A stretch of DNA of 64,000 nt, taken from assembly GCA_026400835.1 (NCBI GenBank), contig JAPLOA010000056.1:1-64000 (forward strand), given 5' to 3'. Source of the stretch: Planctomycetales bacterium. Lineage in GTDB: Bacteria > Planctomycetota > Planctomycetia > Planctomycetales > Planctomycetaceae. The notes beneath the pieces are model-generated. The model saw only the letters and a program-made list of their open reading frames with translations. It did no database searches and was not told the origin of the DNA. Below are positions 1 through 64,000 of this stretch, piece after piece (positions within the stretch are counted from its first letter, which is position 1; each line of letters opens with the position of its first letter). A program made the position numbers and the translations under genes.

Positions 1-140
1 TGCACCCGAGCCTGACCACGCTGCTGAGATTTTGTCTTTGTGCTCATAAAATCCTTATAGCGCACCGAAACCATCACCACCAGGCCAAAATCTGAACTGA
101 AAACTACGTTTGCAAAAATTCACAGCCTCTCCGGGCCTGA

Positions 141-223
141 AAATGCGCAACTTCAAAACTGACGCTTCGGGTTGAGGTAGACGGAACATTTTGATCCCTC
201 GCTGACGCTTCGCGTTGGGATAG
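141..223. repeat. Interspersed palindromic repeat, family A, copy 1
   Basis: This gene-free left edge carries a family A element. The module GCGCAACTTCAAAA is followed by a cttcgggttg block and then by the core ATCCCTCGCTGACGC with cgttgggat. The same modules recur near 1577, 35669, 39061, 39269, 45020-45380 and 52006. The stretch 131-171 closely matches the reverse complement of 39061-39112. Confidence 0.75.
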
Positions 224-248
224 ATAGTACTTATATCATGACTGTTGC

Positions 249-1529
249 CTACGCCAGTAACTCGGCAATCGGGCCGCATTCGTCGTGAGCCACGGGAAGT
301 GGCTGCCCCCGGTTGATGTATTCCATCTTGTCCGGCGGTACGCCCATCGCTTTGAACCACGTGTGAAACAGGTCACCGATATCGTGCGGCTGGCCATCGA
401 CAAAGGTGCCCTGATCATTCGTCTTGCCAACAACGACGCCCTTTTTGATTCCTGCTCCGGCCATGGCAATCGACCACGCTTCCGGCCAGTGGTCGCGTCC
501 AACGTGCGAATTGATCTTTGGCGTTCTCCCGAATTCGCTCATCACAATCACCAGCACGTTATCCAGCATGCTGCGATCGTGCAGGTCTTCGATCAGTGCC
601 GCAAACGGCTGATCGAACTGGCGAATCAGACTGTCACAGGCATTGAAGTTGTCACCATGACTGTCCCAGTGATACGAATTGACTTTCACGAAGCGCACGC
701 CTGTTTCCAATGTGCGTCGAGCCAGCAGCAGATGGCGTCCAAGTTCATGCTTGCCGTATCGTTCGCGATCTTTGTCGGTGAATGAGGACTCATCAAACAG
801 GTCGCTTCGGTCCATCAGTTTCTGTGCCAACTCATAGACATAGCTGTTGGCATCGGTCCATTCTTTGCGACGTCCGGCCGCATAGCGATCATTGAACTTC
901 TGACGCAATTCGTTGCGAAGTTCGTTCTCCTCGAGGCTAATAGATTTGTTCAGCAGCAAATTGTCCGGTGGCTTGCCATCGCCTAAAGCCAGAGCCCCGT
1001 ATTTCGCTCCCAGAAACCCGGCGTCGCTGGCTTTGAAACCACCGCCGTATGGCTTGATCCAGATGTATGGTGGCATGCCGCTGCTGGTTGGTCCCATGAG
1101 TTTGGCAACAGCGGAACCCAGAAACGGATAGTCGACGCCTCGATTTTTGGGATCGCCACGATTGATTCGGGCTACGCCGGCGGAATGGCTGTTGTCCTGA
1201 GTACACACGCTGCGGAGCACGGCCAAATGATGCATCTGTTTGGCCGTATGCTGCAACAGTTCGCAGACATGGGTTCCCGGAACAGACGTCGGGATCGCTC
1301 GAAATGGGCCGCCGAATTCCGTGTTCGGTTTCGGGTCCCAGCTTTCCAGTTGGCTCATGCCACCATCCAGCCAGATCAGCAGAACCTGCTTGTCGTTCTT
1401 CGCCAGCTCATCGGCCACGCACGGCTGTAAAAACGTGCCCAGGCCGAGTCCTCCGGCCGCGGTCGCGCCCAGCATCTGGCGTCGAGAAGATCGATGTTCC
1501 CAGGGTTTGCAGAGTTGTTGTTGGTTCAT
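249..1529 (-). CDS. DUF1501 family protein with Tat-type signal
   Basis: This 426-residue exported protein belongs to the DUF1501 family, which has the alkaline phosphatase/sulfatase-like fold and no settled function. The N-terminus has a twin-arginine motif (RRQML, residues 16-20) followed by a Gly/Ala-rich hydrophobic stretch. Family motifs are visible: LDGGMSQLESWDPKP near 54-68 (metal-site region) and GRDHW near residue 344. It lies downstream of the DUF1549/DUF1553 gene on the same strand, with a 140-bp gap holding a family A repeat. The start overlaps the stop of a five-codon leader ORF in an ATGA arrangement, created by a 14-bp duplication; no clear ribosome binding site is visible. 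The sulfatase-like fold does not prove sulfatase activity. Confidence 0.9.
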   Translation of the reverse strand: MNQQQLCKPWEHRSSRRQMLGATAAGGLGLGTFLQPCVADELAKNDKQVLLIWLDGGMSQLESWDPKPNTEFGGPFRAIPTSVPGTHVCELLQHTAKQMHHLAVLRSVCTQDNSHSAGVARINRGDPKNRGVDYPFLGSAVAKLMGPTSSGMPPYIWIKPYGGGFKASDAGFLGAKYGALALGDGKPPDNLLLNKSISLEENELRNELRQKFNDRYAAGRRKEWTDANSYVYELAQKLMDRSDLFDESSFTDKDRERYGKHELGRHLLLARRTLETGVRFVKVNSYHWDSHGDNFNACDSLIRQFDQPFAALIEDLHDRSMLDNVLVIVMSEFGRTPKINSHVGRDHWPEAWSIAMAGAGIKKGVVVGKTNDQGTFVDGQPHDIGDLFHTWFKAMGVPPDKMEYINRGQPLPVAHDECGPIAELLA

Positions 1530-1576
1530 GGTTGTTGGTTCATGGTGTTAGCAGGCTGTTGGTTTTGTTGTTTTTT

Positions 1577-1655
1577 ACAACCCGACACGTCAGTGAGGGA
1601 TAAAAGTCGCCGCGTTTTCAACAACAATCCCTCGCTGACGCAGCGGATTGGGATG
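1577..1655. repeat. Family A palindromic repeat, copy 2
   Basis: Inverted arms ACGTCAGTGAGGGAT (about 1587-1601) and ATCCCTCGCTGACGC (about 1627-1641) are separated by roughly 25 bp. They are flanked by acaaccc and ggattgggatg. The element fills the gap between the DUF1549/DUF1553 gene and its DUF1501 partner, so it would be transcribed as a hairpin if the two are one operon. Confidence 0.8.
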
Positions 1656-1669
1656 AAATCAACAGTCTG

Positions 1670-3304
1670 TTAGTGATTGACCACAAACTCCATCGACGTC
1701 AGCATCGACCATGTCCAGGTGGCGATCGCTTTTTCTCGACGTTCGCAGTGTTTTGTCAGCCAGGCCGCAAGTTCGCTGCGTTCTTCCTCGGTGGGGCGGC
1801 GAGTGAACACGGACAGATACAATTCCTCGGCCAAAAGGTTTTCGTCGGTCATCGCCAGTAGGCGATCGATCAGGTTGCCGGGTTGACGTGACAGCAGTTG
1901 CAACAACGTGTCGTCGTTCAAGCTGAACAACGCCCCTTTGACAGTGGGGTTGATCTGGTCTTCGGGTTCACGAGGTTCATTCGCGAAGGCGGCCACGTAT
2001 CGCGTCGTCAGGTCAACAAGTTCCTTGTTGGGTTTGCCTTCTTCTGTAGGCTGCTGCAGTCGTTCAAGATTACCGGTGGCCTGAAGCGTGCTGTGCAGCA
2101 GTTGCTCCGCGAGCATTCGCTTTTCATTCGCCACGAGGTAAGTCTGCGGCAGGATCGCTTCAGCGTCGACCGCGGACGCCGAGTTTTCAACGCTGGCTGA
2201 TTCCACCGGATAACGGCTGCTGCGTTGGTAGGTCTGGCTCAACGCCAATTGTCGCAACATCCATTTGATGTCGTATTGATGAGCGACGAATTCTGCAGCA
2301 AGCAGGTCCAGCAGTTCGGGATGCGATGGAGGATTGCCGGAATGATGCAGATCCAGCGGATGCACGAGTCCTCGGCCCATCATCACGAACCACAGGCGAT
2401 TGGCGATGTTCTTCGAAAACAGCACGTTCTGACTCGCTGGGAACTCATTCGCCAGTAACGCCAGCACGCTGACTGGTGCGGCATCCGCTGGAGCATCTGC
2501 GGCCGGTTCAGGAATCGGGATCTCTGCGCCAAATGGAATGCGTGGTCCGGTTTCGTTTTGAGTGGGATCGAAGACGGACACAAACTCGAGCTTCTTCTTC
2601 ATGGGCTTTTCCGTCACACCCGGAAGGTCGGCTTCGTTCTTAGCCGCGATGTTGAGATAGACGGAATACAGTCCCTGAAAGTCTCGCTGCTTGTAGTCGT
2701 CAATGAACAGATGGTTATGGCACTGAGCACACTGCAGATCGGCTCCGAGAAACAGTCGCCCGACGTCTCGAGTGAGCCCTGGATGATCAATCGGGTTCTG
2801 TCCATTGGCTTCAATGCGTTTGGCATAGAAGAAGGCCGCACCGTGACGAGTTTCATCCTGAGCATCCGGGTTCAGAAGTTCGCGAACGATCTGATCCCAC
2901 GGTTTGTTTTGTTCAAAGGCGGTGCGGAGGTATTGTTTCCACTTCTCATTGTCGCCTCGACGTTCCATCAGTACGACATGAAACAGTTCCTGCATCCGTT
3001 CGGCATACGTCGGCGCGGCCAGCAGTTGATCGATCATCTGCGAGCGTTTGTTCGGATCGCTGTTATCCAGAAAACGACGCGTTTCGTCCGCGTTCGGAAT
3101 ACGGCCCGCCAGATCCAGCCACACGCGTCTCAGGAATTCTGCATCGTCCGCCAGAGGTGCTGGCGACTGACCGGCGGACCTGGCTGCGATCAGTTCATCG
3201 ATTCGCGGAGATAGCGGCGGATCACCTGCTGTCGAGGAGGACGTCATCAAAATGCAGACGAACACGCCACAGACAATTTGCTGAGACAACTGAAATCCCG
3301 TCAT
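1670..3304 (-). CDS. DUF1549/DUF1553 cytochrome-like protein without PSCyt1 domain
   Basis: This 544-residue secreted protein starts at 3304, where an aggcggag ribosome binding site precedes the ATG; the frame stays open further upstream without support. After a signal peptide (residues about 1-26) comes a DUF1549 region (about 30-250) with a c-type haem motif CAQCH at 192-196. A DUF1553 region (about 270-535) ends in the usual pattern of the family. Unlike the paralogues at 12535 and 36134, it has no N-terminal PSCyt1 haem domain. It precedes a DUF1501 gene on the same strand, the standard planctomycete arrangement. The function is unknown; the CxxCH motif suggests an envelope redox role. 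The upstream gap separates it from the divergent DUF1501 gene at 3668. Confidence 0.88.
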   Translation of the reverse strand: MTGFQLSQQIVCGVFVCILMTSSSTAGDPPLSPRIDELIAARSAGQSPAPLADDAEFLRRVWLDLAGRIPNADETRRFLDNSDPNKRSQMIDQLLAAPTYAERMQELFHVVLMERRGDNEKWKQYLRTAFEQNKPWDQIVRELLNPDAQDETRHGAAFFYAKRIEANGQNPIDHPGLTRDVGRLFLGADLQCAQCHNHLFIDDYKQRDFQGLYSVYLNIAAKNEADLPGVTEKPMKKKLEFVSVFDPTQNETGPRIPFGAEIPIPEPAADAPADAAPVSVLALLANEFPASQNVLFSKNIANRLWFVMMGRGLVHPLDLHHSGNPPSHPELLDLLAAEFVAHQYDIKWMLRQLALSQTYQRSSRYPVESASVENSASAVDAEAILPQTYLVANEKRMLAEQLLHSTLQATGNLERLQQPTEEGKPNKELVDLTTRYVAAFANEPREPEDQINPTVKGALFSLNDDTLLQLLSRQPGNLIDRLLAMTDENLLAEELYLSVFTRRPTEEERSELAAWLTKHCERREKAIATWTWSMLTSMEFVVNH

Positions 3305-3504
3305 GCAGACTTCTCCGCCTCCAATCGATAGTCGAAAGCAATTGGCTGAGTCTAACAAAGTTGGCGTTCTCGCCCCAAGGGTGTGGACTGCAAAGCAGGT
3401 CCTTTCTGCCGGAAAGGATTTTCGTATTGCCGCATGACAAACCATGAGTGCAACTGTCTGAAGAGTGTAACTGGCTTTATCAATCCAATTCCACCGAAGT
3501 CGCG

Positions 3505-3556
3505 GCAAGCCGCGAAGTCCTGCCCGGCCGGCAGGACCTACCAGGATCCGCGACTG
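3505..3556. repeat. Family B palindromic repeat, copy 1, in a divergent gap
   Basis: The 363-bp gap 3305-3667 separates divergent genes. It holds the palindrome GTCCTGCCCGG / CCGGCAGGAC, flanked by gcaagccgcgaa and ccaggatccgcgac. Similar blocks occur at about 43785-43830 and, more diverged, at 16143-16190. The preceding block ggattttcgtattgc (from about 3415) also resembles sequence near 43690. No promoter could be placed with confidence. Confidence 0.65.
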
Positions 3557-3667
3557 GCACCGGCGCGGGATTCCGCGTAAAACACGCAGAGATATGTTGT
3601 GCAATGAAGGGGCGTTTTGAGTCGCCTCCCCGTCAGATGTTCGCACTGAAAATGAAGGACAGGCGAG

Positions 3668-5074
3668 ATGCAGATTCCTTACTCGCGACGTGAAATGCTG
3701 GCCGCGTCCTCAAACGGATTCGGATTACTCGCGCTCGCTGGGCTGCTGTCGAATGCGAAGGCGGCAGACAACGCTACTCCGGGGGCATCACGTAGCCCTC
3801 GTGCAAAACATGTCATTCTGTGCTTCATGGATGGTGGGCCGAGTCATGTCGACACGTTTGACTATAAACCTGAGCTCATGAAGCAACAGGGAAAGCCAAT
3901 CGGCGATTCTCAGGTTTCAAAGCTGTCACAAAGCAGTGCCGGGCGAGTCTGGTTTGGAAGTCCGTGGAAGTTTTCTCAACGAGGTCAAAGCGGGCTGTGG
4001 GTCAGTGATTTGCTGCCTCATGCAGCAGATCTCGCTGATGATCTCTGTGTGGTGCGATCGCTTGTGGGCAAACAGCCTTTGCACGGTCAACAGAATCTTC
4101 TGTTGCATACAGGACGAGTCACCGGGCTGGCTCCGAGTTTTGGGTCGTGGATTACTTATGGACTTGGGACAGAGAATCAGAATCTGCCGGGCTATGTCCT
4201 GCTGAACAATGACTGGATTCCGAACGGAGGCTTTGAAAACTTCTCCAGTGCGTTCTTGCCGGCAACGAACTCCGCCACGCTACTCCGAGCGAAAGGGGCC
4301 ACCGTCGACAATATTCAACCTGGTGATTCGCTGGAGAAGCAACGTCGCAAGCTGAGATTGCTGAAAGAGCAGGACGGAACATTCGCCACAGAAACGCCCG
4401 AACGGCAGCTAATCGACGCGGCCGTGAAAAACTACGAAACAGCTTTTCGCATGCAGACGGCTGTTCCGGAAGTGGCCGACGTTTCAGGCGAAACCGAGGC
4501 GACTCGAAAACTTTATGGACTCGACAGCTCCAACGATTACCAGAAGTACTATTCTCTGCAGTGCCTGCGAGCGAGACGGCTTGTGGAGGCGGGCGTTCGC
4601 TTTGTCGAGATCACCTGTCCTCTGACTCATGCCAATAATTCTCCCTGGGATCAGCATGGCAATCTGAAGCTTCATCATGCCGAGAACGCCATGATCACGG
4701 ATCAGTCGGTCGCGGCCCTGATCTTCGATTTGAAGCAACGCGGATTGCTGGACGACACAATTGTGATCTGGGCCGGAGAAATGGGACGCACTCCGCACAC
4801 GCCAGCCATTTCCGAAACGGCCGGTCGAGATCATCATGTGAATGGCTACAGCATTTTCCTTGCGGGTGGTGGGTTCAAAGGTGGAATGGCGTTTGGCCAG
4901 ACTGACGAGTTTGGGAATTCTGTTGTCGAACATCCGCTGATGATTCAGGACATTCACGCGACGGTCATGCATCAACTCGGCATTGACCATAAGAAGCTGA
5001 CGTTTCGGTTTGGTGGTCGAGATGTCAGCCTGACCGATGTGCATGGCCATGTGGTGAACGAGATTCTCGCGTAG
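3668..5074 (+). CDS. DUF1501 family protein, solitary copy
   Basis: This is a 468-residue DUF1501 protein. Its Tat-like N-terminus has SRREML (residues 6-11) followed by a hydrophobic segment and an Ala-rich cleavage region. The metal-site motif is DGGPSHVDTFDYKPE (about residues 55-69), and a GRDHH motif lies near the C-terminal third. The ATG at 3668 follows an aggacagg ribosome binding site. It is transcribed away from the DUF1549/DUF1553 gene at 1670 and has no downstream cytochrome partner, so it is the only unpaired DUF1501 in the window. Its substrate is unknown. The two divergent units may share control through the 363-bp gap, which is an inference. Confidence 0.9.
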   Translation: MQIPYSRREMLAASSNGFGLLALAGLLSNAKAADNATPGASRSPRAKHVILCFMDGGPSHVDTFDYKPELMKQQGKPIGDSQVSKLSQSSAGRVWFGSPWKFSQRGQSGLWVSDLLPHAADLADDLCVVRSLVGKQPLHGQQNLLLHTGRVTGLAPSFGSWITYGLGTENQNLPGYVLLNNDWIPNGGFENFSSAFLPATNSATLLRAKGATVDNIQPGDSLEKQRRKLRLLKEQDGTFATETPERQLIDAAVKNYETAFRMQTAVPEVADVSGETEATRKLYGLDSSNDYQKYYSLQCLRARRLVEAGVRFVEITCPLTHANNSPWDQHGNLKLHHAENAMITDQSVAALIFDLKQRGLLDDTIVIWAGEMGRTPHTPAISETAGRDHHVNGYSIFLAGGGFKGGMAFGQTDEFGNSVVEHPLMIQDIHATVMHQLGIDHKKLTFRFGGRDVSLTDVHGHVVNEILA

Positions 5075-5142
5075 TGCTTTGTCGCGGATAAAAAATGGTT
5101 CTGCCTGAAATGAAGTGCGCGGAACGCGATTGTTGTCGAGAC

Positions 5143-5298
5143 CACTAATGAACGCTAATTCACGCTAATGCCGTTTGAGGTCCGGTCGCTCGCCTCAGAG
5201 ACCTCATCGAACGTGCACGGCATTAAAATTGCCAACGGACGACGCCATTGCTTCGCATTTTTTCTCTGACTTTCTGCATACATTAGCGTTCATTAGTG
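5143..5298. repeat. Inverted repeat pair in a gene-free region
   Basis: The stretch 5075-5633 has no convincing gene. It contains a perfect 17-bp inverted repeat, CACTAATGAACGCTAAT at 5143-5159 and its complement at 5282-5298. The left arm is followed by a partial direct copy (cacgctaatg, 5161-5170). The arms flank about 120 bp of unrecognised sequence, which could be a decayed palindromic element. Confidence 0.55.
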
Positions 5299-5633
5299 TT
5301 CATCAATGGTTCAAACTGATGCCTTCACGCCGGTCGCGCGTCGCCCGGCATTTCAGTAAGCCTGCGGAATACGATCACCGTTTCATTTCCTCCGTTTCGA
5401 GAGCAGCCAGTCGGCGACCGCCGGCTACTCTCTGAGATCCTTTCAGGAATAATCGCAGGGACTTCAACTTTTGCGTTCGTACCATGATTTCGCGTTGAAT
5501 CCGAAATCGCCCCGCTCGTCTTCGACGAAATGCGAGAATGCCGTGGGAAATGCAATTCCGGTGAACACTTATTGTCGGCATAATGCAGAGCAGAGCGAAT
5601 CCCCCGCACGAACGTGTTTCTTTGAGTCTGTGA

Positions 5634-6251
5634 ATGTCCAGGACGGCATACAAGCGATTTCGGATGCAGCTTGAAATGCGGCATCTGTTTTTAAATCCCC
5701 CGGAGTTACCGGATGGATATCGCTGGCTCTCATGGCGTTCATTGCTGCTGGAACGTCATGCTCAGGTCAAGTGGCGTGCATTTCGAGACGACCTGGATGG
5801 CAAAGTCTTCTCGTGTCTCGGTGCACCACAGGGATGCCTGAAACTCATGCGAGAAATCGCTTCTCAGAATATGTTCTGTGCTGCCGCAACATGGATGGTG
5901 GTTTATCAGCCCGAGCCGGACTGGCCAGCGTGTGACTGTGGAACAATCCAGGGGATCACTCGCAACGGCGGCATTGGAGCGATCCAGAACGTCGGGGTGA
6001 CTCCGGAACATCGTGGCCAGGGTATTGGCCGGGCTCTGGTTATTCAGGCGCTGCGTGGGTTTATCCAATGCGGCATGGGCTGGTCGATGCTGGAAGTCAC
6101 GGCATTGAATGAAGCAGCCGTTCGGCTATATCGTTCGCTCGGATTCGAAGTTGTGGAAGTGCTCTATCGCGATAGTGGTACCGGTGAAACCGTGGCCGGT
6201 GACGATGTCGTCACTGTCACCGGAAGATCCCAGGGAAAAGATTCACGGTAA
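5634..6251 (+). CDS. GNAT family N-acetyltransferase
   Basis: This 205-residue protein has a clear GNAT acetyl-CoA binding signature, VTPEHRGQGIGRAL (residues 122-135), with the preceding strand IQNVG. It is followed by the motif B pattern NEAAVRLYRSLGF near residue 160. The N-terminal 80 residues are not recognised and probably shape the acceptor site. The substrate cannot be inferred. The ATG at 5634 has only a weak ribosome binding site; in-frame ATGs at 5664 and 5676 are alternatives. The gene ends 20 bp before the exported TIM-barrel gene on the same strand, so the two may be cotranscribed. Confidence 0.82.
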   Translation: MSRTAYKRFRMQLEMRHLFLNPPELPDGYRWLSWRSLLLERHAQVKWRAFRDDLDGKVFSCLGAPQGCLKLMREIASQNMFCAAATWMVVYQPEPDWPACDCGTIQGITRNGGIGAIQNVGVTPEHRGQGIGRALVIQALRGFIQCGMGWSMLEVTALNEAAVRLYRSLGFEVVEVLYRDSGTGETVAGDDVVTVTGRSQGKDSR

Positions 6252-6271
6252 CGTGATATAAAGGCAGGCTC

Positions 6272-7168
6272 ATGCGTCGCAGAATTATTTCAGAGGTGTG
6301 TTGCGCTCTCACACTGGTCGGACTCATTGGAGTCTCCAGCGGAGTGTTGTCGGTTGTGGCCGATGAAAAGAAGGCGGAACAGACCAATTTTCATCGCGAT
6401 CAACTGGTCGCGTGGTGCATCGTTCCGTTCGACGCCAAACAGCGCGGGCCGGAAGCTCGAGCGATCATGGTGCGTGGCCTCGGGATGACTCGAGTAGCCT
6501 ACGACTGGCGTGACGTCCATGTGCCGACGTTTGAAGACGAGATTCTGCAGTACAAAAAACACAACATCGAGTTCTTCGCCTTCTGGGGTTGGCACGATGC
6601 GTTTGAACCGCTGATTGCAAAGCACGGAATTCATCCGCAAATCTGGATAATGTTTGGTGCTCCACAGAAAGGAACCGAAGAGGAGAAGATCAAGGCGGCC
6701 GCAGAAAGTTTATTGCCGCTCGTCGAGAAGACTCGGAAGTACAACCTCAAGCTGGCTCTTTACAACCATGGCGGCTGGAGCGGTGAGCCAAAAAACATGG
6801 TGGCGGTGTGTGAGTATCTGCGGAAGAATCACAAGGGCGACCATGTCGGTATTGTTTACAACCTGCATCACGGTCACGAACACATTGTTGACTTCGCCGA
6901 CCAACTCGCTTTGCTGCAGCCGTATCTTTTGTGTCTCAATCTGAATGGGATGAACGACAACGCTCAACCTAAGATTCTTCCGATCGGACAGGGTCAACAC
7001 GATGTGGAGATGATCGGAATGATTCGAAATTCGGGCTATGCAGGACCAATCGGAATCATTGACCACCGCGAGCAACTCGATGCCGAAGAAAGCCTGCAGC
7101 AGAACCTGACTGGAATGAAGCAGGTTCTCGAAAAGATTGGCGATACGAAGTCTGCGGCGACATATTAG
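6272..7168 (+). CDS. Secreted TIM-barrel protein, sugar phosphate isomerase/epimerase-like
   Basis: This 298-residue protein has a cleavable signal peptide (residues about 1-29, hydrophobic core then VVADE). Its (beta/alpha)8 sequence resembles the xylose isomerase-like family of sugar phosphate isomerases/epimerases. Visible features are the acidic/His-rich strands LALYNHGGWSG near 165 and VYNLHHGHEH near 195, the usual positions of metal ligands in this fold. The start is at ATG 6272 after an aaggcagg ribosome binding site. It follows the GNAT gene by 20 bp. Planctomycetes carry many exported members of this fold, probably for sugar turnover; the reaction here is unknown. A stem-loop follows the stop codon. 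Confidence 0.82.
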   Translation: MRRRIISEVCCALTLVGLIGVSSGVLSVVADEKKAEQTNFHRDQLVAWCIVPFDAKQRGPEARAIMVRGLGMTRVAYDWRDVHVPTFEDEILQYKKHNIEFFAFWGWHDAFEPLIAKHGIHPQIWIMFGAPQKGTEEEKIKAAAESLLPLVEKTRKYNLKLALYNHGGWSGEPKNMVAVCEYLRKNHKGDHVGIVYNLHHGHEHIVDFADQLALLQPYLLCLNLNGMNDNAQPKILPIGQGQHDVEMIGMIRNSGYAGPIGIIDHREQLDAEESLQQNLTGMKQVLEKIGDTKSAATY

Positions 7169-7178
7169 TCTGACATTG

Positions 7179-7218
7179 AATCCTGCGAACCGTCTTATTG
7201 ACGGTTCACAACAGGATT
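7179..7218 (+). terminator. Stem-loop after the TIM-barrel gene
   Basis: Two nested stems, AATCCTG...CAGGATT (outer) and GAACCGTC ttatt GACGGTTC (inner), lie 11 bp past the stop codon. There is no U-tract, so this may be a processing or attenuating hairpin instead of a classical intrinsic terminator. Confidence 0.45.
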
Positions 7219-7559
7219 GCAGCATCTCGCGGAGCCAGATGAGGCCATTGGGCTCTGCGAGACATGCAGTGCGATTTCGTCCCGAATGGGGCAAACACAA
7301 CTCAGCCTGAGGCAATGCCCCAACTATGAAATCAAAGAATATGCCAAGCCCCATCGGGGCGGTATAAATTCATGACAGACTGACGAATGAGATCATAAGC
7401 ACCATTTGTCCCGCCGTTTAAGGGCTCAAACACTCCAGCGGATCTGCTTCCCGGAGCGTTGCTGTGGGCTGACATGTTGGCAGCCCCCTGGGCCGAATCA
7501 CACAGTTTGCTCACTTCATTTTGCGCGGAGTTGTCCATTGGCGGAGCCTATTCAATAAC
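7219..7559. other. Gene-free gap between convergent genes
   Basis: No gene is seen here. The stretch holds GC-rich palindromic blocks, including GCCCCATCGGGGC at about 7350-7362, and the related words aatggggc and tgccccaa nearby. It lies between convergent genes, where hairpins would act as bidirectional terminators. Confidence 0.4.
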
Positions 7560-10079
7560 CTATTCCTGATGAATCGCGTCCAGGGGTTTCAATCGTCCGG
7601 CGCGGATGGCGGGCAGAACGGCAGAGAGAACGGACAGCAGGACTCCCGCCGCGAGGTAAAGCCCCAGTAGCGGAAAGTTGATGGCGAACTTTACGCCATG
7701 CTCGATCACGCCCGCATACGAAACAGTAATCAGCCAGGCCATCACAACTCCGATGATCGCCCCGGGCAACAAAGCAAGGCTGCCGAGCACAAACGCCTGA
7801 AACAGAAACATGCGGATGACCTGTGCGCGAGTCATCCCGACAACTCGAAGCAGGCCCAGATAACGAGTTTGCTCGATCACATTCATTGTCAACGTATTGA
7901 CGATGGCAAATCCCGCTATCACCAATGCCAGAATCAGGATCATCCACAATCGATCCGTCAGCCCCAGAATCAGCGACTGTACCAGTTCTTTGAGATCATT
8001 ATACGACTGATAGATCAAACCATGTTTGCGGGAGAATTGCTGCAACTGTTCTCCGGTTGCGATCGTCGCCGAGGCAGTCGCTTTGATGCCAAAAATCTGT
8101 GCTGGCTGCACCGGAAACAGCTCGGCCGCCGCCGTTGAATCCATAATCACCATCAAGCCACCGGCCGTGTATTCTCGCACGATACCGGCCAGTGGCAGAA
8201 CATGAGTGATCCCTCCGATTTCCAGACGAATCTCTCCGCCCGACTGCACACCAAGGCGATGTGCGAGAACGCTGCCAACCACGGCCTCGCCCGCCATCAT
8301 CTTCGCCCTCAGCCCGGAATACTGCCCTTCAACAAGATCCACTGGCAGCGGTTCCGGGCCAGTCAAATCTCTGGACATTAATGTTGCAGAAATGCCGTCG
8401 ATCGAGGCGAGTGAAAAAGCCACCGGGTCGATCGATTCAACACCCGGAATCGCACGAACTTCTGCTGCCAGTTCTGGCGATAGAGGCTCAGCTTCGGACA
8501 TATCCACACGCGGCTTGCTGGCTCGCAACAGGTAGTTGGCGGTGAGTGTTCGATCCAGCCAGGACTGGACATCATGCGTGATCGCCAAAGTCGTGTTACC
8601 CACACTGATACTGGTCCCGGACACAATGAACATGACCGAAATCGTCAACGAGGTCCTGCCAAAGTTATCCAGCAGTTGGCGATGTCCAAGCTGGGCTTCG
8701 ACCGGATACGCCCGGCCGATGAAAAAATAAAGAGCCGCCGCGATAGGTCTGATCAGCCCCGGTAAAAAGACGACACCCGCAATTTGCACCAACGAAATGC
8801 CCAGGATGGAAGTAACATCCGGCATAATCTTCCTGGCCGTGCAGGCAAACAGGGCCAGAGAGGTTGCCAGCAGAATAGATCCCCACAGCATCGTTCGTCG
8901 AACAGGAAACTCCCGATGCGGTGCGGAGGCCGATTTCAGAACAGCCAGCGGCCTTTGTTCACATGCCAAACGCGTCGGATACCAAACCGCAATCAATGTC
9001 ACGATCGGACCAAAGATCAATCCGGCGACGATTGCCAGCGGATGGATCGGAATTGTCAGCGGGCGATCAAATCCATAGATGCCATCCATTCCCCTGGATA
9101 TTGCCGCACTACCAAGCACACCAAAGATGATCCCTGCCACAGTGCCAATACTGCCCAGCACAAAAGCTTCACGATACATCGACGCTCCGACCTGGTCTGT
9201 CGTGGCCCCCACGATTCGGATCAGAGCTGTCTGTTTGCGTCGCTCCGTGACTGAAATCTGAAACGTGTTGATGACAATGAAGACTGCCGCCACGACTGAC
9301 AACAAAGCCGCAACATTCAAGCCGATATTGATGATGGCTTCCGTGGGGCGTGTCATATCGGCCGCCGACGCGGGCTCATTCACAACCAGAGGAGGCTGCA
9401 GAGTTCTTTGAATCACGTCCGATACTTCGTCAGCATCAGCCTCCGGCTTCAACAGAACCTGCAGCGAAGTCGCTTTCCCCGGAGCCTTGCCAAGCCGGGC
9501 CGCATCAGCCATGGGCATGAAGATCGAGGCCGTTTCCTCCACTGCAGTCATCTTCTCGAACTTCAGGATACCGGTGACCTGCTTCGTCAGCAGCCACGGA
9601 AGTCCACGAGCTCCGATCCTGATCTCGTCGCCTGCCTTTGCATGCAGATGTTCGGCAACACTTTCCTCAAGGCAGACTTCGTTGGCTGTCCTGGGAACTT
9701 GTCCGGAAACCAGCGTAAACTCTTTGCCGCTCAGATACTCTTCAAGATTCGCACCAAGAGCGATACCCCGTGCTTCTTCGTTTCCCAGCAGAATCTTCGT
9801 GAAGACGCGAAAGATCGGGATCGTTTTCTGCACCCCTGTAAACTGACTCAGGTCCGGCAGCTCATTCAACGGAAAAGCGGATTTATCGTTGGCCACGATC
9901 TCCAGAGACTCTCGCTCACCCAGCATTTCCTGCATCGCATCCAACTGCACGCGTGTCGCTGCGATCGCCTGCAACACGGCGACTACAGACGCGACTCCAC
10001 CGGCAATGCTGAGGACAGTCAGTAGTGTTCTCAGTGGACGCAGCCGGAGATTGTTCCAGGAGAAACTCCACGGAATCAT
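7560..10079 (-). CDS. ABC transporter permease, FtsX/MacB type, duplicated core
   Basis: This 839-residue inner-membrane permease starts at 10079, where ATG overlaps the stop of the ATPase gene as ATGA and follows a ctggag ribosome binding site. The first segment (about 15-40) is a transmembrane helix followed by a large extracytoplasmic MacB-like domain (about 45-230). An FtsX-type helix bundle (about 255-375) comes next. Central helices, a second periplasmic domain (about 490-680) and a C-terminal FtsX bundle (about 705-830) follow. The doubled FtsX layout and the LolD-like partner point to lipoprotein or amphiphile export or mechanotransmission instead of import. The transported molecule is unknown. 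Confidence 0.88.
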   Translation of the reverse strand: MIPWSFSWNNLRLRPLRTLLTVLSIAGGVASVVAVLQAIAATRVQLDAMQEMLGERESLEIVANDKSAFPLNELPDLSQFTGVQKTIPIFRVFTKILLGNEEARGIALGANLEEYLSGKEFTLVSGQVPRTANEVCLEESVAEHLHAKAGDEIRIGARGLPWLLTKQVTGILKFEKMTAVEETASIFMPMADAARLGKAPGKATSLQVLLKPEADADEVSDVIQRTLQPPLVVNEPASAADMTRPTEAIINIGLNVAALLSVVAAVFIVINTFQISVTERRKQTALIRIVGATTDQVGASMYREAFVLGSIGTVAGIIFGVLGSAAISRGMDGIYGFDRPLTIPIHPLAIVAGLIFGPIVTLIAVWYPTRLACEQRPLAVLKSASAPHREFPVRRTMLWGSILLATSLALFACTARKIMPDVTSILGISLVQIAGVVFLPGLIRPIAAALYFFIGRAYPVEAQLGHRQLLDNFGRTSLTISVMFIVSGTSISVGNTTLAITHDVQSWLDRTLTANYLLRASKPRVDMSEAEPLSPELAAEVRAIPGVESIDPVAFSLASIDGISATLMSRDLTGPEPLPVDLVEGQYSGLRAKMMAGEAVVGSVLAHRLGVQSGGEIRLEIGGITHVLPLAGIVREYTAGGLMVIMDSTAAAELFPVQPAQIFGIKATASATIATGEQLQQFSRKHGLIYQSYNDLKELVQSLILGLTDRLWMILILALVIAGFAIVNTLTMNVIEQTRYLGLLRVVGMTRAQVIRMFLFQAFVLGSLALLPGAIIGVVMAWLITVSYAGVIEHGVKFAINFPLLGLYLAAGVLLSVLSAVLPAIRAGRLKPLDAIHQE

Positions 10080-10813
10080 CCGTCGATCTCCAGTTTCAAA
10101 GCGGCCATCCATTCCGCATCAGTCCCGGGCCGTCCATCGTATCGAATGCGACCATCCAGCAGCACAATCAGTCGGTCCGCCTGCGAGGCGACTCGAATAT
10201 CGTGAGTGACAACCACAACTGTCTGCAGGCCCGAGTGAGCCACATCACACAGCAGCCGAGTAATCTCGCGGCCTCGGACCGAATCCAGATTACCCGTCGG
10301 CTCATCCGCCAGAATCAGCGAAGGATTGATCACAAGAGCCCGCGCGATCGCCACGCGTTGTTGCTCGCCGCCTGACAGTTGGGAAGGAAGATGCCGCAGA
10401 CGATGCGATAAGCCGACTCGGTCCAGTTGCAGAATAGCTCGCGGCTCCGACTCTCGTGCAGAAACGCCGTCCAGAATTAATGGCAGCGTGACATTTTCAA
10501 TCACACTCAACGTTGGAACGAGATTGAACGACTGAAAGACAAAGCCGATTTTTCGCCGTCGCAGCAGCGTTAGCGCCTGATCATCCAGGTCGGCAACGTT
10601 TGCACCATCAATCCGAATCTCGCCGGATGTCGGTGGTTCGATTCCACCCATCACATGCAGCAGAGTACTCTTGCCCGATCCGCTGGGTCCCATGATCGCC
10701 ACCATTTGACTACGAGCAATGGAAAGCGAAATGTCCGTGAACGCATTGACGTCTGTCCCCTCGAGCTGGAACACCTTGGACAAGTTGCAGGCCTGGATCA
10801 CATCGTTAGACAT
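10076..10813 (-). CDS. ABC transporter ATP-binding protein, LolD/MacB-like
   Basis: This 245-residue ATPase has all catalytic motifs: Walker [10 protein letters not shown] (42-50), Q-loop FVFQSFN (91-97), signature LSGGEQQR (146-153), Walker B LILADE (166-171) and an H-loop VVVTHD near 200. This is the LolD/MacB subfamily that energises FtsX-type permeases. The ATG at 10813 is preferred; an in-frame TTG lies 18 bp upstream. Its stop overlaps the start of the permease by four bases (ATGA), so the two proteins are translationally coupled and form one transporter. No periplasmic adaptor gene is adjacent. Confidence 0.92.
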
Positions 10814-11056
10814 GTTCTCACATGCGTTCAAAATTCAGGCAATCAGATGCTTCACTCGCAGCAGTCCAATCGCGGAGATTCTCACGAAACATTGCAGCGC
10901 AGTCTGATCAATTACTCCCCTGAAAGACAATCAGTTGTCCCGGCAGATGGCACGGATTTATAAATCCGCAGCCTGTACGCATCTGAATCTTCACGATTCC
11001 GGCGACTCTTAACTTTCATCGCCTGGAGTCTTTCACCGCTCAGGGTCTCGTTGCGT

Positions 11057-12514
11057 TTATGCAATCAGTTCATCCACAACGTGCCCGTGCACGTCGGTCA
11101 GGCGGAAGTCTCGCCCCGCATAGCGATACGTAAACTTCTCGTGATCAAATCCGATCAGTTTCAGAATCGTGGCATGAAGGTCGTGAACATGAACCGGCTT
11201 CTCCACCGCTTTGAAACCAAATTCATCAGTGGCCCCATGAACGTAGCCACCCTTGACTCCACCGCCAGCCATCCAGGTTGTGAATCCCCAGTGGTTGTGG
11301 TCTCGTCCGTTGATCTTGCCGGCATTGGCACCTTGCTTCGGAAGTTCCACAACAGGCGTTCTGCCAAACTCGCCACCCCAGATGATCAACGTTTCTTCCA
11401 GCATTCCACGTTGCTTCAGGTCGGTCAACAGAGCGCCGATGGCCTGATCACATTGTTTGGCCAGTCGACGATGATTGACTTCAATATCATCATGATTGTC
11501 CCACGGCTGGCCTTCGCCGTGCCAGACCTGCACAAAGCGAACGCCGCGTTCGATCAACCGGCGAGCAATCAGAATCTGCCGAGCCTGAACCCCGTCACCG
11601 TACATCTCGCGAATATGCCGCGGCTCACGGCTGACATCGAAGGCATCGGCCGCTTCCGTCTGCATGCGAAAGGCCAGCTCGAACGATTGAATTCTTGCTT
11701 CGAGTTGAGCGTCTCCCGGATGTTCTTCGAGATGCCTCTTGTTGAGACTTCTTAATAGTTGCAGTTGAGCCGCCTGTTCCGATCGATTGACTCGGTCGTT
11801 GCGAATATTCTCAATCAGCTTTTCAATCTCGGTATGTTTGGTGTCGATGTACGTGCCCTGAAAGACACCCGGGAGAAATCCGCTCTGCCAGTTCTGTGAC
11901 TCCTGAATCGGGTAGCCGCCGGGACACATCGCCACGAACGCCGGCATATTTTCATTCTCTGTCCCTAATCCGTAGGTCAACCACGAACCCATACTCGGCC
12001 GAACAAGCCGCGCTTCGCCGCAGTTCATCAGCAACAGAGACGGTTCATGATTAGGCACATCCGCATGCATGGAATTAATGATGGCCATGTCGTCGACATG
12101 CTGTGCCGTATGATGAAACAGCTCACTGACCTGGATTCCGCTTTCGCCGTAACGACGAAAACGAAACGGTGATGGAAACAACGCCCCCGTGGGACGTTCA
12201 GTACTGAGATTGCCCGCCGAGATTGATTCGCCACCACGACGCTGCAGTTCGGGCTTGGGATCAAACGTGTCCACATGCGAGGGACCGCCGTTCATAAACA
12301 GGTGAATCACATGTTTAACCTTTGACGGAAACTGAGCCGGCTTTGGCGACATCGGATTGAAAGCCGCCTCAGGAAACGGTGCGGCCTTCACGGAACGGTC
12401 ATTGAGAAAACCGGTCATGGCCAACGCACCGAAACCCATGCCGCAACGCGACAACATTCCTCGTCGTCCCACTGCAATCGCTGACTGTGGGTCTGTTTCT
12501 GAGAACGTATGCAT
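11057..12514 (-). CDS. DUF1501 family protein, partner of the 12535 cytochrome
   Basis: This 485-residue protein has a Tat-like motif RRGML (residues 17-21) and a short hydrophobic stretch. It then has the family metal-site pattern NGGPSHVDTFDPKPE near residue 75 and GRDHNHWGF in the C-terminal third, and it ends in RLTDVHGHVVDELIA. The ATG at 12514 follows a cggggtg ribosome binding site and lies 20 bp after the stop of the PSCyt1/DUF1549/DUF1553 gene. That spacing indicates a two-gene operon. It is closest in layout to the protein at 39343. The function is unknown; the pairing suggests both partners act together in the envelope. Confidence 0.92.
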   Translation of the reverse strand: MHTFSETDPQSAIAVGRRGMLSRCGMGFGALAMTGFLNDRSVKAAPFPEAAFNPMSPKPAQFPSKVKHVIHLFMNGGPSHVDTFDPKPELQRRGGESISAGNLSTERPTGALFPSPFRFRRYGESGIQVSELFHHTAQHVDDMAIINSMHADVPNHEPSLLLMNCGEARLVRPSMGSWLTYGLGTENENMPAFVAMCPGGYPIQESQNWQSGFLPGVFQGTYIDTKHTEIEKLIENIRNDRVNRSEQAAQLQLLRSLNKRHLEEHPGDAQLEARIQSFELAFRMQTEAADAFDVSREPRHIREMYGDGVQARQILIARRLIERGVRFVQVWHGEGQPWDNHDDIEVNHRRLAKQCDQAIGALLTDLKQRGMLEETLIIWGGEFGRTPVVELPKQGANAGKINGRDHNHWGFTTWMAGGGVKGGYVHGATDEFGFKAVEKPVHVHDLHATILKLIGFDHEKFTYRYAGRDFRLTDVHGHVVDELIA

Positions 12515-12534
12515 AAAACACCCCGACGCGGATT

Positions 12535-15186
12535 CTAGTCCACAAAAACAAATTCATTGGTCAACAATAACGCCTGAGCCAACTGAGCCCATGCGTCTAA
12601 TCGGCTGGCTCCCGGCTGGTCTCGGAAATCGTCTTCGGAATTCCAGCCGCGGAGAACTTTTCCGTCGGCCGATTGAGTAATCATAAACTTCGAACGGAAC
12701 GAATCGTGGCTCTCGTCGACTCGACAATCCACGATAAAATCGATCGACTCACCAGCACGAATATCAAACGGTGCCGCAGCAACAGGCAACGTGACGTTCT
12801 CCGCCACGACATCCTGCAGGATGCCCAGTCGTGAATTGACAACTCGCAATCGTACGCCGTCGCCCATTTCCTGTTCATGGCCTATCACGCCATTGACCGC
12901 AACTCGGCAATCGACTTCCGATGTCCAACGTCGCACGGCACAAAAGGAGAGTCCGTGTCCCGTATGGCCGCCGGATTTATTGAGCGTTGCCCAGCCCAAT
13001 TTGGCATCAGGCAGATCTTTACCACCCTGCCACTTCCCTTCGCCAGCAAACGGGAAGATCGTAAAAGCCGTCAAAGATTTCGACGCTTCATCAAAGGTGC
13101 CGTAGCCGTACGACCAGCCGGGCAAGCCGCCGCCAATGTCCTGTTTCGCCTGAATCTCTTCGACAAAAGCTGTCAGTTCGGTCAGTTCTGTCTCTGCGGG
13201 TTCCCGCTGGAGCACGTGCAGAAACATCTGGCGAATTCGTTTACCCGGGCCATCCGTCGCGCTCACATCTTTTGTCTGCTCCGCAATATCAACCGCTCGA
13301 TTCATCACGAAGGGATTGTTGAGCTGAAACAGGGCCTGCTGAGGAACGGTTGTTTCGAATCGTCGAGGAGCGTGGGCGTCCGGATTTGGCAGATCGAATG
13401 TTCGGAAAAGTCCGGGCAGGTTCTGTCGATCGATTCTGGCGTAAATCGTCCGCCGCAGGATGTTGGGATCTGCCGCGATGTCCGCCGATTTGCCGCCGAT
13501 CGTGCGATCCATTTTTCCGGAGATAGCCAGAATCGCATCGCGCTGCGATTCGAAGTCGAGACGACTGCGATGCATACGAGCATACAAGCGATTTTCAGGG
13601 TCCGCTTTTTCCGCATCCAGTCTGCGATCAGATTTCTGCTGCCATGTGTTTGATGTCACGATGTGGCGAATCAGAGCTTTCTGCGACCAGCCTTGTTTCA
13701 CAAAATAGTCGGTCAGGTAATCCAGCAGTTGCGGATGAGTGGGCGGGACTGTTCTCACGCCAAAGTCACTCGGCGAATCGACAAGACCTTTCCCGAATAA
13801 GTGCATCCAGATGCGATTGACGGCCACTCGCCCTGCTAAAGGGTTTGCCGATGATGCGATCGCGTTCGCCAGTTCCAGTCGTCCGCTACCATCCTTGAAA
13901 GGTTCCGCATTCGGCCCTGACAGGGCAGTAAAGAATCTTCGAGGAACCTGGGCACCATGATTGTGAGGCTGACCTCGCACGAAGATCACCGGCTCCACAG
14001 GTTGAGGTCGATCAATAAGGCGAAGCGTCGACGGTTCGTTCTTCGGTTCATCAGACGAAGCAAAAACGCCATACAAGGAATAATAGTCGGCGGTCGGGAT
14101 CGGATCGAACTTATGGTCGTGGCAACGAGCACACGAGGCCGTGAGTCCCAACATGCCTCGACTGACAACGTCAATGCGATCATCAATGATGTCCGCAGTG
14201 TTGTTCAGGAACCGACGGCCCAAAGTCAGATAACCCATCGCTGCCAATTGAGCGGGATCCTCTGAACCGGGCATCCGATCCGCTGCCAGTTGACGCTTCA
14301 GGAACTCATCATACGGCATATCGTTGTTCAGCGAGTTAACGACCCATTCGCGGTATCGCCAGGCATCCGGATATTCCCGGTCTTCCATGAAGACATAGCC
14401 TTTGGTGTCAGAATATCGGGAGACATCCAGCCAGTATCGTCCCCAGCGTTCACCATACTGCGGCGAAGCCAGCAATCGATTAACGTACGCGGATTTCCAC
14501 TCGCTAAGTTGTCCTGACGCTTCGGCCTGTTCCGCTGCCATGAGGTCGGCCAACTCCGGCGGAAGCCCCGTCAAAGCAAAAGCCAATCGACGCACGAGCA
14601 CTTTGGCGGAAGCCGGCTCAGAGCGCTCCAGACTCTTCTGAACGAGAGCCTGATCGACAAAAAAATCGACCGGATGTTGTCCTTCGTGAAGACTTGACAG
14701 ATCTGGCGACTGGACTGCCTGGAAAGCCCAGTGCTCTCGCCATTTCTCCACCCTGCGTCGTGCTTCCGTTTCAAGATCGGAAGATTCGGGCCAAACAGCT
14801 CCATCGGCAATCCATTTTTGCACGGCTGCAATTTCGGCGTCTGACAATTTCTTTGAAGGAGGCATCGAGATGTCGTCCTTCGAATGCTCCAGCACTCTCG
14901 CGATGCGACTTTCAGCCGGGTTTCCCGGAACAACCAGCGGAGTATCACTCACCTTGCCCTGCAGGAGATCGTTCCGTCGATCCAGTCTCACGCCGTTTTC
15001 CTGCTTTGTTCCACCATGGCATTCGACGCAGCGATCAAGCAGCAGCGGCCGAATATTGGTCTCAAAGAAGTCACCACGCTCATCGGCGCACGTAGCGTTA
15101 CCGGGACACTGTGTCAGCGTCATAAGCACGACGACCGACCAGAGAGAAAAATGGAGACCGCGTTGGGAGCAAATTTGAGTCATCAT
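12535..15186 (-). CDS. PSCyt1/DUF1549/DUF1553 multidomain cytochrome with an extra domain
   Basis: This 883-residue secreted protein has a signal peptide (about 1-34) and an N-terminal PSCyt1 domain with haem motif CVECH (53-57). DUF1549 (about 170-375) carries a second motif, CARCHDHKFDP (352-362), and DUF1553 starts near 435. Between the main DUF1553 body and its terminal motif LAQALLLTNEFVF lies about 150 residues of beta-rich sequence (roughly 700-855). The other two paralogues lack it, and it may be a carbohydrate-binding-like sandwich. The start is ATG 15186; an upstream in-frame GTG at 15213 lacks a ribosome binding site. It is the first gene of a tight pair with the DUF1501 gene. Confidence 0.9.
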   Translation of the reverse strand: MMTQICSQRGLHFSLWSVVVLMTLTQCPGNATCADERGDFFETNIRPLLLDRCVECHGGTKQENGVRLDRRNDLLQGKVSDTPLVVPGNPAESRIARVLEHSKDDISMPPSKKLSDAEIAAVQKWIADGAVWPESSDLETEARRRVEKWREHWAFQAVQSPDLSSLHEGQHPVDFFVDQALVQKSLERSEPASAKVLVRRLAFALTGLPPELADLMAAEQAEASGQLSEWKSAYVNRLLASPQYGERWGRYWLDVSRYSDTKGYVFMEDREYPDAWRYREWVVNSLNNDMPYDEFLKRQLAADRMPGSEDPAQLAAMGYLTLGRRFLNNTADIIDDRIDVVSRGMLGLTASCARCHDHKFDPIPTADYYSLYGVFASSDEPKNEPSTLRLIDRPQPVEPVIFVRGQPHNHGAQVPRRFFTALSGPNAEPFKDGSGRLELANAIASSANPLAGRVAVNRIWMHLFGKGLVDSPSDFGVRTVPPTHPQLLDYLTDYFVKQGWSQKALIRHIVTSNTWQQKSDRRLDAEKADPENRLYARMHRSRLDFESQRDAILAISGKMDRTIGGKSADIAADPNILRRTIYARIDRQNLPGLFRTFDLPNPDAHAPRRFETTVPQQALFQLNNPFVMNRAVDIAEQTKDVSATDGPGKRIRQMFLHVLQREPAETELTELTAFVEEIQAKQDIGGGLPGWSYGYGTFDEASKSLTAFTIFPFAGEGKWQGGKDLPDAKLGWATLNKSGGHTGHGLSFCAVRRWTSEVDCRVAVNGVIGHEQEMGDGVRLRVVNSRLGILQDVVAENVTLPVAAAPFDIRAGESIDFIVDCRVDESHDSFRSKFMITQSADGKVLRGWNSEDDFRDQPGASRLDAWAQLAQALLLTNEFVFVD

Positions 15187-15457
15187 GAGCTTGAGCCCGA
15201 AATGGTGTTCCACATCAGCGTCAACGCTTCATGCGGCACTTTTCATTCGATTGTTGAGCGAGCATTGGACCGGCCGATCCGGAAACCAACGTCGATTGCC
15301 TGACTGTGCAGGAAGAATTTTGCAGGCGGGTGAGATCCTCTGAGCAGGGTACAACCATTTCCCGGACACTCTCCTGTCTACAGGAATCGTATCTGAAGAG
15401 TTCGTCGGGACCCGTTCAGAATTGGCGACTATGGCAGATTCTCAGGGGAAGAACGCC

Positions 15458-15880
15458 TTATTCAACGGTTTTCCCGTCGGCAGTATTCACAATAACAAGC
15501 TGATGACCGTCCACGTCGTATTGATAGTCTAGTCCGCTGGGAAGGACCGGCAGCCGAATGTTGTTCGCAGAAATGATCTGCGTCATGAATTCGTCGTGTG
15601 ATTGTGGAAATCGTCCTTCGCTGGCGTTGTAGAGATTCAGGGCATGCTCGATGGCCAGCATCGGAATTTCCACTCTGGCCTTCTTCAGGATTTCCAGAGG
15701 CCCTGTGATCGGATCGGTGACTTTGGCATCGAGCGTGACAACTTCTTTTCCGGCCTTCTGATCAAACTCGCCAATCTCCGCGGGTTTTGGAGGAGCACTG
15801 GGCTGCTGAGCAGCGGGCTCAGAAACATCCATGCAACCGACGAATAGAAGACTCAATCCAACAGCTCTCAGACAACACAT
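15458..15880 (-). CDS. Small lipoprotein with a pseudopilin-like C-terminal region
   Basis: This 140-residue protein starts at ATG 15880. It has a short hydrophobic signal ending in LLFVGC, a plausible lipobox (Cys16). A Pro/Ala-rich linker leads to a region resembling the soluble part of GspG-type pseudopilins: a helix with IEHALNLYNASEGRFPQSHDEF, then LPSGLDYQYD and a short beta segment. It lacks the N-terminal pilin helix, so it is not a pilin itself. It is probably lipid-anchored in the periplasm, with unknown function. An in-frame TTG at 15937 is a less likely start. Confidence 0.7.
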   Translation of the reverse strand: MCCLRAVGLSLLFVGCMDVSEPAAQQPSAPPKPAEIGEFDQKAGKEVVTLDAKVTDPITGPLEILKKARVEIPMLAIEHALNLYNASEGRFPQSHDEFMTQIISANNIRLPVLPSGLDYQYDVDGHQLVIVNTADGKTVE

Positions 15881-16228
15881 AGAAGTAGACTCACGGCATG
15901 AGCGAATCGCGGATGCCGGGAAGAGTCCGTCATCCAAACCGACGATGCACCCACTTCGATCTCGCAGTCTCGCAGACTGAATTCAAATCGTTTGCAGACA
16001 GCCGCGTGATCACGGGTTCGGTTCGACAGAGATCTTACAAAACGCATTGGCGATTCAACAGCGGGAGCCACCAAATACCGTGAAGGCGGGCGTCGTCGCG
16101 AATCTCTGCAGGCCCTTACTTCGGAAAGATCCGGAGACGGTCCACGAAGTCCCGCTCAGCAAGCGAGACCTGCTGAGTTCCGCGACTACGCCCTGTGAAG
16201 GCAACCTATCACCGAATCGCGGTGGCAT
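15881..16228. other. Gene-free gap with a diverged family B repeat
   Basis: No gene is visible. Bases 16143-16190 (CGAAGTCCCGCTCAGCAAGC, then gagacctgctgagttccgcg) resemble the family B palindrome at 3505 with changed stem sequence. The rest of the gap is unrecognised leader sequence for the lipoprotein gene. Confidence 0.4.
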
Positions 16229-16765
16229 CTATTTCCTGCAATCTTCACAATCATCATCGCAGTGGTCACAACTGTCGCACTGCGGATTTGGTAGCCGTGA
16301 AAAATAGGCGGGGCCATAGTTCGACATGCCGTCGCTGATTGCATAAGGCTCGTACTCCATACGAAAGCCATCACAAGGGCGAGCAAACAAGTGACCAAAT
16401 CCTCGTGGCCGAAATTCATCGGGCGCACATCGCTGATGTTGAGTGAGCGATGCTGCTCGAGGGCGATACCAGTTTGTGTACTTGTCGAGCGGCAGCGGAA
16501 AATGATTGAATCCGTTGCCGGCAGAACCGGGAGCACCTAAGTCCGGCGTAACTCGAATCTGACGGAATCCATTAAACGCGCCGTTCGGAAGTGTGGCATT
16601 GCCGGTTCGTACGGCCGCATATTTTGCGAGTGAATTGGTTGCCACTGGATGTTGGGAAGTGGGCGAACCGTTAACTGGCGGAAGTCCGGTATCCTGAGCC
16701 ATGGTTGCGGCGTGTACTGTCAGAATTGCAAAGACGTAAACGCAAAGTGAAACGAGACGAACCAT
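16229..16765 (-). CDS. Small secreted protein with a Cys-rich C-terminus
   Basis: No family is recognised for this 178-residue protein. The N-terminus is a signal peptide (MVRLVSLCVYVFAILTVHAA, cleavage near AQD). The middle is Pro/Asn/Gly-rich with little predicted structure. The extreme C-terminus is a cluster, CDSCDHCDDDCEDCRK, with five cysteines among aspartates that could bind metal or form disulfides. The ATG at 16765 follows an aggatgac ribosome binding site; an ATG nine bases upstream is the alternative. It resembles the short secreted, low-complexity proteins common in Planctomycetes. The gene is monocistronic as far as can be seen. Confidence 0.6.
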   Translation of the reverse strand: MVRLVSLCVYVFAILTVHAATMAQDTGLPPVNGSPTSQHPVATNSLAKYAAVRTGNATLPNGAFNGFRQIRVTPDLGAPGSAGNGFNHFPLPLDKYTNWYRPRAASLTQHQRCAPDEFRPRGFGHLFARPCDGFRMEYEPYAISDGMSNYGPAYFSRLPNPQCDSCDHCDDDCEDCRK

Positions 16766-17390
16766 GACTGTCATCCTGACTTCAGAAAAAGCCCCGGTGT
16801 CAACGACCGTGTTGCCCACCAGATCTCTCTTCGGATTGCTGCGTTGAACTGCCGCAGAAGAATTCAGAGGCATGCCCGAAGTGCCCGGGATGACGCACCG
16901 ATTCCTCAGTGGCTTCCGTTTATGACAGATAATTGCCGTAAACACCTCTGCGGAGAATCGACCTGTTCCTGAAGATTTCCCCAATCGAAAAAGCTTAACA
17001 TTTGGCCAGCTGGAGGCGTGAGAATTCCCGCTGGGGCCAGAGCCATTCGACTTTAGAAATCAGAGAAATCTCCCGATTGCCGTCGATTCCTCGATGTGTT
17101 CAGAATTTATGAACATCGCGGCCCGCGCGGCTTTCCGAGCGATCAGGTAAGGGCCACTTTTCCAGGCGTGAACATAGTTGTCCGCTCTTACGCCCTGCCC
17201 CTGGCGGGCCCTTTCTTCATTTGTCCGACGAACTTTTTACTGAGGGGGTCGGGCCGTGGTTTCAAATCTTTGGAAAGATGAGTAGACTTCGCCGACGGTC
17301 GACGGGAAGAGAGTTGAACATCGATGCGCTGGCAAGGGGCTGGCTGCAAAGGAGAAGTCGACCATTTCGCCTTGCCGTGAACGAATAAAC
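16766..17390. other. Gene-free gap between divergent genes
   Basis: This 625-bp gap lies between the divergently transcribed secreted-protein gene and fabH. Open frames exist on both strands but have no ribosome binding sites or family similarity. No convincing repeat or promoter was found. Confidence 0.4.
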
Positions 17391-18506
17391 ATGAATTCCC
17401 CCCTCACTGAATCGATTGAAGCGACCATCGATGTTCATAAGGTGCGAAACGAGTTGCAGCCAATTCCTCGTGAAAAAGTCGATGAAGAACCTCGTCTTCT
17501 GTTTCGCCGCTCCAGCCGAGTTCAGCGGCTGACTGGCGTTGCGATCCGTTCTATTGGCTCCTACGTTCCGTCCAGAATTGTCACAAACGAAGAGCTGGAG
17601 CAGCGTTACGGCTTTGAAGAAGGCTGGGTGAAACGCCGCACCGGGATTTCTCAACGCCGCTTCGCCGGGGAAGGGGAGTCCACAAGCGACCTGGCCGTCG
17701 AAGCCGCCAAACGCGCAATGCTGGCCGCTCGCGTTGCTCCATCGGATATTGATCTTCTGATTGTCGGGACGTTTACACCAGACTTCACCTGCCCATCGAC
17801 CGCCTGCCTTGTTCAGGACAAATTGAATCTCGACGCCCCGGCGATGGATTTGCAGGCGGCCTGTTCGGGATTTATGTACTCCCTGGCAACCGGCGCTCAG
17901 TTCATCGCCACCGGGAATGCCAAATGCGCTTTGGTAATCGGTGCGGATGTTAACAGTCGTATCGTCCAGCCCGATGATCAACGAACGGCTCCCCTGTTCG
18001 GTGATGGAGCCGGGGCCGTGATTCTGGGCGCGGGAGAAGCTGACCAGGGTCTCGTCTGTTATCAACTGGGAGCTGACGGTGCTGGCGGTTGCATGCTGGA
18101 TCGTCCAGCCGGAGGTGTGACGCAGCCGTTAACCCCGGAACTGGTCGCCGCTGGAAAGCATTTCCTGCAAATGGATGGCCGGAACGTCTTTAAGTGGGCG
18201 ATTCAGGCTGTCACAGAATCGATCGAAGTCGTGCTCGAACAGGCCGGCGTGACGATGGAAGATGTGTCCCTGTTCGTGCTGCATCAGGCGAACATTCGCA
18301 TTATCGACCACGCCATGAAGGTCCTGTCGATTCCGCGCAGTAAGGTTTACAACAACCTGGATCGTGTCGGAAATACTTCAGCCGCCTCCATTCCTCTGGC
18401 TTTGGATGAGGCGTATCGCGAAGGTCGTATTCAGCGAGGCGATCTGGTGCTGATGTGTGGATTCGGTGCCGGACTGACATGGGGCACGGGACTGTTCCGC
18501 TGGTAA
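17391..18506 (+). CDS. fabH: 3-oxoacyl-ACP synthase III (FabH/KAS III)
   Basis: This 371-residue condensing enzyme starts fatty acid synthesis by joining an acyl-CoA primer to malonyl-ACP. The catalytic triad is complete: Cys158 in AACSGF, His298 in LHQANIR and Asn328 in VGNTSAAS. The oxyanion and dimer regions FGDGAGAV and FGAGLTWG are also present. About 47 residues precede the usual FabH start (TGVAIRSIGSYVP), with no signal or domain recognised. The annotated ATG lacks a strong ribosome binding site, so part of the extension may be untranslated. No acpP or other fab gene is adjacent; fabF lies 11 kb away. A FabH-like ketoacyl synthase for a secondary lipid is possible. Confidence 0.92.
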   Translation: MNSPLTESIEATIDVHKVRNELQPIPREKVDEEPRLLFRRSSRVQRLTGVAIRSIGSYVPSRIVTNEELEQRYGFEEGWVKRRTGISQRRFAGEGESTSDLAVEAAKRAMLAARVAPSDIDLLIVGTFTPDFTCPSTACLVQDKLNLDAPAMDLQAACSGFMYSLATGAQFIATGNAKCALVIGADVNSRIVQPDDQRTAPLFGDGAGAVILGAGEADQGLVCYQLGADGAGGCMLDRPAGGVTQPLTPELVAAGKHFLQMDGRNVFKWAIQAVTESIEVVLEQAGVTMEDVSLFVLHQANIRIIDHAMKVLSIPRSKVYNNLDRVGNTSAASIPLALDEAYREGRIQRGDLVLMCGFGAGLTWGTGLFRW

Positions 18507-18849
18507 ATTCCCTCCAATCGTAACGGCATGTCATAGCTTGCCAACATTGCGAACCGGCTAATCCGTAAGTGCGTCCGCGTCTGACCCGCCTGCAGAACCG
18601 GAAAATCCGGAATGGGGGGAATCGGCAGCCAGCATTCTCCAGTGTGTCGCGTTTTGACACCATGCCCTTTCAGCCTGCCTCCGTTCCGTAGGTTATGTAA
18701 TCCATCAGGTTGCATTATCGCGTCATCATTTCTCACCCTGCGCAATCGACAAGAGCATTTCAGAATGAATTCTGAGGCTTTTCGACGGCAGGCTCTGGTG
18801 AGCAGTGAGGGACATCGCGGCTTACATCCGCAGCCTGTCGGAGAAATCT
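18507..18849. other. Gene-free gap upstream of the FHA protein
   Basis: No gene is seen in this 343-bp gap. The only clear signal is the GGAG ribosome binding site at its right end, which fixes the next start at 18850. Confidence 0.4.
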
Positions 18850-21800
18850 ATGTCGGTCACAAAGAGACAGGGTGCACGCAATTCTTTCGGAAGCACTCTC
18901 CCGGTGCTTCTGCCTCTCTACGACAATGCCTGCGAACCGTGGCAGTTTGTCGCTGATGCTGAAATTGCCTGCGGGACCGGAGATGATTGCGAGTTTCGCC
19001 TGAATCATAAAGGCATTGCCGATCGCCATTGCGTGTTCAATCTGAGTGCAGGAATCCTGACGGTCCAGCGGATTGATGGACGCCTCTGGATCAACGAAAT
19101 CCCCGTTTCTTCAGAAACGGTACTGGCAAAGGGAGATATCGTTTCGATTGGCCCCGTCACCATTCAGATCGATGAGATTGCTCGGCCTGCTGCTCCTGCC
19201 CGTGATACCGCCCCTGCTTCCGCCCCGCTGAAGGCCGTTGAGGCGAATGTTCCCTCGAAAACGAATCATCACGATGCGTCAGCACACCCATTCGCAGTCT
19301 CACCCAAACCAGTATTTCAGTCTGCACCAGTTGCCACCAGCGTTCCGTTTTTGTTCGCCCCCGCGTTTCCCCTCAATCCGCCCCCGTTGCCTCCGGTGTT
19401 CCTCGAAGACCAATCCGTAAAGATCTCGGCCGCTGCTGAATCACTGTTCAAAGAGCGAAGTGTTGAACTGGAGAGTCGCGGCCGCATGCTGCTGGCTCGC
19501 GAACAGCAGCTTCAGGAGCTTGAGCTGCTGATTCGGGATCGTGAACGCATCTGTCTGGATCGTCAGTCAACACTCGACGAACGCGTTCAGGTTCTGAACG
19601 AGCAGAAGAATCATATCGAAGAGCAGCGAACGCAGGCGGAAGCCGTGCGCGAGCATTTGCACCAGCAAAAGAGAGATTTTGAACGTCGTCTTCGGCAGCA
19701 GACTGAGCGAGAAGACGAGCTCGCCTGCCAAATGGAATCCACAGCGCATGGCTACGCGCAGATTGAACAGACCAGAAACGAATTGTCCGCTCGACTCAAT
19801 GACATCCAGCATCGCGAAACACAACAGGACCAACAGCGACACGAACTGGAAGAGCTTGCATCATGGATCAATTCACAGAAGTCCGAACTGCAGACATCGA
19901 CGACTGCCGTTGAGTACCGCGCTGCCGAACTGCATTCCCGGGAAGCAGCACTGCATGACGCGATTGCCGATCTGGCCGAAAACCAAAAGGCCATGACAGC
20001 GCTGGAGTACGCCTTGCGCGAACGCGAAGGCATTCTCGCGATGGATGAACTGCGAGTTTCGGAAGCTCGACTTCATCTGACAGCCGCGGAAACACTCAGC
20101 CTTGATGCGTCAGGCAGGATGAATGAAGCAGAATCAATTCGGATCGCTTCAGAAGAGAAAATGCGGAAAGCAGAACAGCAGCTTCAGCACGCACTCGAAC
20201 ACTTCACGCTGGTTGAACAAGCACGCGCCGAAGTCGAACGCCAGCGGCATGAACTGGAACAATTGCAGCGGGATTCACAGGAAAGGTATGCGCAGGCCGT
20301 TCGGCTTGAAGAGCAACTGATCACCCGTGCGGCCGGGATGGACGAACAGCAGACTCGCCTGGCGCTGTCTCAGCAGGAATTCGAAACACAGCGGCAGGAA
20401 CTGAATCTGCTGCGAGCCTCCCTGACAGATCAACTCGGCGCCCTTGAACAACGCGTAAGTCAGTTAAATCAACGCGAAGTCGAGTTATCTGCCAGAGCTG
20501 CTCAGCTTTCGGATGAGTCGTCCAACAGCACTCGCAGTGTCGAGCAACTCATGGCGATTGCAGCGGAGAAAGAGTCAGCAATCCGCTCGCGTCAGGAAGC
20601 GGCACGGGCGATGGAAGAGCTGAAAGCAGCGAAGGCCGCCCTTGCGGACAAAGAGCTGCTGCTGACCTCGCGTCAGGCGGAGATCGAGAACCGAAGTACC
20701 GAACTGGCCGAGCGAGTTCTGAGACTCAAGTCTGAACGCGACGCGATTCGAGTGAAGGAGCAGCAGTTCCGGAATTCCTCATTGCAGGCCGAAGCGGACG
20801 TCGCTGCACTTCAGGAACAACATCAGCGACTCCTCGAGCGACAGGCTGAATTCACGGAACTCGAGAAACGTGCCATAGAACGTGAGAATGCCGCCAATGT
20901 CGCTCTGCGCAATGCGGAAGCAGAACGTGATGAGTTACAGATGTTGCTCAACGATCTGATCTGTGAACGCAATTCATTAATGCAGTTCAGCGAGGATCTT
21001 AATAGTCGGGCGAGTGAATTGTCGGAGCGTGAGAGTGCCGTAATGCAGCAGACGGAAGAGCTGCAAAGCCGATTCTTCGCGATGAATCAACAAAGCTCCG
21101 AACTGCAGCAGCTTGAGAACGAACTCAATCTGCGTGCTGAGGAACTGCATCGTCGAGTCACGCAGTTCAAATCTGAGAATCGTGATCAGGGAGAAACTTC
21201 TGTCTCGGCTGAAGTCGCGGAGTTATCAGGAGCAAAATCCGCATCCGTCAGCAGTATCCGCATTTATCCGAAAACCGAACAGGAACTCTCAGAAGCATTG
21301 CAGGCTTCAGAATCGCAGCTTGATGGCGTCGAGGCGGAACGTGACGCCCTCCTGGCGGCGGTGCGAGAGCTTCAGCGAGCAATGCTGGATGCTCATGCAG
21401 ACGTCGAAGAAGCCAATCGATTACGAGCAGAGTCGTCATCGCAGGAACAAACTCTCGCGACTTTGTATCGAACAATTGAAGAACGCAGCAGTCAGTTGCA
21501 GTTACTGGAATCACGCCTTCGTCAGGCTGAGAGTCACACTGAGTCTCTCGAAAGACAGTTGCAGACATACCATTCCGGCAGCACACCTGCCGAATCTTCG
21601 GTGACTCAGACTGAATCTTCGGGGACGAGCACCAACGTAAACTTCGGTGATGGTCACACTGAATCGGGAGAAGTCGAAGCTGAGCTGATGCGGCAACTGG
21701 AAGAACTGAAGGCCGAACTGAAGTCGGGCGGTCAGAACTACTCGAGGAATGAAGACTCTGCCTTCGCCGTGCGGGAACAGGATCGCATCATCGATGAACT

Positions 21801-23487
21801 GCGTCTGCAGAATGAGGCGTTGCAGGCCAGAATCTCCGGTCTGACTTCGATGACCGACGACAAAGACGCGCCGGTCAGCATGATTCAGGTGGACGAACTG
21901 CAGGCTAAATTGAATCGCGCGACCGAAGTCATCTCGGACCGAGATGATCTGATTCGTGAACTCCGAATACGGTTATCAAAGCAGGTCGAACAGTCCGCTG
22001 ATTTCTCTGCCAACGAGAACATCAATGCTGCCGATCTCCAGAAAGAAGCTCGGGAACTGGATCGTCGAGCCAGCGTTCTGGATACTCGTGAAGAAGAAGT
22101 TCGCGAACAACTTCGCATGGTGTCGAACGCCCAGGAGGAAGTCGAGAACCAGCGGCGACAACTGCTCGATGCACGGCAGCAACTCGAAGTGGCTCGAACG
22201 GAGATTCAGGTCGCGATGAAGCAGAATTCCGTCGTCACGAACTACGCGGCGGAGTCAGAAACCAGCAAGTGGAAGCTGAACGAGGAGAGCTCAACTGAGT
22301 CTCTTCGCCCCGGCGCTGCTATCTTCGGCATGGAAGCGGAGCCTGTCAGCTTATTGACCGATGAGGATGATGAAGCTTCAGCCAGTGCTGCACTTGATCT
22401 GCGCGCAGAACTGGCCAGCCTCTTTGGCCTGAATGAGCAGAAAGCTGAGCAGCCTGCTCAGGAACTGCTCTCAACACAGGAAATGCCGGATGCCTCTGAG
22501 CCACTGGGAGCTGAAAAACCTGTCGCTCTGCACTTTGGAGAAGATGCGTCGAGGATCATCTCCGGACATGTTGAAGAACCAACGCCGGAGTCGTCTGCCA
22601 GTGCCGCCGGAGAAGACACATCAGATGATTTTGTTCGCGACTATATGGAGCAGTTGCTTTCCAGAAGTCGCAAATCTGCAGGGAATTCTCTGCCATCAGA
22701 ACTTTCCGGTGGAGGTAAGGGCAGGTCATCGGGTCCGTCACCGGCTCCTGCAGCAAGGAAGAAGCCGGAAGCGGCAGCGACTAAGTCTCCGCCGAAGGCT
22801 AAATCCTATATTGATCAGTACATGGCCGACGGTTCAATGCCGATTGAGGATAGCGGAGCCAGCGATTCAAACGCGACACACGCTGAGGCGCGAGGAGATA
22901 ACCCGGAGAATGCTCCAATGATCCCACGGGCCAAAGTTGATGTCGAGAAACTGCGACAGAACATGGATTCATTCCGCAGCGTGTCGACTCATTCGGTTGA
23001 AAAAGCTCTCGTCACCCATGCTCTGCGAACCGAACGGCTTAGCATCAACGGGCGCATCTTCCTCGTCTGCGTCATGGGATTTATGAGCGTATTTTTCGCG
23101 ATCGCAAACTACAAAGGAATCATCAACTCAATAGCTCTGATCCTGGTCACACTCCTCGGTGCGATCGTTGCAGGGCTCGAGCTGACTCGAAAGATGTATG
23201 CAGTCAAATCCAAAGGTAAGGCTCTGGTTCGCTGCGAAGAATCGAGTGCCGGAAAACTCGGAAGTGGCGCCAAAGTTGAAGCAACAGACAGAACAGATTC
23301 CGGATCAGCGACAAAACTGACGGCCCCTGAGCCTCCTCCAATTCCACTGACTCCGTCAGCTATTCCCGGCGACGATTCAACCGGGAAAGGGCCTGCAAAT
23401 ACGATGACTTCGCCCTACGCAGCCATTGCAGCGGTGACAGCCAATGAGGAAATGGAGTCTCTGCCACAATCGCCTTCACTTTTATAG
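18850..23487 (+). CDS. Giant FHA-domain coiled-coil protein with C-terminal membrane hairpin
   Basis: This 1,545-residue protein starts at ATG 18850, seven bases after GGAG; an upstream GTG has no such site. Residues about 25-120 resemble a divergent FHA phosphothreonine-binding domain (CGTGDDCEFRLNH, then ADRHCVF and a beta pattern ending GDIVSIGPVTI). A Pro/Ala linker follows. Residues about 186-1127 are an almost unbroken Glu/Gln/Arg/Leu coiled coil, with a low-complexity acidic and Ser/Pro region after it. Residues about 1400-1446 form two adjacent hydrophobic helices. The layout implies a cytoplasmic FHA head on a very long rod anchored in the membrane. A structural or signalling scaffold is an inference; no orthologue with known function is recognised. 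Confidence 0.8.
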   Translation: MSVTKRQGARNSFGSTLPVLLPLYDNACEPWQFVADAEIACGTGDDCEFRLNHKGIADRHCVFNLSAGILTVQRIDGRLWINEIPVSSETVLAKGDIVSIGPVTIQIDEIARPAAPARDTAPASAPLKAVEANVPSKTNHHDASAHPFAVSPKPVFQSAPVATSVPFLFAPAFPLNPPPLPPVFLEDQSVKISAAAESLFKERSVELESRGRMLLAREQQLQELELLIRDRERICLDRQSTLDERVQVLNEQKNHIEEQRTQAEAVREHLHQQKRDFERRLRQQTEREDELACQMESTAHGYAQIEQTRNELSARLNDIQHRETQQDQQRHELEELASWINSQKSELQTSTTAVEYRAAELHSREAALHDAIADLAENQKAMTALEYALREREGILAMDELRVSEARLHLTAAETLSLDASGRMNEAESIRIASEEKMRKAEQQLQHALEHFTLVEQARAEVERQRHELEQLQRDSQERYAQAVRLEEQLITRAAGMDEQQTRLALSQQEFETQRQELNLLRASLTDQLGALEQRVSQLNQREVELSARAAQLSDESSNSTRSVEQLMAIAAEKESAIRSRQEAARAMEELKAAKAALADKELLLTSRQAEIENRSTELAERVLRLKSERDAIRVKEQQFRNSSLQAEADVAALQEQHQRLLERQAEFTELEKRAIERENAANVALRNAEAERDELQMLLNDLICERNSLMQFSEDLNSRASELSERESAVMQQTEELQSRFFAMNQQSSELQQLENELNLRAEELHRRVTQFKSENRDQGETSVSAEVAELSGAKSASVSSIRIYPKTEQELSEALQASESQLDGVEAERDALLAAVRELQRAMLDAHADVEEANRLRAESSSQEQTLATLYRTIEERSSQLQLLESRLRQAESHTESLERQLQTYHSGSTPAESSVTQTESSGTSTNVNFGDGHTESGEVEAELMRQLEELKAELKSGGQNYSRNEDSAFAVREQDRIIDELRLQNEALQARISGLTSMTDDKDAPVSMIQVDELQAKLNRATEVISDRDDLIRELRIRLSKQVEQSADFSANENINAADLQKEARELDRRASVLDTREEEVREQLRMVSNAQEEVENQRRQLLDARQQLEVARTEIQVAMKQNSVVTNYAAESETSKWKLNEESSTESLRPGAAIFGMEAEPVSLLTDEDDEASASAALDLRAELASLFGLNEQKAEQPAQELLSTQEMPDASEPLGAEKPVALHFGEDASRIISGHVEEPTPESSASAAGEDTSDDFVRDYMEQLLSRSRKSAGNSLPSELSGGGKGRSSGPSPAPAARKKPEAAATKSPPKAKSYIDQYMADGSMPIEDSGASDSNATHAEARGDNPENAPMIPRAKVDVEKLRQNMDSFRSVSTHSVEKALVTHALRTERLSINGRIFLVCVMGFMSVFFAIANYKGIINSIALILVTLLGAIVAGLELTRKMYAVKSKGKALVRCEESSAGKLGSGAKVEATDRTDSGSATKLTAPEPPPIPLTPSAIPGDDSTGKGPANTMTSPYAAIAAVTANEEMESLPQSPSLL

Positions 23488-23688
23488 ATAGCAATGTTAG
23501 ACAGCAGCCATGACAAGGTAGCAGCCATTTCCCGAATTCCATAGGGAACGAACAAACGCAGAACGTGCCGGCTGGTGCAAAAATGGGCTCAGAGTAAAGG
23601 CTTCTCGCAAAGAGAATGACCACCGATTAAACTCTGCCCACTATCTGCACCAACCCTGTATCTCCCGTATCTGCTGAAACTCGATCGA

Positions 23689-26445
23689 ATGGATTCTCCC
23701 CCACCATCGTCTGAAGAAATTGCGCTGCGTTATCTGGAAGAACTTCCGTGGCCGCCATACCCGTTTCAGGAACAGGCGATCCTGACATGGTTTGATTCGG
23801 AAGACGGCATTCTGGTCTGTGCGCCGACAGGAACGGGAAAAACTGTCATCGCGGAAACGGCTTTGTACGAAGCTCTGATGACCGGGCGACGAGCGTACTA
23901 CACGACTCCTTTAATCGCATTAACCGAACAGAAGTTTCGCGAACTTCAGGAGTCGGCTGTTCGCTGGGGTTTTTCCGCGACCGATGTCGGACTTATAACC
24001 GGCAATCGCCGCGAAAACTCTGACGCCGGAATTCTGGTTGTCGTCGCCGAGATTTTGCTGAACCGACTCCTGTCGCCGGAGGAAGTGTCCTTCGACGACG
24101 TCTCGGCCGTGGTGATGGATGAGTTTCACAGCTTCAACGATCCGGAACGAGGCATCGTGTGGGAGTTGTCGCTGGGACTTCTCCCGAAACATTGTCGACT
24201 GCTGCTGATCAGTGCGACCGTGGGCAATGCGACGGATTTCGTCGTCTGGCTGGCTCGCCAACATGGACGTCGCCTGCGTTTGCTGCAAAGCGATGAACGC
24301 CGCGTGCCACTCGATTTTCGCTGGGTCACCGACGAGATGCTGCCGGATCAATTGGAGATCATGGCAGACGGCGACGAGGAGACTCGGTATACGCCGGCGC
24401 TTGTGTTCTGCTTTAATCGCAACGAATGCTGGAGCGTCGCCGAACAGTTAAAAGGCAAACGCCTGCTGGCTGATGGTCAGCAGAAGCAACTGCTCGCCGA
24501 AATTGAACAGGTCGACTGGTCCATCGGCGCGGGAGGAAAGCTGAAGCAGTTTATCATTCGCGGCGTGGGCATTCACCATGCAGGACTTTTGCCGAAGTAC
24601 CGTCGAGTTGTCGAGCGACTGTTTCAGAAGAAACTGCTCAGTATCTGCGTCTGCACAGAGACTCTGGCAGCCGGAATCAATCTTCCCGCGCGATCAGTTG
24701 TGATGACTTCGCTGCTGAAGGGTCCTCCCGGAGCGATGAAGCTGATCGACGCCAGCTCGGCTCATCAGATGTTTGGACGTGCCGGTCGCCCGCAGTTTGA
24801 TACTCGCGGTTATGTCGTCGCCGTGGCTCATGAAGACGATGTTCGGCTGTTTCGCTGGCAGCAGAAATACGATGAGATTCCCGAAGACACCAGGGACCCC
24901 AATCTGATCCGCGCGAAGAAGAATCTGAAGAAAAAGATGCCGCGCCGGCGTGAGGGTTTTCAGTACTGGACCGAACGACAATTTCAAACGCTCAAAGAAG
25001 CCCCGCCAGCGAAACTGGCCAGTCGTGGTCGAATGCCGTGGAGACTGCTGGCGTTCTTTATTCGCAAGTCCGGAACCGTCATGGGGCTGCAGGAAGCAGT
25101 GCGACGACGCTTGCTGGATTCCAGCGAAAAGGACGATGCCGAAAAACATCTCGTTCGCATGCTGATGACTCTGGAAGCCGGCGGCTTTATCACCCTGGAT
25201 CCACCACCCCCGAAGCCGCCTGATGTTCCGGGTACCGGGGCAAAGACCGAAGGTCCGGTCTTTCATTCAATCAAAGCCGGCGATGTGATTTCGCAGATCA
25301 TTCCCGCGATGACCGCAACCGCCAATCTGCAACAAAGCCGCTGGGTCTCGACTCATCTCGCACCGATGACGGAAGCAGAGATGGCCGCCGAGTTGTCAGA
25401 GATCTCGGAGACTGCGAACGAAACTCCGCAGGAAGATCCCGGTGAATTCGGCGAAGGAGTTGATGAAGCGACGGCTACGCAGGAGGATTCGACAGCCGTT
25501 GCGACATCTCGTCCCGCTTCGGCCACCAGAGATGCAGATGCAGCGACTGCAGGCGATGTCATACCTCAGCAACCCGCTGTTGAAGAGGTGGTTGCTCCGG
25601 AAGTCGCGGCTGAGAAAACAGAAACGCCCGGCTCGTTCGGTCTGTTGGGCCAGTTGCTTCAGCAGGCTCGCACTGGCGCCCCGAAGGACAGCGTGACCTC
25701 AAAGAAAGACAAGAAGGGACCGAAGTCTTCCAAACAGTCGGATTTGCCCGATTTCGACTATTCACCGAGACTGGCAATTGCGACGGAGCAAATGGATCTG
25801 CTCTTTACGTTCCGCAGTATCAATTCGCTTTACGGAGTGTTTCTCGCGGAGCACATGCACAAGGCAAACTACGAAGAACGTCTTCAGCTTTTGGAAAGCG
25901 TGCTGGATCTGGCTTCGTCGGTTTCGGGAGCCGTCCGAGTTCCCTCATCGGAACAAATGCCGGACGGGCCGCTGTCGACTGAGTTTCTGAATCCTCTGCT
26001 TCTATCTCGCGGATTGGTGACTCAGCAGGAGCTGACGGGGTATTTCGACGAGGTGACTCGGCGGAAAGTTTACCCGATGGCTCTGGGGGATCGCATGCGA
26101 CTGTTGTTTCGTTGCGATTTTCCGAGTGTTTCGGACGTCTATGTTCGCAGCGTCTGGTGTGTTGGCGATCTGCTGCGATTCGGAGGCAACTTCGATCGCT
26201 TCGTGAAAGCTCGCGATCTGACCAAGCAGGAGGGTATTCTGTTCCGACATTGCCTGCGGATGATCCTGCTGTGCGGCGAATTCGCCTTGCTGGAACCACC
26301 CGGACTGGATCCCGTGGAATGGCGTCGCGACATGACCGAACTGGCCGCGATCCTGACCGACTCCTGCCGCGCAGTCGATCCAGGCAGTACCGATGAAGTG
26401 ATTACCACACTGCGCGCGCAGGCCGAAGGACAGGATTTGCTGTAA
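23689..26445 (+). CDS. Ski2-like DEAD/DEAH-box helicase
   Basis: This 918-residue protein is a superfamily 2 ATP-dependent helicase. Visible motifs are Walker A APTGTGKT (45-52), motif Ia region TTPLIALTEQK, DEFH box (144-147), motif III SAT (175-177), HHAGLLP near 303 and motif VI QMFGRAGRP near 361-369. The arrangement matches Ski2/Mtr4/Hel308 RNA or DNA helicases. Residues about 550-690 are a disordered Ala/Glu/Thr-rich insert. The C-terminal 230 residues are helical and recall the DSHCT/DUF3516 tail (KQEGILFRHCLRMILL). RNA turnover or DNA repair are both possible. The start is ATG 23689. It is preceded by a 200-bp gap after the FHA protein and is probably its own unit. Confidence 0.85.
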   Translation: MDSPPPSSEEIALRYLEELPWPPYPFQEQAILTWFDSEDGILVCAPTGTGKTVIAETALYEALMTGRRAYYTTPLIALTEQKFRELQESAVRWGFSATDVGLITGNRRENSDAGILVVVAEILLNRLLSPEEVSFDDVSAVVMDEFHSFNDPERGIVWELSLGLLPKHCRLLLISATVGNATDFVVWLARQHGRRLRLLQSDERRVPLDFRWVTDEMLPDQLEIMADGDEETRYTPALVFCFNRNECWSVAEQLKGKRLLADGQQKQLLAEIEQVDWSIGAGGKLKQFIIRGVGIHHAGLLPKYRRVVERLFQKKLLSICVCTETLAAGINLPARSVVMTSLLKGPPGAMKLIDASSAHQMFGRAGRPQFDTRGYVVAVAHEDDVRLFRWQQKYDEIPEDTRDPNLIRAKKNLKKKMPRRREGFQYWTERQFQTLKEAPPAKLASRGRMPWRLLAFFIRKSGTVMGLQEAVRRRLLDSSEKDDAEKHLVRMLMTLEAGGFITLDPPPPKPPDVPGTGAKTEGPVFHSIKAGDVISQIIPAMTATANLQQSRWVSTHLAPMTEAEMAAELSEISETANETPQEDPGEFGEGVDEATATQEDSTAVATSRPASATRDADAATAGDVIPQQPAVEEVVAPEVAAEKTETPGSFGLLGQLLQQARTGAPKDSVTSKKDKKGPKSSKQSDLPDFDYSPRLAIATEQMDLLFTFRSINSLYGVFLAEHMHKANYEERLQLLESVLDLASSVSGAVRVPSSEQMPDGPLSTEFLNPLLLSRGLVTQQELTGYFDEVTRRKVYPMALGDRMRLLFRCDFPSVSDVYVRSVWCVGDLLRFGGNFDRFVKARDLTKQEGILFRHCLRMILLCGEFALLEPPGLDPVEWRRDMTELAAILTDSCRAVDPGSTDEVITTLRAQAEGQDLL

Positions 26446-26611
26446 ACGACCGAGACCAACGCTGAAGAGACGCACGAGTTGACAGAGCTCGGCTGTCACC
26501 AAACCTCTGAAAACCGAACCGCCATGGAAGGCATTAATTCGCGTTTACCGATGCTGCGATTCCGACGAGGCACTTCCGTCGCCTCGGTGGGAATTCCATT
26601 CCTTTCACGCA

Positions 26612-27655
26612 TCACCCCTGCGCTGTGGTGCGATTTGTTCGGCGGTGAGAAGAGGCGGCTTGCAGAGCTGCGGGTAGTCCAATCTCCACTTTGAAGCGTC
26701 TGCGGAAGTTTTTCACGAGATCCAGCCAACTCTCCTCACTGCACTGCAAACGTTCCAACATTGGATCAAGCCCTTTCGGTATTGCGCCGCGTTTGTCAGT
26801 TCTCATTTGACGGCCCGTCCAATCCAGCAACTGCAGATACTGGTCCAGCGTCATCGCAAGACAACCCTTGTTTGAAGCACGACGCGAGCTGGTTTTCTCT
26901 CGCACCTTCTTCCGAGGTGGATTAAGAGGCACCGGAGCCAGCCAGCCTGCTTTCTCCCCGTGCTCAACACGAACGTCCTGAACATCCGCCGACGACACCT
27001 CGCCTGCCGACTGAAGATCGGCTACTCGCTCTTTTACACTCGTGAAATCGCTGGCTTCCGGAGTCTTCGCAATACCGGCTCGAATCGGATTCAAATCTAC
27101 ATAAACCATGCAGGCCGCGATCGCCGTTTCATCCAGAAGCGGCTGAGCCTTAAAGCGTCCCTCCCAGAAATGGCCGGTCACCTTCTCTTCCTTGTTTCCC
27201 AGCCGAGCAATCGGCTCCGCAAGGCACTTCATAAACCACGACACGTTCGAAAGACGCTTCCGCTTGTCCTTCAACCCGGAGGCATCGTTGCGGATGTGAT
27301 TCAGTTCGAATTCCGTCGGTTCTTCAGGCGATTTGTCCTGTCGACGTCGCTGAGGAAACAGGTTCCACCAACGCAGAGCCACCTCATCATCGGACCACTT
27401 CTTCACGATATCCGGCCGGGTTCGAGCCACCACATGCAGGTGGTTACTCATCACTGCAAAGCTGAGAATATCGACTGAAAAAATCCCCGCGAGCACTTCC
27501 AGTCGATCACGAATCCACTGCTTCCGATGCGAGTAGTCTCGACCTGTTTCTTCATCTCGCCCGCACAGATAAGTCCTCCGTACGCAGCGATTCACCAGAT
27601 GAAACACCTGAATCTCGTCATCCGCAAAGATCTCCACTCGATTCACTCGTGGCAC
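26612..27655 (-). CDS. REP-associated (RAYT/Y1) HUH transposase, intact
   Basis: This 347-residue single-strand DNA transposase-like protein is of the IS200-related RAYT class. The HUH motif NHLH (71-74) is intact. The catalytic tyrosine is probably in MVYVDLNPIRAG near residue 184, preceded by FWEGRFKAQPLLDE. A conserved tail has YLQLLDWTGRQ and ERLQCSEESWLDLV. A GTG start at 27655 is supported by GGAG eight bases upstream. RAYT proteins usually act on palindromic REP repeats instead of carrying their own insertion sequence ends, and no flanking ends are apparent here. The repeat families in this window are candidate substrates, which is an inference. It has a decayed paralogue at 40843-41837. 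Confidence 0.88.
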   Translation of the reverse strand: MPRVNRVEIFADDEIQVFHLVNRCVRRTYLCGRDEETGRDYSHRKQWIRDRLEVLAGIFSVDILSFAVMSNHLHVVARTRPDIVKKWSDDEVALRWWNLFPQRRRQDKSPEEPTEFELNHIRNDASGLKDKRKRLSNVSWFMKCLAEPIARLGNKEEKVTGHFWEGRFKAQPLLDETAIAACMVYVDLNPIRAGIAKTPEASDFTSVKERVADLQSAGEVSSADVQDVRVEHGEKAGWLAPVPLNPPRKKVREKTSSRRASNKGCLAMTLDQYLQLLDWTGRQMRTDKRGAIPKGLDPMLERLQCSEESWLDLVKNFRRRFKVEIGLPAALQAASSHRRTNRTTAQG

Positions 27656-27895
27656 AACCGTCGCTCCGTTTAAACGCTATGACCTGGATATCCAAAGCAT
27701 AACCAATCCACCACCTCCATTCAAGTGCATGGCACTTATTATTATCGTATTTCTCCGCAGGGGCGTCAGGTCGGGGCTCCGCGCTCTGCTGGCGACGGGG
27801 CATGAGGGACGGAGCGGATGGAGGTTCCGCTGGCGATGGGGGAAACGGGCTGCTAGAGTCCTGCCGGTTCTTGACCTTCATTGCAGGGATGCCTC

Positions 27896-29296
27896 ATGAG
27901 TTCTTCCGGCCCGATGCCCGATGCGACATCTGTTGTTCGATCGGATTCTCCCAGATCGATGCTGTCCGTGGCTTTCTGGAGTTTTCTGCTCACTCAGTTT
28001 CTCGGGGCCTTCAACGACAACTATTTCAAGCAGATGGTTCTGCTGACTTGCGTGAGTCAGGTCGCCAGGGCCAAGGGCGAAAGTGCCCCGGATCGTCAGC
28101 CGCTGGCGCTGGCAGCATTTGCGATCCCCTTCATCCTGTTGTCGGGCCTCGGTGGTTTTTTGTCCGATCGATGTGCCAAGCAACGCGTCATCGTCGGTTG
28201 CAAAATCGCAGAAGTGGGCATCATGGGCGTCGGGCTGATGGTACTGCTGATCGACGGGCTGTCTGCGGACGCACAGTTGTTGAGTCTGATCGGAGTACTT
28301 CTATTGATGGGAGCTCACAGTGCGATTTTTGCTCCGTCGAAGTATGGTGTGTTGCCGGAGCTGTTTCGCGAAGAACAATTGCTCCCCGTCAATGGGGCAG
28401 TGCAGATGACGACGTTTCTGGCGATCATCTTCGGGACGGCCGGAGCCGGGATTGCTCTGGATCAGATTCAGAGGTCCATGTGGATTGGCAGTCTGATCGC
28501 GATTGGGATTGCCGTCGTCGGTACGACGGCTTCGCTGCTTATTCCTCGCACTCCGATTGCCCAGCCGAAACTGACTCTGAAAATGGAAGACCTCTTTCTG
28601 CCGCGTGAGATCGCGCAGTTGATTCGCCGCGACCGAGGGCTGCTGCTGGCAATTCTGATTGCTGCGATTTTCTGGTTTCTGGGCGGGGTGACTCAGATGT
28701 CTGTCAATACTCTCGGAAAAGCCACATTGAAACTCAGCGATACTCGAACCAGTCTGATGGTGGCCGGGATTGGCTTTGGAATCATGGCAGGCTGTATTAT
28801 CGCGGGGTTCCTTGGCAAAGGACAAAGTGGCCGACGCTGGGTACTGATTGGTTCGTGGCTACTGCTGATCTCGCTGTCGCTGATTGCGTTTCTGGGCAGC
28901 GGCCTGGTCGGGGTTGCTGCAAACGCTGAAGCGAAAGATCAGGCGATCCTGGTCAGCCTGCTGTCAGCCGATACGCTGGAATGGAGTCTTCGATTCAGCA
29001 TGGTATTTTTGGGCGTTTCTGCCGGAATGTTCGTTGTCCCCGTGCAGGTCTTTTTGCAGCAGGCACCGCCGCCGGAATTTAAGGGGCGATTGTTGGGCGT
29101 GCAGAATTTGGTCACCTGGATCGGGATTTTGCTGTCCGCCGCGTTTGTCGGCGTTGCCGGGACGGTACTGCGAGGAATCGCCGGTCCAAACGGGGATGCT
29201 CGCCACCAATGGGCCGTCTTTGCGTCTTTAGCGTTGTTGTTGGTTCCGGTTTGCATGTTTTATCGCTTGCCGGAAGCTCCCCGACGGGAACTCTGA
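27896..29296 (+). CDS. MFS transporter, LplT-like
   Basis: This 466-residue membrane protein has about 12 hydrophobic helices. The first carries the pattern FLGAFNDNYFKQ, typical of the lysophospholipid transporter (LplT) and the MFS half of Aas-type acyltransferases. FAPSKYGVLPE near residue 145 and FLQQAPPPEFKGRLLGVQN near the C-terminal half are shared with that group. Flipping of lysophospholipids across the inner membrane is the family role; no acyltransferase domain or gene is attached here. The ATG at 27896 has an aggg ribosome binding site; a TTG five codons earlier is less likely. It is divergent from the transposase. Confidence 0.83.
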   Translation: MSSSGPMPDATSVVRSDSPRSMLSVAFWSFLLTQFLGAFNDNYFKQMVLLTCVSQVARAKGESAPDRQPLALAAFAIPFILLSGLGGFLSDRCAKQRVIVGCKIAEVGIMGVGLMVLLIDGLSADAQLLSLIGVLLLMGAHSAIFAPSKYGVLPELFREEQLLPVNGAVQMTTFLAIIFGTAGAGIALDQIQRSMWIGSLIAIGIAVVGTTASLLIPRTPIAQPKLTLKMEDLFLPREIAQLIRRDRGLLLAILIAAIFWFLGGVTQMSVNTLGKATLKLSDTRTSLMVAGIGFGIMAGCIIAGFLGKGQSGRRWVLIGSWLLLISLSLIAFLGSGLVGVAANAEAKDQAILVSLLSADTLEWSLRFSMVFLGVSAGMFVVPVQVFLQQAPPPEFKGRLLGVQNLVTWIGILLSAAFVGVAGTVLRGIAGPNGDARHQWAVFASLALLLVPVCMFYRLPEAPRREL

Positions 29297-29495
29297 TTTT
29301 TCCGAAAGCCAGTCATTTCCGGCAGATTCCGAAGTCGAATGATTCGGTGGGGTTGAAGTCCCGCCGGCGTTTGCTGTAGTACGCCCACAAGCGCGGGATG
29401 CGCGATGACAGCCCGGCTGAACTCTGGGTCGCCAATGCGGCAACCAGTCGGGATTTTACTGTCAAAGAGCAGATACAGGATTTCGGATCATCCTC

Positions 29496-30773
29496 ATGCA
29501 GCGTATTTTTATTTCGGGGATCGGTGTTGTCAGTTGCCTTGGTAACGACCGACGAACGTTTTGGAACAATATCATCAATAGCCAGTGCGGTATTGACCGT
29601 CTGGCTTTGCACGACACCACGGATCTGGAAGTCAATATTGGTGGCGAAGTTCGCGATCTGAATGAAGCTCGCATCAACGTTAACGATCTGGTTTCGACTC
29701 GCAAAATGGATCGAGCCAGTCAGTTTGCGGTCCATGCGGCTCATGAAGCCCTCGAAGATGCGGGGCTGCCGACAAAAGATATCGGCGAAAACGCTGCTGT
29801 AATTATTGGTGCTGGCCTGGCGGGCCTGGAGACTTATGAGTTCCAGATGGAACGCATGTTGACCAAGGGACCATCGAGAGTCAGCCCGTTCACAATTCCG
29901 ATGCTGATGCCGAATGCTCCTCCGGGAAATATCAGTCTTGCGTTCGGAGCTCGCGGAACCTGCTACACCACCAGCAGCGCGTGTTCTTCGTCCGGGCATT
30001 CCATGATCGATGCGATGGAGTACCTGCGTCGCGGTGATGCCGATTTTGTGATCACCGGCGGAACCGAAGCATCGTTGACTCGGCTGGGAATTTCTTCGTT
30101 CGTCAACATGAAGGCGATGAACAAGACGATGAACGATCGTCCGAAGGAATCCATGCGTCCGTTCGATGCAGATCGCGGTGGATTCATCATGGCCGAAGGC
30201 GCATCCGTGTTGATTTTCGAGACCGAAGAACATCTGCGGAAACGTGGCGGTAAAGCGTGGGCGGAAGTTCTCTCAGGTCGATCGACCAGTGACTCTTATC
30301 ATCTCGTCCAGCCTGATCCGGAAGGCCGTCAGGCCGTGAAAGCGATTAATGCGGCTCTGCAGAAGGCTGGCCTGAATTCTGCGGAAATTGCCGACGACAC
30401 GTATGTGAATGCTCACGGCACCAGCACGAATTTCAACGATTCGATGGAAACGGTCGCGTTAAAGTCGGTGTTCGGCGAGGATGCCTATAAACTGCATATC
30501 AGCTCAACCAAGGGCATGCTCGGTCACATGATCGGAGCAGCCTGCGCAATCGAAATGTCGGCCTGCGTGCTGGCGATGAACTCTGGCATTCTTCCTCCGA
30601 CGATCAACTACACGACTCCGGATCCAGCGTGCGATCTGAACTACATCCCTAACAAGGCGATCAAGAAGCAGGTCAAGTACTGCATCAATAACAGCTTCGG
30701 CTTTGGCGGTCACAACGTCTCACTGGTGGTGGCGCGAGTGGATGATGAGACGTTAAAAAGGACGGATGTCTAA
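29496..30773 (+). CDS. fabF: Beta-ketoacyl-ACP synthase II (FabF-like)
   Basis: This 425-residue KAS I/II family condensing enzyme carries out fatty acid or polyketide-type chain elongation. The catalytic Cys163 is in SSACSSSGHSM. The two active-site histidines are in NAHGTSTNF (about 306) and STKGMLGHMIGAA (about 342), with GGTEA near 189 and the terminal NNSFGFGGHN. The nucleophile context (ACSSSGH) differs slightly from the common ACASG, so specialised chain-length or alternative lipid roles are possible. It starts at ATG 29496. No acyl carrier protein or ketoreductase is adjacent, so it stands alone. Confidence 0.9.
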   Translation: MQRIFISGIGVVSCLGNDRRTFWNNIINSQCGIDRLALHDTTDLEVNIGGEVRDLNEARINVNDLVSTRKMDRASQFAVHAAHEALEDAGLPTKDIGENAAVIIGAGLAGLETYEFQMERMLTKGPSRVSPFTIPMLMPNAPPGNISLAFGARGTCYTTSSACSSSGHSMIDAMEYLRRGDADFVITGGTEASLTRLGISSFVNMKAMNKTMNDRPKESMRPFDADRGGFIMAEGASVLIFETEEHLRKRGGKAWAEVLSGRSTSDSYHLVQPDPEGRQAVKAINAALQKAGLNSAEIADDTYVNAHGTSTNFNDSMETVALKSVFGEDAYKLHISSTKGMLGHMIGAACAIEMSACVLAMNSGILPPTINYTTPDPACDLNYIPNKAIKKQVKYCINNSFGFGGHNVSLVVARVDDETLKRTDV

Positions 30774-31306
30774 GGTGGCGGTTGGCTGAGGACAGTCAGG
30801 ACTTGATGCTGGCGCAAAATGGGCATTCCTGCCCGTCGCTGGAATTTTCGACATGAGTATCCAACCTGCGCTTTTATGCCTGACGGAGCGACACGGATTG
30901 TCGCGGAAGCCGCGAAGGTTTTCGGCACGTTGAGTTTCTGCGTCCCATGCCGGAGTTCTGCGAGCATTCGGCCGCAAAGGGTAATCATCCACGGAGGGCT
31001 GACGCCCTGCCGCTCGCAGAAGTTGTGCTGCCACCGCATTTTGCACGGTGCCGCGTGACGATTCGCACACGACGCGGATTGAACGCAAATTGCCGCCTCT
31101 GGTCACCAAACCCAAGAAACAAGATAATGACGTCCTGTTTTCAATCGACTGTGAGGCTTTCGCATCCGAACCTTTCACAAAGTGCATAACTCGCACGGTC
31201 TATTTGCCAGAATCTTTGGCCCGAATATCCGGTCGGTACGTTGTATGCATTGCGAGGAGTAACTTGCTGCTTCTGCTGAACTCGCGGAAAGAGGATTCGT
31301 TCTGCC
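30774..31306. other. Gene-free gap with family C and family D repeats
   Basis: No gene is seen in this 533-bp gap. A family C element lies at 30817-30854 (AATGGGCATTCCTGCCCGTC then gctggaattttcgacat). A family D element lies at 30991-31018 (GGAGGGCTGACGCCCTGCCG then ctcgc). Both recur elsewhere in the window: C at 32769 and 58702, D at 62115. Confidence 0.6.
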
Positions 31307-32617
31307 ATGTTGCGAACATTACTTGTTCTGACGATGCTGTTGGTTGCTCGCCCTGGCTTCGGGCAACTGGATCATGAACAGGAACCGATCAACTACAGCA
31401 ACGAAAAACCCACTGACCCCGTCGCTCGCCTGGCCGCGCGGCTTGAGGCGGGGGAGATCAAGCTGGATTGGGAACCAAAGCATGGATATCTCACTTCCCT
31501 GATGCAACATCTGGATATACCGGCTTCGAGCCAGACGCTGGTGTTTTCAAAAACCAGTTTGCAGATCAGTCGCATTACACCGCGGACACCTCGAGCCATC
31601 TACTTCAACGATGACGTTTACCTCGGCTGGGTTCAGCGGGGCGATGTTGTGGAAATCTCGGCCGCAGACCCACAACTTGGCGGCACCTTTTATACACTCA
31701 CTCAGCACCATGATGAACCGGCCCTCATTCAGCGTGAAAACGCGAGGTGTCTGCAGTGTCATGGATCGACGCATACTCGGCGAGTTCCCGGACATATCGT
31801 GAGATCTGTGTTTTCCGATCCGGGCGGACAGCCAATTTATCGACTGGGAACCCATCTGACCGACGACACAAGCCCCTTCGCTGAGCGGTGGGGAGGCTGG
31901 TATGTCACGGGAACACACGGCAAACAGCGTCACATGGGAAACTGTGTGATTGCCGATGAAAACGTTTCCGAGAAGCTGGACGTGGAAGCCGGCGCCAACC
32001 TCGCGGATCTGTCGGGACACTTCAACGTCAAACCCTATTTGACCGCTCACAGCGACATCGTCGCTTTGATGGTTCTGGAGCATCAGGCCATGATGCACAA
32101 CGTGCTCACCGCCGCTAATCATTCGGGGCGAATCACAGCTCGCGATGCGATCATTATGAACAAAGCGCTGGAACGACCGGAAGATTTTGAATCCGAATCA
32201 ACAGCTCGCCGCTACGCATCGGCCGCCGAGAGTGTCGTCAAGGCGCTGCTGTTCTGTGAATCACCTCCATTGACGGACGTCGTAAAGGGTTCGTCGACAT
32301 TTCAGGAGGAATTTTCTGCGCGAGGTCCGCTGGATTCGAAAGGCCGCAGTCTGCGTCAGGTTGACCTGAAGACGCGGGTGTTCAAATATCCCTGCAGTTT
32401 CCTGATCACCTCAGACTCATTTCAGCAACTTCCGGTCGGCGTCAAGACTCGCGTCTGGCAGAGGCTGGATGAGATTCTGTCAGGCACAGACACATCAGAG
32501 AAGTTTGCTCATTTATCCGCGGAAGACCGTATGACGGTTAGAGAAATCCTGGCTGATGTCTGCCCGGAAACGCCATTCCGAACGGCGGCCGAGAAACAAT
32601 CGTCAGAAGCCAAATAG
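31307..32617 (+). CDS. Secreted mono-heme c-type cytochrome-like protein
   Basis: This 436-residue protein has a signal peptide (about 1-19, ARPGFG-Q) and a single CLQCH haem c motif at 148-152. Flanking histidines (TQHHDEP before it, GSTHTRR after it) could give the second axial ligand. The remaining sequence is not recognised beyond similarity to uncharacterised planctomycete cytochrome-like proteins. The motif RFAERWGG-type segment (SPFAERWGGWYVTGTHG, near 193) is reminiscent of proteins that bind a second cofactor, but no assignment is made. The start is ATG 31307 with an agagga ribosome binding site. It stands alone between two repeat-rich gaps; the VKOR-DsbA gene follows 600 bp later. 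Confidence 0.75.
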   Translation: MLRTLLVLTMLLVARPGFGQLDHEQEPINYSNEKPTDPVARLAARLEAGEIKLDWEPKHGYLTSLMQHLDIPASSQTLVFSKTSLQISRITPRTPRAIYFNDDVYLGWVQRGDVVEISAADPQLGGTFYTLTQHHDEPALIQRENARCLQCHGSTHTRRVPGHIVRSVFSDPGGQPIYRLGTHLTDDTSPFAERWGGWYVTGTHGKQRHMGNCVIADENVSEKLDVEAGANLADLSGHFNVKPYLTAHSDIVALMVLEHQAMMHNVLTAANHSGRITARDAIIMNKALERPEDFESESTARRYASAAESVVKALLFCESPPLTDVVKGSSTFQEEFSARGPLDSKGRSLRQVDLKTRVFKYPCSFLITSDSFQQLPVGVKTRVWQRLDEILSGTDTSEKFAHLSAEDRMTVREILADVCPETPFRTAAEKQSSEAK

Positions 32618-33220
32618 CCGGGACCAAAGGTTTTCATGAGAGTTGCGGAGCTGCAAAATCGCCTTCTAACCGCCCCTTGATTCAGCATCTTTCTGCAACG
32701 ACCGGAAAGATATAAGGGGCGCAAAGACTGGCCGGCGAATGCTCAGGCAAAACTTGATTCTTTAGAGCACAATGGGCATTCCTGCCCGTCGCTGGAATAT
32801 TGGACATAAGCAGCGACCGCTCGGAGGGCAAGGTTCTCCCCATGGGCAGCAACCCTCAACCAGCTGGGTTGTCTGGGAGGTTTGGGGCCAACGCAGAGCA
32901 CCTTGTGTCAAAGAACTCCGACGGAGCCGAATGCGCTGACGACCGGCTCGATCAAGCTGATAATCCTGGATTCTCCGAGAAACAGTATTCTTGCGAGAAA
33001 AACGACGTGATACATTTTTGCACCATGACGGGCTGAAGTTGCGCCTGTAAGCTGAATTGGAGAATGCCGTGCTGGGGAGTACGTGCATTCTGAGGGGTTG
33101 GGTTCGTCGGCACGAACATTGCTTAACGTTTGCACAGCAGCGATTCAGCCTCCGTCATTCTGGGTCGAAAACAGTGGGATCTGTTTTTTGCAGCTTCGCG
33201 GCTGCGCAGAGAGTAGTGCA
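32618..33220. other. Gene-free gap with a family C repeat
   Basis: No gene is visible. A family C copy occupies 32769-32808 (AATGGGCATTCCTGCCCGTC then gctggaatattggacat) and differs from the 30817 copy at only a few positions. The frame of the next gene is open back to a GTG at 33083, but the ATG at 33221 has a better ribosome binding site. Confidence 0.55.
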
Positions 33221-34918
33221 ATGAGCGTTTCTTTTGGAACGGTCAATTCCGAGATGGGTGAATCGGGCGAAGTTCGTCGACTGAGCGATGTCCCTGGGGA
33301 CGGTCATCCTTCGTTGCGAATGCTTTGGATGCTGCGCGGCCTGTGTGTCGCGGGGCTTGGAATTTCGGTGTATTTGGCCTGGACTGCGCTGAGCATGACG
33401 CCGGTTTACGGCTGCGGCGGCGGCGATGTGATCGACTGTGGTCACGTGCTGAAGAGCAAATGGTCCAAAGTTTTTGGCATTCCGGTCAGCGTTCCGGCTG
33501 GTGGTTTATACGCCAGCATGCTGGTTCTGCTGGGATTCGCTGGTCTGAATGCTCCTCGAGCAATGAAGCAGATGGTTTGGAATGCGTTGACCGCTGGATC
33601 TTGCATGGCCGGTTTGGCCGCACTGTGGTTTATCAGCCTCCAGATTTTTGCGTTGAGTAAGATCTGTCCGTACTGTGTAGCGGTGCATACCTGCGGTTTA
33701 GTGATGGCGGCTTTAATGCTCCGCAATCGCTTTTCAGAACCGCACCACAAGAAGATGGCCGCGTCCTTCAGTGCGGCGGCTGTGGCGGGACTGATTACCG
33801 TCCAGACGATGACTCCGGAACCTGAAGTTTTTGAAGTCATTCGTTATGACGAAGTGACATCCCCTGAGGTGGCGACGAGCACGATTGCTGCCGGTGATTC
33901 CGGAAGTGATGTATTCGAAGCTCCGGGCGAAGTTTTCGCGGCTCCTGGAGAAATGTTTGAAGCGCCTGTGGTCGACGAAGCTCCGGCTGACAACTCCGCG
34001 AGTACCACGACGGAAGAATCAGATGAAGCCGTAAAGGCCGAGACGACTCAACCGGTCGCCTCAACGTTATTATTGCTGGTTCCACCGCGCTTGTGGAACC
34101 TGACGCAGATTGCGTTTAGCGGTCAGGATGCCACGGCCTCTGAGGGCGAAAAGCCAGCTGAAGCGACCTCGGTCTCCGAAGGGGAGAATGCCGCTGGGGC
34201 CTCAGCGACAACGGCCGAAGGCAGTAAACCAGCGGCTAATGGCTCAAATCCAGACAGCAGCACTGAAGCGACAGAAAAGAAGGGCGAGAAGGCTGAAGAA
34301 GCCAAAGCTGAAGTCACTCCGGCTCCACCGGCTCGTAAGCTGATCACCGTTGCTGGAAATCGAGTGACCCTCGATGTCAAGCAGTGGCCTTTGTTGGGCA
34401 ATTCAGAAGCTCAGTATGTCTTCGTGGAAATGTTCGACTACACGTGTCCGCACTGCCGGAATACTCACAACGCGATCAAAGGAGCATTCGAAAACTACGG
34501 CGACAGGCTCGCGATTCTGGCTCTGCCGGTTCCTCTGGAACGGGCCTGCAACGATGCCGCGAGTGGCGGTGGGCATCCGGGATCCTGTGAGCTGGCAAAG
34601 ATTTCGATCGCTGTCTGGCGAGTCTCCCCGGACAAGTTTCACGAGTTCCATGACTGGATGTTCGAGACGACTCGGTCCCCTGCGTCGGCTCGTGCCCAGG
34701 CTGAGAAACTTGTCGGAGCAGAAAAATTCCGCAAGGAATACTCCTCGAAAATTCCGTCCGAGTACGTAAAACGACACGTGGACTTGTACAAGAAGGTCGG
34801 CCAGGGCTCGGTGCCCAAACTGCTGTTCCCGAAATCAACCATTAATGGTGAGATTAACAGCAAGTCCACGATGGTCAGTACCATCGAACGGGAACTGCGC
34901 GACGTTGCTGTCAAGTAA
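33221..34918 (+). CDS. VKOR-DsbA fusion: vitamin K epoxide reductase and thioredoxin-fold oxidase
   Basis: This 565-residue membrane protein couples quinone-dependent disulfide generation (VKOR) to a thioredoxin-fold disulfide oxidase or isomerase. The VKOR domain spans about 30-195. It has loop cysteines Cys65 and Cys73 (YGCGGGDVIDCG) and an active-site pair CPYC at 149-152, embedded in four helices. An unusual Ala/Glu/Thr-rich linker of about 170 residues follows (about 205-370). The C-terminal DsbA-like domain has FDYTCPHC (Cys409, Cys412), with cis-Pro GSVPKLLFP near residue 530. Fusions of VKOR to a Trx domain are known; the long acidic linker is the odd part. It lies 105 bp before the oxidase subunit III-like gene and may share a transcript. 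Confidence 0.88.
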   Translation: MSVSFGTVNSEMGESGEVRRLSDVPGDGHPSLRMLWMLRGLCVAGLGISVYLAWTALSMTPVYGCGGGDVIDCGHVLKSKWSKVFGIPVSVPAGGLYASMLVLLGFAGLNAPRAMKQMVWNALTAGSCMAGLAALWFISLQIFALSKICPYCVAVHTCGLVMAALMLRNRFSEPHHKKMAASFSAAAVAGLITVQTMTPEPEVFEVIRYDEVTSPEVATSTIAAGDSGSDVFEAPGEVFAAPGEMFEAPVVDEAPADNSASTTTEESDEAVKAETTQPVASTLLLLVPPRLWNLTQIAFSGQDATASEGEKPAEATSVSEGENAAGASATTAEGSKPAANGSNPDSSTEATEKKGEKAEEAKAEVTPAPPARKLITVAGNRVTLDVKQWPLLGNSEAQYVFVEMFDYTCPHCRNTHNAIKGAFENYGDRLAILALPVPLERACNDAASGGGHPGSCELAKISIAVWRVSPDKFHEFHDWMFETTRSPASARAQAEKLVGAEKFRKEYSSKIPSEYVKRHVDLYKKVGQGSVPKLLFPKSTINGEINSKSTMVSTIERELRDVAVK

Positions 34919-35023
34919 TGTTTGCCCCGAATTCTTTTTGAAACGGGGTGGCTGTACCGCACAGATTGACGCAGAGGAGACAATTCGGGAAGCAGACCTT
35001 TCCGGATTTGGTCAGAGCCAACT

Positions 35024-35596
35024 ATGTCGGATCGCTGGGATTTGATTCGCGTTTCATTGGCTCGACGTTTTTATCTCGCCACGATTCTGCAAGCGGCAGT
35101 GGTGATCGTTGTATCAATCGTGTTGTGTTATGCTTTTGGACGACAACCTCCGGCCGAGAAAATACGGCTGCCCCGGGCGTTCGTCATCAGTACGATTCTT
35201 CTGGCCGTCGGCAGTTGGTACATGGAACGCGCTCATGCGTTTGTGAAGCGAGAACGCCAGCCGGAGTTTCGGCGAGCCCTTCTATTGTCACTCGCATTTG
35301 CGTCAGCATTTGTCGCAGTGCAGGGCTACGGTCTTTGGGCGATCGACAAAGGCGTGCGAAACCCGGCCGCCTCGCAACTGGGGGTCCACGGCTTCGTGAT
35401 CATGCTGACGGCCCTGCACGGCATGCATTTCATTGTTGCTCAGTCTATTCTGCTGTGGGTCACGTTGTCCGCCTTCGCGGATCGATACGACCATGAATAC
35501 TTCTGGGGTGTGACGTTCGCGAAATGGTTCTGGCATGCACTGGGAATCATCTGGGTGGGAATCCTGTTCGTTTTCACGATGGCGTTTATCGCCTGA
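35024..35596 (+). CDS. Cytochrome oxidase subunit III-like membrane protein
   Basis: This 190-residue protein has five predicted helices. It shows the heme-copper oxidase subunit III pattern: TALHGMHF in helix 4 and the terminal WFWHALGIIWVGILFVFTM. It is of the short five-helix type seen as CyoC/CtaE-like or as accessory subunits. Subunits I, II and IV are not in the window, so it is a stand-alone paralogue or a separated subunit. Its close spacing to the VKOR-DsbA gene (105 bp) suggests coexpression and possibly a shared link to the quinone pool or to disulfide-dependent oxidase assembly. That link is an inference. Confidence 0.78.
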   Translation: MSDRWDLIRVSLARRFYLATILQAAVVIVVSIVLCYAFGRQPPAEKIRLPRAFVISTILLAVGSWYMERAHAFVKRERQPEFRRALLLSLAFASAFVAVQGYGLWAIDKGVRNPAASQLGVHGFVIMLTALHGMHFIVAQSILLWVTLSAFADRYDHEYFWGVTFAKWFWHALGIIWVGILFVFTMAFIA

Positions 35597-35668
35597 GACG
35601 AAAGAACGCCCTGTTTCGCAATTTTGCGTTGCGGAATTCCAGAAAAGTGCCAAAGCGAAGGGAATCAT

Positions 35669-35780
35669 CATAACCCGCGGCGTCAGCGAGGGATTTACGG
35701 AGACATTGACAAAACGCGACAGAGCAATCCCTCACTGACGTTTCGGGTTGGGATGGCTGCAAACGCGCAACTCCAAAAAG
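35669..35780. repeat. Family A palindromic repeat, copy 3
   Basis: The gap 35597-36133 has no gene. Arms GCGTCAGCGAGGGATT (about 35680-35695) and AATCCCTCACTGACG (about 35726-35740) are separated by 30 bp. They are followed by gggttgggatg and the module GCGCAACTCCAAAA. This is one of the most complete copies in the window. The rest of the gap is unrecognised. Confidence 0.8.
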
Positions 35781-36133
35781 CGAGACTGAGGGATTCCAGG
35801 GAAGAACTGTCCGAAGTAGTTTCCGAACCGAGGATCAGCCGACGCAGGGTTGGGCGGGGGGCCCGATTGAATAGGATTTGGCAGCAGCAGATCAACCGTG
35901 TGACGCCACTATGGTTGCGTGCGGGCGGAATGCCGCATCGACCGTGCCCGGAAAGATGAACCCGCAGGGCAGGATCAACCGAAATCGGCGACTACACCCC
36001 CGATTCTGGTTCGCCCGAGGTTTTGCTTTCGAATAGCGATCGACGAGCATAGAATCCATGGCGGACGTTTATTGCGTCCGCGTCCAAATCCTACCCGTAC
36101 TCGGCATCCCTCCCACCGCACCGAGAAATCATT

Positions 36134-38986
36134 ATGTCACGTTTTTCTGCTTATCTTCAAGCACGTGCAGCGCTGTGCCTGTTGCTTTGGTTTGCGGTTA
36201 GTGTCAACGCAAGTGCTCAGGTGGACTTCAATCGGCAGGTGCGTCCGATCCTTGCGGAGCATTGTCTGCAGTGTCACGGGCCCGACGGCGAAAAACGCAG
36301 CGCGGATCTTCGCCTGGATGTTGAGGCCGATGCAAAGAAATCCTCCATCGTGGCTGGATCACCAGACGACAGCGAATTGATGCATCGGATAAGTTCGACA
36401 GATCCCGACACGGTGATGCCACCAAAGGAAACCGGAAAAGTTCTGACCGAAGCGCAGAAAGAAATCCTGAAGCAATGGATTCAGGAAGGCGCAAAATATT
36501 CGGGGCATTGGGCATTTCAGCCGATCGCGAATTCCGACGATCTTTTAAAGACACTTCCAACACCTGACGCAGACAAGTCGCCGGTTGATCGCTTTCTGAT
36601 GCACAAGCTGGAGCAGGCGGGTCTCACGTACTCGAAGCCAGTCAGTCGCGCTCAGTTTATTCGTCGTGCGACATTTGATCTGACCGGATTACCTCCGACA
36701 TGGGCTGAGGTCGAAGCGTTTGAGAATGATACGGCCGCCGGAAGCAAAGAACGCCTGATCGATCGACTGCTGGCATCGCCACGCTACGGTGAACGCTGGG
36801 GACGACACTGGCTGGACATCGCACGGTATGCGGATACTCACGGCGGCGCGGCGATCGGTTTCACGTCCTTCCCGTTCTCTTACACTTATCGCGACTATGT
36901 CATCAAAGCATTCAACAATGATCTGCCGATTGATCGCTTCCTGAAGGAGCAGATTGCCGCGGATCAAATGGGACTTCCGGACGGTGATCCCGCGCTGGCG
37001 GCGTTGGGATTTATGACGGTCGGTATGCAGTTTCGCAACTACCATGACACGATCGACGACCAGATCGATGTGGTCACACGAGGACTCATGGGACTGACCG
37101 TCACGTGTGCTCGGTGTCACGACCACAAATTCGATCCAATCCCGACCGCTGATTACTATGCGTTGTACGCAGCGATTGCTCCGAGCAAAGCTCCACCGGA
37201 GCTTCCGGCCATCGGTGCAGTGACTGATGAGCAGGCTCGCCAGCAGTATGAACGCGAACTGGCGGACCTGAAATTGAAGGTTCAGCAGTTTGCTCGAGAA
37301 CAAAACGAAGTGCTGAGAAATCGCCTGCGAATGCAGGTCGGGCTGTACCTTGCCGAGATTGCGAAAGGCATCGGCGAACAGGACCTGTCGACTCAATTCC
37401 TTTCTTATCGCACCGACGACATTCGCCCGCTCGTTTTCAATCGCTGGCGGACATGGCTGGCGGGAATGAGCAAAGAGGATCCGGTCTTCGGTCCCTGGCT
37501 GGAGATGCAGTCCTGGGGTGCGATCCCGGAAGCCGAATTTCCGACACGACGCGACGAGTATCTCGGTCGACTTTCAGCAGAGCTGGATGCGATCGGACGA
37601 ACTCCGGACAAACTGCACGCTCTGCGTGGTGAACCGCTGAAATGGAACCCATTTGTTGTGGATGCTCTGGTTGAGCAGAAGCCAGGCTCATTGAGTGCTG
37701 TTGCGGCGGTGTACGGAAGAGTATTCGCAGATCAGCAGCGAACATGGTTACAGGCGTTACTGGAATCATCAGCAGAAGCTGCGGTCGGTGGGACAGTCCT
37801 GCCGGACGATCATCCGCAGCATCAGGTCATTAACAGTCCATCGCATCGCCAGATTCGACATCATCTTTACGCAGAAGGATCGCCTTTTGATCTGTCCGAT
37901 GAAGACGCCATTCGTCTGACGAACCGAACCATTGCTGACCTCGCCAGTGGCAAGAAAGGGGCAATTCATCAATTGAACCTGTCATCGCCTGGATCGCCTC
38001 CGCGAGCGATGATTATGCGAGAAGATCCGTTGCCAAAACCGACGCACATCTTCCTGCGCGGCAACCCTTTAGCACGAGGAGAGGTCGTCGAGGCACGATT
38101 CCTGTCATCATTGCCGGGCGATCATTCAAAAACCTATGAATCGGGCCATCGACGTCTCGGACTGGCCCAATCGCTGGTGGCGGAGAATAATCCGCTGACC
38201 GCACGCGTGCTGGTGAATTGGGCGTGGCAGAATCATTTTGGAGTGGGGCTGGTCAGGACACCAGATGACTTTGGGACTCGCGGGCAGGCACCGACACATC
38301 CTGAGTTATTGGACTATCTGGCCGATCAACTGCGAAAGAACGGCTGGTCATTGAAATGGTTGCATCGGCAGATCATGCTCAGTCAGGCGTACGCTCAGGG
38401 AGCGGTTGAGAATGAACAGAGTCGCCAGCTTGATCCAGAGAATCTTTTGCTGTGGCGTATGCCGCGTCGCCGTCTGGAATTCGAAGCCATGCGTGATGCA
38501 ATGCTGGCGGCGTCGGATGAACTGGATGTCACGATGGGCGGTCGTCCGATTGACCTGAATTCTTCACCTGCGGTTCCTCGCCGCAGTGTTTACGGGTTTG
38601 TAAATCGCGATGTGATCGCCAATCTGATGAGCACCTTTGATACGGCCAATCCGAATGCGTGTACCGCGCGACGGCAGGAAACCACTGTTCCTCAGCAGAC
38701 TTTGTTTGCTTTGAATTCTGATTTTATTCAGGATCGTGCTGCTCGACTTGCGGTCTCTACGAAGGAAATGAAACTGGTGTCGGACGCCGAGCGAATCACA
38801 GTCATGGTACGAAAGGCACTTGGTCGCAATCCAACCGAATCCGAGATCGCTCAGGCCGGTACGTTTATGACAGAAGCAACGGCCAACACAACTAACCCGG
38901 AAGGCGCGGCGACAGATCCCGAACGTGGCTGGGTTTTGTTGGCTCACGCATTGTTGGCGTCGAATGAATTTACGTTTCTGGATTAA
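36134..38986 (+). CDS. PSCyt1/DUF1549/DUF1553 multidomain cytochrome
   Basis: This 950-residue secreted protein has a signal peptide (about 1-28) and a PSCyt1 domain with haem motif CLQCH (44-48). DUF1549 has CARCHDHKFDP (325-335) and DUF1553 covers about 640-950. Between them lies about 280 residues of helical sequence, including a coiled segment near 365-400 that the other two paralogues lack. The ATG at 36134 follows a weak ccgagaa site. The DUF1501 partner at 39343 is downstream on the same strand, but a 356-bp gap with a strong hairpin and family A repeats intervenes. The family has no proven activity; two haem sites imply an envelope redox role. Confidence 0.9.
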   Translation: MSRFSAYLQARAALCLLLWFAVSVNASAQVDFNRQVRPILAEHCLQCHGPDGEKRSADLRLDVEADAKKSSIVAGSPDDSELMHRISSTDPDTVMPPKETGKVLTEAQKEILKQWIQEGAKYSGHWAFQPIANSDDLLKTLPTPDADKSPVDRFLMHKLEQAGLTYSKPVSRAQFIRRATFDLTGLPPTWAEVEAFENDTAAGSKERLIDRLLASPRYGERWGRHWLDIARYADTHGGAAIGFTSFPFSYTYRDYVIKAFNNDLPIDRFLKEQIAADQMGLPDGDPALAALGFMTVGMQFRNYHDTIDDQIDVVTRGLMGLTVTCARCHDHKFDPIPTADYYALYAAIAPSKAPPELPAIGAVTDEQARQQYERELADLKLKVQQFAREQNEVLRNRLRMQVGLYLAEIAKGIGEQDLSTQFLSYRTDDIRPLVFNRWRTWLAGMSKEDPVFGPWLEMQSWGAIPEAEFPTRRDEYLGRLSAELDAIGRTPDKLHALRGEPLKWNPFVVDALVEQKPGSLSAVAAVYGRVFADQQRTWLQALLESSAEAAVGGTVLPDDHPQHQVINSPSHRQIRHHLYAEGSPFDLSDEDAIRLTNRTIADLASGKKGAIHQLNLSSPGSPPRAMIMREDPLPKPTHIFLRGNPLARGEVVEARFLSSLPGDHSKTYESGHRRLGLAQSLVAENNPLTARVLVNWAWQNHFGVGLVRTPDDFGTRGQAPTHPELLDYLADQLRKNGWSLKWLHRQIMLSQAYAQGAVENEQSRQLDPENLLLWRMPRRRLEFEAMRDAMLAASDELDVTMGGRPIDLNSSPAVPRRSVYGFVNRDVIANLMSTFDTANPNACTARRQETTVPQQTLFALNSDFIQDRAARLAVSTKEMKLVSDAERITVMVRKALGRNPTESEIAQAGTFMTEATANTTNPEGAATDPERGWVLLAHALLASNEFTFLD

Positions 38987-39060
38987 TCATCAAAGCGGCA
39001 CGGCGCGAGCCGTCCGGTGATCATTAGAGACTGAAAGAGAACGTTTAATAGAAGGCCCAA

Positions 39061-39300
39061 TCATAACCTGAAGTGTCAGTTTTTGAAGTTGTGCATTTTC
39101 AGGCCCGGAGGGTCGACAAATCCAATGCCGTTGGCTGACCGTGGTGTTGATTGAGATCGTGTATTGATCGTTTTCGTTTAACGGCGAGCCGCAGGCGTAG
39201 GCGAAATACAGCAGCAACGCCTGCGGCTTGCCGTTAAACGACTAAATCAATAGCCATATGACCATGGCAGTCCCTCACTGACGTGTCGGGTTGTGATGAC
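39061..39300. repeat. Repeat-rich gap: 24-bp hairpin and family A fragments
   Basis: The gap 38987-39342 lies within a cytochrome/DUF1501 pair. Bases 39061-39112 match the reverse complement of about 131-171, a family A module. Bases 39175-39198 and 39217-39240 form a 24-bp stem (arms built on GTTTAACGGC, then AGCCGCAGGCGT) with one G:T-type mismatch and an 18-base loop. Bases 39269-39300 hold a family A core, TCCCTCACTGACGTGTCGGG. Such structure between the two genes could reduce expression of the second. Confidence 0.8.
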
Positions 39301-39342
39301 GTATTAGTTCACGACAGAAGCATATAGAACCAGGAATTAACC

Positions 39343-40740
39343 ATGTTCAATCAATCAAGACGACATTGGATGCAGACCTGCGGCATGGGATTTGGCGGGC
39401 TCGCGCTGGCTAATATGCTGCAGGATCCTGCGAATGCTGCAGACTCCGGCGGAGCGATGCAGACTCATTTCCCCGGTCGTGCGAAGCATATCATTCATGT
39501 GTTTTTGAACGGCGGAGTTTCTCAGGTCGATACGTTCGACCCGAAGCCTGAGCTGACTCGCCGAGCCGGGCAGATGCTGCCTTTCGAGAACCTGCAAACC
39601 GAACGTAAGACCGGCGTCGCTTTGCCGAGTCCATTCAAGTTTGAAAAGCACGGCGAAAGCGGCATTGAGGTCAGCGATATCTTTCCGCATCTGTCGAAGT
39701 GCGTCGATGAGATGACCGTGATTCGTTCGATGCATGCGGAGCTCCCCAGCCATGAGATGTCTCTCATGTTGATGAACACCGGCGATCAGCGTCTGGTGCG
39801 TCCAAGTCTTGGTTCATGGTTGACGTGGGGCATGGGTTCGATCAATGAGAACCTGCCTGCGTTTATCGCGTTGTGTCCGGGAGGAATGCCGGTGGGTGGA
39901 GCTGGCAATTGGCGGTCCGCGTTTCTGCCGGGGGCATATCAGGGCACTCGCATTGATACATCGAACGCGGATCCGACACGGCTGATTGACTTCCTGCAGA
40001 ACAAACGACTCTCTAACGTTGAACAGTCAAAACAGTTTGCCTTTCTGCAGCAGTTGAATGCTCAACATCAGGCCGATCGTCCGGGAGAGGCCGCGATTGA
40101 ATCACGGATCAAATCCTTCGAACTGGCGTTCCGGATGCAGACAGAAGCAAGTGATGCGTTTGATATCTCGCAGGAACCGGAACATATCCAGAAGATGTAC
40201 GGCGAGGGACCTCAGAATCGCCAGTTGCTGATGGCTCGCCGACTTGTTGAACGCGGAGTGCGATTCGTTCAGACGTGGCATGGTGACCTGCAGCCGTGGG
40301 ACAGCCATTCGAATATCAAGGACGAACATCGACGAGTCGCCAGCCAATGCGATTCTGGACTGGCCGCGTTAATTACAGATCTCAAGCAGCGAGGTCTGCT
40401 GGATGAAACTCTGATCTTATGTACGGGCGAATTTGGCAGAACACCGTCTGTGGAAATGGGTCAGGACGGTTCCGGAGCCAGTCAAGGCCGCGACCACAAT
40501 CACTGGGGCTTTTCGCTGTGGATGGCAGGCGGCGGAATTCGCAAAGGGACTGTGTATGGAGCCACTGATGACTTCGGCTTCAAGGCCGTTGAGAATCCGG
40601 TTTCCTCGCATGATCTGCATGCGACGATTCTTCATCTCATGGGCTACGACCATCAGCGGATGACTTATCGCTATGCGGGACGCGACTTTCGCCTGACAGA
40701 CGTGCATGGGGAAGTGGTTCATCCGATTATTGAAAGTTAA
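39343..40740 (+). CDS. DUF1501 family protein, partner of the 36134 cytochrome
   Basis: This 465-residue protein has an N-terminal SRRHWMQTCGMGFGG, a Tat-like variant in which the usual residues after the double arginine are changed. The family motif NGGVSQVDTFDPKPE lies near residue 57. GRDHNHWGFSLW is in the C-terminal third, and the protein ends RLTDVHGEVVHPIIES. It is most similar to the protein at 11057. The ATG at 39343 follows aggaattaacc, a usable ribosome binding site. It is separated from its cytochrome partner by a repeat-rich gap. The function is unknown. Confidence 0.9.
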   Translation: MFNQSRRHWMQTCGMGFGGLALANMLQDPANAADSGGAMQTHFPGRAKHIIHVFLNGGVSQVDTFDPKPELTRRAGQMLPFENLQTERKTGVALPSPFKFEKHGESGIEVSDIFPHLSKCVDEMTVIRSMHAELPSHEMSLMLMNTGDQRLVRPSLGSWLTWGMGSINENLPAFIALCPGGMPVGGAGNWRSAFLPGAYQGTRIDTSNADPTRLIDFLQNKRLSNVEQSKQFAFLQQLNAQHQADRPGEAAIESRIKSFELAFRMQTEASDAFDISQEPEHIQKMYGEGPQNRQLLMARRLVERGVRFVQTWHGDLQPWDSHSNIKDEHRRVASQCDSGLAALITDLKQRGLLDETLILCTGEFGRTPSVEMGQDGSGASQGRDHNHWGFSLWMAGGGIRKGTVYGATDDFGFKAVENPVSSHDLHATILHLMGYDHQRMTYRYAGRDFRLTDVHGEVVHPIIES

Positions 40741-40842
40741 GTCCCTTCGGCGTGGCGTTGGTGAGCGGAATGGCGTTCGCCTCAAATGCTTCGGCTCACC
40801 GAATACTTTGGACTGCTTGCAGCCTGCTGCAGCTTTCCTCCT

Positions 40843-41837
40843 TCAGCAGCCTGCTGCTGAGCCACTCGCCATCAATTCCCGAGCCGCTCGACGAATCCTG
40901 AAGCGATGAGCGGACTTGGGAGCCTTCGATGAATGACTGACGATTCGCTGAGGCTGACCGGCGACGACACTGAGGAGTTTGCCGAAGTCTTTCACCAGGA
41001 GACACCAGATCTCCCCCGAGACTCCCAGTCGCTCGTTCAGTTCCACAGGTGCCAGATGCCGAACAACACTTCCCGTACCGTACACCCGTCGCTCCGCCGC
41101 CGGGGCCTTCTCCGCCACCGAAGTCGTTTGCTCTGGCTGCAGCACAGCGAACCTCGAACGTCATCGCCCGCCGAATCTCTATGGGCGTTTTCTGAACACT
41201 GAACACTGCCAACTGAACACTCGCGACGAATTCCCGCCGCCCGCTTTAGTGCCGACGTAAACTCACTCTCTTCAATCGTCTCCGCCATTGCAGCCCGAAT
41301 CGGATCCAGATCCACATACGTCGCACACGCCAGAATCGCGGTCTCATCCAGAAGCCGAACCGTTCGATAACGAGCCGGAAAAAAATTGCCGCCTTCGCCG
41401 TCTTCCTTCTGGGCTCGCTGAGCAATACTCTGACTCAACAGCCGCATCCACCACGAGATATCACTCAGTCGAGTTCGCACCGTTGCCAGTTTGTCATTCT
41501 TGTTCACGATGCTGTTGATTTCGAACTCTGCCGGCTCCAGCGGACGACGTTTCTGATCCCGCCGCTCCGGACACAGCATCAGCCAACGCCGAGCCACATC
41601 CTCTTCGCTCCATTCCCTCACGACATCGGGTCGAGATCTCAGTACCAGATGGAAAATTTTTGACATCACGCAATAGGACAGAAGCCGAGTGCCGGTGCGA
41701 GCCACCGCTTCCTCAAGCACCGTCTCGAACGCGACGAAGTCTTCGTCCTTGGTAAAGATCGGCATCCGCGCGTTCGCACGGTTCAGCACATGATAAATCC
41801 AACCCCCTCGAGTTAATCGTTCTGGTCTTCCCATCAC
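40843..41837 (-). pseudogene. Decayed RAYT/Y1 transposase, HUH motif damaged and frameshifted
   Basis: The 5' part (41837 down to about 41170) reads as a RAYT N-terminus: GGWIYHVLNRANARMPIF, then EFEINSIVNKNDKL and ILACATYVDLDPIRAAMAE. The position expected to be SNHWHLV reads MSKIFHLVL, so the first histidine of the HUH motif is lost. FWEGRFKA has become NFFPARYRT. After about residue 190 the frame becomes meaningless, while the frame 40843-41145 carries the expected tail (LNERLGVSGEIW, then LLVKDFGKLL). At least one frameshift therefore separates the two. The gene is probably inactive. Its upstream end shares a 45-bp sequence with the truncated fragment at 42824. Confidence 0.8.
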
Positions 41838-41849
41838 GCAGGATTACTA

Positions 41850-41894
41850 AAACGCCTCTCCATCGTCAATAAACGGTTCCTGACACCTTTTTGT
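41850..41894. repeat. Inverted 45-bp arm upstream of the transposase pseudogene
   Basis: This sequence (AAACGCCTCTC then a few variable bases, then TCAATAAACGGTTCCTGACA and cctttttgt) recurs in reverse complement at 42764-42808. Each copy lies just upstream of a RAYT 5' end. The two copies face each other across about 870 bp. Confidence 0.8.
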
Positions 41895-41930
41895 ATCAAT
41901 GAAAGCATTTCGCGACCAGCCAAAACGCAA

Positions 41931-42446
41931 TCAAGTGAATCGTTCGCCGTGGATGTCCCTTCGCCCACGCTCGCATTGCTCCAACGCCGCCAAGAAGGTA
42001 GCTTTCTCCGCAAGACAATGATCCCGGGATCCCTCGGCGAGTACCAGTGGATGGCCCGGCATGATCGGAACCGGAAGTTGTAGTTCGAAGAGAGCGCCGC
42101 CATCCTCATACTGATCTTCGATGAGTTGAAGGGGGATGAGCTCCTCATAACGAAACTTGCGGCGTACAATACGGAATGGAAAAGTCGCCCGTCCTTCAAC
42201 GACACCATCTTTACCAACCGTGACCGATGTGCATGGATGTTGATTGCTAAACCAGGCGAGCCCGATGCCACAAGCCCACATGACCGCCAGGATCGCATAG
42301 GGATACCATTCAGGAAACCCCACGGGACCACTTACTCCGTCGATGACTGCGTTCCAAGTGCCAACCGCCAGTCCAACGAACCACAATGCCGTGAATACCC
42401 AAACGACAATCCATTTTCGCGAGCAAGTGAAGTAGCGGTTCTTCAT
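41931..42446 (-). CDS. Small membrane protein of unknown function
   Basis: This 171-residue protein has two hydrophobic helices near the N-terminus (about 11-30 and 47-66), then a soluble beta-rich domain (TSVTVGKDGVVEGRATFPF, then LQLPVPIMPGHPLVLAEG). The overall plan resembles small PH-like or DUF3592-like membrane proteins, but no family is certain. It starts at ATG 42446 without a strong ribosome binding site. It sits alone between two inverted RAYT 5' ends with matching 45-bp arms, so it may have been carried or trapped by transposition. No partner gene is visible. Confidence 0.55.
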   Translation of the reverse strand: MKNRYFTCSRKWIVVWVFTALWFVGLAVGTWNAVIDGVSGPVGFPEWYPYAILAVMWACGIGLAWFSNQHPCTSVTVGKDGVVEGRATFPFRIVRRKFRYEELIPLQLIEDQYEDGGALFELQLPVPIMPGHPLVLAEGSRDHCLAEKATFLAALEQCERGRRDIHGERFT

Positions 42447-42683
42447 GGATACCAGTGCTTTTTCGACGAAAAGAGCGTGCGCAGGGCGGATGGAAATTTC
42501 AGAACCTTTTATGAAAGCCTAGCATCGCACGCAAGAAAGAGGTCGGCGAACGAAGAAATTCGCAGGGTGCAACTTGACCGGCCAGCGCATGGAGTGAGTT
42601 GTATTCCGCTTGCAGCGATTGAAGGATGTGTGCGGCAGAGGTCCGCTGCGGCAGATCGGCGACCCCCAGTTGGAAGTTGATGA

Positions 42684-42780
42684 AGGCACAAAAGAGGCAC
42701 AAAAAGGTGTCAAGGCACAAAAAGGTGTCAGGGGTGTCAAGGCACAAAAAGGTGTCAGAAGGCACAAAAAGGTGTCAGGA
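42684..42780. repeat. Tandem array of an 18-bp unit upstream of a transposase fragment
   Basis: Four full units and one partial copy of AAGGCACAAAAAGGTGTC, with small spacer changes (aggggtgtc), run straight into the 45-bp arm that ends at 42808. The last unit joins GGTGTCAGGAACCG. The single-copy equivalent upstream of the other transposase reads cctttttgt without expansion. The rest of 42447-42683 is unrecognised. Confidence 0.85.
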
Positions 42781-42808
42781 ACCGTTTATTGATAGTTGAG
42801 AGGCGTTT
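42764..42808. repeat. Inverted 45-bp arm upstream of the transposase fragment
   Basis: This is the reverse complement of 41850-41894, with differences limited to the middle (gatagttga against the complement of catcgtca). It links the tandem array to the ATG of the truncated RAYT fragment at 42824. Confidence 0.8.
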
Positions 42809-42823
42809 GGGCATTTTTTTGGC

Positions 42824-42988
42824 ATGGTACGACTAAAACGATCAACTTCAGGGGGTTGGATTTATCAATTGCTGAACCGTGCGAACACGCGGATGCCGAT
42901 CTTTACCAGGGACGAAGACTTCATCGCGTTCGAGACGGTGCTTGAGGAAGCCCCAACAAGAAGCATCGCCGAACAGTGCGATTCATAA
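42824..42988 (+). pseudogene. Truncated RAYT transposase N-terminal fragment
   Basis: A 54-codon open frame matches the first 43 residues of the other RAYT copy (GGWIYQLLNRANTRMPIF, then RDEDFIAFETVLEEA). It then diverges into unrelated sequence (PTRSIAEQCDS) and stops. The HUH motif and everything downstream are missing. It is oriented opposite to the copy at 41837, with its 5' end towards it. It is too short to be functional. Confidence 0.85.
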
Positions 42989-44026
42989 CGGCGGCAATAC
43001 CGGAGCAATCGAGAGCTGGATGTATAGACCTAATGCCGTCTGTTCACAAAGTGCTGTGTCCCCCTCGTTCCACATCTGCCAGGGACTGGTCGGTCAATTG
43101 AATACGGAACGTTACGGGGTTCCGTTTCTCGGGGACAATTCATTTCTGCCAGATCGGCTTGAACGAATTGATACTGCCATTCCAACGCAATGGTTCGAAT
43201 AACTCGGACCAGCATCAGGAGACGGAATGCGGGAGCGGGCGGCGAGATTGACTATCACCGTGAACCGGTCCGACCTTTCGCGAACGCACTCCGGCCTGTT
43301 CGCACCTACAACAGAATACAGTGCGACTCCTCCAGACAATGCATGCATTCAGGTTGGCGAATCGCGATGAAAACTGTCCAACCAAAGATTCAAACTTAAA
43401 GCCGCTGAATATCGCGAGCTCCGTGCAGCACCCTGATGAGCTCGCTGCCTTTCGTGCACGGCTTGTAGTAGACAACGACTTTTTCCACGGAGAAACAGCG
43501 AGCCTGACGCCCAAGTTTAAGGCGAGATTCCCCAAGGCTCGGCTTGTGGGCGTACGATTCACATCGTGCAAACAGTCGCTACCGCGTTCCAGCTGATAAC
43601 GTGAGCCCCACTTCACAGCCGAGACAACACCTTTGTCTTTTTACGCATTTCCCGCTCAGTCAGAAATCTCACATGAAGACCTGCCGGGAGGGATTCTTGT
43701 ATTGCTGCAAGGCGAACCGGGTGTGCAACAGGCGTCTGGATATTGGCCGGGATCTTTGGTTTACGTGTATCCACATTGCAATAAACCGCGAAGTCCTGCC
43801 CGGCAGTCAGGAACTACTGAAATCCGCGACGCCGCGCGACTGCTGTCTAGTGCCGCGATGCCTCGCAACCCGGAATTCATCCTGATATGTTGGGCAGAAT
43901 CACCAGTCTCCGGGAATGACGGCGCGAGAATCTCTGTGAATTCAGATTGGTCACTAATCAATCGAGAATCCCAGCGGCCCTCACGGTCATTCGCATTTGA
44001 TTCCTAATCCTTTGAAGGTCAGCGTC
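42989..44026. other. Decayed intergenic region with toxin remnant and family B repeat
   Basis: No intact gene is seen over about 1 kb. It contains the ParE-like remnant listed separately, and a family B repeat at about 43785-43830 (CCGCGAAGTCCTGCCCGGCA, then gtcaggaactactgaaatccgcgac). A block at 43688-43720 (gggattcttgtattgctgca) resembles 3413-3432. The other open frames here have no recognisable similarity. Confidence 0.5.
43396..43578 (-). pseudogene. ParE/RelE-type toxin remnant
   Basis: The minus strand encodes about 60 residues matching the C-terminal half of ParE/RelE toxins: HKPSLGESRLKLGR, then ARCFSVEKVVVYYKP, then ELIRVLHGARDIQRL and a stop. An in-frame TAG at 43579-43581 ends the frame upstream. 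No antitoxin gene or N-terminal half was found in any frame. It appears to be a 5'-truncated relic in a region already rich in transposase debris. Confidence 0.6.
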
Positions 44027-44944
44027 ATGACATTGTCACGTCGTCAATTATTCACGGCCGCATCAGCAGCGGTTTGTTGCGCTTCGGGATTGTCGCATTT
44101 GACGGCTGCCGATCCGCCCAAACGAACTGGCAGCCCGTTGCTGAAACTCAGTCTTGCAGGTTACTCATTCAATCGGATGTTCGCCAAACGTGGAACGCCG
44201 GAAGAAATTGCGAAGGCGGAGATGAGTATCGAGAAGTTCATCGAATTCTGCGCCGCTCAGGGGCTCGGGGCGACAGAACTAACCGGTTACTATTTTCCAA
44301 AGGTGATTACTACGGAGTACTTGCTGTCGATACGAGCAATGACTCATCGACTGGGGATAAGTATTTCCGGAACAGCGATCGGCAATGACTTCTGTCTGGT
44401 CGAAGGGGATGCTCGCCAGAAGCAACTGGCGGAGTGTCGCGAATGGATTGACTACGCTTCGATTATGGGAGCCCCGGCCATTCGAATTTTCGCCGGCAAA
44501 GTCCCCAGTGGTGACAACGAAGATGCAGCGATTGAACGATGTGCGGCAGGCATCAATGAGTCCTTAAAATACGCTGCCACGAAAGGCGTGTTCTTAGCTC
44601 TGGAGAATCACGGCGGCATCACGGCGACTCCGGAACAGATGATGAAAATCATCGACAAGATCGAGACTTCGCCGTGGTTCGGCGTCAACTTTGACAGCGG
44701 CAATTTCCAGACCGACGATCCGTATCGAGATCTCGCGAAGATCGCGCCGTACGCAGTGAATGCTCAGATTAAGGCTTCGATTTCCGTCAACGGAAAGAAG
44801 CAGCCGGCTGATTACGCGAAGATTATCGAGATCCTGAAGAACGCTGGCTATCGCGGCTTTGTGGCTCTGGAGTACGAAGAAGCCGAGTCCCCGTTTGAAG
44901 CCATTCCAAAGATCCTGGAAACTCTTCGACCACTGTGCTCGTAA
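44027..44944 (+). CDS. Tat-exported TIM-barrel sugar phosphate isomerase/epimerase-like protein
   Basis: This 305-residue protein has the twin-arginine motif LSRRQLF (residues 3-9) and a hydrophobic signal ending near LTAAD. The mature part is a xylose isomerase-like TIM barrel. Candidate metal ligands are Glu in ATELTGYYFP (about 84), Glu and His in LALENHGG (about 193), Asp and Asn in VNFDSGNF (about 222) and Glu in VALEYEE (about 282). The ATG at 44027 follows aagg with proper spacing; an upstream TTG is poorer. The start of the frame borders the decayed region. Oxidation or isomerisation of a sugar is likely but unproven. Confidence 0.85.
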   Translation: MTLSRRQLFTAASAAVCCASGLSHLTAADPPKRTGSPLLKLSLAGYSFNRMFAKRGTPEEIAKAEMSIEKFIEFCAAQGLGATELTGYYFPKVITTEYLLSIRAMTHRLGISISGTAIGNDFCLVEGDARQKQLAECREWIDYASIMGAPAIRIFAGKVPSGDNEDAAIERCAAGINESLKYAATKGVFLALENHGGITATPEQMMKIIDKIETSPWFGVNFDSGNFQTDDPYRDLAKIAPYAVNAQIKASISVNGKKQPADYAKIIEILKNAGYRGFVALEYEEAESPFEAIPKILETLRPLCS

Positions 44945-45019
44945 GGTGAATGACATCGCTCGGCCAAACCTTGCAGGGAGTGGCCGAGAAAGCTGTTGTT
45001 CCGATCGCCCCCGACCCCG

Positions 45020-45380
45020 CGTTTTGAAGTTGCGCGTTTGCGACTATCCCAACCCGAAACGTCAGTGAGGGATTGTGATTTCGCGTTCGAACAATTCTTC
45101 CCCCAGAATCCCTCGCTCACGCTTTTTGAAGTTGCGCGTTTCGACGCTTTGGTTTGTGCAGCCTGCAAAAGCATTGGGAATTATCACAACCCGAAGCGTC
45201 AGCGAGGGATTTACGCAAACACTGCGTAAAACGCAAAAACACAATCCCTCGCTCACGCAGCGGGTTGGGATGGGCACAGATGCGCAACTTCAAAACTCAC
45301 GCTTCGGGTTGTGATGGATTCCTGTATTTTTGCAAGTATTGATCCGTTCGTGTCGCCAAATGCGCAACTTCAAAAACCCC
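45020..45380. repeat. Cluster of family A palindromic repeats
   Basis: At least three family A copies are packed here. Cores are GTCAGTGAGGGATT (45061), AATCCCTCGCTCACGC (about 45107), GCGTCAGCGAGGGATTTACG (about 45196) and AATCCCTCGCTCACGC (about 45243). The module TTTTGAAGTTGCGCG or its complement appears four times (45021, 45124, 45281, 45361). The cluster fills most of the gap between the TIM-barrel gene and the 3' end of hemQ. Confidence 0.85.
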
Positions 45381-45469
45381 CCGTCGGGGGTTTAACCGCT
45401 ATTGCACCAGCAAAAAACAACACTTTCAGTGGTACAAAAGCCCACTGGCCCCTGAGGCAGGCTCAGGGG
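45371..45469 (-). terminator. Terminator-like hairpins beyond the hemQ stop
   Basis: Read on the minus strand, AAACCCCCGACGGGG leads into ggtttttgaag: a GC stem followed by five U residues (about 45371-45393). A second perfect 8-bp stem, CCCCTGAG gcagg CTCAGGGG, lies at 45449-45469. Both are downstream of hemQ, which ends at 45520, and could stop its transcript. Confidence 0.5.
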
Positions 45470-45519
45470 GGAATTAAATCAAAAGGTCGTGAGCGTCGTG
45501 CCTGCATCGATTGGTGCAA

Positions 45520-46362
45520 TCACACGCGAAGGTGTTCGAGCGCTTCTTTGGCTGACATGATGTAGCTGACGTAGAACGGCCCGAACTCAGCGTAGTTCGC
45601 GGAGGCCTTATCAAAACGCATCGTGTAGACGATTTCCTTGATGTGCTCCGGAGCACGGCTCCACAAGGTTACGCCCCATTCCCAGTCATCGAAGCCGGTC
45701 GACGCGGTGATCAACTGAGAGACTCGCCCGGCAAACTTGATTCCGGATGTAGCGTGTTCGGCCATCAGATCGCTGCGGAAGCTGAATGGTTCAGCGTACC
45801 AGTTCGCCATAGGATGGCGAGCTTTATTCATCGGATAAAATGTCATCACCGGGAATGGCGGAAGATCGGGATACAGACGCTGCTGATTCATCGCCGGAAG
45901 TCGCTGCTTGTAAGCATTCAGCTTGGCCTGAAAAGCGGGATCTTCGGGTTTGGTTCCCTCACGAACGAGTCGCTCTGAATACTGTTCGATCGTCGGAACA
46001 TATTCGCTGACTTCGGTGATCGAAACAAAAGAGTAAGTCGGTTCCAGAACTGTCCCCAGTCGACTGGCGCGAAGCCGTTGAGTAATCGCGTCGATCTTCA
46101 GCGGATCAGCATCCATCATCATCAGGCCAAAATCAGCGCGATGACCGGAGACGACAGACACCTGCATGCGGAGGGGAACATATTCGCCTTCCGGATTGAG
46201 GATCTCTATCACCTCAGCACGGCCATGAGCCCGTTCAGCCGGATCGAGAGCCATCAGGGCCTGCTGGTTAATTCGGTAATAAATATGAAGACAGTGCCAA
46301 CCTTCCGTCATCAGTACTGTTGGGGCAGGCAATGGAGCAGAATTTCCATGAGGGCGTTGCAC
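45520..46362 (-). CDS. hemQ: HemQ-type coproheme decarboxylase (chlorite dismutase family)
   Basis: This 280-residue protein converts coproheme III to haem b in the coproporphyrin-dependent pathway by two oxidative decarboxylations. Family signs are the ferredoxin-like duplicated barrel pattern and the segment YPMNKARHPMANWY (about residues 176-189), which holds the catalytic Tyr and Lys/Arg region. TGFDDWEWGVTLWS and the terminal IVYTMRFDKASANYAEFGPF also fit. It is near the usual length for monofunctional HemQ. The GTG at 46362 has an aagag site; the ATG at 46311 is the alternative. No other haem gene is adjacent. Two 14-bp direct repeats lie 12 bp upstream of the start and may be an operator. 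Confidence 0.88.
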   Translation of the reverse strand: MQRPHGNSAPLPAPTVLMTEGWHCLHIYYRINQQALMALDPAERAHGRAEVIEILNPEGEYVPLRMQVSVVSGHRADFGLMMMDADPLKIDAITQRLRASRLGTVLEPTYSFVSITEVSEYVPTIEQYSERLVREGTKPEDPAFQAKLNAYKQRLPAMNQQRLYPDLPPFPVMTFYPMNKARHPMANWYAEPFSFRSDLMAEHATSGIKFAGRVSQLITASTGFDDWEWGVTLWSRAPEHIKEIVYTMRFDKASANYAEFGPFYVSYIMSAKEALEHLRV

Positions 46363-46373
46363 AGTGATCTCTT

Positions 46374-46405
46374 TCTGTGATAGTCAGGTTATCTGTGATA
46401 GTCAG
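46374..46405 (-). promoter_or_regulatory. Paired 14-bp direct repeats upstream of hemQ
   Basis: TCTGTGATAGTCAG occurs at 46374-46387 and again at 46392-46405, a period of 18 bp. Each unit contains the near-palindrome TGATAGTCA. The pair lies within 45 bp of the GTG start, where an operator or an upstream activator site would fall. No matching regulator is recognised. Confidence 0.35.
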
Positions 46406-46959
46406 CGTTTGGTGGTCTTCCATATCACTGGCGACCCGCATCAACCGATGATGGGGTTCAGGCTTTGCCCGATAAACCCGTATGATACGCGACAACGGCC
46501 AGCATTTCACGGATGTTTTCCGATTGAGAAATTGCAGCGACGGCCGCCAAATTCAGTTGGCTCTCTCCGCAAAGCGGGACTTCGCCGCTGGCCGCCACTC
46601 ATGTGCGTTGTCGCGATGGTGAATATGCTACATCACAACACGAACTGAATTGAGAAGCGTTCGTCTCCTGGAATCCTCTGGATGACAGGCCACAGGGTGA
46701 TTTGCCTCAAACCGAGTTTGAATTTTTCGCCGGGGATTGCCCCACATTCAGAGTTAACAGGAACTCGATTGTCAGCGAGATGCGGCAGTTCAATGTGAAC
46801 AGAAAGTTCAGGACATCACTCCAGCCGGTGCTGAGACAATTGGACGCCGGCGATTTACGAGTTGCCTCCGAACTTCTCTTGCATGCCGGCTTGTGCTGAC
46901 GGTAAACAGTATCCCAGAGATCTTACAGTTGACTCGGGATTGCCAACAAGGGGGAAGAA
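46406..46959. other. Gene-free gap between divergent hemQ and the ECF sigma gene
   Basis: About 550 bp contain no convincing gene. A 65-codon open frame at 46702-46899 has no ribosome binding site or family match. The right end carries the AAGGGGGAAGAA site that fixes the TTG start of the sigma factor. Confidence 0.4.
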
Positions 46960-47565
46960 TTGACAGCAAGTGAAGATGCGGGTGAGCTGACTCAGTTGCT
47001 GTTTCGAATTCAGAACAGCCGCGACGAAGATGCTTGCGCGAAGCTTTGGCAGTCTGTCTATGAGCGGATCGTGACGTATGCTCGAGGTCGAATCGCCGTG
47101 AAAGATCAGCGAGTTGCGGATGAGGAAGATATTGCCCAGAGCGCAATGAAGAGCTTCTTTCGAGCCGCAGAAGCGGGGCGATTCAGAACACTCACGAACA
47201 GCGACGAACTCTGGCGAATTCTGATTACTGTGATGGCTCGCAAATCGCACGCCCTCCAGCAAAGACAAGCCGCGGAGAAACGCGGCGACGGGCAGGTGCG
47301 AGGAGACTCGGTGTTTCGCCTGGTCGCGCAAGGTCGTATTAGTGGAACTAACTTTGCGGATCCCCGTCGTTTCGTCGACGAACTCCTGGGCGAGTGTCGC
47401 GAGCGAATCGAAGCCCTTCCGGACAAAATCCTGCGCACCATTGCCGTCAAGCGAATGGAGGAATTTCAAGTCACTGAGATCGCCGTGGAAATGAGCTTGT
47501 CAGTGGCCACGATCAAACGCAAACTCGCGCGGATCCGTGACCTGTGGGCTGCGGATGCTCCGTAG
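46960..47565 (+). CDS. ECF-type RNA polymerase sigma factor
   Basis: This 201-residue protein is a sigma-70 ECF factor of the planctomycete-expanded kind. Region 2 includes ARGRIAVKDQRVADEEDIAQSAMKSFF (split across residues about 41-67), with the DEEDIAQ pattern that binds the polymerase. Region 4 is the helix-turn-helix MEEFQVTEIAVEMSLSVATI (about 168-187), followed by KRKLARI. The frame begins with TTG after AAGGGGGAAGAA, a strong ribosome binding site, and no better ATG exists. No anti-sigma gene is adjacent, so regulation may involve a distant kinase or partner. A GTGAGCC...GGGCTCAC stem-loop lies at 47589-47613 after the stop. Confidence 0.85.
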   Translation: MTASEDAGELTQLLFRIQNSRDEDACAKLWQSVYERIVTYARGRIAVKDQRVADEEDIAQSAMKSFFRAAEAGRFRTLTNSDELWRILITVMARKSHALQQRQAAEKRGDGQVRGDSVFRLVAQGRISGTNFADPRRFVDELLGECRERIEALPDKILRTIAVKRMEEFQVTEIAVEMSLSVATIKRKLARIRDLWAADAP

Positions 47566-47588
47566 GTTCAGACCTGAGGTGCTGATGG

Positions 47589-47613
47589 TGAGCCTGCGTT
47601 CGCCAGGGCTCAC
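47589..47613 (+). terminator. Stem-loop after the sigma factor gene
   Basis: GTGAGCC (47589-47595) pairs with GGCTCAC (47607-47613) across an 11-base loop, 24 bp past the stop. There is no U-tract. Confidence 0.35.
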
Positions 47614-47693
47614 TTGTCACACCCTACAGGAAAATACTGGCGCGTATAACGGGTGACGAGTTCGCGCCGGAGAACGCAGGACATGCCAGATGC

Positions 47694-48770
47694 TTACCAC
47701 TCATCCAGTTGATCCGCATCGATCGTTGGGCAATCATCGTTGGCATTCATGCGATCAATCGCCGCGTCATCTTTAAACCCAGAGCCAGTCACGAGACAGA
47801 CAACGGTGGCTTCGGGATCAATCTCACCAGCGGCCGCCGCCTGAAGTGCTCCGGCCAAAGCGGCTACGCCTGCGGGTTCCGAGAACACACCTTCTTCTCG
47901 CGCCAGTCGTTTTTGCAAAGCCCAGACATAATCGTCGGCCACCAAGTGCCCAGTCCCACCGGTTGCGCGGCATTCGGTGACGGCGATATCTCCGTCAATC
48001 ACACTCGCGACCTGCAGACCACTGATTTTTGTCGTACACATGACTGTTTGAGCTTTCAGCAGACCCTGTCGTAACGGCCCGGCGACAGTGTTGTTACCCT
48101 CCGGCTGAACACAATGGACCGCCGCTGGTTTCGAGAGAACTCCGTCGATAACCAACTGCTGAAATCCGCGAGCCGTTGCGATACAGAGTCCACCACTTCC
48201 CGCTGGACAGAAGACGTGATCGATCAACGATGGAGATTGTTCCGCCAGCTCAAAACTGATCGACTGAACTCCCGACATTCCCGCCGGACTATACACAAAC
48301 GCGCTGATCTGAAGAGCGTTCCCGGGACGTTGACCGATCGCCAATAATCGACTGAGAACATGTTCAGAAATGGTGGGATCGGTCCCGAATCGTCGAATAC
48401 GCGCGATCTTCGCGCCGTAGGCCATCATCTGTTTCAGCTTCCCCAGCGGCGCGCCTTCGACGATCGCGATGCGGCAGTCGATCCCTGCGGCAGCACAATA
48501 CGCGGCCAGCGATGCTCCGGTGTTACCACTGGATGTGGCAATGCACCGCGTTTGACCGTTGGCCACCATGTGAGAAATCGCGGATGAAGCGAATCGATCC
48601 TTGTACGAGCCCGACGGGTTGCAGCATTCCAGCTTGAAGAACAAATTCTTCAGGCCAGCCTCCGGACCGATTTTGCGAGATCTCACCAGCGGCGTGTTCC
48701 CTTCACCCAGTGAGATCTGAGCAGATTCAGGAAGAGCGTCGAATTTCTGACTCCAGCGCCACATACTCAT
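47694..48770 (-). CDS. PLP-dependent enzyme, threonine synthase type
   Basis: This 358-residue fold-type II PLP enzyme is most like threonine synthase, which converts O-phosphohomoserine to threonine. The cofactor lysine is Lys58 in NPSGSYKDRFA. The phosphate-binding Ser/Gly loops are SSGNTGAS (about 88-95) and PAGSGGL (about 188-194). The N-terminal GEGNTPLVRS is diagnostic for threonine synthase-like proteins. The ATG at 48770 follows cgggga with correct spacing; a TTG nine codons earlier is less likely. It is downstream of the M16 peptidase on the same strand with a hairpin between, and no other threonine pathway gene is present. A related dehydratase or a paralogue with another substrate is possible. 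Confidence 0.85.
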   Translation of the reverse strand: MSMWRWSQKFDALPESAQISLGEGNTPLVRSRKIGPEAGLKNLFFKLECCNPSGSYKDRFASSAISHMVANGQTRCIATSSGNTGASLAAYCAAAGIDCRIAIVEGAPLGKLKQMMAYGAKIARIRRFGTDPTISEHVLSRLLAIGQRPGNALQISAFVYSPAGMSGVQSISFELAEQSPSLIDHVFCPAGSGGLCIATARGFQQLVIDGVLSKPAAVHCVQPEGNNTVAGPLRQGLLKAQTVMCTTKISGLQVASVIDGDIAVTECRATGGTGHLVADDYVWALQKRLAREEGVFSEPAGVAALAGALQAAAAGEIDPEATVVCLVTGSGFKDDAAIDRMNANDDCPTIDADQLDEW

Positions 48771-48868
48771 TGGATCATTTCCCCGGGTGAACCGCAAAAC
48801 GGCTTGATGATCAGTGAAAGCATCGCGGTCGCGACCTCATCGGCGGCTGAAAAGGCAAACCGTGTTCA

Positions 48869-48899
48869 CCGATACGGCAGTCCATCGCTGCCGTATCGG
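48869..48899 (-). terminator. Perfect 12-bp hairpin between the M16 peptidase and PLP enzyme genes
   Basis: CCGATACGGCAG (48869-48880) pairs with CTGCCGTATCGG (48888-48899) across a 7-base loop. It lies about 90 bp past the M16 stop on the minus strand. There is no U-tract. Confidence 0.5.
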
Positions 48900-48989
48900 C
48901 TCACGCAAGCTCCACGCCCCGAAAAGCTTCAGCCGGATGATACGTCGAATCCTGGCTCCGCAACCACCTTGTGCTTTTGACCTTGTGCT

Positions 48990-51731
48990 TTACTTCTGCT
49001 CCTCAGCTTTAAAGTCGCCGGCCTGAACAATAAACAAGCGTTGGGGGTCGATATGCTTCTTCAAGGCAGCGTTCACTTCTTCGACCGTCAGCTTACTGAT
49101 CCTGTCTTCGAACTCGGCCACAAATTTCATATCGCGACCAATGAATGCATACGATTCAAGCGTCTGCACGATAGCTCGATCTTCCGTACGCTGGACCTGC
49201 TGTTCCTGAAGATAACCGGCTTTGGCCGCTTCCAGTTCTTCCGCAGTAATACCGTTGTCCAGCAGCTTTTTCAGTTCATCCTGAATGGCTTCGTGGACCT
49301 TCGGAGCATTGTCCGGATTGGAGATCGCGAACAGGAAGAACGTCGTTCGCTCATCGACGGCCGATGGTTGCAGGCTGGACTGCACGGAGTACGAAAGTCC
49401 TTCCTTCTGTCGCAAACGATCGCCCAGTCTTGAAGAAAGACCGCTGCTTCCCAATACGAAGTTTCCGATCGACAAAGCCGCGTAGTCAGGATGATCATCT
49501 CGCATCGGGATCGTCATAGCTGCGATGTAAGCAGCGTTCGGCTTATCCGGCGTCAGGATTTGTTCACGATCGCCCTTCTCGTTGTTCACGGAAACGCGAG
49601 CCAGTCGTTCGAACTTAACGTCGGAAGACCAACCCATCGTAAACTCATCAACAGAGGGCAGTACCAGCTCCGGATCGAAGTCACCGACGATGGTGAGTTC
49701 GCCAACAGCCGAGGACAACATGTGGGAATAAACATCTTTAATCTGTTCGACGGTGACCGCTTTCACGCGTTCGGCTTCTTCGTCCATGGTTGGCACATAG
49801 CGAGGATCATCAACCGGATATGGTGAGATTTTGCGACTGACGTTTGTCATAGCCAAAGCAATTGGATCGGACATCTGCTGATTAATCTGGGCAATCTGCT
49901 CTTCGCGGATGATCTCCAGCTCTTCTTTCGGGAACAGCGGATGCTTCATGACCTCCTTCACGATCTCAAGAACCTTCGCGACGTTCTCGCGGCTGGTCTG
50001 CACAGAGAGCGACAAGACGCCCGGGGTCCCGGAAACCCGCAACTGAGCCCGGTAGTTGTTCAGTTCATCCGTGATCTGCTGACGCGTCATATGCTCTGAG
50101 CCGCGATTCAACATCTGCGGCATCAACTCGGCAGCCACGGCAAGGCCCTTCAGAGCTTCTGCATTTCCGTATCGAAAATTGAGTCGCAGATTGACGATGG
50201 ATCCGCGAGTCTTCTTTGGGAGCAGCGTGACTTTGATTCCGGACGACAATGTCGAACGAGCGAGCCGCTTTTCGATCGCCAACGGATCCACATCGAATTC
50301 TTCACCCTGAGCTACATCGGATCGGCCCTTGTAGTCGCCAATCATCTCGGCCAGATCCGGTGTTGCCGGAATGGTGGCTCGCTGAGCTTCCTTCGTCGGC
50401 TCATAGACGCCGGCTGTTCTGTTGTTGCGAACCAGATAGGTGGCAGCGACACGAGTCACATCTTCCGCCGTCACTTTTTCGAGGCGATCGCGGTAGAGAA
50501 AGAACAGACGCCAGTCGCCCTGAGCTGACCAGTCGCTGAGTTCAATTGCCACGCGTTGAGAATCGGCGACCGTTAGTTCACGCTGCTTCAGAAGTTCAGA
50601 CCGAGCACGTTCGACTTCTTCCGGAGTGAAGGCTTTCTCAGCAGTGCCTTCGCCCGATTCAATCAGACTCTGAACCAGAGCAGTCCCGTCGGTTCCCTGA
50701 GTCGCCTCGGCCATAAACATCAGAATGCCGGGATCATGGAGGGCGAACGTCATTCCGAACACGCTGGCGGCAACTCGACGCTTCACCAGAGATTCATAAA
50801 GTCGACCGGCAGGTTCGCTGGTCATGATCGTGGAAAGCACATCCACTGCGGCAAAGTCGGGATGACCACCGGAGGGAATATGGTAGAGCGTCGCAGCCAG
50901 AGCTACATCGCCGACACGTCGCAGTGTCACCATCCGCTCGCCGTCCTGAGCCGGCTCTTCTGTGTACGTTGGCTCAAGCTTACGTTCAGGACGTGGAATA
51001 ACTCCGAAGTAGTTCTTCACGAACTCCAGCGACTTCTTCTCATCGAACTTACCCGCAATCACCAGAATCACGTTGTCGGGCTGATAATACTTCTGATAAA
51101 ACCGACGCAAGTTGTCCGCCGGAACCTTCTCGATGTCCGCACGGTTGCCAATGGTGGACTGGCCGTAATTATGCCATTCAAACGCCGCCGCCGTTACGCG
51201 CTGCATGAGAACTCGCTGAGGACTATTCTCACCGCGTTCAAATTCGCTGCGGACCACGGAAAATTCTTTAGCCAGATCATCAGCACTGATGAAACTGTTC
51301 ACGAGCCGATCGGCTTCCAGCTTCAATGCGAATTCGAGATTCTCGTCGCTGGCCGGCAGAGTTTCGTAGTAGTTGGTGCGGTCAAGCCAGGTCGTCCCGT
51401 TGAACTCTGCTCCTCGTTCCTGCAATGACCTGGGAATATTCTGATGTGTGGGTGTTCCTTTAAAGACCATATGCTCCAGAAGGTGAGCCATCCCGGCTTC
51501 GCCATAACCTTCATGGCGTGACCCAACGAAGACCGTGAGATTGACGGTCACTTTCGGACTGGACTTATCCGGGAACAGCAGCACCTTCATGCCGTTGTCC
51601 AGATGATACTCAGAAATCCCTTCCACCGAGCGAATCAGGGCCGGTTCACCTTCTGCCGCCAGCAGTGGCCTGAAGGTTGAAAGCATACTTACAACAGCCG
51701 CAACTCGCAGAACCATCGAGCCCATTTTCAT
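48990..51731 (-). CDS. Secreted M16 family zinc metallopeptidase, two-lobed
   Basis: This 913-residue exported protein has a signal peptide (about 1-26). The N-terminal lobe carries the inverted zinc motif HLLEH (83-87) with a downstream Glu in the EFERGEN segment. Together these form the catalytic centre of pitrilysin/insulinase-type peptidases. The second half (from about 480) repeats the M16 fold but has no HxxEH, as in single-chain clamshell members such as PqqL or protease III. It therefore probably degrades short peptides in the periplasm. The ATG at 51731 follows an aaagga ribosome binding site with ideal spacing. It is the largest gene of this section and is monocistronic upstream. 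Confidence 0.92.
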   Translation of the reverse strand: MKMGSMVLRVAAVVSMLSTFRPLLAAEGEPALIRSVEGISEYHLDNGMKVLLFPDKSSPKVTVNLTVFVGSRHEGYGEAGMAHLLEHMVFKGTPTHQNIPRSLQERGAEFNGTTWLDRTNYYETLPASDENLEFALKLEADRLVNSFISADDLAKEFSVVRSEFERGENSPQRVLMQRVTAAAFEWHNYGQSTIGNRADIEKVPADNLRRFYQKYYQPDNVILVIAGKFDEKKSLEFVKNYFGVIPRPERKLEPTYTEEPAQDGERMVTLRRVGDVALAATLYHIPSGGHPDFAAVDVLSTIMTSEPAGRLYESLVKRRVAASVFGMTFALHDPGILMFMAEATQGTDGTALVQSLIESGEGTAEKAFTPEEVERARSELLKQRELTVADSQRVAIELSDWSAQGDWRLFFLYRDRLEKVTAEDVTRVAATYLVRNNRTAGVYEPTKEAQRATIPATPDLAEMIGDYKGRSDVAQGEEFDVDPLAIEKRLARSTLSSGIKVTLLPKKTRGSIVNLRLNFRYGNAEALKGLAVAAELMPQMLNRGSEHMTRQQITDELNNYRAQLRVSGTPGVLSLSVQTSRENVAKVLEIVKEVMKHPLFPKEELEIIREEQIAQINQQMSDPIALAMTNVSRKISPYPVDDPRYVPTMDEEAERVKAVTVEQIKDVYSHMLSSAVGELTIVGDFDPELVLPSVDEFTMGWSSDVKFERLARVSVNNEKGDREQILTPDKPNAAYIAAMTIPMRDDHPDYAALSIGNFVLGSSGLSSRLGDRLRQKEGLSYSVQSSLQPSAVDERTTFFLFAISNPDNAPKVHEAIQDELKKLLDNGITAEELEAAKAGYLQEQQVQRTEDRAIVQTLESYAFIGRDMKFVAEFEDRISKLTVEEVNAALKKHIDPQRLFIVQAGDFKAEEQK

Positions 51732-52005
51732 ATCAGCAATCCTTTCAGAATATTGACGCCCTCCCGGATTGTAGCGGCCTCCGCAGTTTTCACATGGGTT
51801 ACGGCGAGATCTTTACGGCCCCTGATAAAACCGGGAAAGCCCCTGACCAAACCAGGCCCCAATCCCGCAAACTGTAACTTCCGATGAAGCTTGTACTTAC
51901 TCCGCCCCGACCAACATGGAGGTAATGATCTGAATCAAGCATCCCGCGAACACACGGCCTTGGGAACAGTCCCAAAATAACTTCCGGATACTGGCATGCC
52001 TTGAA

Positions 52006-52080
52006 ATCCCAAGCCGAAACTTAAGTGAGGGATTCTGCACAATATCTCGATCCCTCGCTGACGTGTCGGCCTGGGATGAA
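52006..52080. repeat. Family A palindromic repeat truncating the kinase gene
   Basis: Arms AAACTTAAGTGAGGGATT (52017-52034) and ATCCCTCGCTGACGTGTCGG (about 52050-52069), followed by cctgggatga, form a family A copy. Its right part supplies the last residues of the kinase fragment (GRHVSEGSRYCAESLT). The remainder of 51732-52005 is unrecognised and contains no kinase tail. Confidence 0.8.
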
Positions 52081-53428
52081 CGAATTGAACGGAGGTTGCC
52101 CGCACAACATTTCCCACAGCAGAACACTCAGCGAATACTGATCGCTGCGAGCATCGACGTCATCGGCTTCCCGTGCATGACCCGAGTGACAGACTTCCAG
52201 TTGCTCGCGCGACATGCAGGCCAGACTGCCGCCAAAGTAAGCTGCCGGGGGCACCCGGTCGAGCTTTGAACAGAAGCTGATATTGAAGTCGACAATTTTC
52301 GGAGCCCCGTTTTCATCCAGCAAAATACTAACCGGCTTGAGATCTCGATGAAGCACGCCTTGCTCGTGCGCAGACTGGAGTGCAGACGCGACCTGAATTC
52401 CGAACAGACAAACCGTATCAGGCCAGGTGGCTTTCTGTAGTCGACGGTGCAAAGGCTGTTCGTGAGCAGTCCCGGTGACCCCAAAGCCGCTTCCGGATTC
52501 CTGCAACTGACGACTGATCGCCTTCAACAAAGCCGTGCCGGACCAATCGGATTTCGGCAACAGACGCAGTTGGCCCAGCACTTCTGAAAGCGATGCTCCG
52601 GCAACGTACTGCATGGAAAGCAGACGCCCATTCCTCTCCGGGAGTATGCGCTGTTCGTAAACTCGCACAATGTCCGGATGATCCAGTTGAGCGAGCGTCT
52701 GAGCTTCATTGCTGCGAGTGACACTAATCTTCAGCGCCACACAGGCGTTGCATGGACTTTTGACGAGCCCGAAACACTGTGGCAAATACTCCGCTGCCCA
52801 GGCGAGTCAACAGATCAAAATCGTCGATCGTGTCGCCGGGCGGGAGAGTCATCTTTTGCCGCGATTCTGCCCGCATCGAACTGGATTCAACGGATTCGGC
52901 CTGACCAATGAGTCGTTTGAGTCGATCGGCCAAACCCGGAAATCGCGCCACGAACTTACTCAGCCTGACATCTTCGCCCGATTGACGCCGAATGTGGAAT
53001 TCTTCACAAACGAAATCACATGGAGCTAAACCGTCCGGCTCTTTCAGTTCCGGCCACTCATCGAAACACTGTTCAACCGACTTTGGATCCGTTTTGTGAG
53101 TCCAGCGTTGTTCGAAATCAACCTTTACCAATTCAATCAGCGTCAGGCGGCGAGTGAACGGGAGTACTGGACGATGAAACCTCCACGATACCAGATACTC
53201 ATGAGACTCCCTGTTTCGAAACACGATTTCGATCGCAGTGCGGACTTCAGTCGGCATTGTCACGGGACTTGAGAACACAATGTTGGCTGAAGCCAACGCT
53301 ACGAATGCTGCGAACACCAGAAATGCTGAACCGGCGAGCGGCACTCGTCTCACAAGTTGCGATTCTGTCAGACACTCGCTGAAATTCAACCGGGGTCGCT
53401 TGAACAGTCCGCCACAATCCGTTGCCAT
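52021..53428 (-). pseudogene. Broken Ser/Thr protein kinase
   Basis: Two overlapping frames carry one protein. The first (53428 to about 52740) has an N-terminal region and the glycine-rich loop DDFDLLTRLGSGVFATVFRA, then runs out near MQRLC. The second (about 52750 to 52021) resumes with VALKIS, then LDHPDIVRVYEQ, HRDLKP and KIVDFNIS, so a frameshift lies around 52735-52750. Catalytic sites are decayed: the Asn expected after HRDLKP is Ser (KPVSIL). The activation segment reads GGSLACMSREQL where YMSPEQL is usual. The kinase lobe ends at MLCGQPPF, where a family A repeat begins. ATG 53428 is the likely original start, 51 bp from the divergent dipeptidase gene. It is almost certainly inactive. 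Confidence 0.82.
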
Positions 53429-53479
53429 GCTCACAGAATGATCGGTTGCGAAGAATACGTCTCTTCCCAGGATAAAAAC

Positions 53480-54337
53480 ATGAACACGCCGCAAAACTTG
53501 ACTCCTCAGGCCTTCTGGGCTGACCAGATGGAACAAGGCTATTCACTCGTCGAGCAGATTCTGGCTTTTCCGGTGCAGGAATCAGGCGAAGGTTTTGCGT
53601 CATTGAAAGACGCGGTCGAAGAAGATGGAGTCGAGATCCTCTTTTCGACCTCAAAGATTGCCGGCGCGCTGGATCGCGTCTTCTACATGCGACAGAGCCT
53701 CGTGAAAGATGTGCTGGCCATTGGCCGCGAGATGAATCGTCGTGGCTGGATTCTGAAGATCGAGGACGGCTATCGTTCGCTGGCGATGCAGAAACAGCTC
53801 GGCAGCAAGCCGGAGCTATTCGACGCCATTCTGAAGAAATGCATTTGGGAGAACGGAGGCACGATTCCGCCGGTCGAGCTGGTGTTCCGTCGGGGCTCTG
53901 TTTTGATCGCCAATATCCCCAAAGTGGGAACTCATATGTCCGGATCGGCGATTGATATCTCGGTCTTTCGACGTGACGACGGCAGTGAAGTCTGGCGTGG
54001 AAACACTTATCTGGAGATGAGCGAACGAACGCCGATGAGAAGTCCGTTCGTCGAGCCGGAATTTGTGCAGAACCGACTTGAGATCACCGCAGTGATGGAG
54101 TCACACGGCTTTATGCATTTTCCGTTTGAGTTCTGGCATTACAACAAAGGTGACGGGCTCGGGCATATCCTCACCGGCAACAAAGCACCGGCCAGCTTCG
54201 GCCCTGTGCATTGGGATCCCACAACCAACAAGGTCACGGCCGTTGATAATCCCTCGGAGCCTCTGCGACCGCTGCCCGAGATTGAACGCGAAATCGCCGC
54301 CGCAGTGGAACGCGCGAAAGCCGCTGGAACAAGTTAA
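53480..54337 (+). CDS. M15-type D-Ala-D-Ala dipeptidase-like protein
   Basis: This 285-residue protein resembles VanX-type M15 metallopeptidases, which cleave D-alanyl-D-alanine. The zinc ligands appear complete: His152 and Asp159 in THMSGSAIDISVF and His220 in FEFWHY, with Glu217 as the catalytic base. The N-terminal 90 residues are helical and not recognised. There is no signal peptide, as expected for a cytoplasmic dipeptidase. The ATG at 53480 follows AGGA with good spacing; the frame is open further upstream without support. Cell wall or peptide recycling is the likely context. Substrate preference is not inferable. Confidence 0.8.
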   Translation: MNTPQNLTPQAFWADQMEQGYSLVEQILAFPVQESGEGFASLKDAVEEDGVEILFSTSKIAGALDRVFYMRQSLVKDVLAIGREMNRRGWILKIEDGYRSLAMQKQLGSKPELFDAILKKCIWENGGTIPPVELVFRRGSVLIANIPKVGTHMSGSAIDISVFRRDDGSEVWRGNTYLEMSERTPMRSPFVEPEFVQNRLEITAVMESHGFMHFPFEFWHYNKGDGLGHILTGNKAPASFGPVHWDPTTNKVTAVDNPSEPLRPLPEIEREIAAAVERAKAAGTS

Positions 54338-54492
54338 TGGTCGGTTTTATCGGAGAAGCGGTGCAGTACCGGATTAATGGTTTATAGGTCCCATAAGTCA
54401 CATAACTCGCATATGTCCCATAAGTCCGATTTGGCTTTCCTGTCTTATCCTTCGCATCCAAAGTCATTCCCCCTAACGGGGCACATAACCGA

Positions 54493-55140
54493 ATGAGAAG
54501 AGTCATTCTGGTGCGACATGGAGAGTCTGAGATTAACGCCGTCTGGAAAGAAAAGGCGATTTTCTGCGGCCAGATTGATACACCTCTGACGGAGAAAGGT
54601 CGACGGCAGGCACTCGACGTCGGACGACTTCTGGCAGACACTTCGCAGTTCAGGATTTCTCACGCAGTCAGTTCAACGCTTGTACGTGCTGTCGACACGC
54701 TGCAGTTGATCAGGCAACAATTGACGACAGCACCAGAACTGCTGCCTGCAATGCCCGCATTCAACGAACGGTCACTCGGGCTTTTCGAGGGCCGCGCGAA
54801 GGAAGAGGTCTACAGAGAATTCCCGGAGTACGAAAGCGATTCCGACTATTGTAATTTTCGCGACCACTATCAACAGAAGGCTCCGGGGGGTGAGAACCTT
54901 TCTGAAGTCACTTCACGCGTATGGCCAGCGCTGGAAACGGTGTTGGATCTTGCAGAGCCGGATGTTCTGATCGTTGCTCACTGCCAGGTGATCCGCTGCC
55001 TGATTGCTCGCGCGATTTCGCTTGATGCGAACGGGATCTCAAGTCTTAAAATTCCTCACGCTGTACCAATCCTGCTGACTCAAACCGGGACTCATGGATT
55101 CAGTTTGGCTCGAAACTTTGAGTCAGACACCAGAGGATAA
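54493..55140 (+). CDS. Histidine phosphatase family protein
   Basis: This 215-residue phosphoglycerate mutase-like phosphatase has the nucleophile motif VRHGESE (His9), with LTEKGRRQA near 32, the acid residue in FNERSLGLFEGR (about 90) and the second His in VAHCQVIR (about 163). It acts through a phosphohistidine on small phosphorylated metabolites; the substrate is unknown. It starts at ATG 54493 without a strong ribosome binding site. The upstream 155 bp carry short repeats of cataagtc (three to four copies, about 54391-54425), giving a small direct-repeat patch of unknown role. Confidence 0.85.
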   Translation: MRRVILVRHGESEINAVWKEKAIFCGQIDTPLTEKGRRQALDVGRLLADTSQFRISHAVSSTLVRAVDTLQLIRQQLTTAPELLPAMPAFNERSLGLFEGRAKEEVYREFPEYESDSDYCNFRDHYQQKAPGGENLSEVTSRVWPALETVLDLAEPDVLIVAHCQVIRCLIARAISLDANGISSLKIPHAVPILLTQTGTHGFSLARNFESDTRG

Positions 55141-55234
55141 AATTGAAACCATCGGGCAACAGCAAGGGCTGGCTCAGCGACATTCTCTTGTCGGGAAGTG
55201 TATCAGGAAAGCTCTTCCAAAAATCGCGGATGGT

Positions 55235-57835
55235 TCAGGCCGGTGGTCCTGAGCGGACAATCCGGCCTCCCTGCTTTCCGGGACCCGGGCCTAATTCGAT
55301 TTCCCAATCGGCCTGTGAAATCAGTGCCTGATCGTGATCGATAACCACTACGGAATGGCCGGTTTGCAGAAGAAACTCAATACAGCCGACCAGACGTTCA
55401 ATATCCTGCATGTGCAGGCCGACGGAAGGTTCGTCCAGCAGAAACAGCGTCCTGCCGGAACGTGCGAGTTGAGCCGCTTTGCGGTTTTCTGCAGCCACTT
55501 CGCCGTCCGCCAGCGGAATCCCGGCCAGCATTGCGGCGATGCGAAGTCGTTGAGCTTCTCCACCGGAAATGGTACTCAACGGTTGCCCGAGTCGCAGATA
55601 TCCGAGGCCAGTCTGGCGGATTGCGTTCAAACGTTGCTGAATTCGATGATGCCCATTAAAGAACGTAAATGACTCATCGGCCGTCATGTTCAGGATGTCA
55701 AAAACGGAACGATCCCGGTACCGAACCTCCAGCACTTCCGGACGAAATCGGCGACCGCTGCATTCTTCGCAGACCGTTTCGATGTCTGCCAGAAACTGCA
55801 TTGCCACAGTCACAATGCCTCGCCCTTCGCACACCGGGCATCGTCCGCCGGAAGCCGCATTAAAGCTGAACATGGCACGCGAGTAATTTCGTTTACGAGC
55901 CTCATGCGTTTCCGCCAGAAGAACTCGGATGTCATCAAAGACGCCGATCCACGTGGCCGGAATACTTCGACGAGATCTTAGAACCGGACTCTGATCCAGC
56001 AACACGACATGATCGATGCCATCAGCTCCCTCCAGGCGATCAAGAGTTCCCGTCGCATCAGGCGGCATCGGCAGCTTCAGATGCTGGCACATCGCCGGAT
56101 AAAGAGTATCGATGATCAGAGAACTCTTGCCGCTGCCGCTGACTCCGGTCACCGCGCAGAAAACACCGAGCGGCAAGTCAACATTCAGTCCTTTGATGTT
56201 GTGGCAATTGGCGTTTTGAAGATTCAGCCATGTTTCGGGTGTTCGGCGGGAAGCGACTGAGGTCGAGGAGAGTTGGGCTTTGTTTAGCCTTAACTTCTCA
56301 CCCGTCAGAGTCTTCGCCTTCAGCAATTGAGCCACAGAGCCCTGAAATTCTACTCGCCCACCTTCCGAACCAGCTCCGGGGCCAATTTCAACAATCTCAT
56401 CGGCCGCGAGAATGAATTGCGGATCGTGCTCGACCACAATCACCGTATTGCCTGCGCGTTGAAGATTACGGACGCAGTTGATGATGCGATTTGTATCGCT
56501 GGCATGCAATCCGGCTGTCGGTTCATCCAGAACATAAAGCGTATTGATCAATCCGGAACCCAGAGCCGACGTCAACATGACTCGCTGAGCTTCCCCGCTG
56601 GAAAGTGATTTCATAGCGCGATCGAGCGACACGTAGCCAAGACCGCTTTGACGCAAAAACTGCAGGCGGCGATCTGCATGCTCATAAGCAGAACGCAGGC
56701 CGATTTTCATTTCTGCTGAAAGAGCTGCGAACTGAGATTCCAGCCAGATTGTAAGGTCCTCAAGCTCCAGTTGAGCGATCTCGGGCAACGTCATCGAGCC
56801 CCAGCGGATGTGTCGAGCCTCCTCATTCAGTCGTGTCCCGTGACATGATGTGCAAGGCGAACTGGACAGGACGTTTTTCTCCGACGTCCGCTTTCGTTTC
56901 GAAGTCGGCGGGGGAGCAAGCTTTTGCTGGCCGGTCCCTTCGCAAACGGAACAGGCACCGAGAGGTGAGAGAAAGTTCAGCAGATCGGCTGAGAGTTCGG
57001 GGAACTGACGAGAACAGTTCGGGCAGGCACGGCGATGCGAATAGCGGAGGCATTGCCAGGCAATACCGTCAACGACCATGGTTTCTGAGGACACGTTTTC
57101 TGAGCGGACTGAGGACGTCGATTCGACCAGCACCAGACAGGCCGCGCTCGAAAGAGAACTGGAGTTGTGGACGGCTTCGGCAATTCGAGTGGCCGCTGAG
57201 GAGTCCGCTTTGAGTCGATCGGCCACGACGATCAACGGAGACTGCGCCAGTGAGAGATTCAATTCTTCCATCCGCACGGTTTTTTCTCCCACGATCGCGC
57301 GAGGAAAACCTTGTCGGACGAGGTCAGCCGGCAAATTTGCATCTGTTGAGCGATCAAAACCAATCACCGCGCAGATCTGGACGCGACAGTTGGCGGCTTT
57401 CTGGAGAATTTCGACAGCCGCATGTTCTGCGGAAATCACATCGATCGGAATCTGGCAGGCGGGGCAAAACTGACGGCCAGCCTGAGCCACCAAAAGGCGG
57501 AGAGAATCGAGAACTTCAGAACGTGTTCCGAGAGTATTCCGAGCACCATCCGAGCGTAACTGCTGTCGGATCGCGATCGCCGGCGGCAAACCCGAGATGC
57601 GATCAGCGGCCGGACGTTCGATGCGATCCAGAAACTGCCGCGCTGACGGAGAGAAAGTTTCGATGTATCGCCGCTGGCCTTCGGCATACAGAGTATCAAA
57701 CGCCAGACTGCTTTTTCCGGAACCACTGAGTCCACAGATCACAGTCAGGGCGTGATGAGCAATCTTCAGGGAGATGCCCTGCAAGTTGTGAACTCGCCCA
57801 CCTTCCAGCTCGATAAACCGCGAAACAGACACCAA
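55235..57835 (-). CDS. UvrA-like ABC ATPase, excinuclease subunit A paralogue
   Basis: This 866-residue protein has the tandem ABC and zinc-finger plan of UvrA. Walker A motifs are GLSGSGKSS (35-43) and GVSGSGKSS (about 570). CxxC pairs occur in [16 protein letters not shown] and CTSCHGT, and again in CPVCEGRG and CEECSGRR. Both Walker B regions ([18 protein letters not shown]) are present. The first signature reads LSSGEAQR and the second ISGGEAQR, where LSGGE is usual. At 866 residues it is shorter than canonical UvrA (about 940), so it is probably a UvrA2/DrrC-like paralogue in damage or drug response. A TTG start at 57835 follows cgggggtc; GTG 57832 is equivalent. No uvrB is nearby. Confidence 0.88.
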
Positions 57836-58019
57836 TTAGACCCCCGGAAGGAAAGATCGTTTACGAAGGCAACACACAAAACCAGCAGTTCAGACCGGTC
57901 ATTCTGAGGGTTAGAGCATTGATCGCCCAACGAACGATCGAAGATTCTCGTGCGGCGGCCCTGAGCCGACTTTTCCTCACAAAAATTGCTTCCCAATGCC
58001 AGGAGCGCCCCTGAGCAGG

Positions 58020-58047
58020 TTGCGTCTCCAGGGAGCAGTTCTATAAT
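58020..58047 (+). promoter_or_regulatory. Sigma-70-like promoter for the nuoI cluster
   Basis: TTGCGT (58020-58025) and a perfect TATAAT (58042-58047) are separated by 16 bp. The site lies 78 bp upstream of the nuoI ATG, on its strand, at the right end of a gene-free gap between divergent genes. It is the best promoter match seen in the window. Confidence 0.5.
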
Positions 58048-58124
58048 CCAGTCAACTCTTTTCTGACTGTCATATTCCTGCCTTAAAGAGCGATTCGCAA
58101 GGCCGCGACCGGGGGTTGATTCCC

Positions 58125-58676
58125 ATGTTTTTGTGGTTCCGCAACGTCTGGATGTCTGTTGTGACCGTCCTGCAGGGGATGTACGTCACGCTCTTGACGA
58201 TGTTCAAGACGTACAACCGCCGCACTTTTACCGAGGTCTACGAGTATCCGGAAGTGCCGCTGAAGGTGAAGCCTCGTTATCGTGGTTTCCATCGATTTGA
58301 CCTGACCACATGCATTGGCTGTGAAAAGTGTGCGGTTGCCTGTCCGGTAGACTGCATTTATATCGACAAAGAAAAAAGCCCGGTCGGAAAAGGCTTCCGA
58401 ATCAATGGCTTTACGATTGACTACACCAAGTGCATGTTCTGTGCGTTGTGCGTCGATCCGTGTCCTGTTGACTGTATTTTCATGGGGTCCAATCATGACC
58501 TCAGCTGCTACAGTCGTGATGGATGCATTGTTGACTATGCGAAACTGCCGTTGCAGATTGCATGGGGTAAGGCCTCGCTGAATCCGACGGTTGTTGCGGA
58601 ATCCAAAGTTCTGCACTCACCAGTTTGGGTGAAGGGTGAGCCGAGTCCGTTTGAGTTTGCGGGGACTGAGCATTAG
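58125..58676 (+). CDS. nuoI: NADH-quinone oxidoreductase subunit I
   Basis: This 183-residue peripheral arm subunit of complex I carries two [4Fe-4S] clusters (N6a, N6b). The ligands are Cys63, 66, 69 and 73 ([11 protein letters not shown]) and Cys103, 106, 109 and 113 ([11 protein letters not shown]). Both clusters are followed by PVDC. The N-terminal hydrophobic helix and the [18 protein letters not shown] segment match NuoI. The ATG at 58125 follows CGGGGG; a TTG three codons earlier is the alternative. It is the first gene of a same-strand cluster leading to nuoA, nuoC and nuoD. In standard nuo operons NuoI follows NuoH, so the order is unusual. Confidence 0.92.
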
Positions 58677-58998
58677 CAGGGTGTAAAGAGGCGAGTCTAT
58701 AGCAGAATGGGCACTCTTGCCTGTCGAAAGTCAGTCGGACAGAAATGTCCAAATTGATATTGGAGTTTGACAACGCACAACGGATGTCGAGTGTGTGTGG
58801 TGTGATGTGCTGAAAAGGCCGCTCGGCTGTTATAGAGGTCGAGATGCCGGGTGATTTTGAAGCTGCAAATCGGAGTTTATGATCGAGAGAATTCTGGTAT
58901 TTGCAGTTTGCCGTGTTTGAGTGGTAGTGCAGATTCGGTAGAGATCTTCGACGGAGTTCGAGGATGATTGATCGAGTGTACTTTACGAAAAGCAGAAC
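58677..58998. other. Gap with a family C repeat, between nuoI and the DUF2203 gene
   Basis: No gene is seen here. A diverged family C copy lies at 58702-58750 (AATGGGCACTCTTGCCTGTC, then gaaagtcagtcggacagaaatgtcc). The repeat splits nuoI from the rest of the nuo cluster. Confidence 0.55.
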
Positions 58999-59448
58999 AT
59001 GGTTGCGGATGAAACTTTGCTGACTGCGGATGAAGTAAATCAGCGTTTGCCGCTGGTTCGTTCAATCGTTGGGGACATCGTTAGTCTTCATGCGGATATC
59101 TCGTTTCGTCGACAGCGATTGTTGTCGCTCAGAGAACGGCATCCAGCTCCGAAGTCGAACGATTCTGTCTACGAGCAGGAGGTTCTGCAGATGGAATCGG
59201 AACTGGCCGATGATGAGGTCCGCCTGGGCTCTTATGCTCAGGAGCTTCTGGATATCGGAGGGTTTCTGACGGATCCGGCGGAAGGTCGAGTCGACTTTCC
59301 GGGGGATCTTGGAGGAGAGCGAGTGTTCTTCTGCTGGCAGTCCGGTGAACCCGAGGTGCTAGGTTGGCATTCCGGGGCCTGTGGCGAATCAGAACGAATC
59401 CTGCTCGACCATGAACTTGGAAGTATGACGATTTCAGAGGGTAAGTGA
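58999..59448 (+). CDS. DUF2203 family protein
   Basis: This 149-residue cytoplasmic protein has an N-terminal helical pair (NQRLPLVRSIVGDIVSL, then RRQRLLSLRERH). The DUF2203 signature follows in the second half: DIGGFLTDPAEGRVDFPGD, then VFFCWQSGEPEVLGWHSG. Members are small and of unknown function. Its TGA overlaps the ATG of nuoA (TGATG at 59446-59450), so the two genes are translationally coupled. That coupling is the only hint of a role, perhaps in complex I assembly or metal supply. The ATG at 58999 has a weak ribosome binding site (gcagaac). Confidence 0.82.
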   Translation: MVADETLLTADEVNQRLPLVRSIVGDIVSLHADISFRRQRLLSLRERHPAPKSNDSVYEQEVLQMESELADDEVRLGSYAQELLDIGGFLTDPAEGRVDFPGDLGGERVFFCWQSGEPEVLGWHSGACGESERILLDHELGSMTISEGK

Positions 59449-59984
59449 TGACGGATCTCGTCGGGCATTTTTTAGCGTTTGGATTGTTGGCCATCGGTTT
59501 CCTGATGGTGCCGCTGATTGTCGGGCGATTTCTGCGCCCCAATTTGCCTAATCCGGAGAAGGATGCCATCTACGAATGCGGTGAGCCAGCCATTGGTTCC
59601 AGCTACATTCAGTTCGACCTTCGGTTCTATGTGGTGGCATTGCTGTTCATCATTTTCGACGTTGAAATTGCGTTCTTCTTTCCATGGGCGTCGGTCTATG
59701 GCAGTGCAATGCAATTGGCTGACTCGCGAATCACCGATGCTGCACGGTCAGACTTGAGTGCGCGATTGCTGAGTATTGATCCCACCGCGATGACTCCTGA
59801 TTACGTAGTTGCGTCAGATGCGGCAATCAAGCTGGGCTGGATAGGCCTGGCGGACATCCTCGTATTCTTCGGAGTTCTTCTGGTGGGATTCGCTTATGTC
59901 TGGAAACGCGGGGATCTGGACTGGATCCGGGCTCTGACGAAGAAATCACAACAGGCGAAGGATCAGACGGCTGGAATGGCCTGA
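59448..59984 (+). CDS. nuoA: NADH-quinone oxidoreductase subunit A, extended loop
   Basis: This 178-residue membrane subunit of complex I has three helices. Conserved features are the helix-2 motif FDVEIAFFFPWA and the helix 1-2 loop YECGEPAIGSSYIQFDLRFY. NuoA is normally about 120-150 residues. Here about 45 extra residues lie between helices 2 and 3 (about 85-130; ADSRITDAARSDLSARLLS and following), placed in a loop that is short in E. coli. The ATG at 59448 overlaps the DUF2203 stop. It is followed by nuoC after 53 bp; nuoB, normally between them, is absent. Confidence 0.92.
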   Translation: MTDLVGHFLAFGLLAIGFLMVPLIVGRFLRPNLPNPEKDAIYECGEPAIGSSYIQFDLRFYVVALLFIIFDVEIAFFFPWASVYGSAMQLADSRITDAARSDLSARLLSIDPTAMTPDYVVASDAAIKLGWIGLADILVFFGVLLVGFAYVWKRGDLDWIRALTKKSQQAKDQTAGMA

Positions 59985-60037
59985 CGTCTTGTCTCGAAGT
60001 TTCGCTGCTTTAGATCTTAAAATTGGATCCACTGTTC

Positions 60038-60571
60038 ATGGATATTCAGGGCATTCACTCGATCCTGCTGGAACGATTTGGCGAGTCTGTTGTCGGCAGT
60101 CAGACGTTTAAGGCGATTGACCCGTGGATTCAGGTTTCTGCGGCTTCGATTGTAGAAGTCTGCACGTTTCTGCGTGATGACTCACGATTCCTGTTCAATC
60201 ATCTGAACGATCTTTGCGGAGTCGATTATCTAGAGCCTGATGCAAAGAAGGCGGCCAAGTTCGGCCATGAGCCGCATGTCGAAGTGGTATACCACCTCAG
60301 CAGCCTGAAGCAGAGACATCAGTTGAAGTTGAAAGTTGTTGTACCTCGCTGGAAGCACAACGTAGAAGGGCAGTTGCCGGTCGTTCCATCTCTCAGTGCA
60401 GTGTTTGGAATTGCCAACTGGCACGAACGCGAAGCCTATGATCTCATGGGGATTCACTTCGAAGGCCATCCTAATCTGCGTCGGATTCTGTGTCCGGAAG
60501 ACTGGATTGGTCATCCAATGCGTAAGGATTACGCCTTTCCGCTTGAGTATCATGGTGTGCGTGGTCGTTAA
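60038..60571 (+). CDS. nuoC: NADH-quinone oxidoreductase subunit C
   Basis: This 177-residue 30-kDa-type subunit of the complex I peripheral arm has the diagnostic segment HEREAYDLMGIHFEGHPNL (about 130-148), followed by RRILCPEDWIGHPMRKDY. That block is the quinone-module interface conserved from bacteria to mitochondria. The frame starts at ATG 60038; a TTG at 60023 has no better site. It is encoded separately from NuoD (no CD fusion) and 66 bp upstream of it. No NuoB gene precedes it. Confidence 0.93.
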   Translation: MDIQGIHSILLERFGESVVGSQTFKAIDPWIQVSAASIVEVCTFLRDDSRFLFNHLNDLCGVDYLEPDAKKAAKFGHEPHVEVVYHLSSLKQRHQLKLKVVVPRWKHNVEGQLPVVPSLSAVFGIANWHEREAYDLMGIHFEGHPNLRRILCPEDWIGHPMRKDYAFPLEYHGVRGR

Positions 60572-60637
60572 CTGTGAATTTCCCGGGGATTATTCGAAGA
60601 GTTGGCTCGGCAGTGTTCGGCCAGGAGTTCTTTGTCC

Positions 60638-61876
60638 ATGAGTTTGCAGATTGAAGATCCACGCATCGTTGAGTTCGACGTTCAGACCGATGAGATGCTG
60701 GTCAATATGGGACCTCAGCATCCCAGCACTCATGGTGTGTTGCGACTATTGCTGAGAACCGACGGGGAAATTGTGCATGAATGCACGCCTCATATCGGCT
60801 ATCTGCATCGCTGTGCAGAAAAGATCGGTGAGAACCTGTCGCCTCCGCAGTACATTCCGTATACGGACCGGATGGACTATCTGGCCGCGATGAACATGAA
60901 TCTCGGCTTTGCATTGGCTGTCGAGAAGCTGATCGGGATGGAAGTCCCGGAAAAGGCCGTTCATCTCCGAGTTCTGATTGCGGAGATTGGCCGCATCGCG
61001 AGCCATCTCGTGGGGATGGGAACCTACGGCCTGGACCTTGGAACATTCAGTCCGTTTCTCTACGCGTTCCGTGAACGCGAGATTATTCTGGATCTGTTCG
61101 AAGAAGTTTGCGGTGCTCGCCTGACCTACAGCTACATCACGATCGGCGGGGCAACTCACGACCTTCCGGACGAGATTGAAATGCCGGATGGATTGGCGTC
61201 TCTGATTGGCAAGCACAAGGGTGAGCGTTTGCCGTTTCTGGACGTCATCGAGATCTTCCTGCAGTGGTTGGAACTCCGAATTCGTGAGTATCACACATTG
61301 CTGACCAGGAACATGATTTTTATCAGCCGTACTGCCGGTCTTGGCATTTTGTCGCCTGAATTGGCTGTCAGTTATGGCTGTACGGGGCCGGTCCTTCGCG
61401 GCAGCGGCGTTGATTTTGACCTCCGTCGCGACGGCGAAGCGATCTATACGCGAATGTACAAGGGCTACGATTTTGAAGTTCCTGTCGCTCCGTTCAAAGA
61501 AGCACCTCGCGAAGTTGTTGTCGGCGATAACTGGTGTCGGTTCTACGTCCGCATGATGGAAGTGGTTCAGGCGATTCGCCTCGTGCGTCAGGCGATTCCA
61601 AAGTACAAGGCGGCCACCGGTTCCTATCGGGAACCCTTCAAGATGAACACCAAGCTCCCTAAGGACGAGGTGTATCTTGAGACCGAGGCACCTCGCGGCC
61701 AGATGGGCTTCTACGTCGTTGGCAACGGAGAAGGCAATCCCCTTCGTCTGCGTGCGAAGAGCAGTTGTTTCTGCAACGTATCCGTCACAGACCAGATCTG
61801 TCAGGGCGTCCCCCTGGCCGATATTCCGGCGATCGTTGGATCGCTGGATATTGTCATGGGCGAAATCGACAGGTAG
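60638..61876 (+). CDS. nuoD: NADH-quinone oxidoreductase subunit D
   Basis: This 412-residue 49-kDa-type subunit of complex I contributes to the quinone cavity. Conserved patterns are NMGPQHPSTHGVLR (about 24-37), HIGYLHRCAEKIGE (about 54-67), RVLIAEIGRIASHL and the terminal GSLDIVMGEIDR. These histidine and arginine positions form the quinone-binding end. The start at ATG 60638 follows CCAGGAG with a ten-base gap. It is the last gene of the nuo segment here, and no further nuo gene follows before the convergent ABC-F gene, so the remaining subunits must lie elsewhere or are missing. Confidence 0.95.
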   Translation: MSLQIEDPRIVEFDVQTDEMLVNMGPQHPSTHGVLRLLLRTDGEIVHECTPHIGYLHRCAEKIGENLSPPQYIPYTDRMDYLAAMNMNLGFALAVEKLIGMEVPEKAVHLRVLIAEIGRIASHLVGMGTYGLDLGTFSPFLYAFREREIILDLFEEVCGARLTYSYITIGGATHDLPDEIEMPDGLASLIGKHKGERLPFLDVIEIFLQWLELRIREYHTLLTRNMIFISRTAGLGILSPELAVSYGCTGPVLRGSGVDFDLRRDGEAIYTRMYKGYDFEVPVAPFKEAPREVVVGDNWCRFYVRMMEVVQAIRLVRQAIPKYKAATGSYREPFKMNTKLPKDEVYLETEAPRGQMGFYVVGNGEGNPLRLRAKSSCFCNVSVTDQICQGVPLADIPAIVGSLDIVMGEIDR

Positions 61877-61952
61877 CGAATGGCCCGGGCATCCGCAGTT
61901 GGATCTGAATCACTCCCGGTCTCGATGATTGGTTGTTCATCCAAGTGCGATT

Positions 61953-62140
61953 AGGCGAGCGGTATAGCGTCAGCTATCCGAGTCCTGCCGAGTCCTGCAA
62001 TTCTGAGTGTTTCGTAGTGCGTGACAAGTTCGCCGCGGCAAGCTTGTCGCACACTACGGTGAGTCCCATTTTAAACAATGTGCCGCCGGGCGGACACGCA
62101 GCGGCTCACCCACTCGGAGGGCTGACGCCCATCCGCTCGC
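61953..62140. repeat. Convergent gap with hairpin and family D repeats
   Basis: The gap 61877-62152 lies between convergent genes. A 15-bp imperfect stem, arms GTAGTGCGTGACAAG (62014-62028) and CTTGTCGCACACTAC (62043-62057), could terminate both transcripts. Bases 61953-61979 and 62115-62140 are inverted family D copies; the second reads GGAGGGCTGACGCCCATCCG then ctcgc. A third family D copy is at 30991-31018. Confidence 0.6.
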
Positions 62141-62152
62141 CGCAATGCGGTG

Positions 62153-64000
62153 TTACGGGCCGTTTTCAAGCTCTTCCCATCGGAGAAAACAGTGCTCCAG
62201 TTTTGCACCAACACTGGCCAGCTCTGAGGTCACTTTGGCGATCTTGTCGCCGCCGCTCTGATAAAAACCAGAAGTCGCCATTTCCTTCTCAAGCTCTTTC
62301 TGGCGTTTCTCCAGAGAAGCAATCAGTTCCGGCAACTGGTCCAGTTCACGCTGCTCCTTAAAATTAAGGCGGCGTGTTTTGGCGACGGCTGAAGTCGTTG
62401 CAGAAGAGCTTGTCTGTTCTGCAGGTTTAGCAACACTGCTGCCAGCGACCGGCGCATTCGCGTCGACGGCGTTCTCACGCTGCTCCTTGATCCGAATCCA
62501 GTCATCATAACCGCCGTCGTATTCACCCAGAACACCGTTACCTTCAAACACGATCGTGCTGGTAACCACATTGTTCAGGAATGCTCGATCGTGGCTGACC
62601 AGCAGCACGGTCCCCGGGAACGCCGGCAGCATGTCTTCCAGCAGTTCCAGAGTCTCGGCATCCAGATCGTTTGTAGGTTCGTCGAGCACCAAAATGTTGG
62701 CAGGCTTCGACATCATTTTGGCCAGCAACAGACGATTGCGCTCTCCCCCGCTCAAGAACTGGACCAGCGTTTGTGCTCGTTCAGGTGAGAACAAGAAGTC
62801 CTGCAGAAAGCCCATGATGTGTCGCTTCTGACCGTTAATCATCAGAAAGTCGGTACCATCACTGATGTTTTCACGAGCTGATCTGGTTTCGTCCAACTGA
62901 TTTCGCAACTGATCGAAATAGCCCACCGCCAGATTCGTCCCGAGGCGAACTTTCCCCTGACTTGGTGTCAGTTGTCCCAACAGAAGCCGCAGCAGCGTTG
63001 ACTTGCCAGCCCCGTTCGGCCCCACAATCCCAATCTTGTCGCCGCGAAATACGGTGGTGGAAAAGTTATTGATGACCGGTTCACCGCTGAACGCATGAGT
63101 CACCTCTTCCAGACGAGCCACCAACGCACCGGATCGCTCGGCCTCCAGGATCTGCATTTTCGCAGTTCCCATTTTCTGCCGACGTTGCTGTCTCTGCTCA
63201 CGCATCTCTTTCAATACTCGAACACGACCTTCGTTGCGTGTTCGGCGAGCTTTCACGCCCTGACGAATCCAGCGTTCCTCTTCCGCCAGTTTTTTATCAA
63301 ACTGAGACTGCTCCTCGGCTTCGGCCGCGAGCAACTGATCACGACGCTTTAGAAACGTCTGATAGTCGCATGTCCAGTCGAAGACTCGACCACGATCCAC
63401 TTCGACGATTCTGTTTGCCATATCCTGAAGAAACACGCGGTCGTGAGTCACGAAGATCAGCGTGCCCGGGAATCGCTTCAGAAAGCCCTGCAGCCAGACA
63501 ATGGAATCGATATCGAGATGGTTCGTTGGTTCGTCCAGCAGCAGAATATCGGGCTCGCGAATCATCGCCGCCGCCAGGAGAACTCGACGCTTCATACCCG
63601 CCGACAGTGACATGAAAGGCTGATCAGCCGGCAGTTGCATCTCCAGCAGCAAATCCTCCAGGCGATCCGCGCCGGACCATTCATCGGCGTCGGCCAGATC
63701 CTGGCTGGCTTTTTCATAAGCCTTGTCTTCAGCCGGAGTCAGTGCGACGCCCTCATGGAGCTTGCGACCGATATTGCGATAGTCGGCGATTGCTTTTCCC
63801 AGCTTGCCAAAGCCCTCGGCCGCGACTTCGTAGGCAGTGAGATCACCGCCCTGCGGAACCTCCTGATCAAGTCTCGCGATGATGGCTTCGGCCTGCAGGT
63901 CGACGGAACCGTCGTCGGGACGCAGCAGCCCCGAGATCAGTTTCATCAGCGTTGACTTGCCGGCGCCGTTGCGTCCGACGAGGCCAATGCGTTCCCCGCG
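62153..64000 (-). CDS. ABC-F family ATPase, Uup-like (5' end beyond the window)
   Basis: The reading frame continues to the right edge, so the N-terminus is missing. The Walker A of the first ATPase (GRNGAGKST) reads across 63946-63990, in frame with the visible part. Features present are the first Walker B (LLLDEPTNHLD), a linker with charged repeats, the second Walker A (GPNGAGKSTLL) and signature (LSGGERNR), and LVLDEPTNDLD. A C-terminal coiled-coil tail of the Uup kind follows (LEKRQKELEKEMATSGFYQS). ABC-F proteins act on ribosomes or, in Uup, on DNA structures; there are no membrane domains. The gene converges with nuoD. Confidence 0.9.
   Translation of the reverse strand, partial: RGERIGLVGRNGAGKSTLMKLISGLLRPDDGSVDLQAEAIIARLDQEVPQGGDLTAYEVAAEGFGKLGKAIADYRNIGRKLHEGVALTPAEDKAYEKASQDLADADEWSGADRLEDLLLEMQLPADQPFMSLSAGMKRRVLLAAAMIREPDILLLDEPTNHLDIDSIVWLQGFLKRFPGTLIFVTHDRVFLQDMANRIVEVDRGRVFDWTCDYQTFLKRRDQLLAAEAEEQSQFDKKLAEEERWIRQGVKARRTRNEGRVRVLKEMREQRQQRRQKMGTAKMQILEAERSGALVARLEEVTHAFSGEPVINNFSTTVFRGDKIGIVGPNGAGKSTLLRLLLGQLTPSQGKVRLGTNLAVGYFDQLRNQLDETRSARENISDGTDFLMINGQKRHIMGFLQDFLFSPERAQTLVQFLSGGERNRLLLAKMMSKPANILVLDEPTNDLDAETLELLEDMLPAFPGTVLLVSHDRAFLNNVVTSTIVFEGNGVLGEYDGGYDDWIRIKEQRENAVDANAPVAGSSVAKPAEQTSSSATTSAVAKTRRLNFKEQRELDQLPELIASLEKRQKELEKEMATSGFYQSGGDKIAKVTSELASVGAKLEHCFLRWEELENGP

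Follow-up and report, generated by a model that had tools for sequence, protein, structure and literature searches.

A Patchwork of Decayed RAYT Transposase Pieces Around a Lineage-Specific Membrane-Protein Gene in a Planctomycetales Genome

The Locus and Its Counterpart in Related Genomes

The window that we analyzed, a 64,000-nucleotide stretch of a Planctomycetales bacterium genome, contains a DUF1501 gene (39343-40740, plus strand; Pfam PF07394, E=1e-146) and a xylose-isomerase-like TIM-barrel gene (44030-44944, plus strand; PF01261, 114.7 bits) as the left and right flanks of a segment with pieces of RAYT transposases and a small membrane-protein gene. The DUF1501 gene has 98-99% amino acid identity to its copies in the two nearest relatives, G015 and G004, and in both genomes it is adjacent to the xylose-isomerase-like gene, so that both window flanks are syntenic. 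A segment of 3.1 kb (40742-43845) is missing in these relatives, where the matching stretches at the same locus are ~70-110 bp apart and the sequence between them is different. No precise empty site, such as the original prediction for this DNA had envisaged, is readable at the locus in G015 or G004, as the gap there is filled by this different sequence, and no target duplication was seen around either the 3.1-kb segment or the 1.29-kb block that is described below.

The segment between these two ordinary planctomycete genes is a patchwork of decayed transposase pieces around one lineage-specific membrane-protein gene. The unit formed by two inverted arms is nested within the larger segment, the rest of which also consists mostly of dispersed remnants. 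The end of a ParE-type toxin gene and its 3' flank (43172-43581) are 89% identical to sequence on contig C10 of the same genome, where they belong to a likely ParD/ParE toxin-antitoxin pair (L082, G000:C10, ~1140-1683; ParE was identified by Pfam and ParD by eye only). Pieces of a dispersed genomic repeat with many genomic matches (70-94%) follow at 43681-43830. A dispersed repeat with CAACCCGAAGCGTCAGCGAGGGA-type units, which has several intergenic copies in both orientations, was also observed at 45021-45377 and 39067-39297.

The Inverted Arms and the Short RAYT Leader

The left arm (41707-41894, minus strand) holds a short-RAYT terminal motif with its leader and head, and the right arm (42764-42951, plus strand) comprises the motif, the leader and the first ~43 codons of another short RAYT, after which it is truncated. 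The two RAYT heads point outward, the left on the minus and the right on the plus strand, as originally predicted. The same inverted 45 bp that had been noted in front of each head is present, with 41 of 45 positions matching between 41894-41850 (minus) and 42764-42808 (plus), but the arms are really 188 nt long each and 86% (162/188) identical, a similarity far beyond chance.

Short RAYT copies occur elsewhere in the same genome on contigs C55, C67, C74, and C53, and in the last three of these a AAAAAGGTGTCAGGAACC-type motif faces inward at both ends, the copies differing by a base or two. For an outside comparison we used 80 short-RAYT relatives found in other genomes, most of them of planctomycetes and Nitrospira; the flanks of 63 were long enough to be scored. 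A AAGGTGTCAGGA-type motif precedes the gene in the same orientation in 56 of the 63, mostly 54-60 nt 5' of the start codon, and 28 of the 63 have the terminal motif at both ends; the two window copies retain the 5' motif only. Given how many outside relatives show the motif at this place and in this orientation, the 45 bp of the arms are the ordinary leader of the short RAYT family. That the repeat might be just the conserved RAYT leader had been named in the original prediction as a point against a composite unit, together with a stable ancestral location of the membrane-protein gene, for which no site was found.

Ahead of the right arm are four partial direct copies of the GGCACAAAAAGGTGTCA end motif (42688-42778, plus strand; repeat family D1). 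A tendency of the short-RAYT terminal motif to tandem duplication at element borders was noted there and at several other sites (G000:C53:237047-237098 and 237713-237792; C45:102425-102474; and G014:C171, L113).

Two Broken RAYT Copies, One of Them a Chimera

Only a 5' end remains of the right copy, which is cut at 42951 after 188 nt and before the HUH motif, in keeping with the original description of both RAYTs as 5' ends. The left copy departs from that description, as it reads on as an ORF of 266 amino acids (41037-41837, minus strand) that ORF and copy comparisons resolve into a short-RAYT head (to ~41664) and a long-RAYT (TIRYT) tail. Resemblance to the short family extends to ~41664, and 41192-41666 then matches a long RAYT from another genome of the genus (L109, G001:C365) at 82% identity. 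The junction is in frame and connects homologous codons of the short and the long family immediately ahead of the HUH motif (YCVM|S vs. AIM|SNH).

An intact HUH motif is not present in the left ORF, which reads KIFHL (SKIFHL) where its relatives have NHFHL or NHWHL (SNHFHL), the first histidine having been lost. Its Y1_Tnp domain scored under the curated cut-offs of both databases (PF01797, 18.6 bits vs. 23; NCBIfam, 28.7 vs. 80), the NCBIfam value to be read against that of the full-length short relative C74 from the same genome, which at 65.2 was likewise under the cut-off of 80 (Pfam, 56.7). Judging from match spacing, ~170 bp of the C-terminal region of the chimeric ORF are gone, and the remaining C-terminal codons of the long-RAYT tail would sit in another frame. 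By these comparisons, neither RAYT is intact, the right one being truncated and the left one a chimera; the latter represents a clear case of a fusion between two RAYT families at the HUH motif.

A Discrete Block Within a Long RAYT Remnant

The long-RAYT (TIRYT-type) remnant spans ~40799-43063. Its tail stops at ~41666 and its head codons restart at 42952, collinear with L109. These head codons (42952-42989, minus strand; 84% DNA identity to L109) directly abut the right arm and encode VMNRTVRRCFLLG, an N-terminal stretch that is conserved in this long RAYT type, including the TIRYTs of the genus. The 5' terminal repeat, GGGGACACAGCACT (43046-43063, minus strand), is common to C81 and the copies of the genus and fits the GGGGWSAS consensus; a 3' repeat of this type was not found for the window copy, although the genus copy L123 has repeats on both sides. 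At the 3' end region (40794-41035, minus strand; 87-90% identity to C52, C53, and G015:C428) are frame-shifted C-terminal codons and, at ~40806-40862, a dispersed palindromic repeat of ~50 nt with more than 10 copies in the genome. Contig C81 has a miniature form derived from the long RAYT (L090, 1501-1868), in which the 3' and 5' ends are ~150 bp apart and the gene core is absent.

Between the two parts of the long RAYT lies a 1.29-kb block (41664-42951), composed of the left arm, the orphan ORF and the right arm, which replaces ~110 bp of the interrupted gene, going by the spacing in L109. Since the long RAYT has its head codons to the right of them and its tail to the left, arms and ORF form one discrete block that interrupts another element, a conclusion drawn from collinearity with L109.

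It is conceivable that the block was created by a mis-join at repeats, as the genome is a draft of 112 contigs and RAYT copies terminate other contigs (C55 and C45). Yet the visible overlap of the parental sequences is ~3 bp (ATG) at the left junction and 2-3 bp at the right, presumably far below the overlap used by an assembler, and both flanking genes are syntenic with those of the relatives. Because overlaps this short would hardly permit a k-mer join, we regard an assembly artefact as very improbable.

The Orphan Membrane-Protein ORF

The single small membrane-protein frame that had been predicted between the arms was confirmed as an ORF of 171 residues (41931-42446, minus strand) with two hydrophobic segments, predicted to be transmembrane. 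Of the six frames of its stretch it has the best codon (coding) score, and its G+C content resembles that of the neighboring genes. Searches for relatives were negative in 59 related genomes, 392 genomes of the phylum, plasmids, phages, viral contigs and species genomes, the species-genome and viral scans being of a kind that would reveal close relatives only. There was no match in Pfam or NCBIfam, the fold predicted from the single sequence was poor (pLDDT 55), and a PDB search with that fold returned nothing significant. The ORF is probably a host-type gene that was carried along and has so far escaped loss, rather than established transposon cargo, and would be a passive passenger.

Did the Block Move as a Composite Transposon?

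Like a composite transposon, in which two IS copies lie around a gene, the locus has two inverted transposase pieces that enclose one gene, and the original prediction took it for such a unit. Two inverted short RAYT copies would in this case have moved the enclosed gene as a unit into the long RAYT. The inverted arms, the discreteness of the block and the lack of this region in G015 and G004 are consistent with this explanation, and to that extent the prediction holds. Its proposal of RAYT-driven transposition is not supported by the structure of the block, which, unlike a composite transposon, has no intact transposase, no terminal motif at its outer ends, no visible target duplication and no second copy. 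These ends lie within coding sequence at unequal distances from the motif ends (231 and 188 nt), and ~110 bp of the target are gone.

The passenger between inverted copies that the prediction envisaged in other genomes was not recovered, there being no relative of the ORF in the material searched and no second outward-facing RAYT pair among the heads of the same genome, in the genus, or within up to 4 kb of the 80 outside copies, around which every extra RAYT match was oriented like the main one. The unit was likewise not seen at a second site, nor was an exact empty site, in its own genome, the genus, the 80 outside loci or G015 and G004, and intact outer ends with a target duplication were found at neither side of the block. 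A literature search gave no relevant report of RAYT composite transposons among the matches listed. A composite transposon was rejected as the main reading on the basis of the end structure, the missing target bases and the single occurrence, and we consider it quite unlikely; nothing in the sequences compared shows that the whole unit moves as a transposon. It would be more speculative still, and in our opinion barely credible, that short RAYTs act in trans on outward terminal motifs and occasionally mobilize the DNA between them, by which orphan genes would spread among the RAYT-rich gaps of planctomycetes.

Origin of the Arms and Assembly of the Block

Identity of the left arm is 94% with C55 and 90% with C67, compared to 86% with the right arm, and in the best tree of the arm heads the left arm groups with C55 and C67 with moderate bootstrap support (84-85%). 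A tree constrained to have the arms as sisters was not rejected (AU test, p = 0.21); these trees rest on heads of ~190-230 nt, a length that does not suffice to decide how the arms arose. Fold-back template switching, whereby an inverted duplication of a single short-RAYT head produced the two arms and the ORF became the spacer, would account for their proximity and inverted orientation, and the AU test leaves room for one old inverted duplication. The higher identity of the left arm to C55 and C67 argues against this, as does the best tree, though not decisively, and we consider such a duplication unlikely. The arms would instead be independent copies rather than the products of one recent duplication, a reading that these identities favor but do not prove.

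The possible RAYT composite transposon resolves, most likely, as a decayed nested mosaic: probably, the intergenic gap holds a decayed, nested patchwork of Y1-transposase pieces of RAYT and TIR type, with independent short-RAYT copies and a block that was joined by rearrangement. At a donor site, two short RAYT copies would have inserted independently to the left and right of the ORF; rearrangement, instead of RAYT transposition, would afterwards have placed the resulting block in the long RAYT gene. Resemblance between the two RAYT genes near the HUH motif may have directed the left junction; the right one would have been illegitimate. This order of events, the donor arrangement and the recombination mechanism are what we infer for the block. 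Support for rearrangement comes from the outer block ends being devoid of a terminal motif, in contrast to C67, C74, and C53 with their inverted motif at both ends. A donor arrangement with the ORF between two short RAYTs was found nowhere in the material searched. As a counter-point to the mosaic reading, the frame of the ORF is open and of coding quality, which could mean that it has been selected as cargo.

Comparison With Known RAYT Systems

TIRtron/TIRYT elements are characterized by terminal repeats with the consensus GGGGWSAS (De Nocera, 2013, PMC3733652) and correspond to subclass 2.1 of PMC6006769 (Quentin, 2018). The interrupted long RAYT resembles them in its GGGGACACAGCACT end and its C-terminal extension. 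It differs in being incomplete in the window, where the N-terminus and the 3' terminal repeat are gone and parts of both the core and the C-terminus have been lost.

The short RAYT family, for its part, resembles the REPtron/RAYT units described previously (Nunvar, 2010, PMC2817692; Quentin, 2018, PMC6006769) in having a Y1 transposase gene between inverted short terminal motifs and in the occurrence of solo motifs and of inverted doublets at other genomic sites. Unlike in those units, the short-RAYT motif is AAAAGGTGTCAGGAACCTTTT-like and is not GTAG-tagged, and the window copies, one truncated and the other chimeric, point outward from an orphan gene. The comparison documents this terminal motif as widespread in planctomycetes and Nitrospira. 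Two REPIN-like inverted doublets of the motif, each of 72 bp, were observed in the same genome (L047, G000:C22:2175-2246, and L057, C84:27603-27674), and their internal segments are in opposite orientations.

Follow-up and report, generated by a model that had tools for sequence, protein, structure and literature searches.

Two deletions and a frameshift in a planctomycete Ser/Thr kinase gene joined to a shortened inverted-repeat element

A gene for a membrane-anchored Ser/Thr protein kinase in a Planctomycetales genome (7.58 Mb, 112 contigs) carries three disabling lesions—two deletions and one frameshift—of which its orthologues in two relatives, G004 and G015, are entirely free, and its kept part now runs into a shortened copy of a small element with terminal inverted repeats (TIRs). 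From these sequence comparisons, we infer that function has been lost and that this is a dead gene, or pseudogene. In all likelihood, the element landed downstream of the kinase stop codon, and a deletion then ran from the kinase into the left arm of the element. The gene lies on the minus strand of the window (the whole 64,000-nt stretch analysed, part of contig C35), between a divergent M15 peptidase gene and an M16 peptidase gene (Table 1). Gene decay through deletion and frameshift is commonplace, and the gene described here is an ordinary pseudogene. It offers a clean natural case of a bacterial signalling gene with three separate lesions, each readable by comparison with two relatives that are intact. 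It also suggests that a small element dwelling in a spacer can become fused to a gene without inserting in that gene, and it counsels caution in concluding from one genome that a repeat has inserted in a gene.

Lesions of the kept part and its intact orthologues

The kinase coding sequence is split across two frames, and only the second—open over 254 aa—gave a Pkinase match in a Pfam profile search (PF00069, E 2.8e-21), with the match ending at position 198 of the 263 in the profile. Near matches to the second-frame protein were found in two of 40 genomes (the window's own being included in the 40), namely on contig C461 of G004 and contig C9 of G015, which are of the same genus. Both of these orthologues are open frames, showing 88% and 87% protein identity, respectively, to the second-frame piece, and both are flanked by M15 and M16 peptidases in conserved order; the next nine are 43–53% identical. 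The G004 kinase is 742 aa long, counted from the ATG of MADCIERF. All three genomes are draft assemblies. The alignment to full-length orthologues that had been proposed in the earlier note as a check found both relatives intact, and the lesions could be mapped base by base.

Table 1. Features of the kinase locus and of the adjoining element (window coordinates)
Feature	Position	Strand	Basis or remark
M15 peptidase, upstream neighbour	53480..54337	+	PF01427; dN/dS 0.03-0.05, strong constraint
Junction of 131-nt deletion; likely start ATG (MADCIERF in G004 and G015) and ~32 codons gone	53155..53156	-	Alignment to both orthologues
Ser/Thr kinase gene, kept part, ~355 codons in two frames	52084..53155	-	DNA alignment to G004 (C461) and G015 (C9)
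Extra G, frameshift	52737..52738	-	GG in the window (minus strand CTGTGTGGCGCTG) versus a single G in G004 and G015
Catalytic-loop Asn codon to Ser (KPAN to KPVS; HRDLKPVS)	52327..52329	-	N in 14 of 14 aligned homologues
SPE/APE-motif Pro to Arg (MSPE to MSRE)	52207..52209	-	P in 14 of 14 aligned homologues
3′ deletion junction; kinase codon PFN joined to inside of the element's left arm	52083..52084	-	Alignments, element consensus
Element-supplied end of the fused frame, 20 codons and stop	52021..52083	-	
Shortened copy of the ~144-nt MITE-like TIR element, with the family A palindrome inside	51962..52083	-	Genome matches, consensus, TIRs
Palindrome within the element, 28-nt arms, 82% complementary	52006..52077	-	
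Right TIR, intact	51962..51985	-	TIR pattern with 3 mismatches
CAA, a TGA triplet in both relatives; probable target site	51960..51962	-	Spacer comparison; TNA-like flanks elsewhere
M16 peptidase, downstream neighbour, intact	48990..51731	-	PF00675/PF05193; dN/dS 0.055 to G015 over the whole open frame

The true start codon has likely been deleted from the window gene, judging from the 131 nt that are missing at its 5′ end relative to both orthologues; in G015, a weak direct repeat (~11/15, read by eye from the alignment) lies at the ends of the deleted stretch. This 5′ deletion had been overlooked in the earlier note, which placed the gene start near 53428. The ATG there is probably not the start, as it lies in spacer that is partly absent from G004 itself. 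The frameshift previously located near 52740 was borne out as one extra base relative to both orthologues and, with the profile match ending where it does, the catalytic domain is not covered in full by a single open frame.

Within the second frame, the invariant Lys (ALK), the HRD Asp, and the DFx Asp (DFN) are all kept. The catalytic-loop Asn expected of an active Hanks-type kinase is Ser in the window, and the Pro of the SPE/APE motif is Arg. Both the substitution after HRDLKP and the changes in the APE region had already been pointed out, and both held up against the 14 aligned homologues, in which the Tyr preceding the latter motif is likewise invariant (14/14) and is replaced in the window (Y190 to C; AYMSPE to ACMSRE). 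At the position of MSREQ, the homologues read MSPE in 11 cases and MAPE in 3. DFN in place of DFG was considered as a sign of decay and rejected, because all 14 homologues have DFN; on this alignment, DFN is ancestral, and normal for the subfamily.

The kept part also differs from its orthologues in the kind of change accumulated. Over the 355 kept codons, with counts taking in only those codons where the other two sequences agree, the window branch shows 31 amino-acid-changing and 24 silent changes, versus 5 and 14 on the G004 branch and 3 and 19 on the G015 branch (together 8 and 33; Fisher p 0.0003). On the same branch, the flanking genes show 7 changing and 28 silent changes (M15, 1/21; first 112 codons of M16, 6/7; p 0.0009). 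Pairwise dN/dS values for the kinase are 0.255 and 0.197 with the window and 0.098 between G004 and G015, and those for M15 are 0.029, 0.042, and 0.051. For M16, the first 112 codons gave 0.189 and 0.201 with the window and 0.077 between the relatives, with the 5′ end of this gene thus raised too beside its whole-frame value. The window branch is unpolarised and includes the stem to the relatives, so the counts locate relaxed constraint on a branch, not in time. The excess of amino-acid changes on this branch is consistent with relaxed selection.

The second frame, open for 254 aa, might suggest that the truncated gene still works, encoding a short pseudokinase whose tail comes from the element. 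However, that frame begins after the ATP-binding loop; the gene has lost its start, its catalytic Asn, the C-lobe end, and its membrane part; and constraint is relaxed—all of which makes such a function exceedingly improbable.

The 3′ junction and the order of events

The last position with kinase homology is in PFN (window 52084), and the element starts at the adjacent base, 52083. The earlier observation that the kinase stops where the repeat starts was thereby confirmed, as was, by alignment to the two intact orthologues, the broader claim of a decayed gene with its fusion point at the repeat. Missing after PFN are 1,147 nt of the orthologue (G004 C461:2782–3928), made up of 354 C-terminal codons, the stop codon, and 82 spacer nucleotides; this junction also lacks ~24 nt of the element. 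A simple hydropathy count, run on the full protein, gave five hydrophobic stretches in the C-terminal 338 residues of the G004 kinase, which matched no Pfam family. This part was absent from the window's genome and, in the same search run as a control, present in eight of eight other genomes; the suggestion that the missing C-lobe might lie elsewhere thus found no support there, and the 580 nt behind the junction, translated in three frames, contained nothing resembling it. The C-terminal part is conserved in the subfamily at 20 of the 21 loci examined (two of which, L132 and L138, are one and the same place), Nocardia, Rhodococcus, and mycobacterial records among them; L151, the one locus without it, stops 57 nt past the kinase match. 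These sequence comparisons support the view that the 3′ half of the window gene was lost and is not primitively absent.

As a separate observation, Nocardia, Rhodococcus, and mycobacterial records (L139–L149, L152) include kinases that are 43–50% identical to the query and share this C-terminal membrane domain. The distribution of this combination of kinase and membrane domain is odd, being common to planctomycetes and to these records.

The anatomy of the element copy, read against the consensus of 10 full copies, is asymmetric: 10 of 24 positions match in the outer left TIR, 11 of 16 in the next stretch, and 89 of 104 in the remainder. The left outer TIR is gone, and this damaged end faces the kinase; the intact right end faces the spacer and abuts spacer sequence present in both relatives. 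The element-derived residues of the fused frame are SFIPGRHVSEGSRYCAESLT (20), followed by TAA at 52021–52023. The repeat does, then, supply the last codons, as had been claimed, but their extent is this 20-residue stretch, longer than GRHVSEGSRY.

Because the spacer-side end is intact and the kinase-side end damaged, the simplest reading is that a deletion extended from within the kinase into an element lying downstream. The small non-autonomous TIR element would first have inserted at a TGA triplet in the spacer, ~82 nt past the kinase stop, as the intact right end and its flank suggest. A deletion of ~1.17 kb would next have brought the kinase PFN up against the interior of the left TIR of the element; compared with the two orthologues, the window gene has lost the end of its catalytic domain, its entire membrane domain, and its stop codon, together with all spacer before the element. 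Separately, the 131-nt deletion took the likely start and a single-base insertion broke the frame; free of selection, the kept part gained amino-acid changes, two of them in catalytic motifs. We infer that the insertion preceded the large deletion. Synteny and intact open frames in both orthologue-bearing relatives, with all lesions aligned exactly, speak for the account as a whole, while the target triplet, which is CAA in the window and not TGA, speaks against it by requiring two transitions.

Insertion of the element into the kinase reading frame after PFN, with the 3′ part lost later, was the reading favoured in the earlier note, and the kinase does stop no more than a base or two from the element. 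Such an exact meeting is, however, the appearance of any deletion ending inside a repeat. In addition, the kinase-facing end is without its outer TIR, and the spacer-facing end is intact and runs into spacer conserved in both relatives; because insertion into the gene with later loss of the remainder would produce the reverse pattern of ends, in-frame insertion is disfavoured and has only a slight chance of being correct. Recombination between a copy within the gene and another behind it, with deletion of the stretch between, would account for the single copy between kinase and spacer, and copies are numerous. Two complete copies should nevertheless yield an element that is itself complete at its two ends, and the left TIR is missing here; moreover, no copy lies within the gene or immediately downstream of it in either relative. 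This recombination is accordingly also very unlikely, although a variant in which the first copy was itself already truncated would stay compatible with the missing left TIR.

Under the preferred order, in which the deletion ran from the kinase into an element already lying downstream, the earlier claims about the effect of the repeat hold in part. The rest of the kinase has indeed been removed (354 codons, with a membrane domain of five hydrophobic stretches), but probably not by insertion of the repeat. Similarly, the repeat has altered a coding sequence insofar as it supplies 20 codons and a stop, but it was most likely not inserted in frame, and the gene is broken in two other places too.

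The element family and comparison with known systems

The core of the repeat, AGCGAGGGATT, occurs 219 times in the genome (reversed control, 0) and at 11 places in the window, versus 0.24 expected from shuffles. The stretch around 51962–52077 matches 70 places in the genome, a count that includes the stretch itself; the best of the remainder are 83–84% identical over 104–118 nt. Alignment of 16 copies with their flanks revealed a longer element with inverted ends, ~144 nt long with 24-nt TIRs; among 22 pairs of element ends, nine are spaced at 138–146 nt, nine at 321–326 nt, and four at other lengths. TNA-like triplets flank other copies at both ends, with left and right triplets agreeing in ~7 of 22 rows by eye. 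One filled/empty pair was found (C68:202899–203036 of the window's genome versus C150 of G004), the empty site being TGA; a second (C45 versus C86 of G015) was dropped because adjoining other repeats make the comparison unclean.

The TIR pattern, at up to 3 mismatches, occurs 67 times in the window's own genome, 14 times in G004, and 9 times in G015, the latter two being less complete assemblies (reversed controls, 0); by this count, the elements are approximately five to seven times commoner here than in the two nearest relatives. It is conceivable, if rather doubtful, that the deletion was made by abortive transposition—an adjacent deletion using one end—such that the small palindromic elements of this lineage actively trim neighbouring genes.

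Several further repeats were observed. Forms of ~325 nt at L117 and L121 (C26:111296–111620 and C101:183572–183896 of the window's genome) look like the 144-nt element with a nested second element of ~180 nt (ends TTTTGAAGTTGCG); the outer and the nested element have differing TIRs, yet each contains the same AGCGAGGGATT-type palindrome. At 45022–45377 of the window, an insertion of ~353 nt whose ends resemble TTTTGAAGTTGCGC / GCGCAACTTCAAAA interrupts the loop of a palindrome that looks like a terminator (CCCCGACCCCGCGTCGGGG) and is uninterrupted in G004. A stretch of ~3.1 kb at 40735–43850, which contains inverted repeats of 188 nt that are 86% complementary and separated by 869 nt, has no counterpart in the parts of G004 and G015 that were aligned. 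At 38985–39338, the window has ~354 nt where G004 has 23 nt, and a repeat within this stretch (39140–39250) has many counterparts in G004 and G015, with identities of up to 95%. Another small repeat family is represented by a 30-nt word (L217:2813–2842; C68:196312–196341 of the window's genome), which recurs, often at 100% identity, at dozens of places on both strands in G004 and G015.

A text search of the literature with the core sequence found no paper. A search for planctomycete MITEs returned, as the nearest item, a general survey of palindromic repeats (PMC3733652). Across the literature searches, no report of the element or of the kinase loss was recognised among the titles and abstract starts. 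The element family may thus be undescribed in the literature searched.

With respect to the gene, synteny, the 87–88% identity of the second-frame piece, and the Pkinase match are those of the membrane-anchored Hanks-type bacterial Ser/Thr kinases (PF00069; planctomycete DFN subfamily). The window gene differs from these kinases in that its start, its membrane domain, and the final quarter of its catalytic domain are gone, its frame is broken, and the catalytic Asn and the SPE Pro are replaced. With respect to the repeat, which had no Rfam match in the window, assignment to a REP/RAYT system was rejected, the core motif being found near none of 19 Y1 transposase (PF01797) loci within up to ~1.5 kb on each side. 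PMC3733652 describes CGTC-tagged REP repeats as palindromes with CGTC ends that do not flank tyrosine transposase genes, one family of which sits within larger palindromes. Like these, the palindrome of the element has CGTC ends and no flanking tyrosine transposase genes; unlike them, the element is longer, has its own TIRs, and starts its stem without the AT pairs given in that paper. From MITEs, the element differs in that no transposase partner was found (no transposase frame was recognised by eye within the one TIR pair inspected, 1.6 kb apart at C11:17296–18895) and in that the window copy is short of one TIR. It resembles them in its length of ~144 nt, its 24-nt TIRs, its many dispersed copies, and the filled/empty site in a relative.
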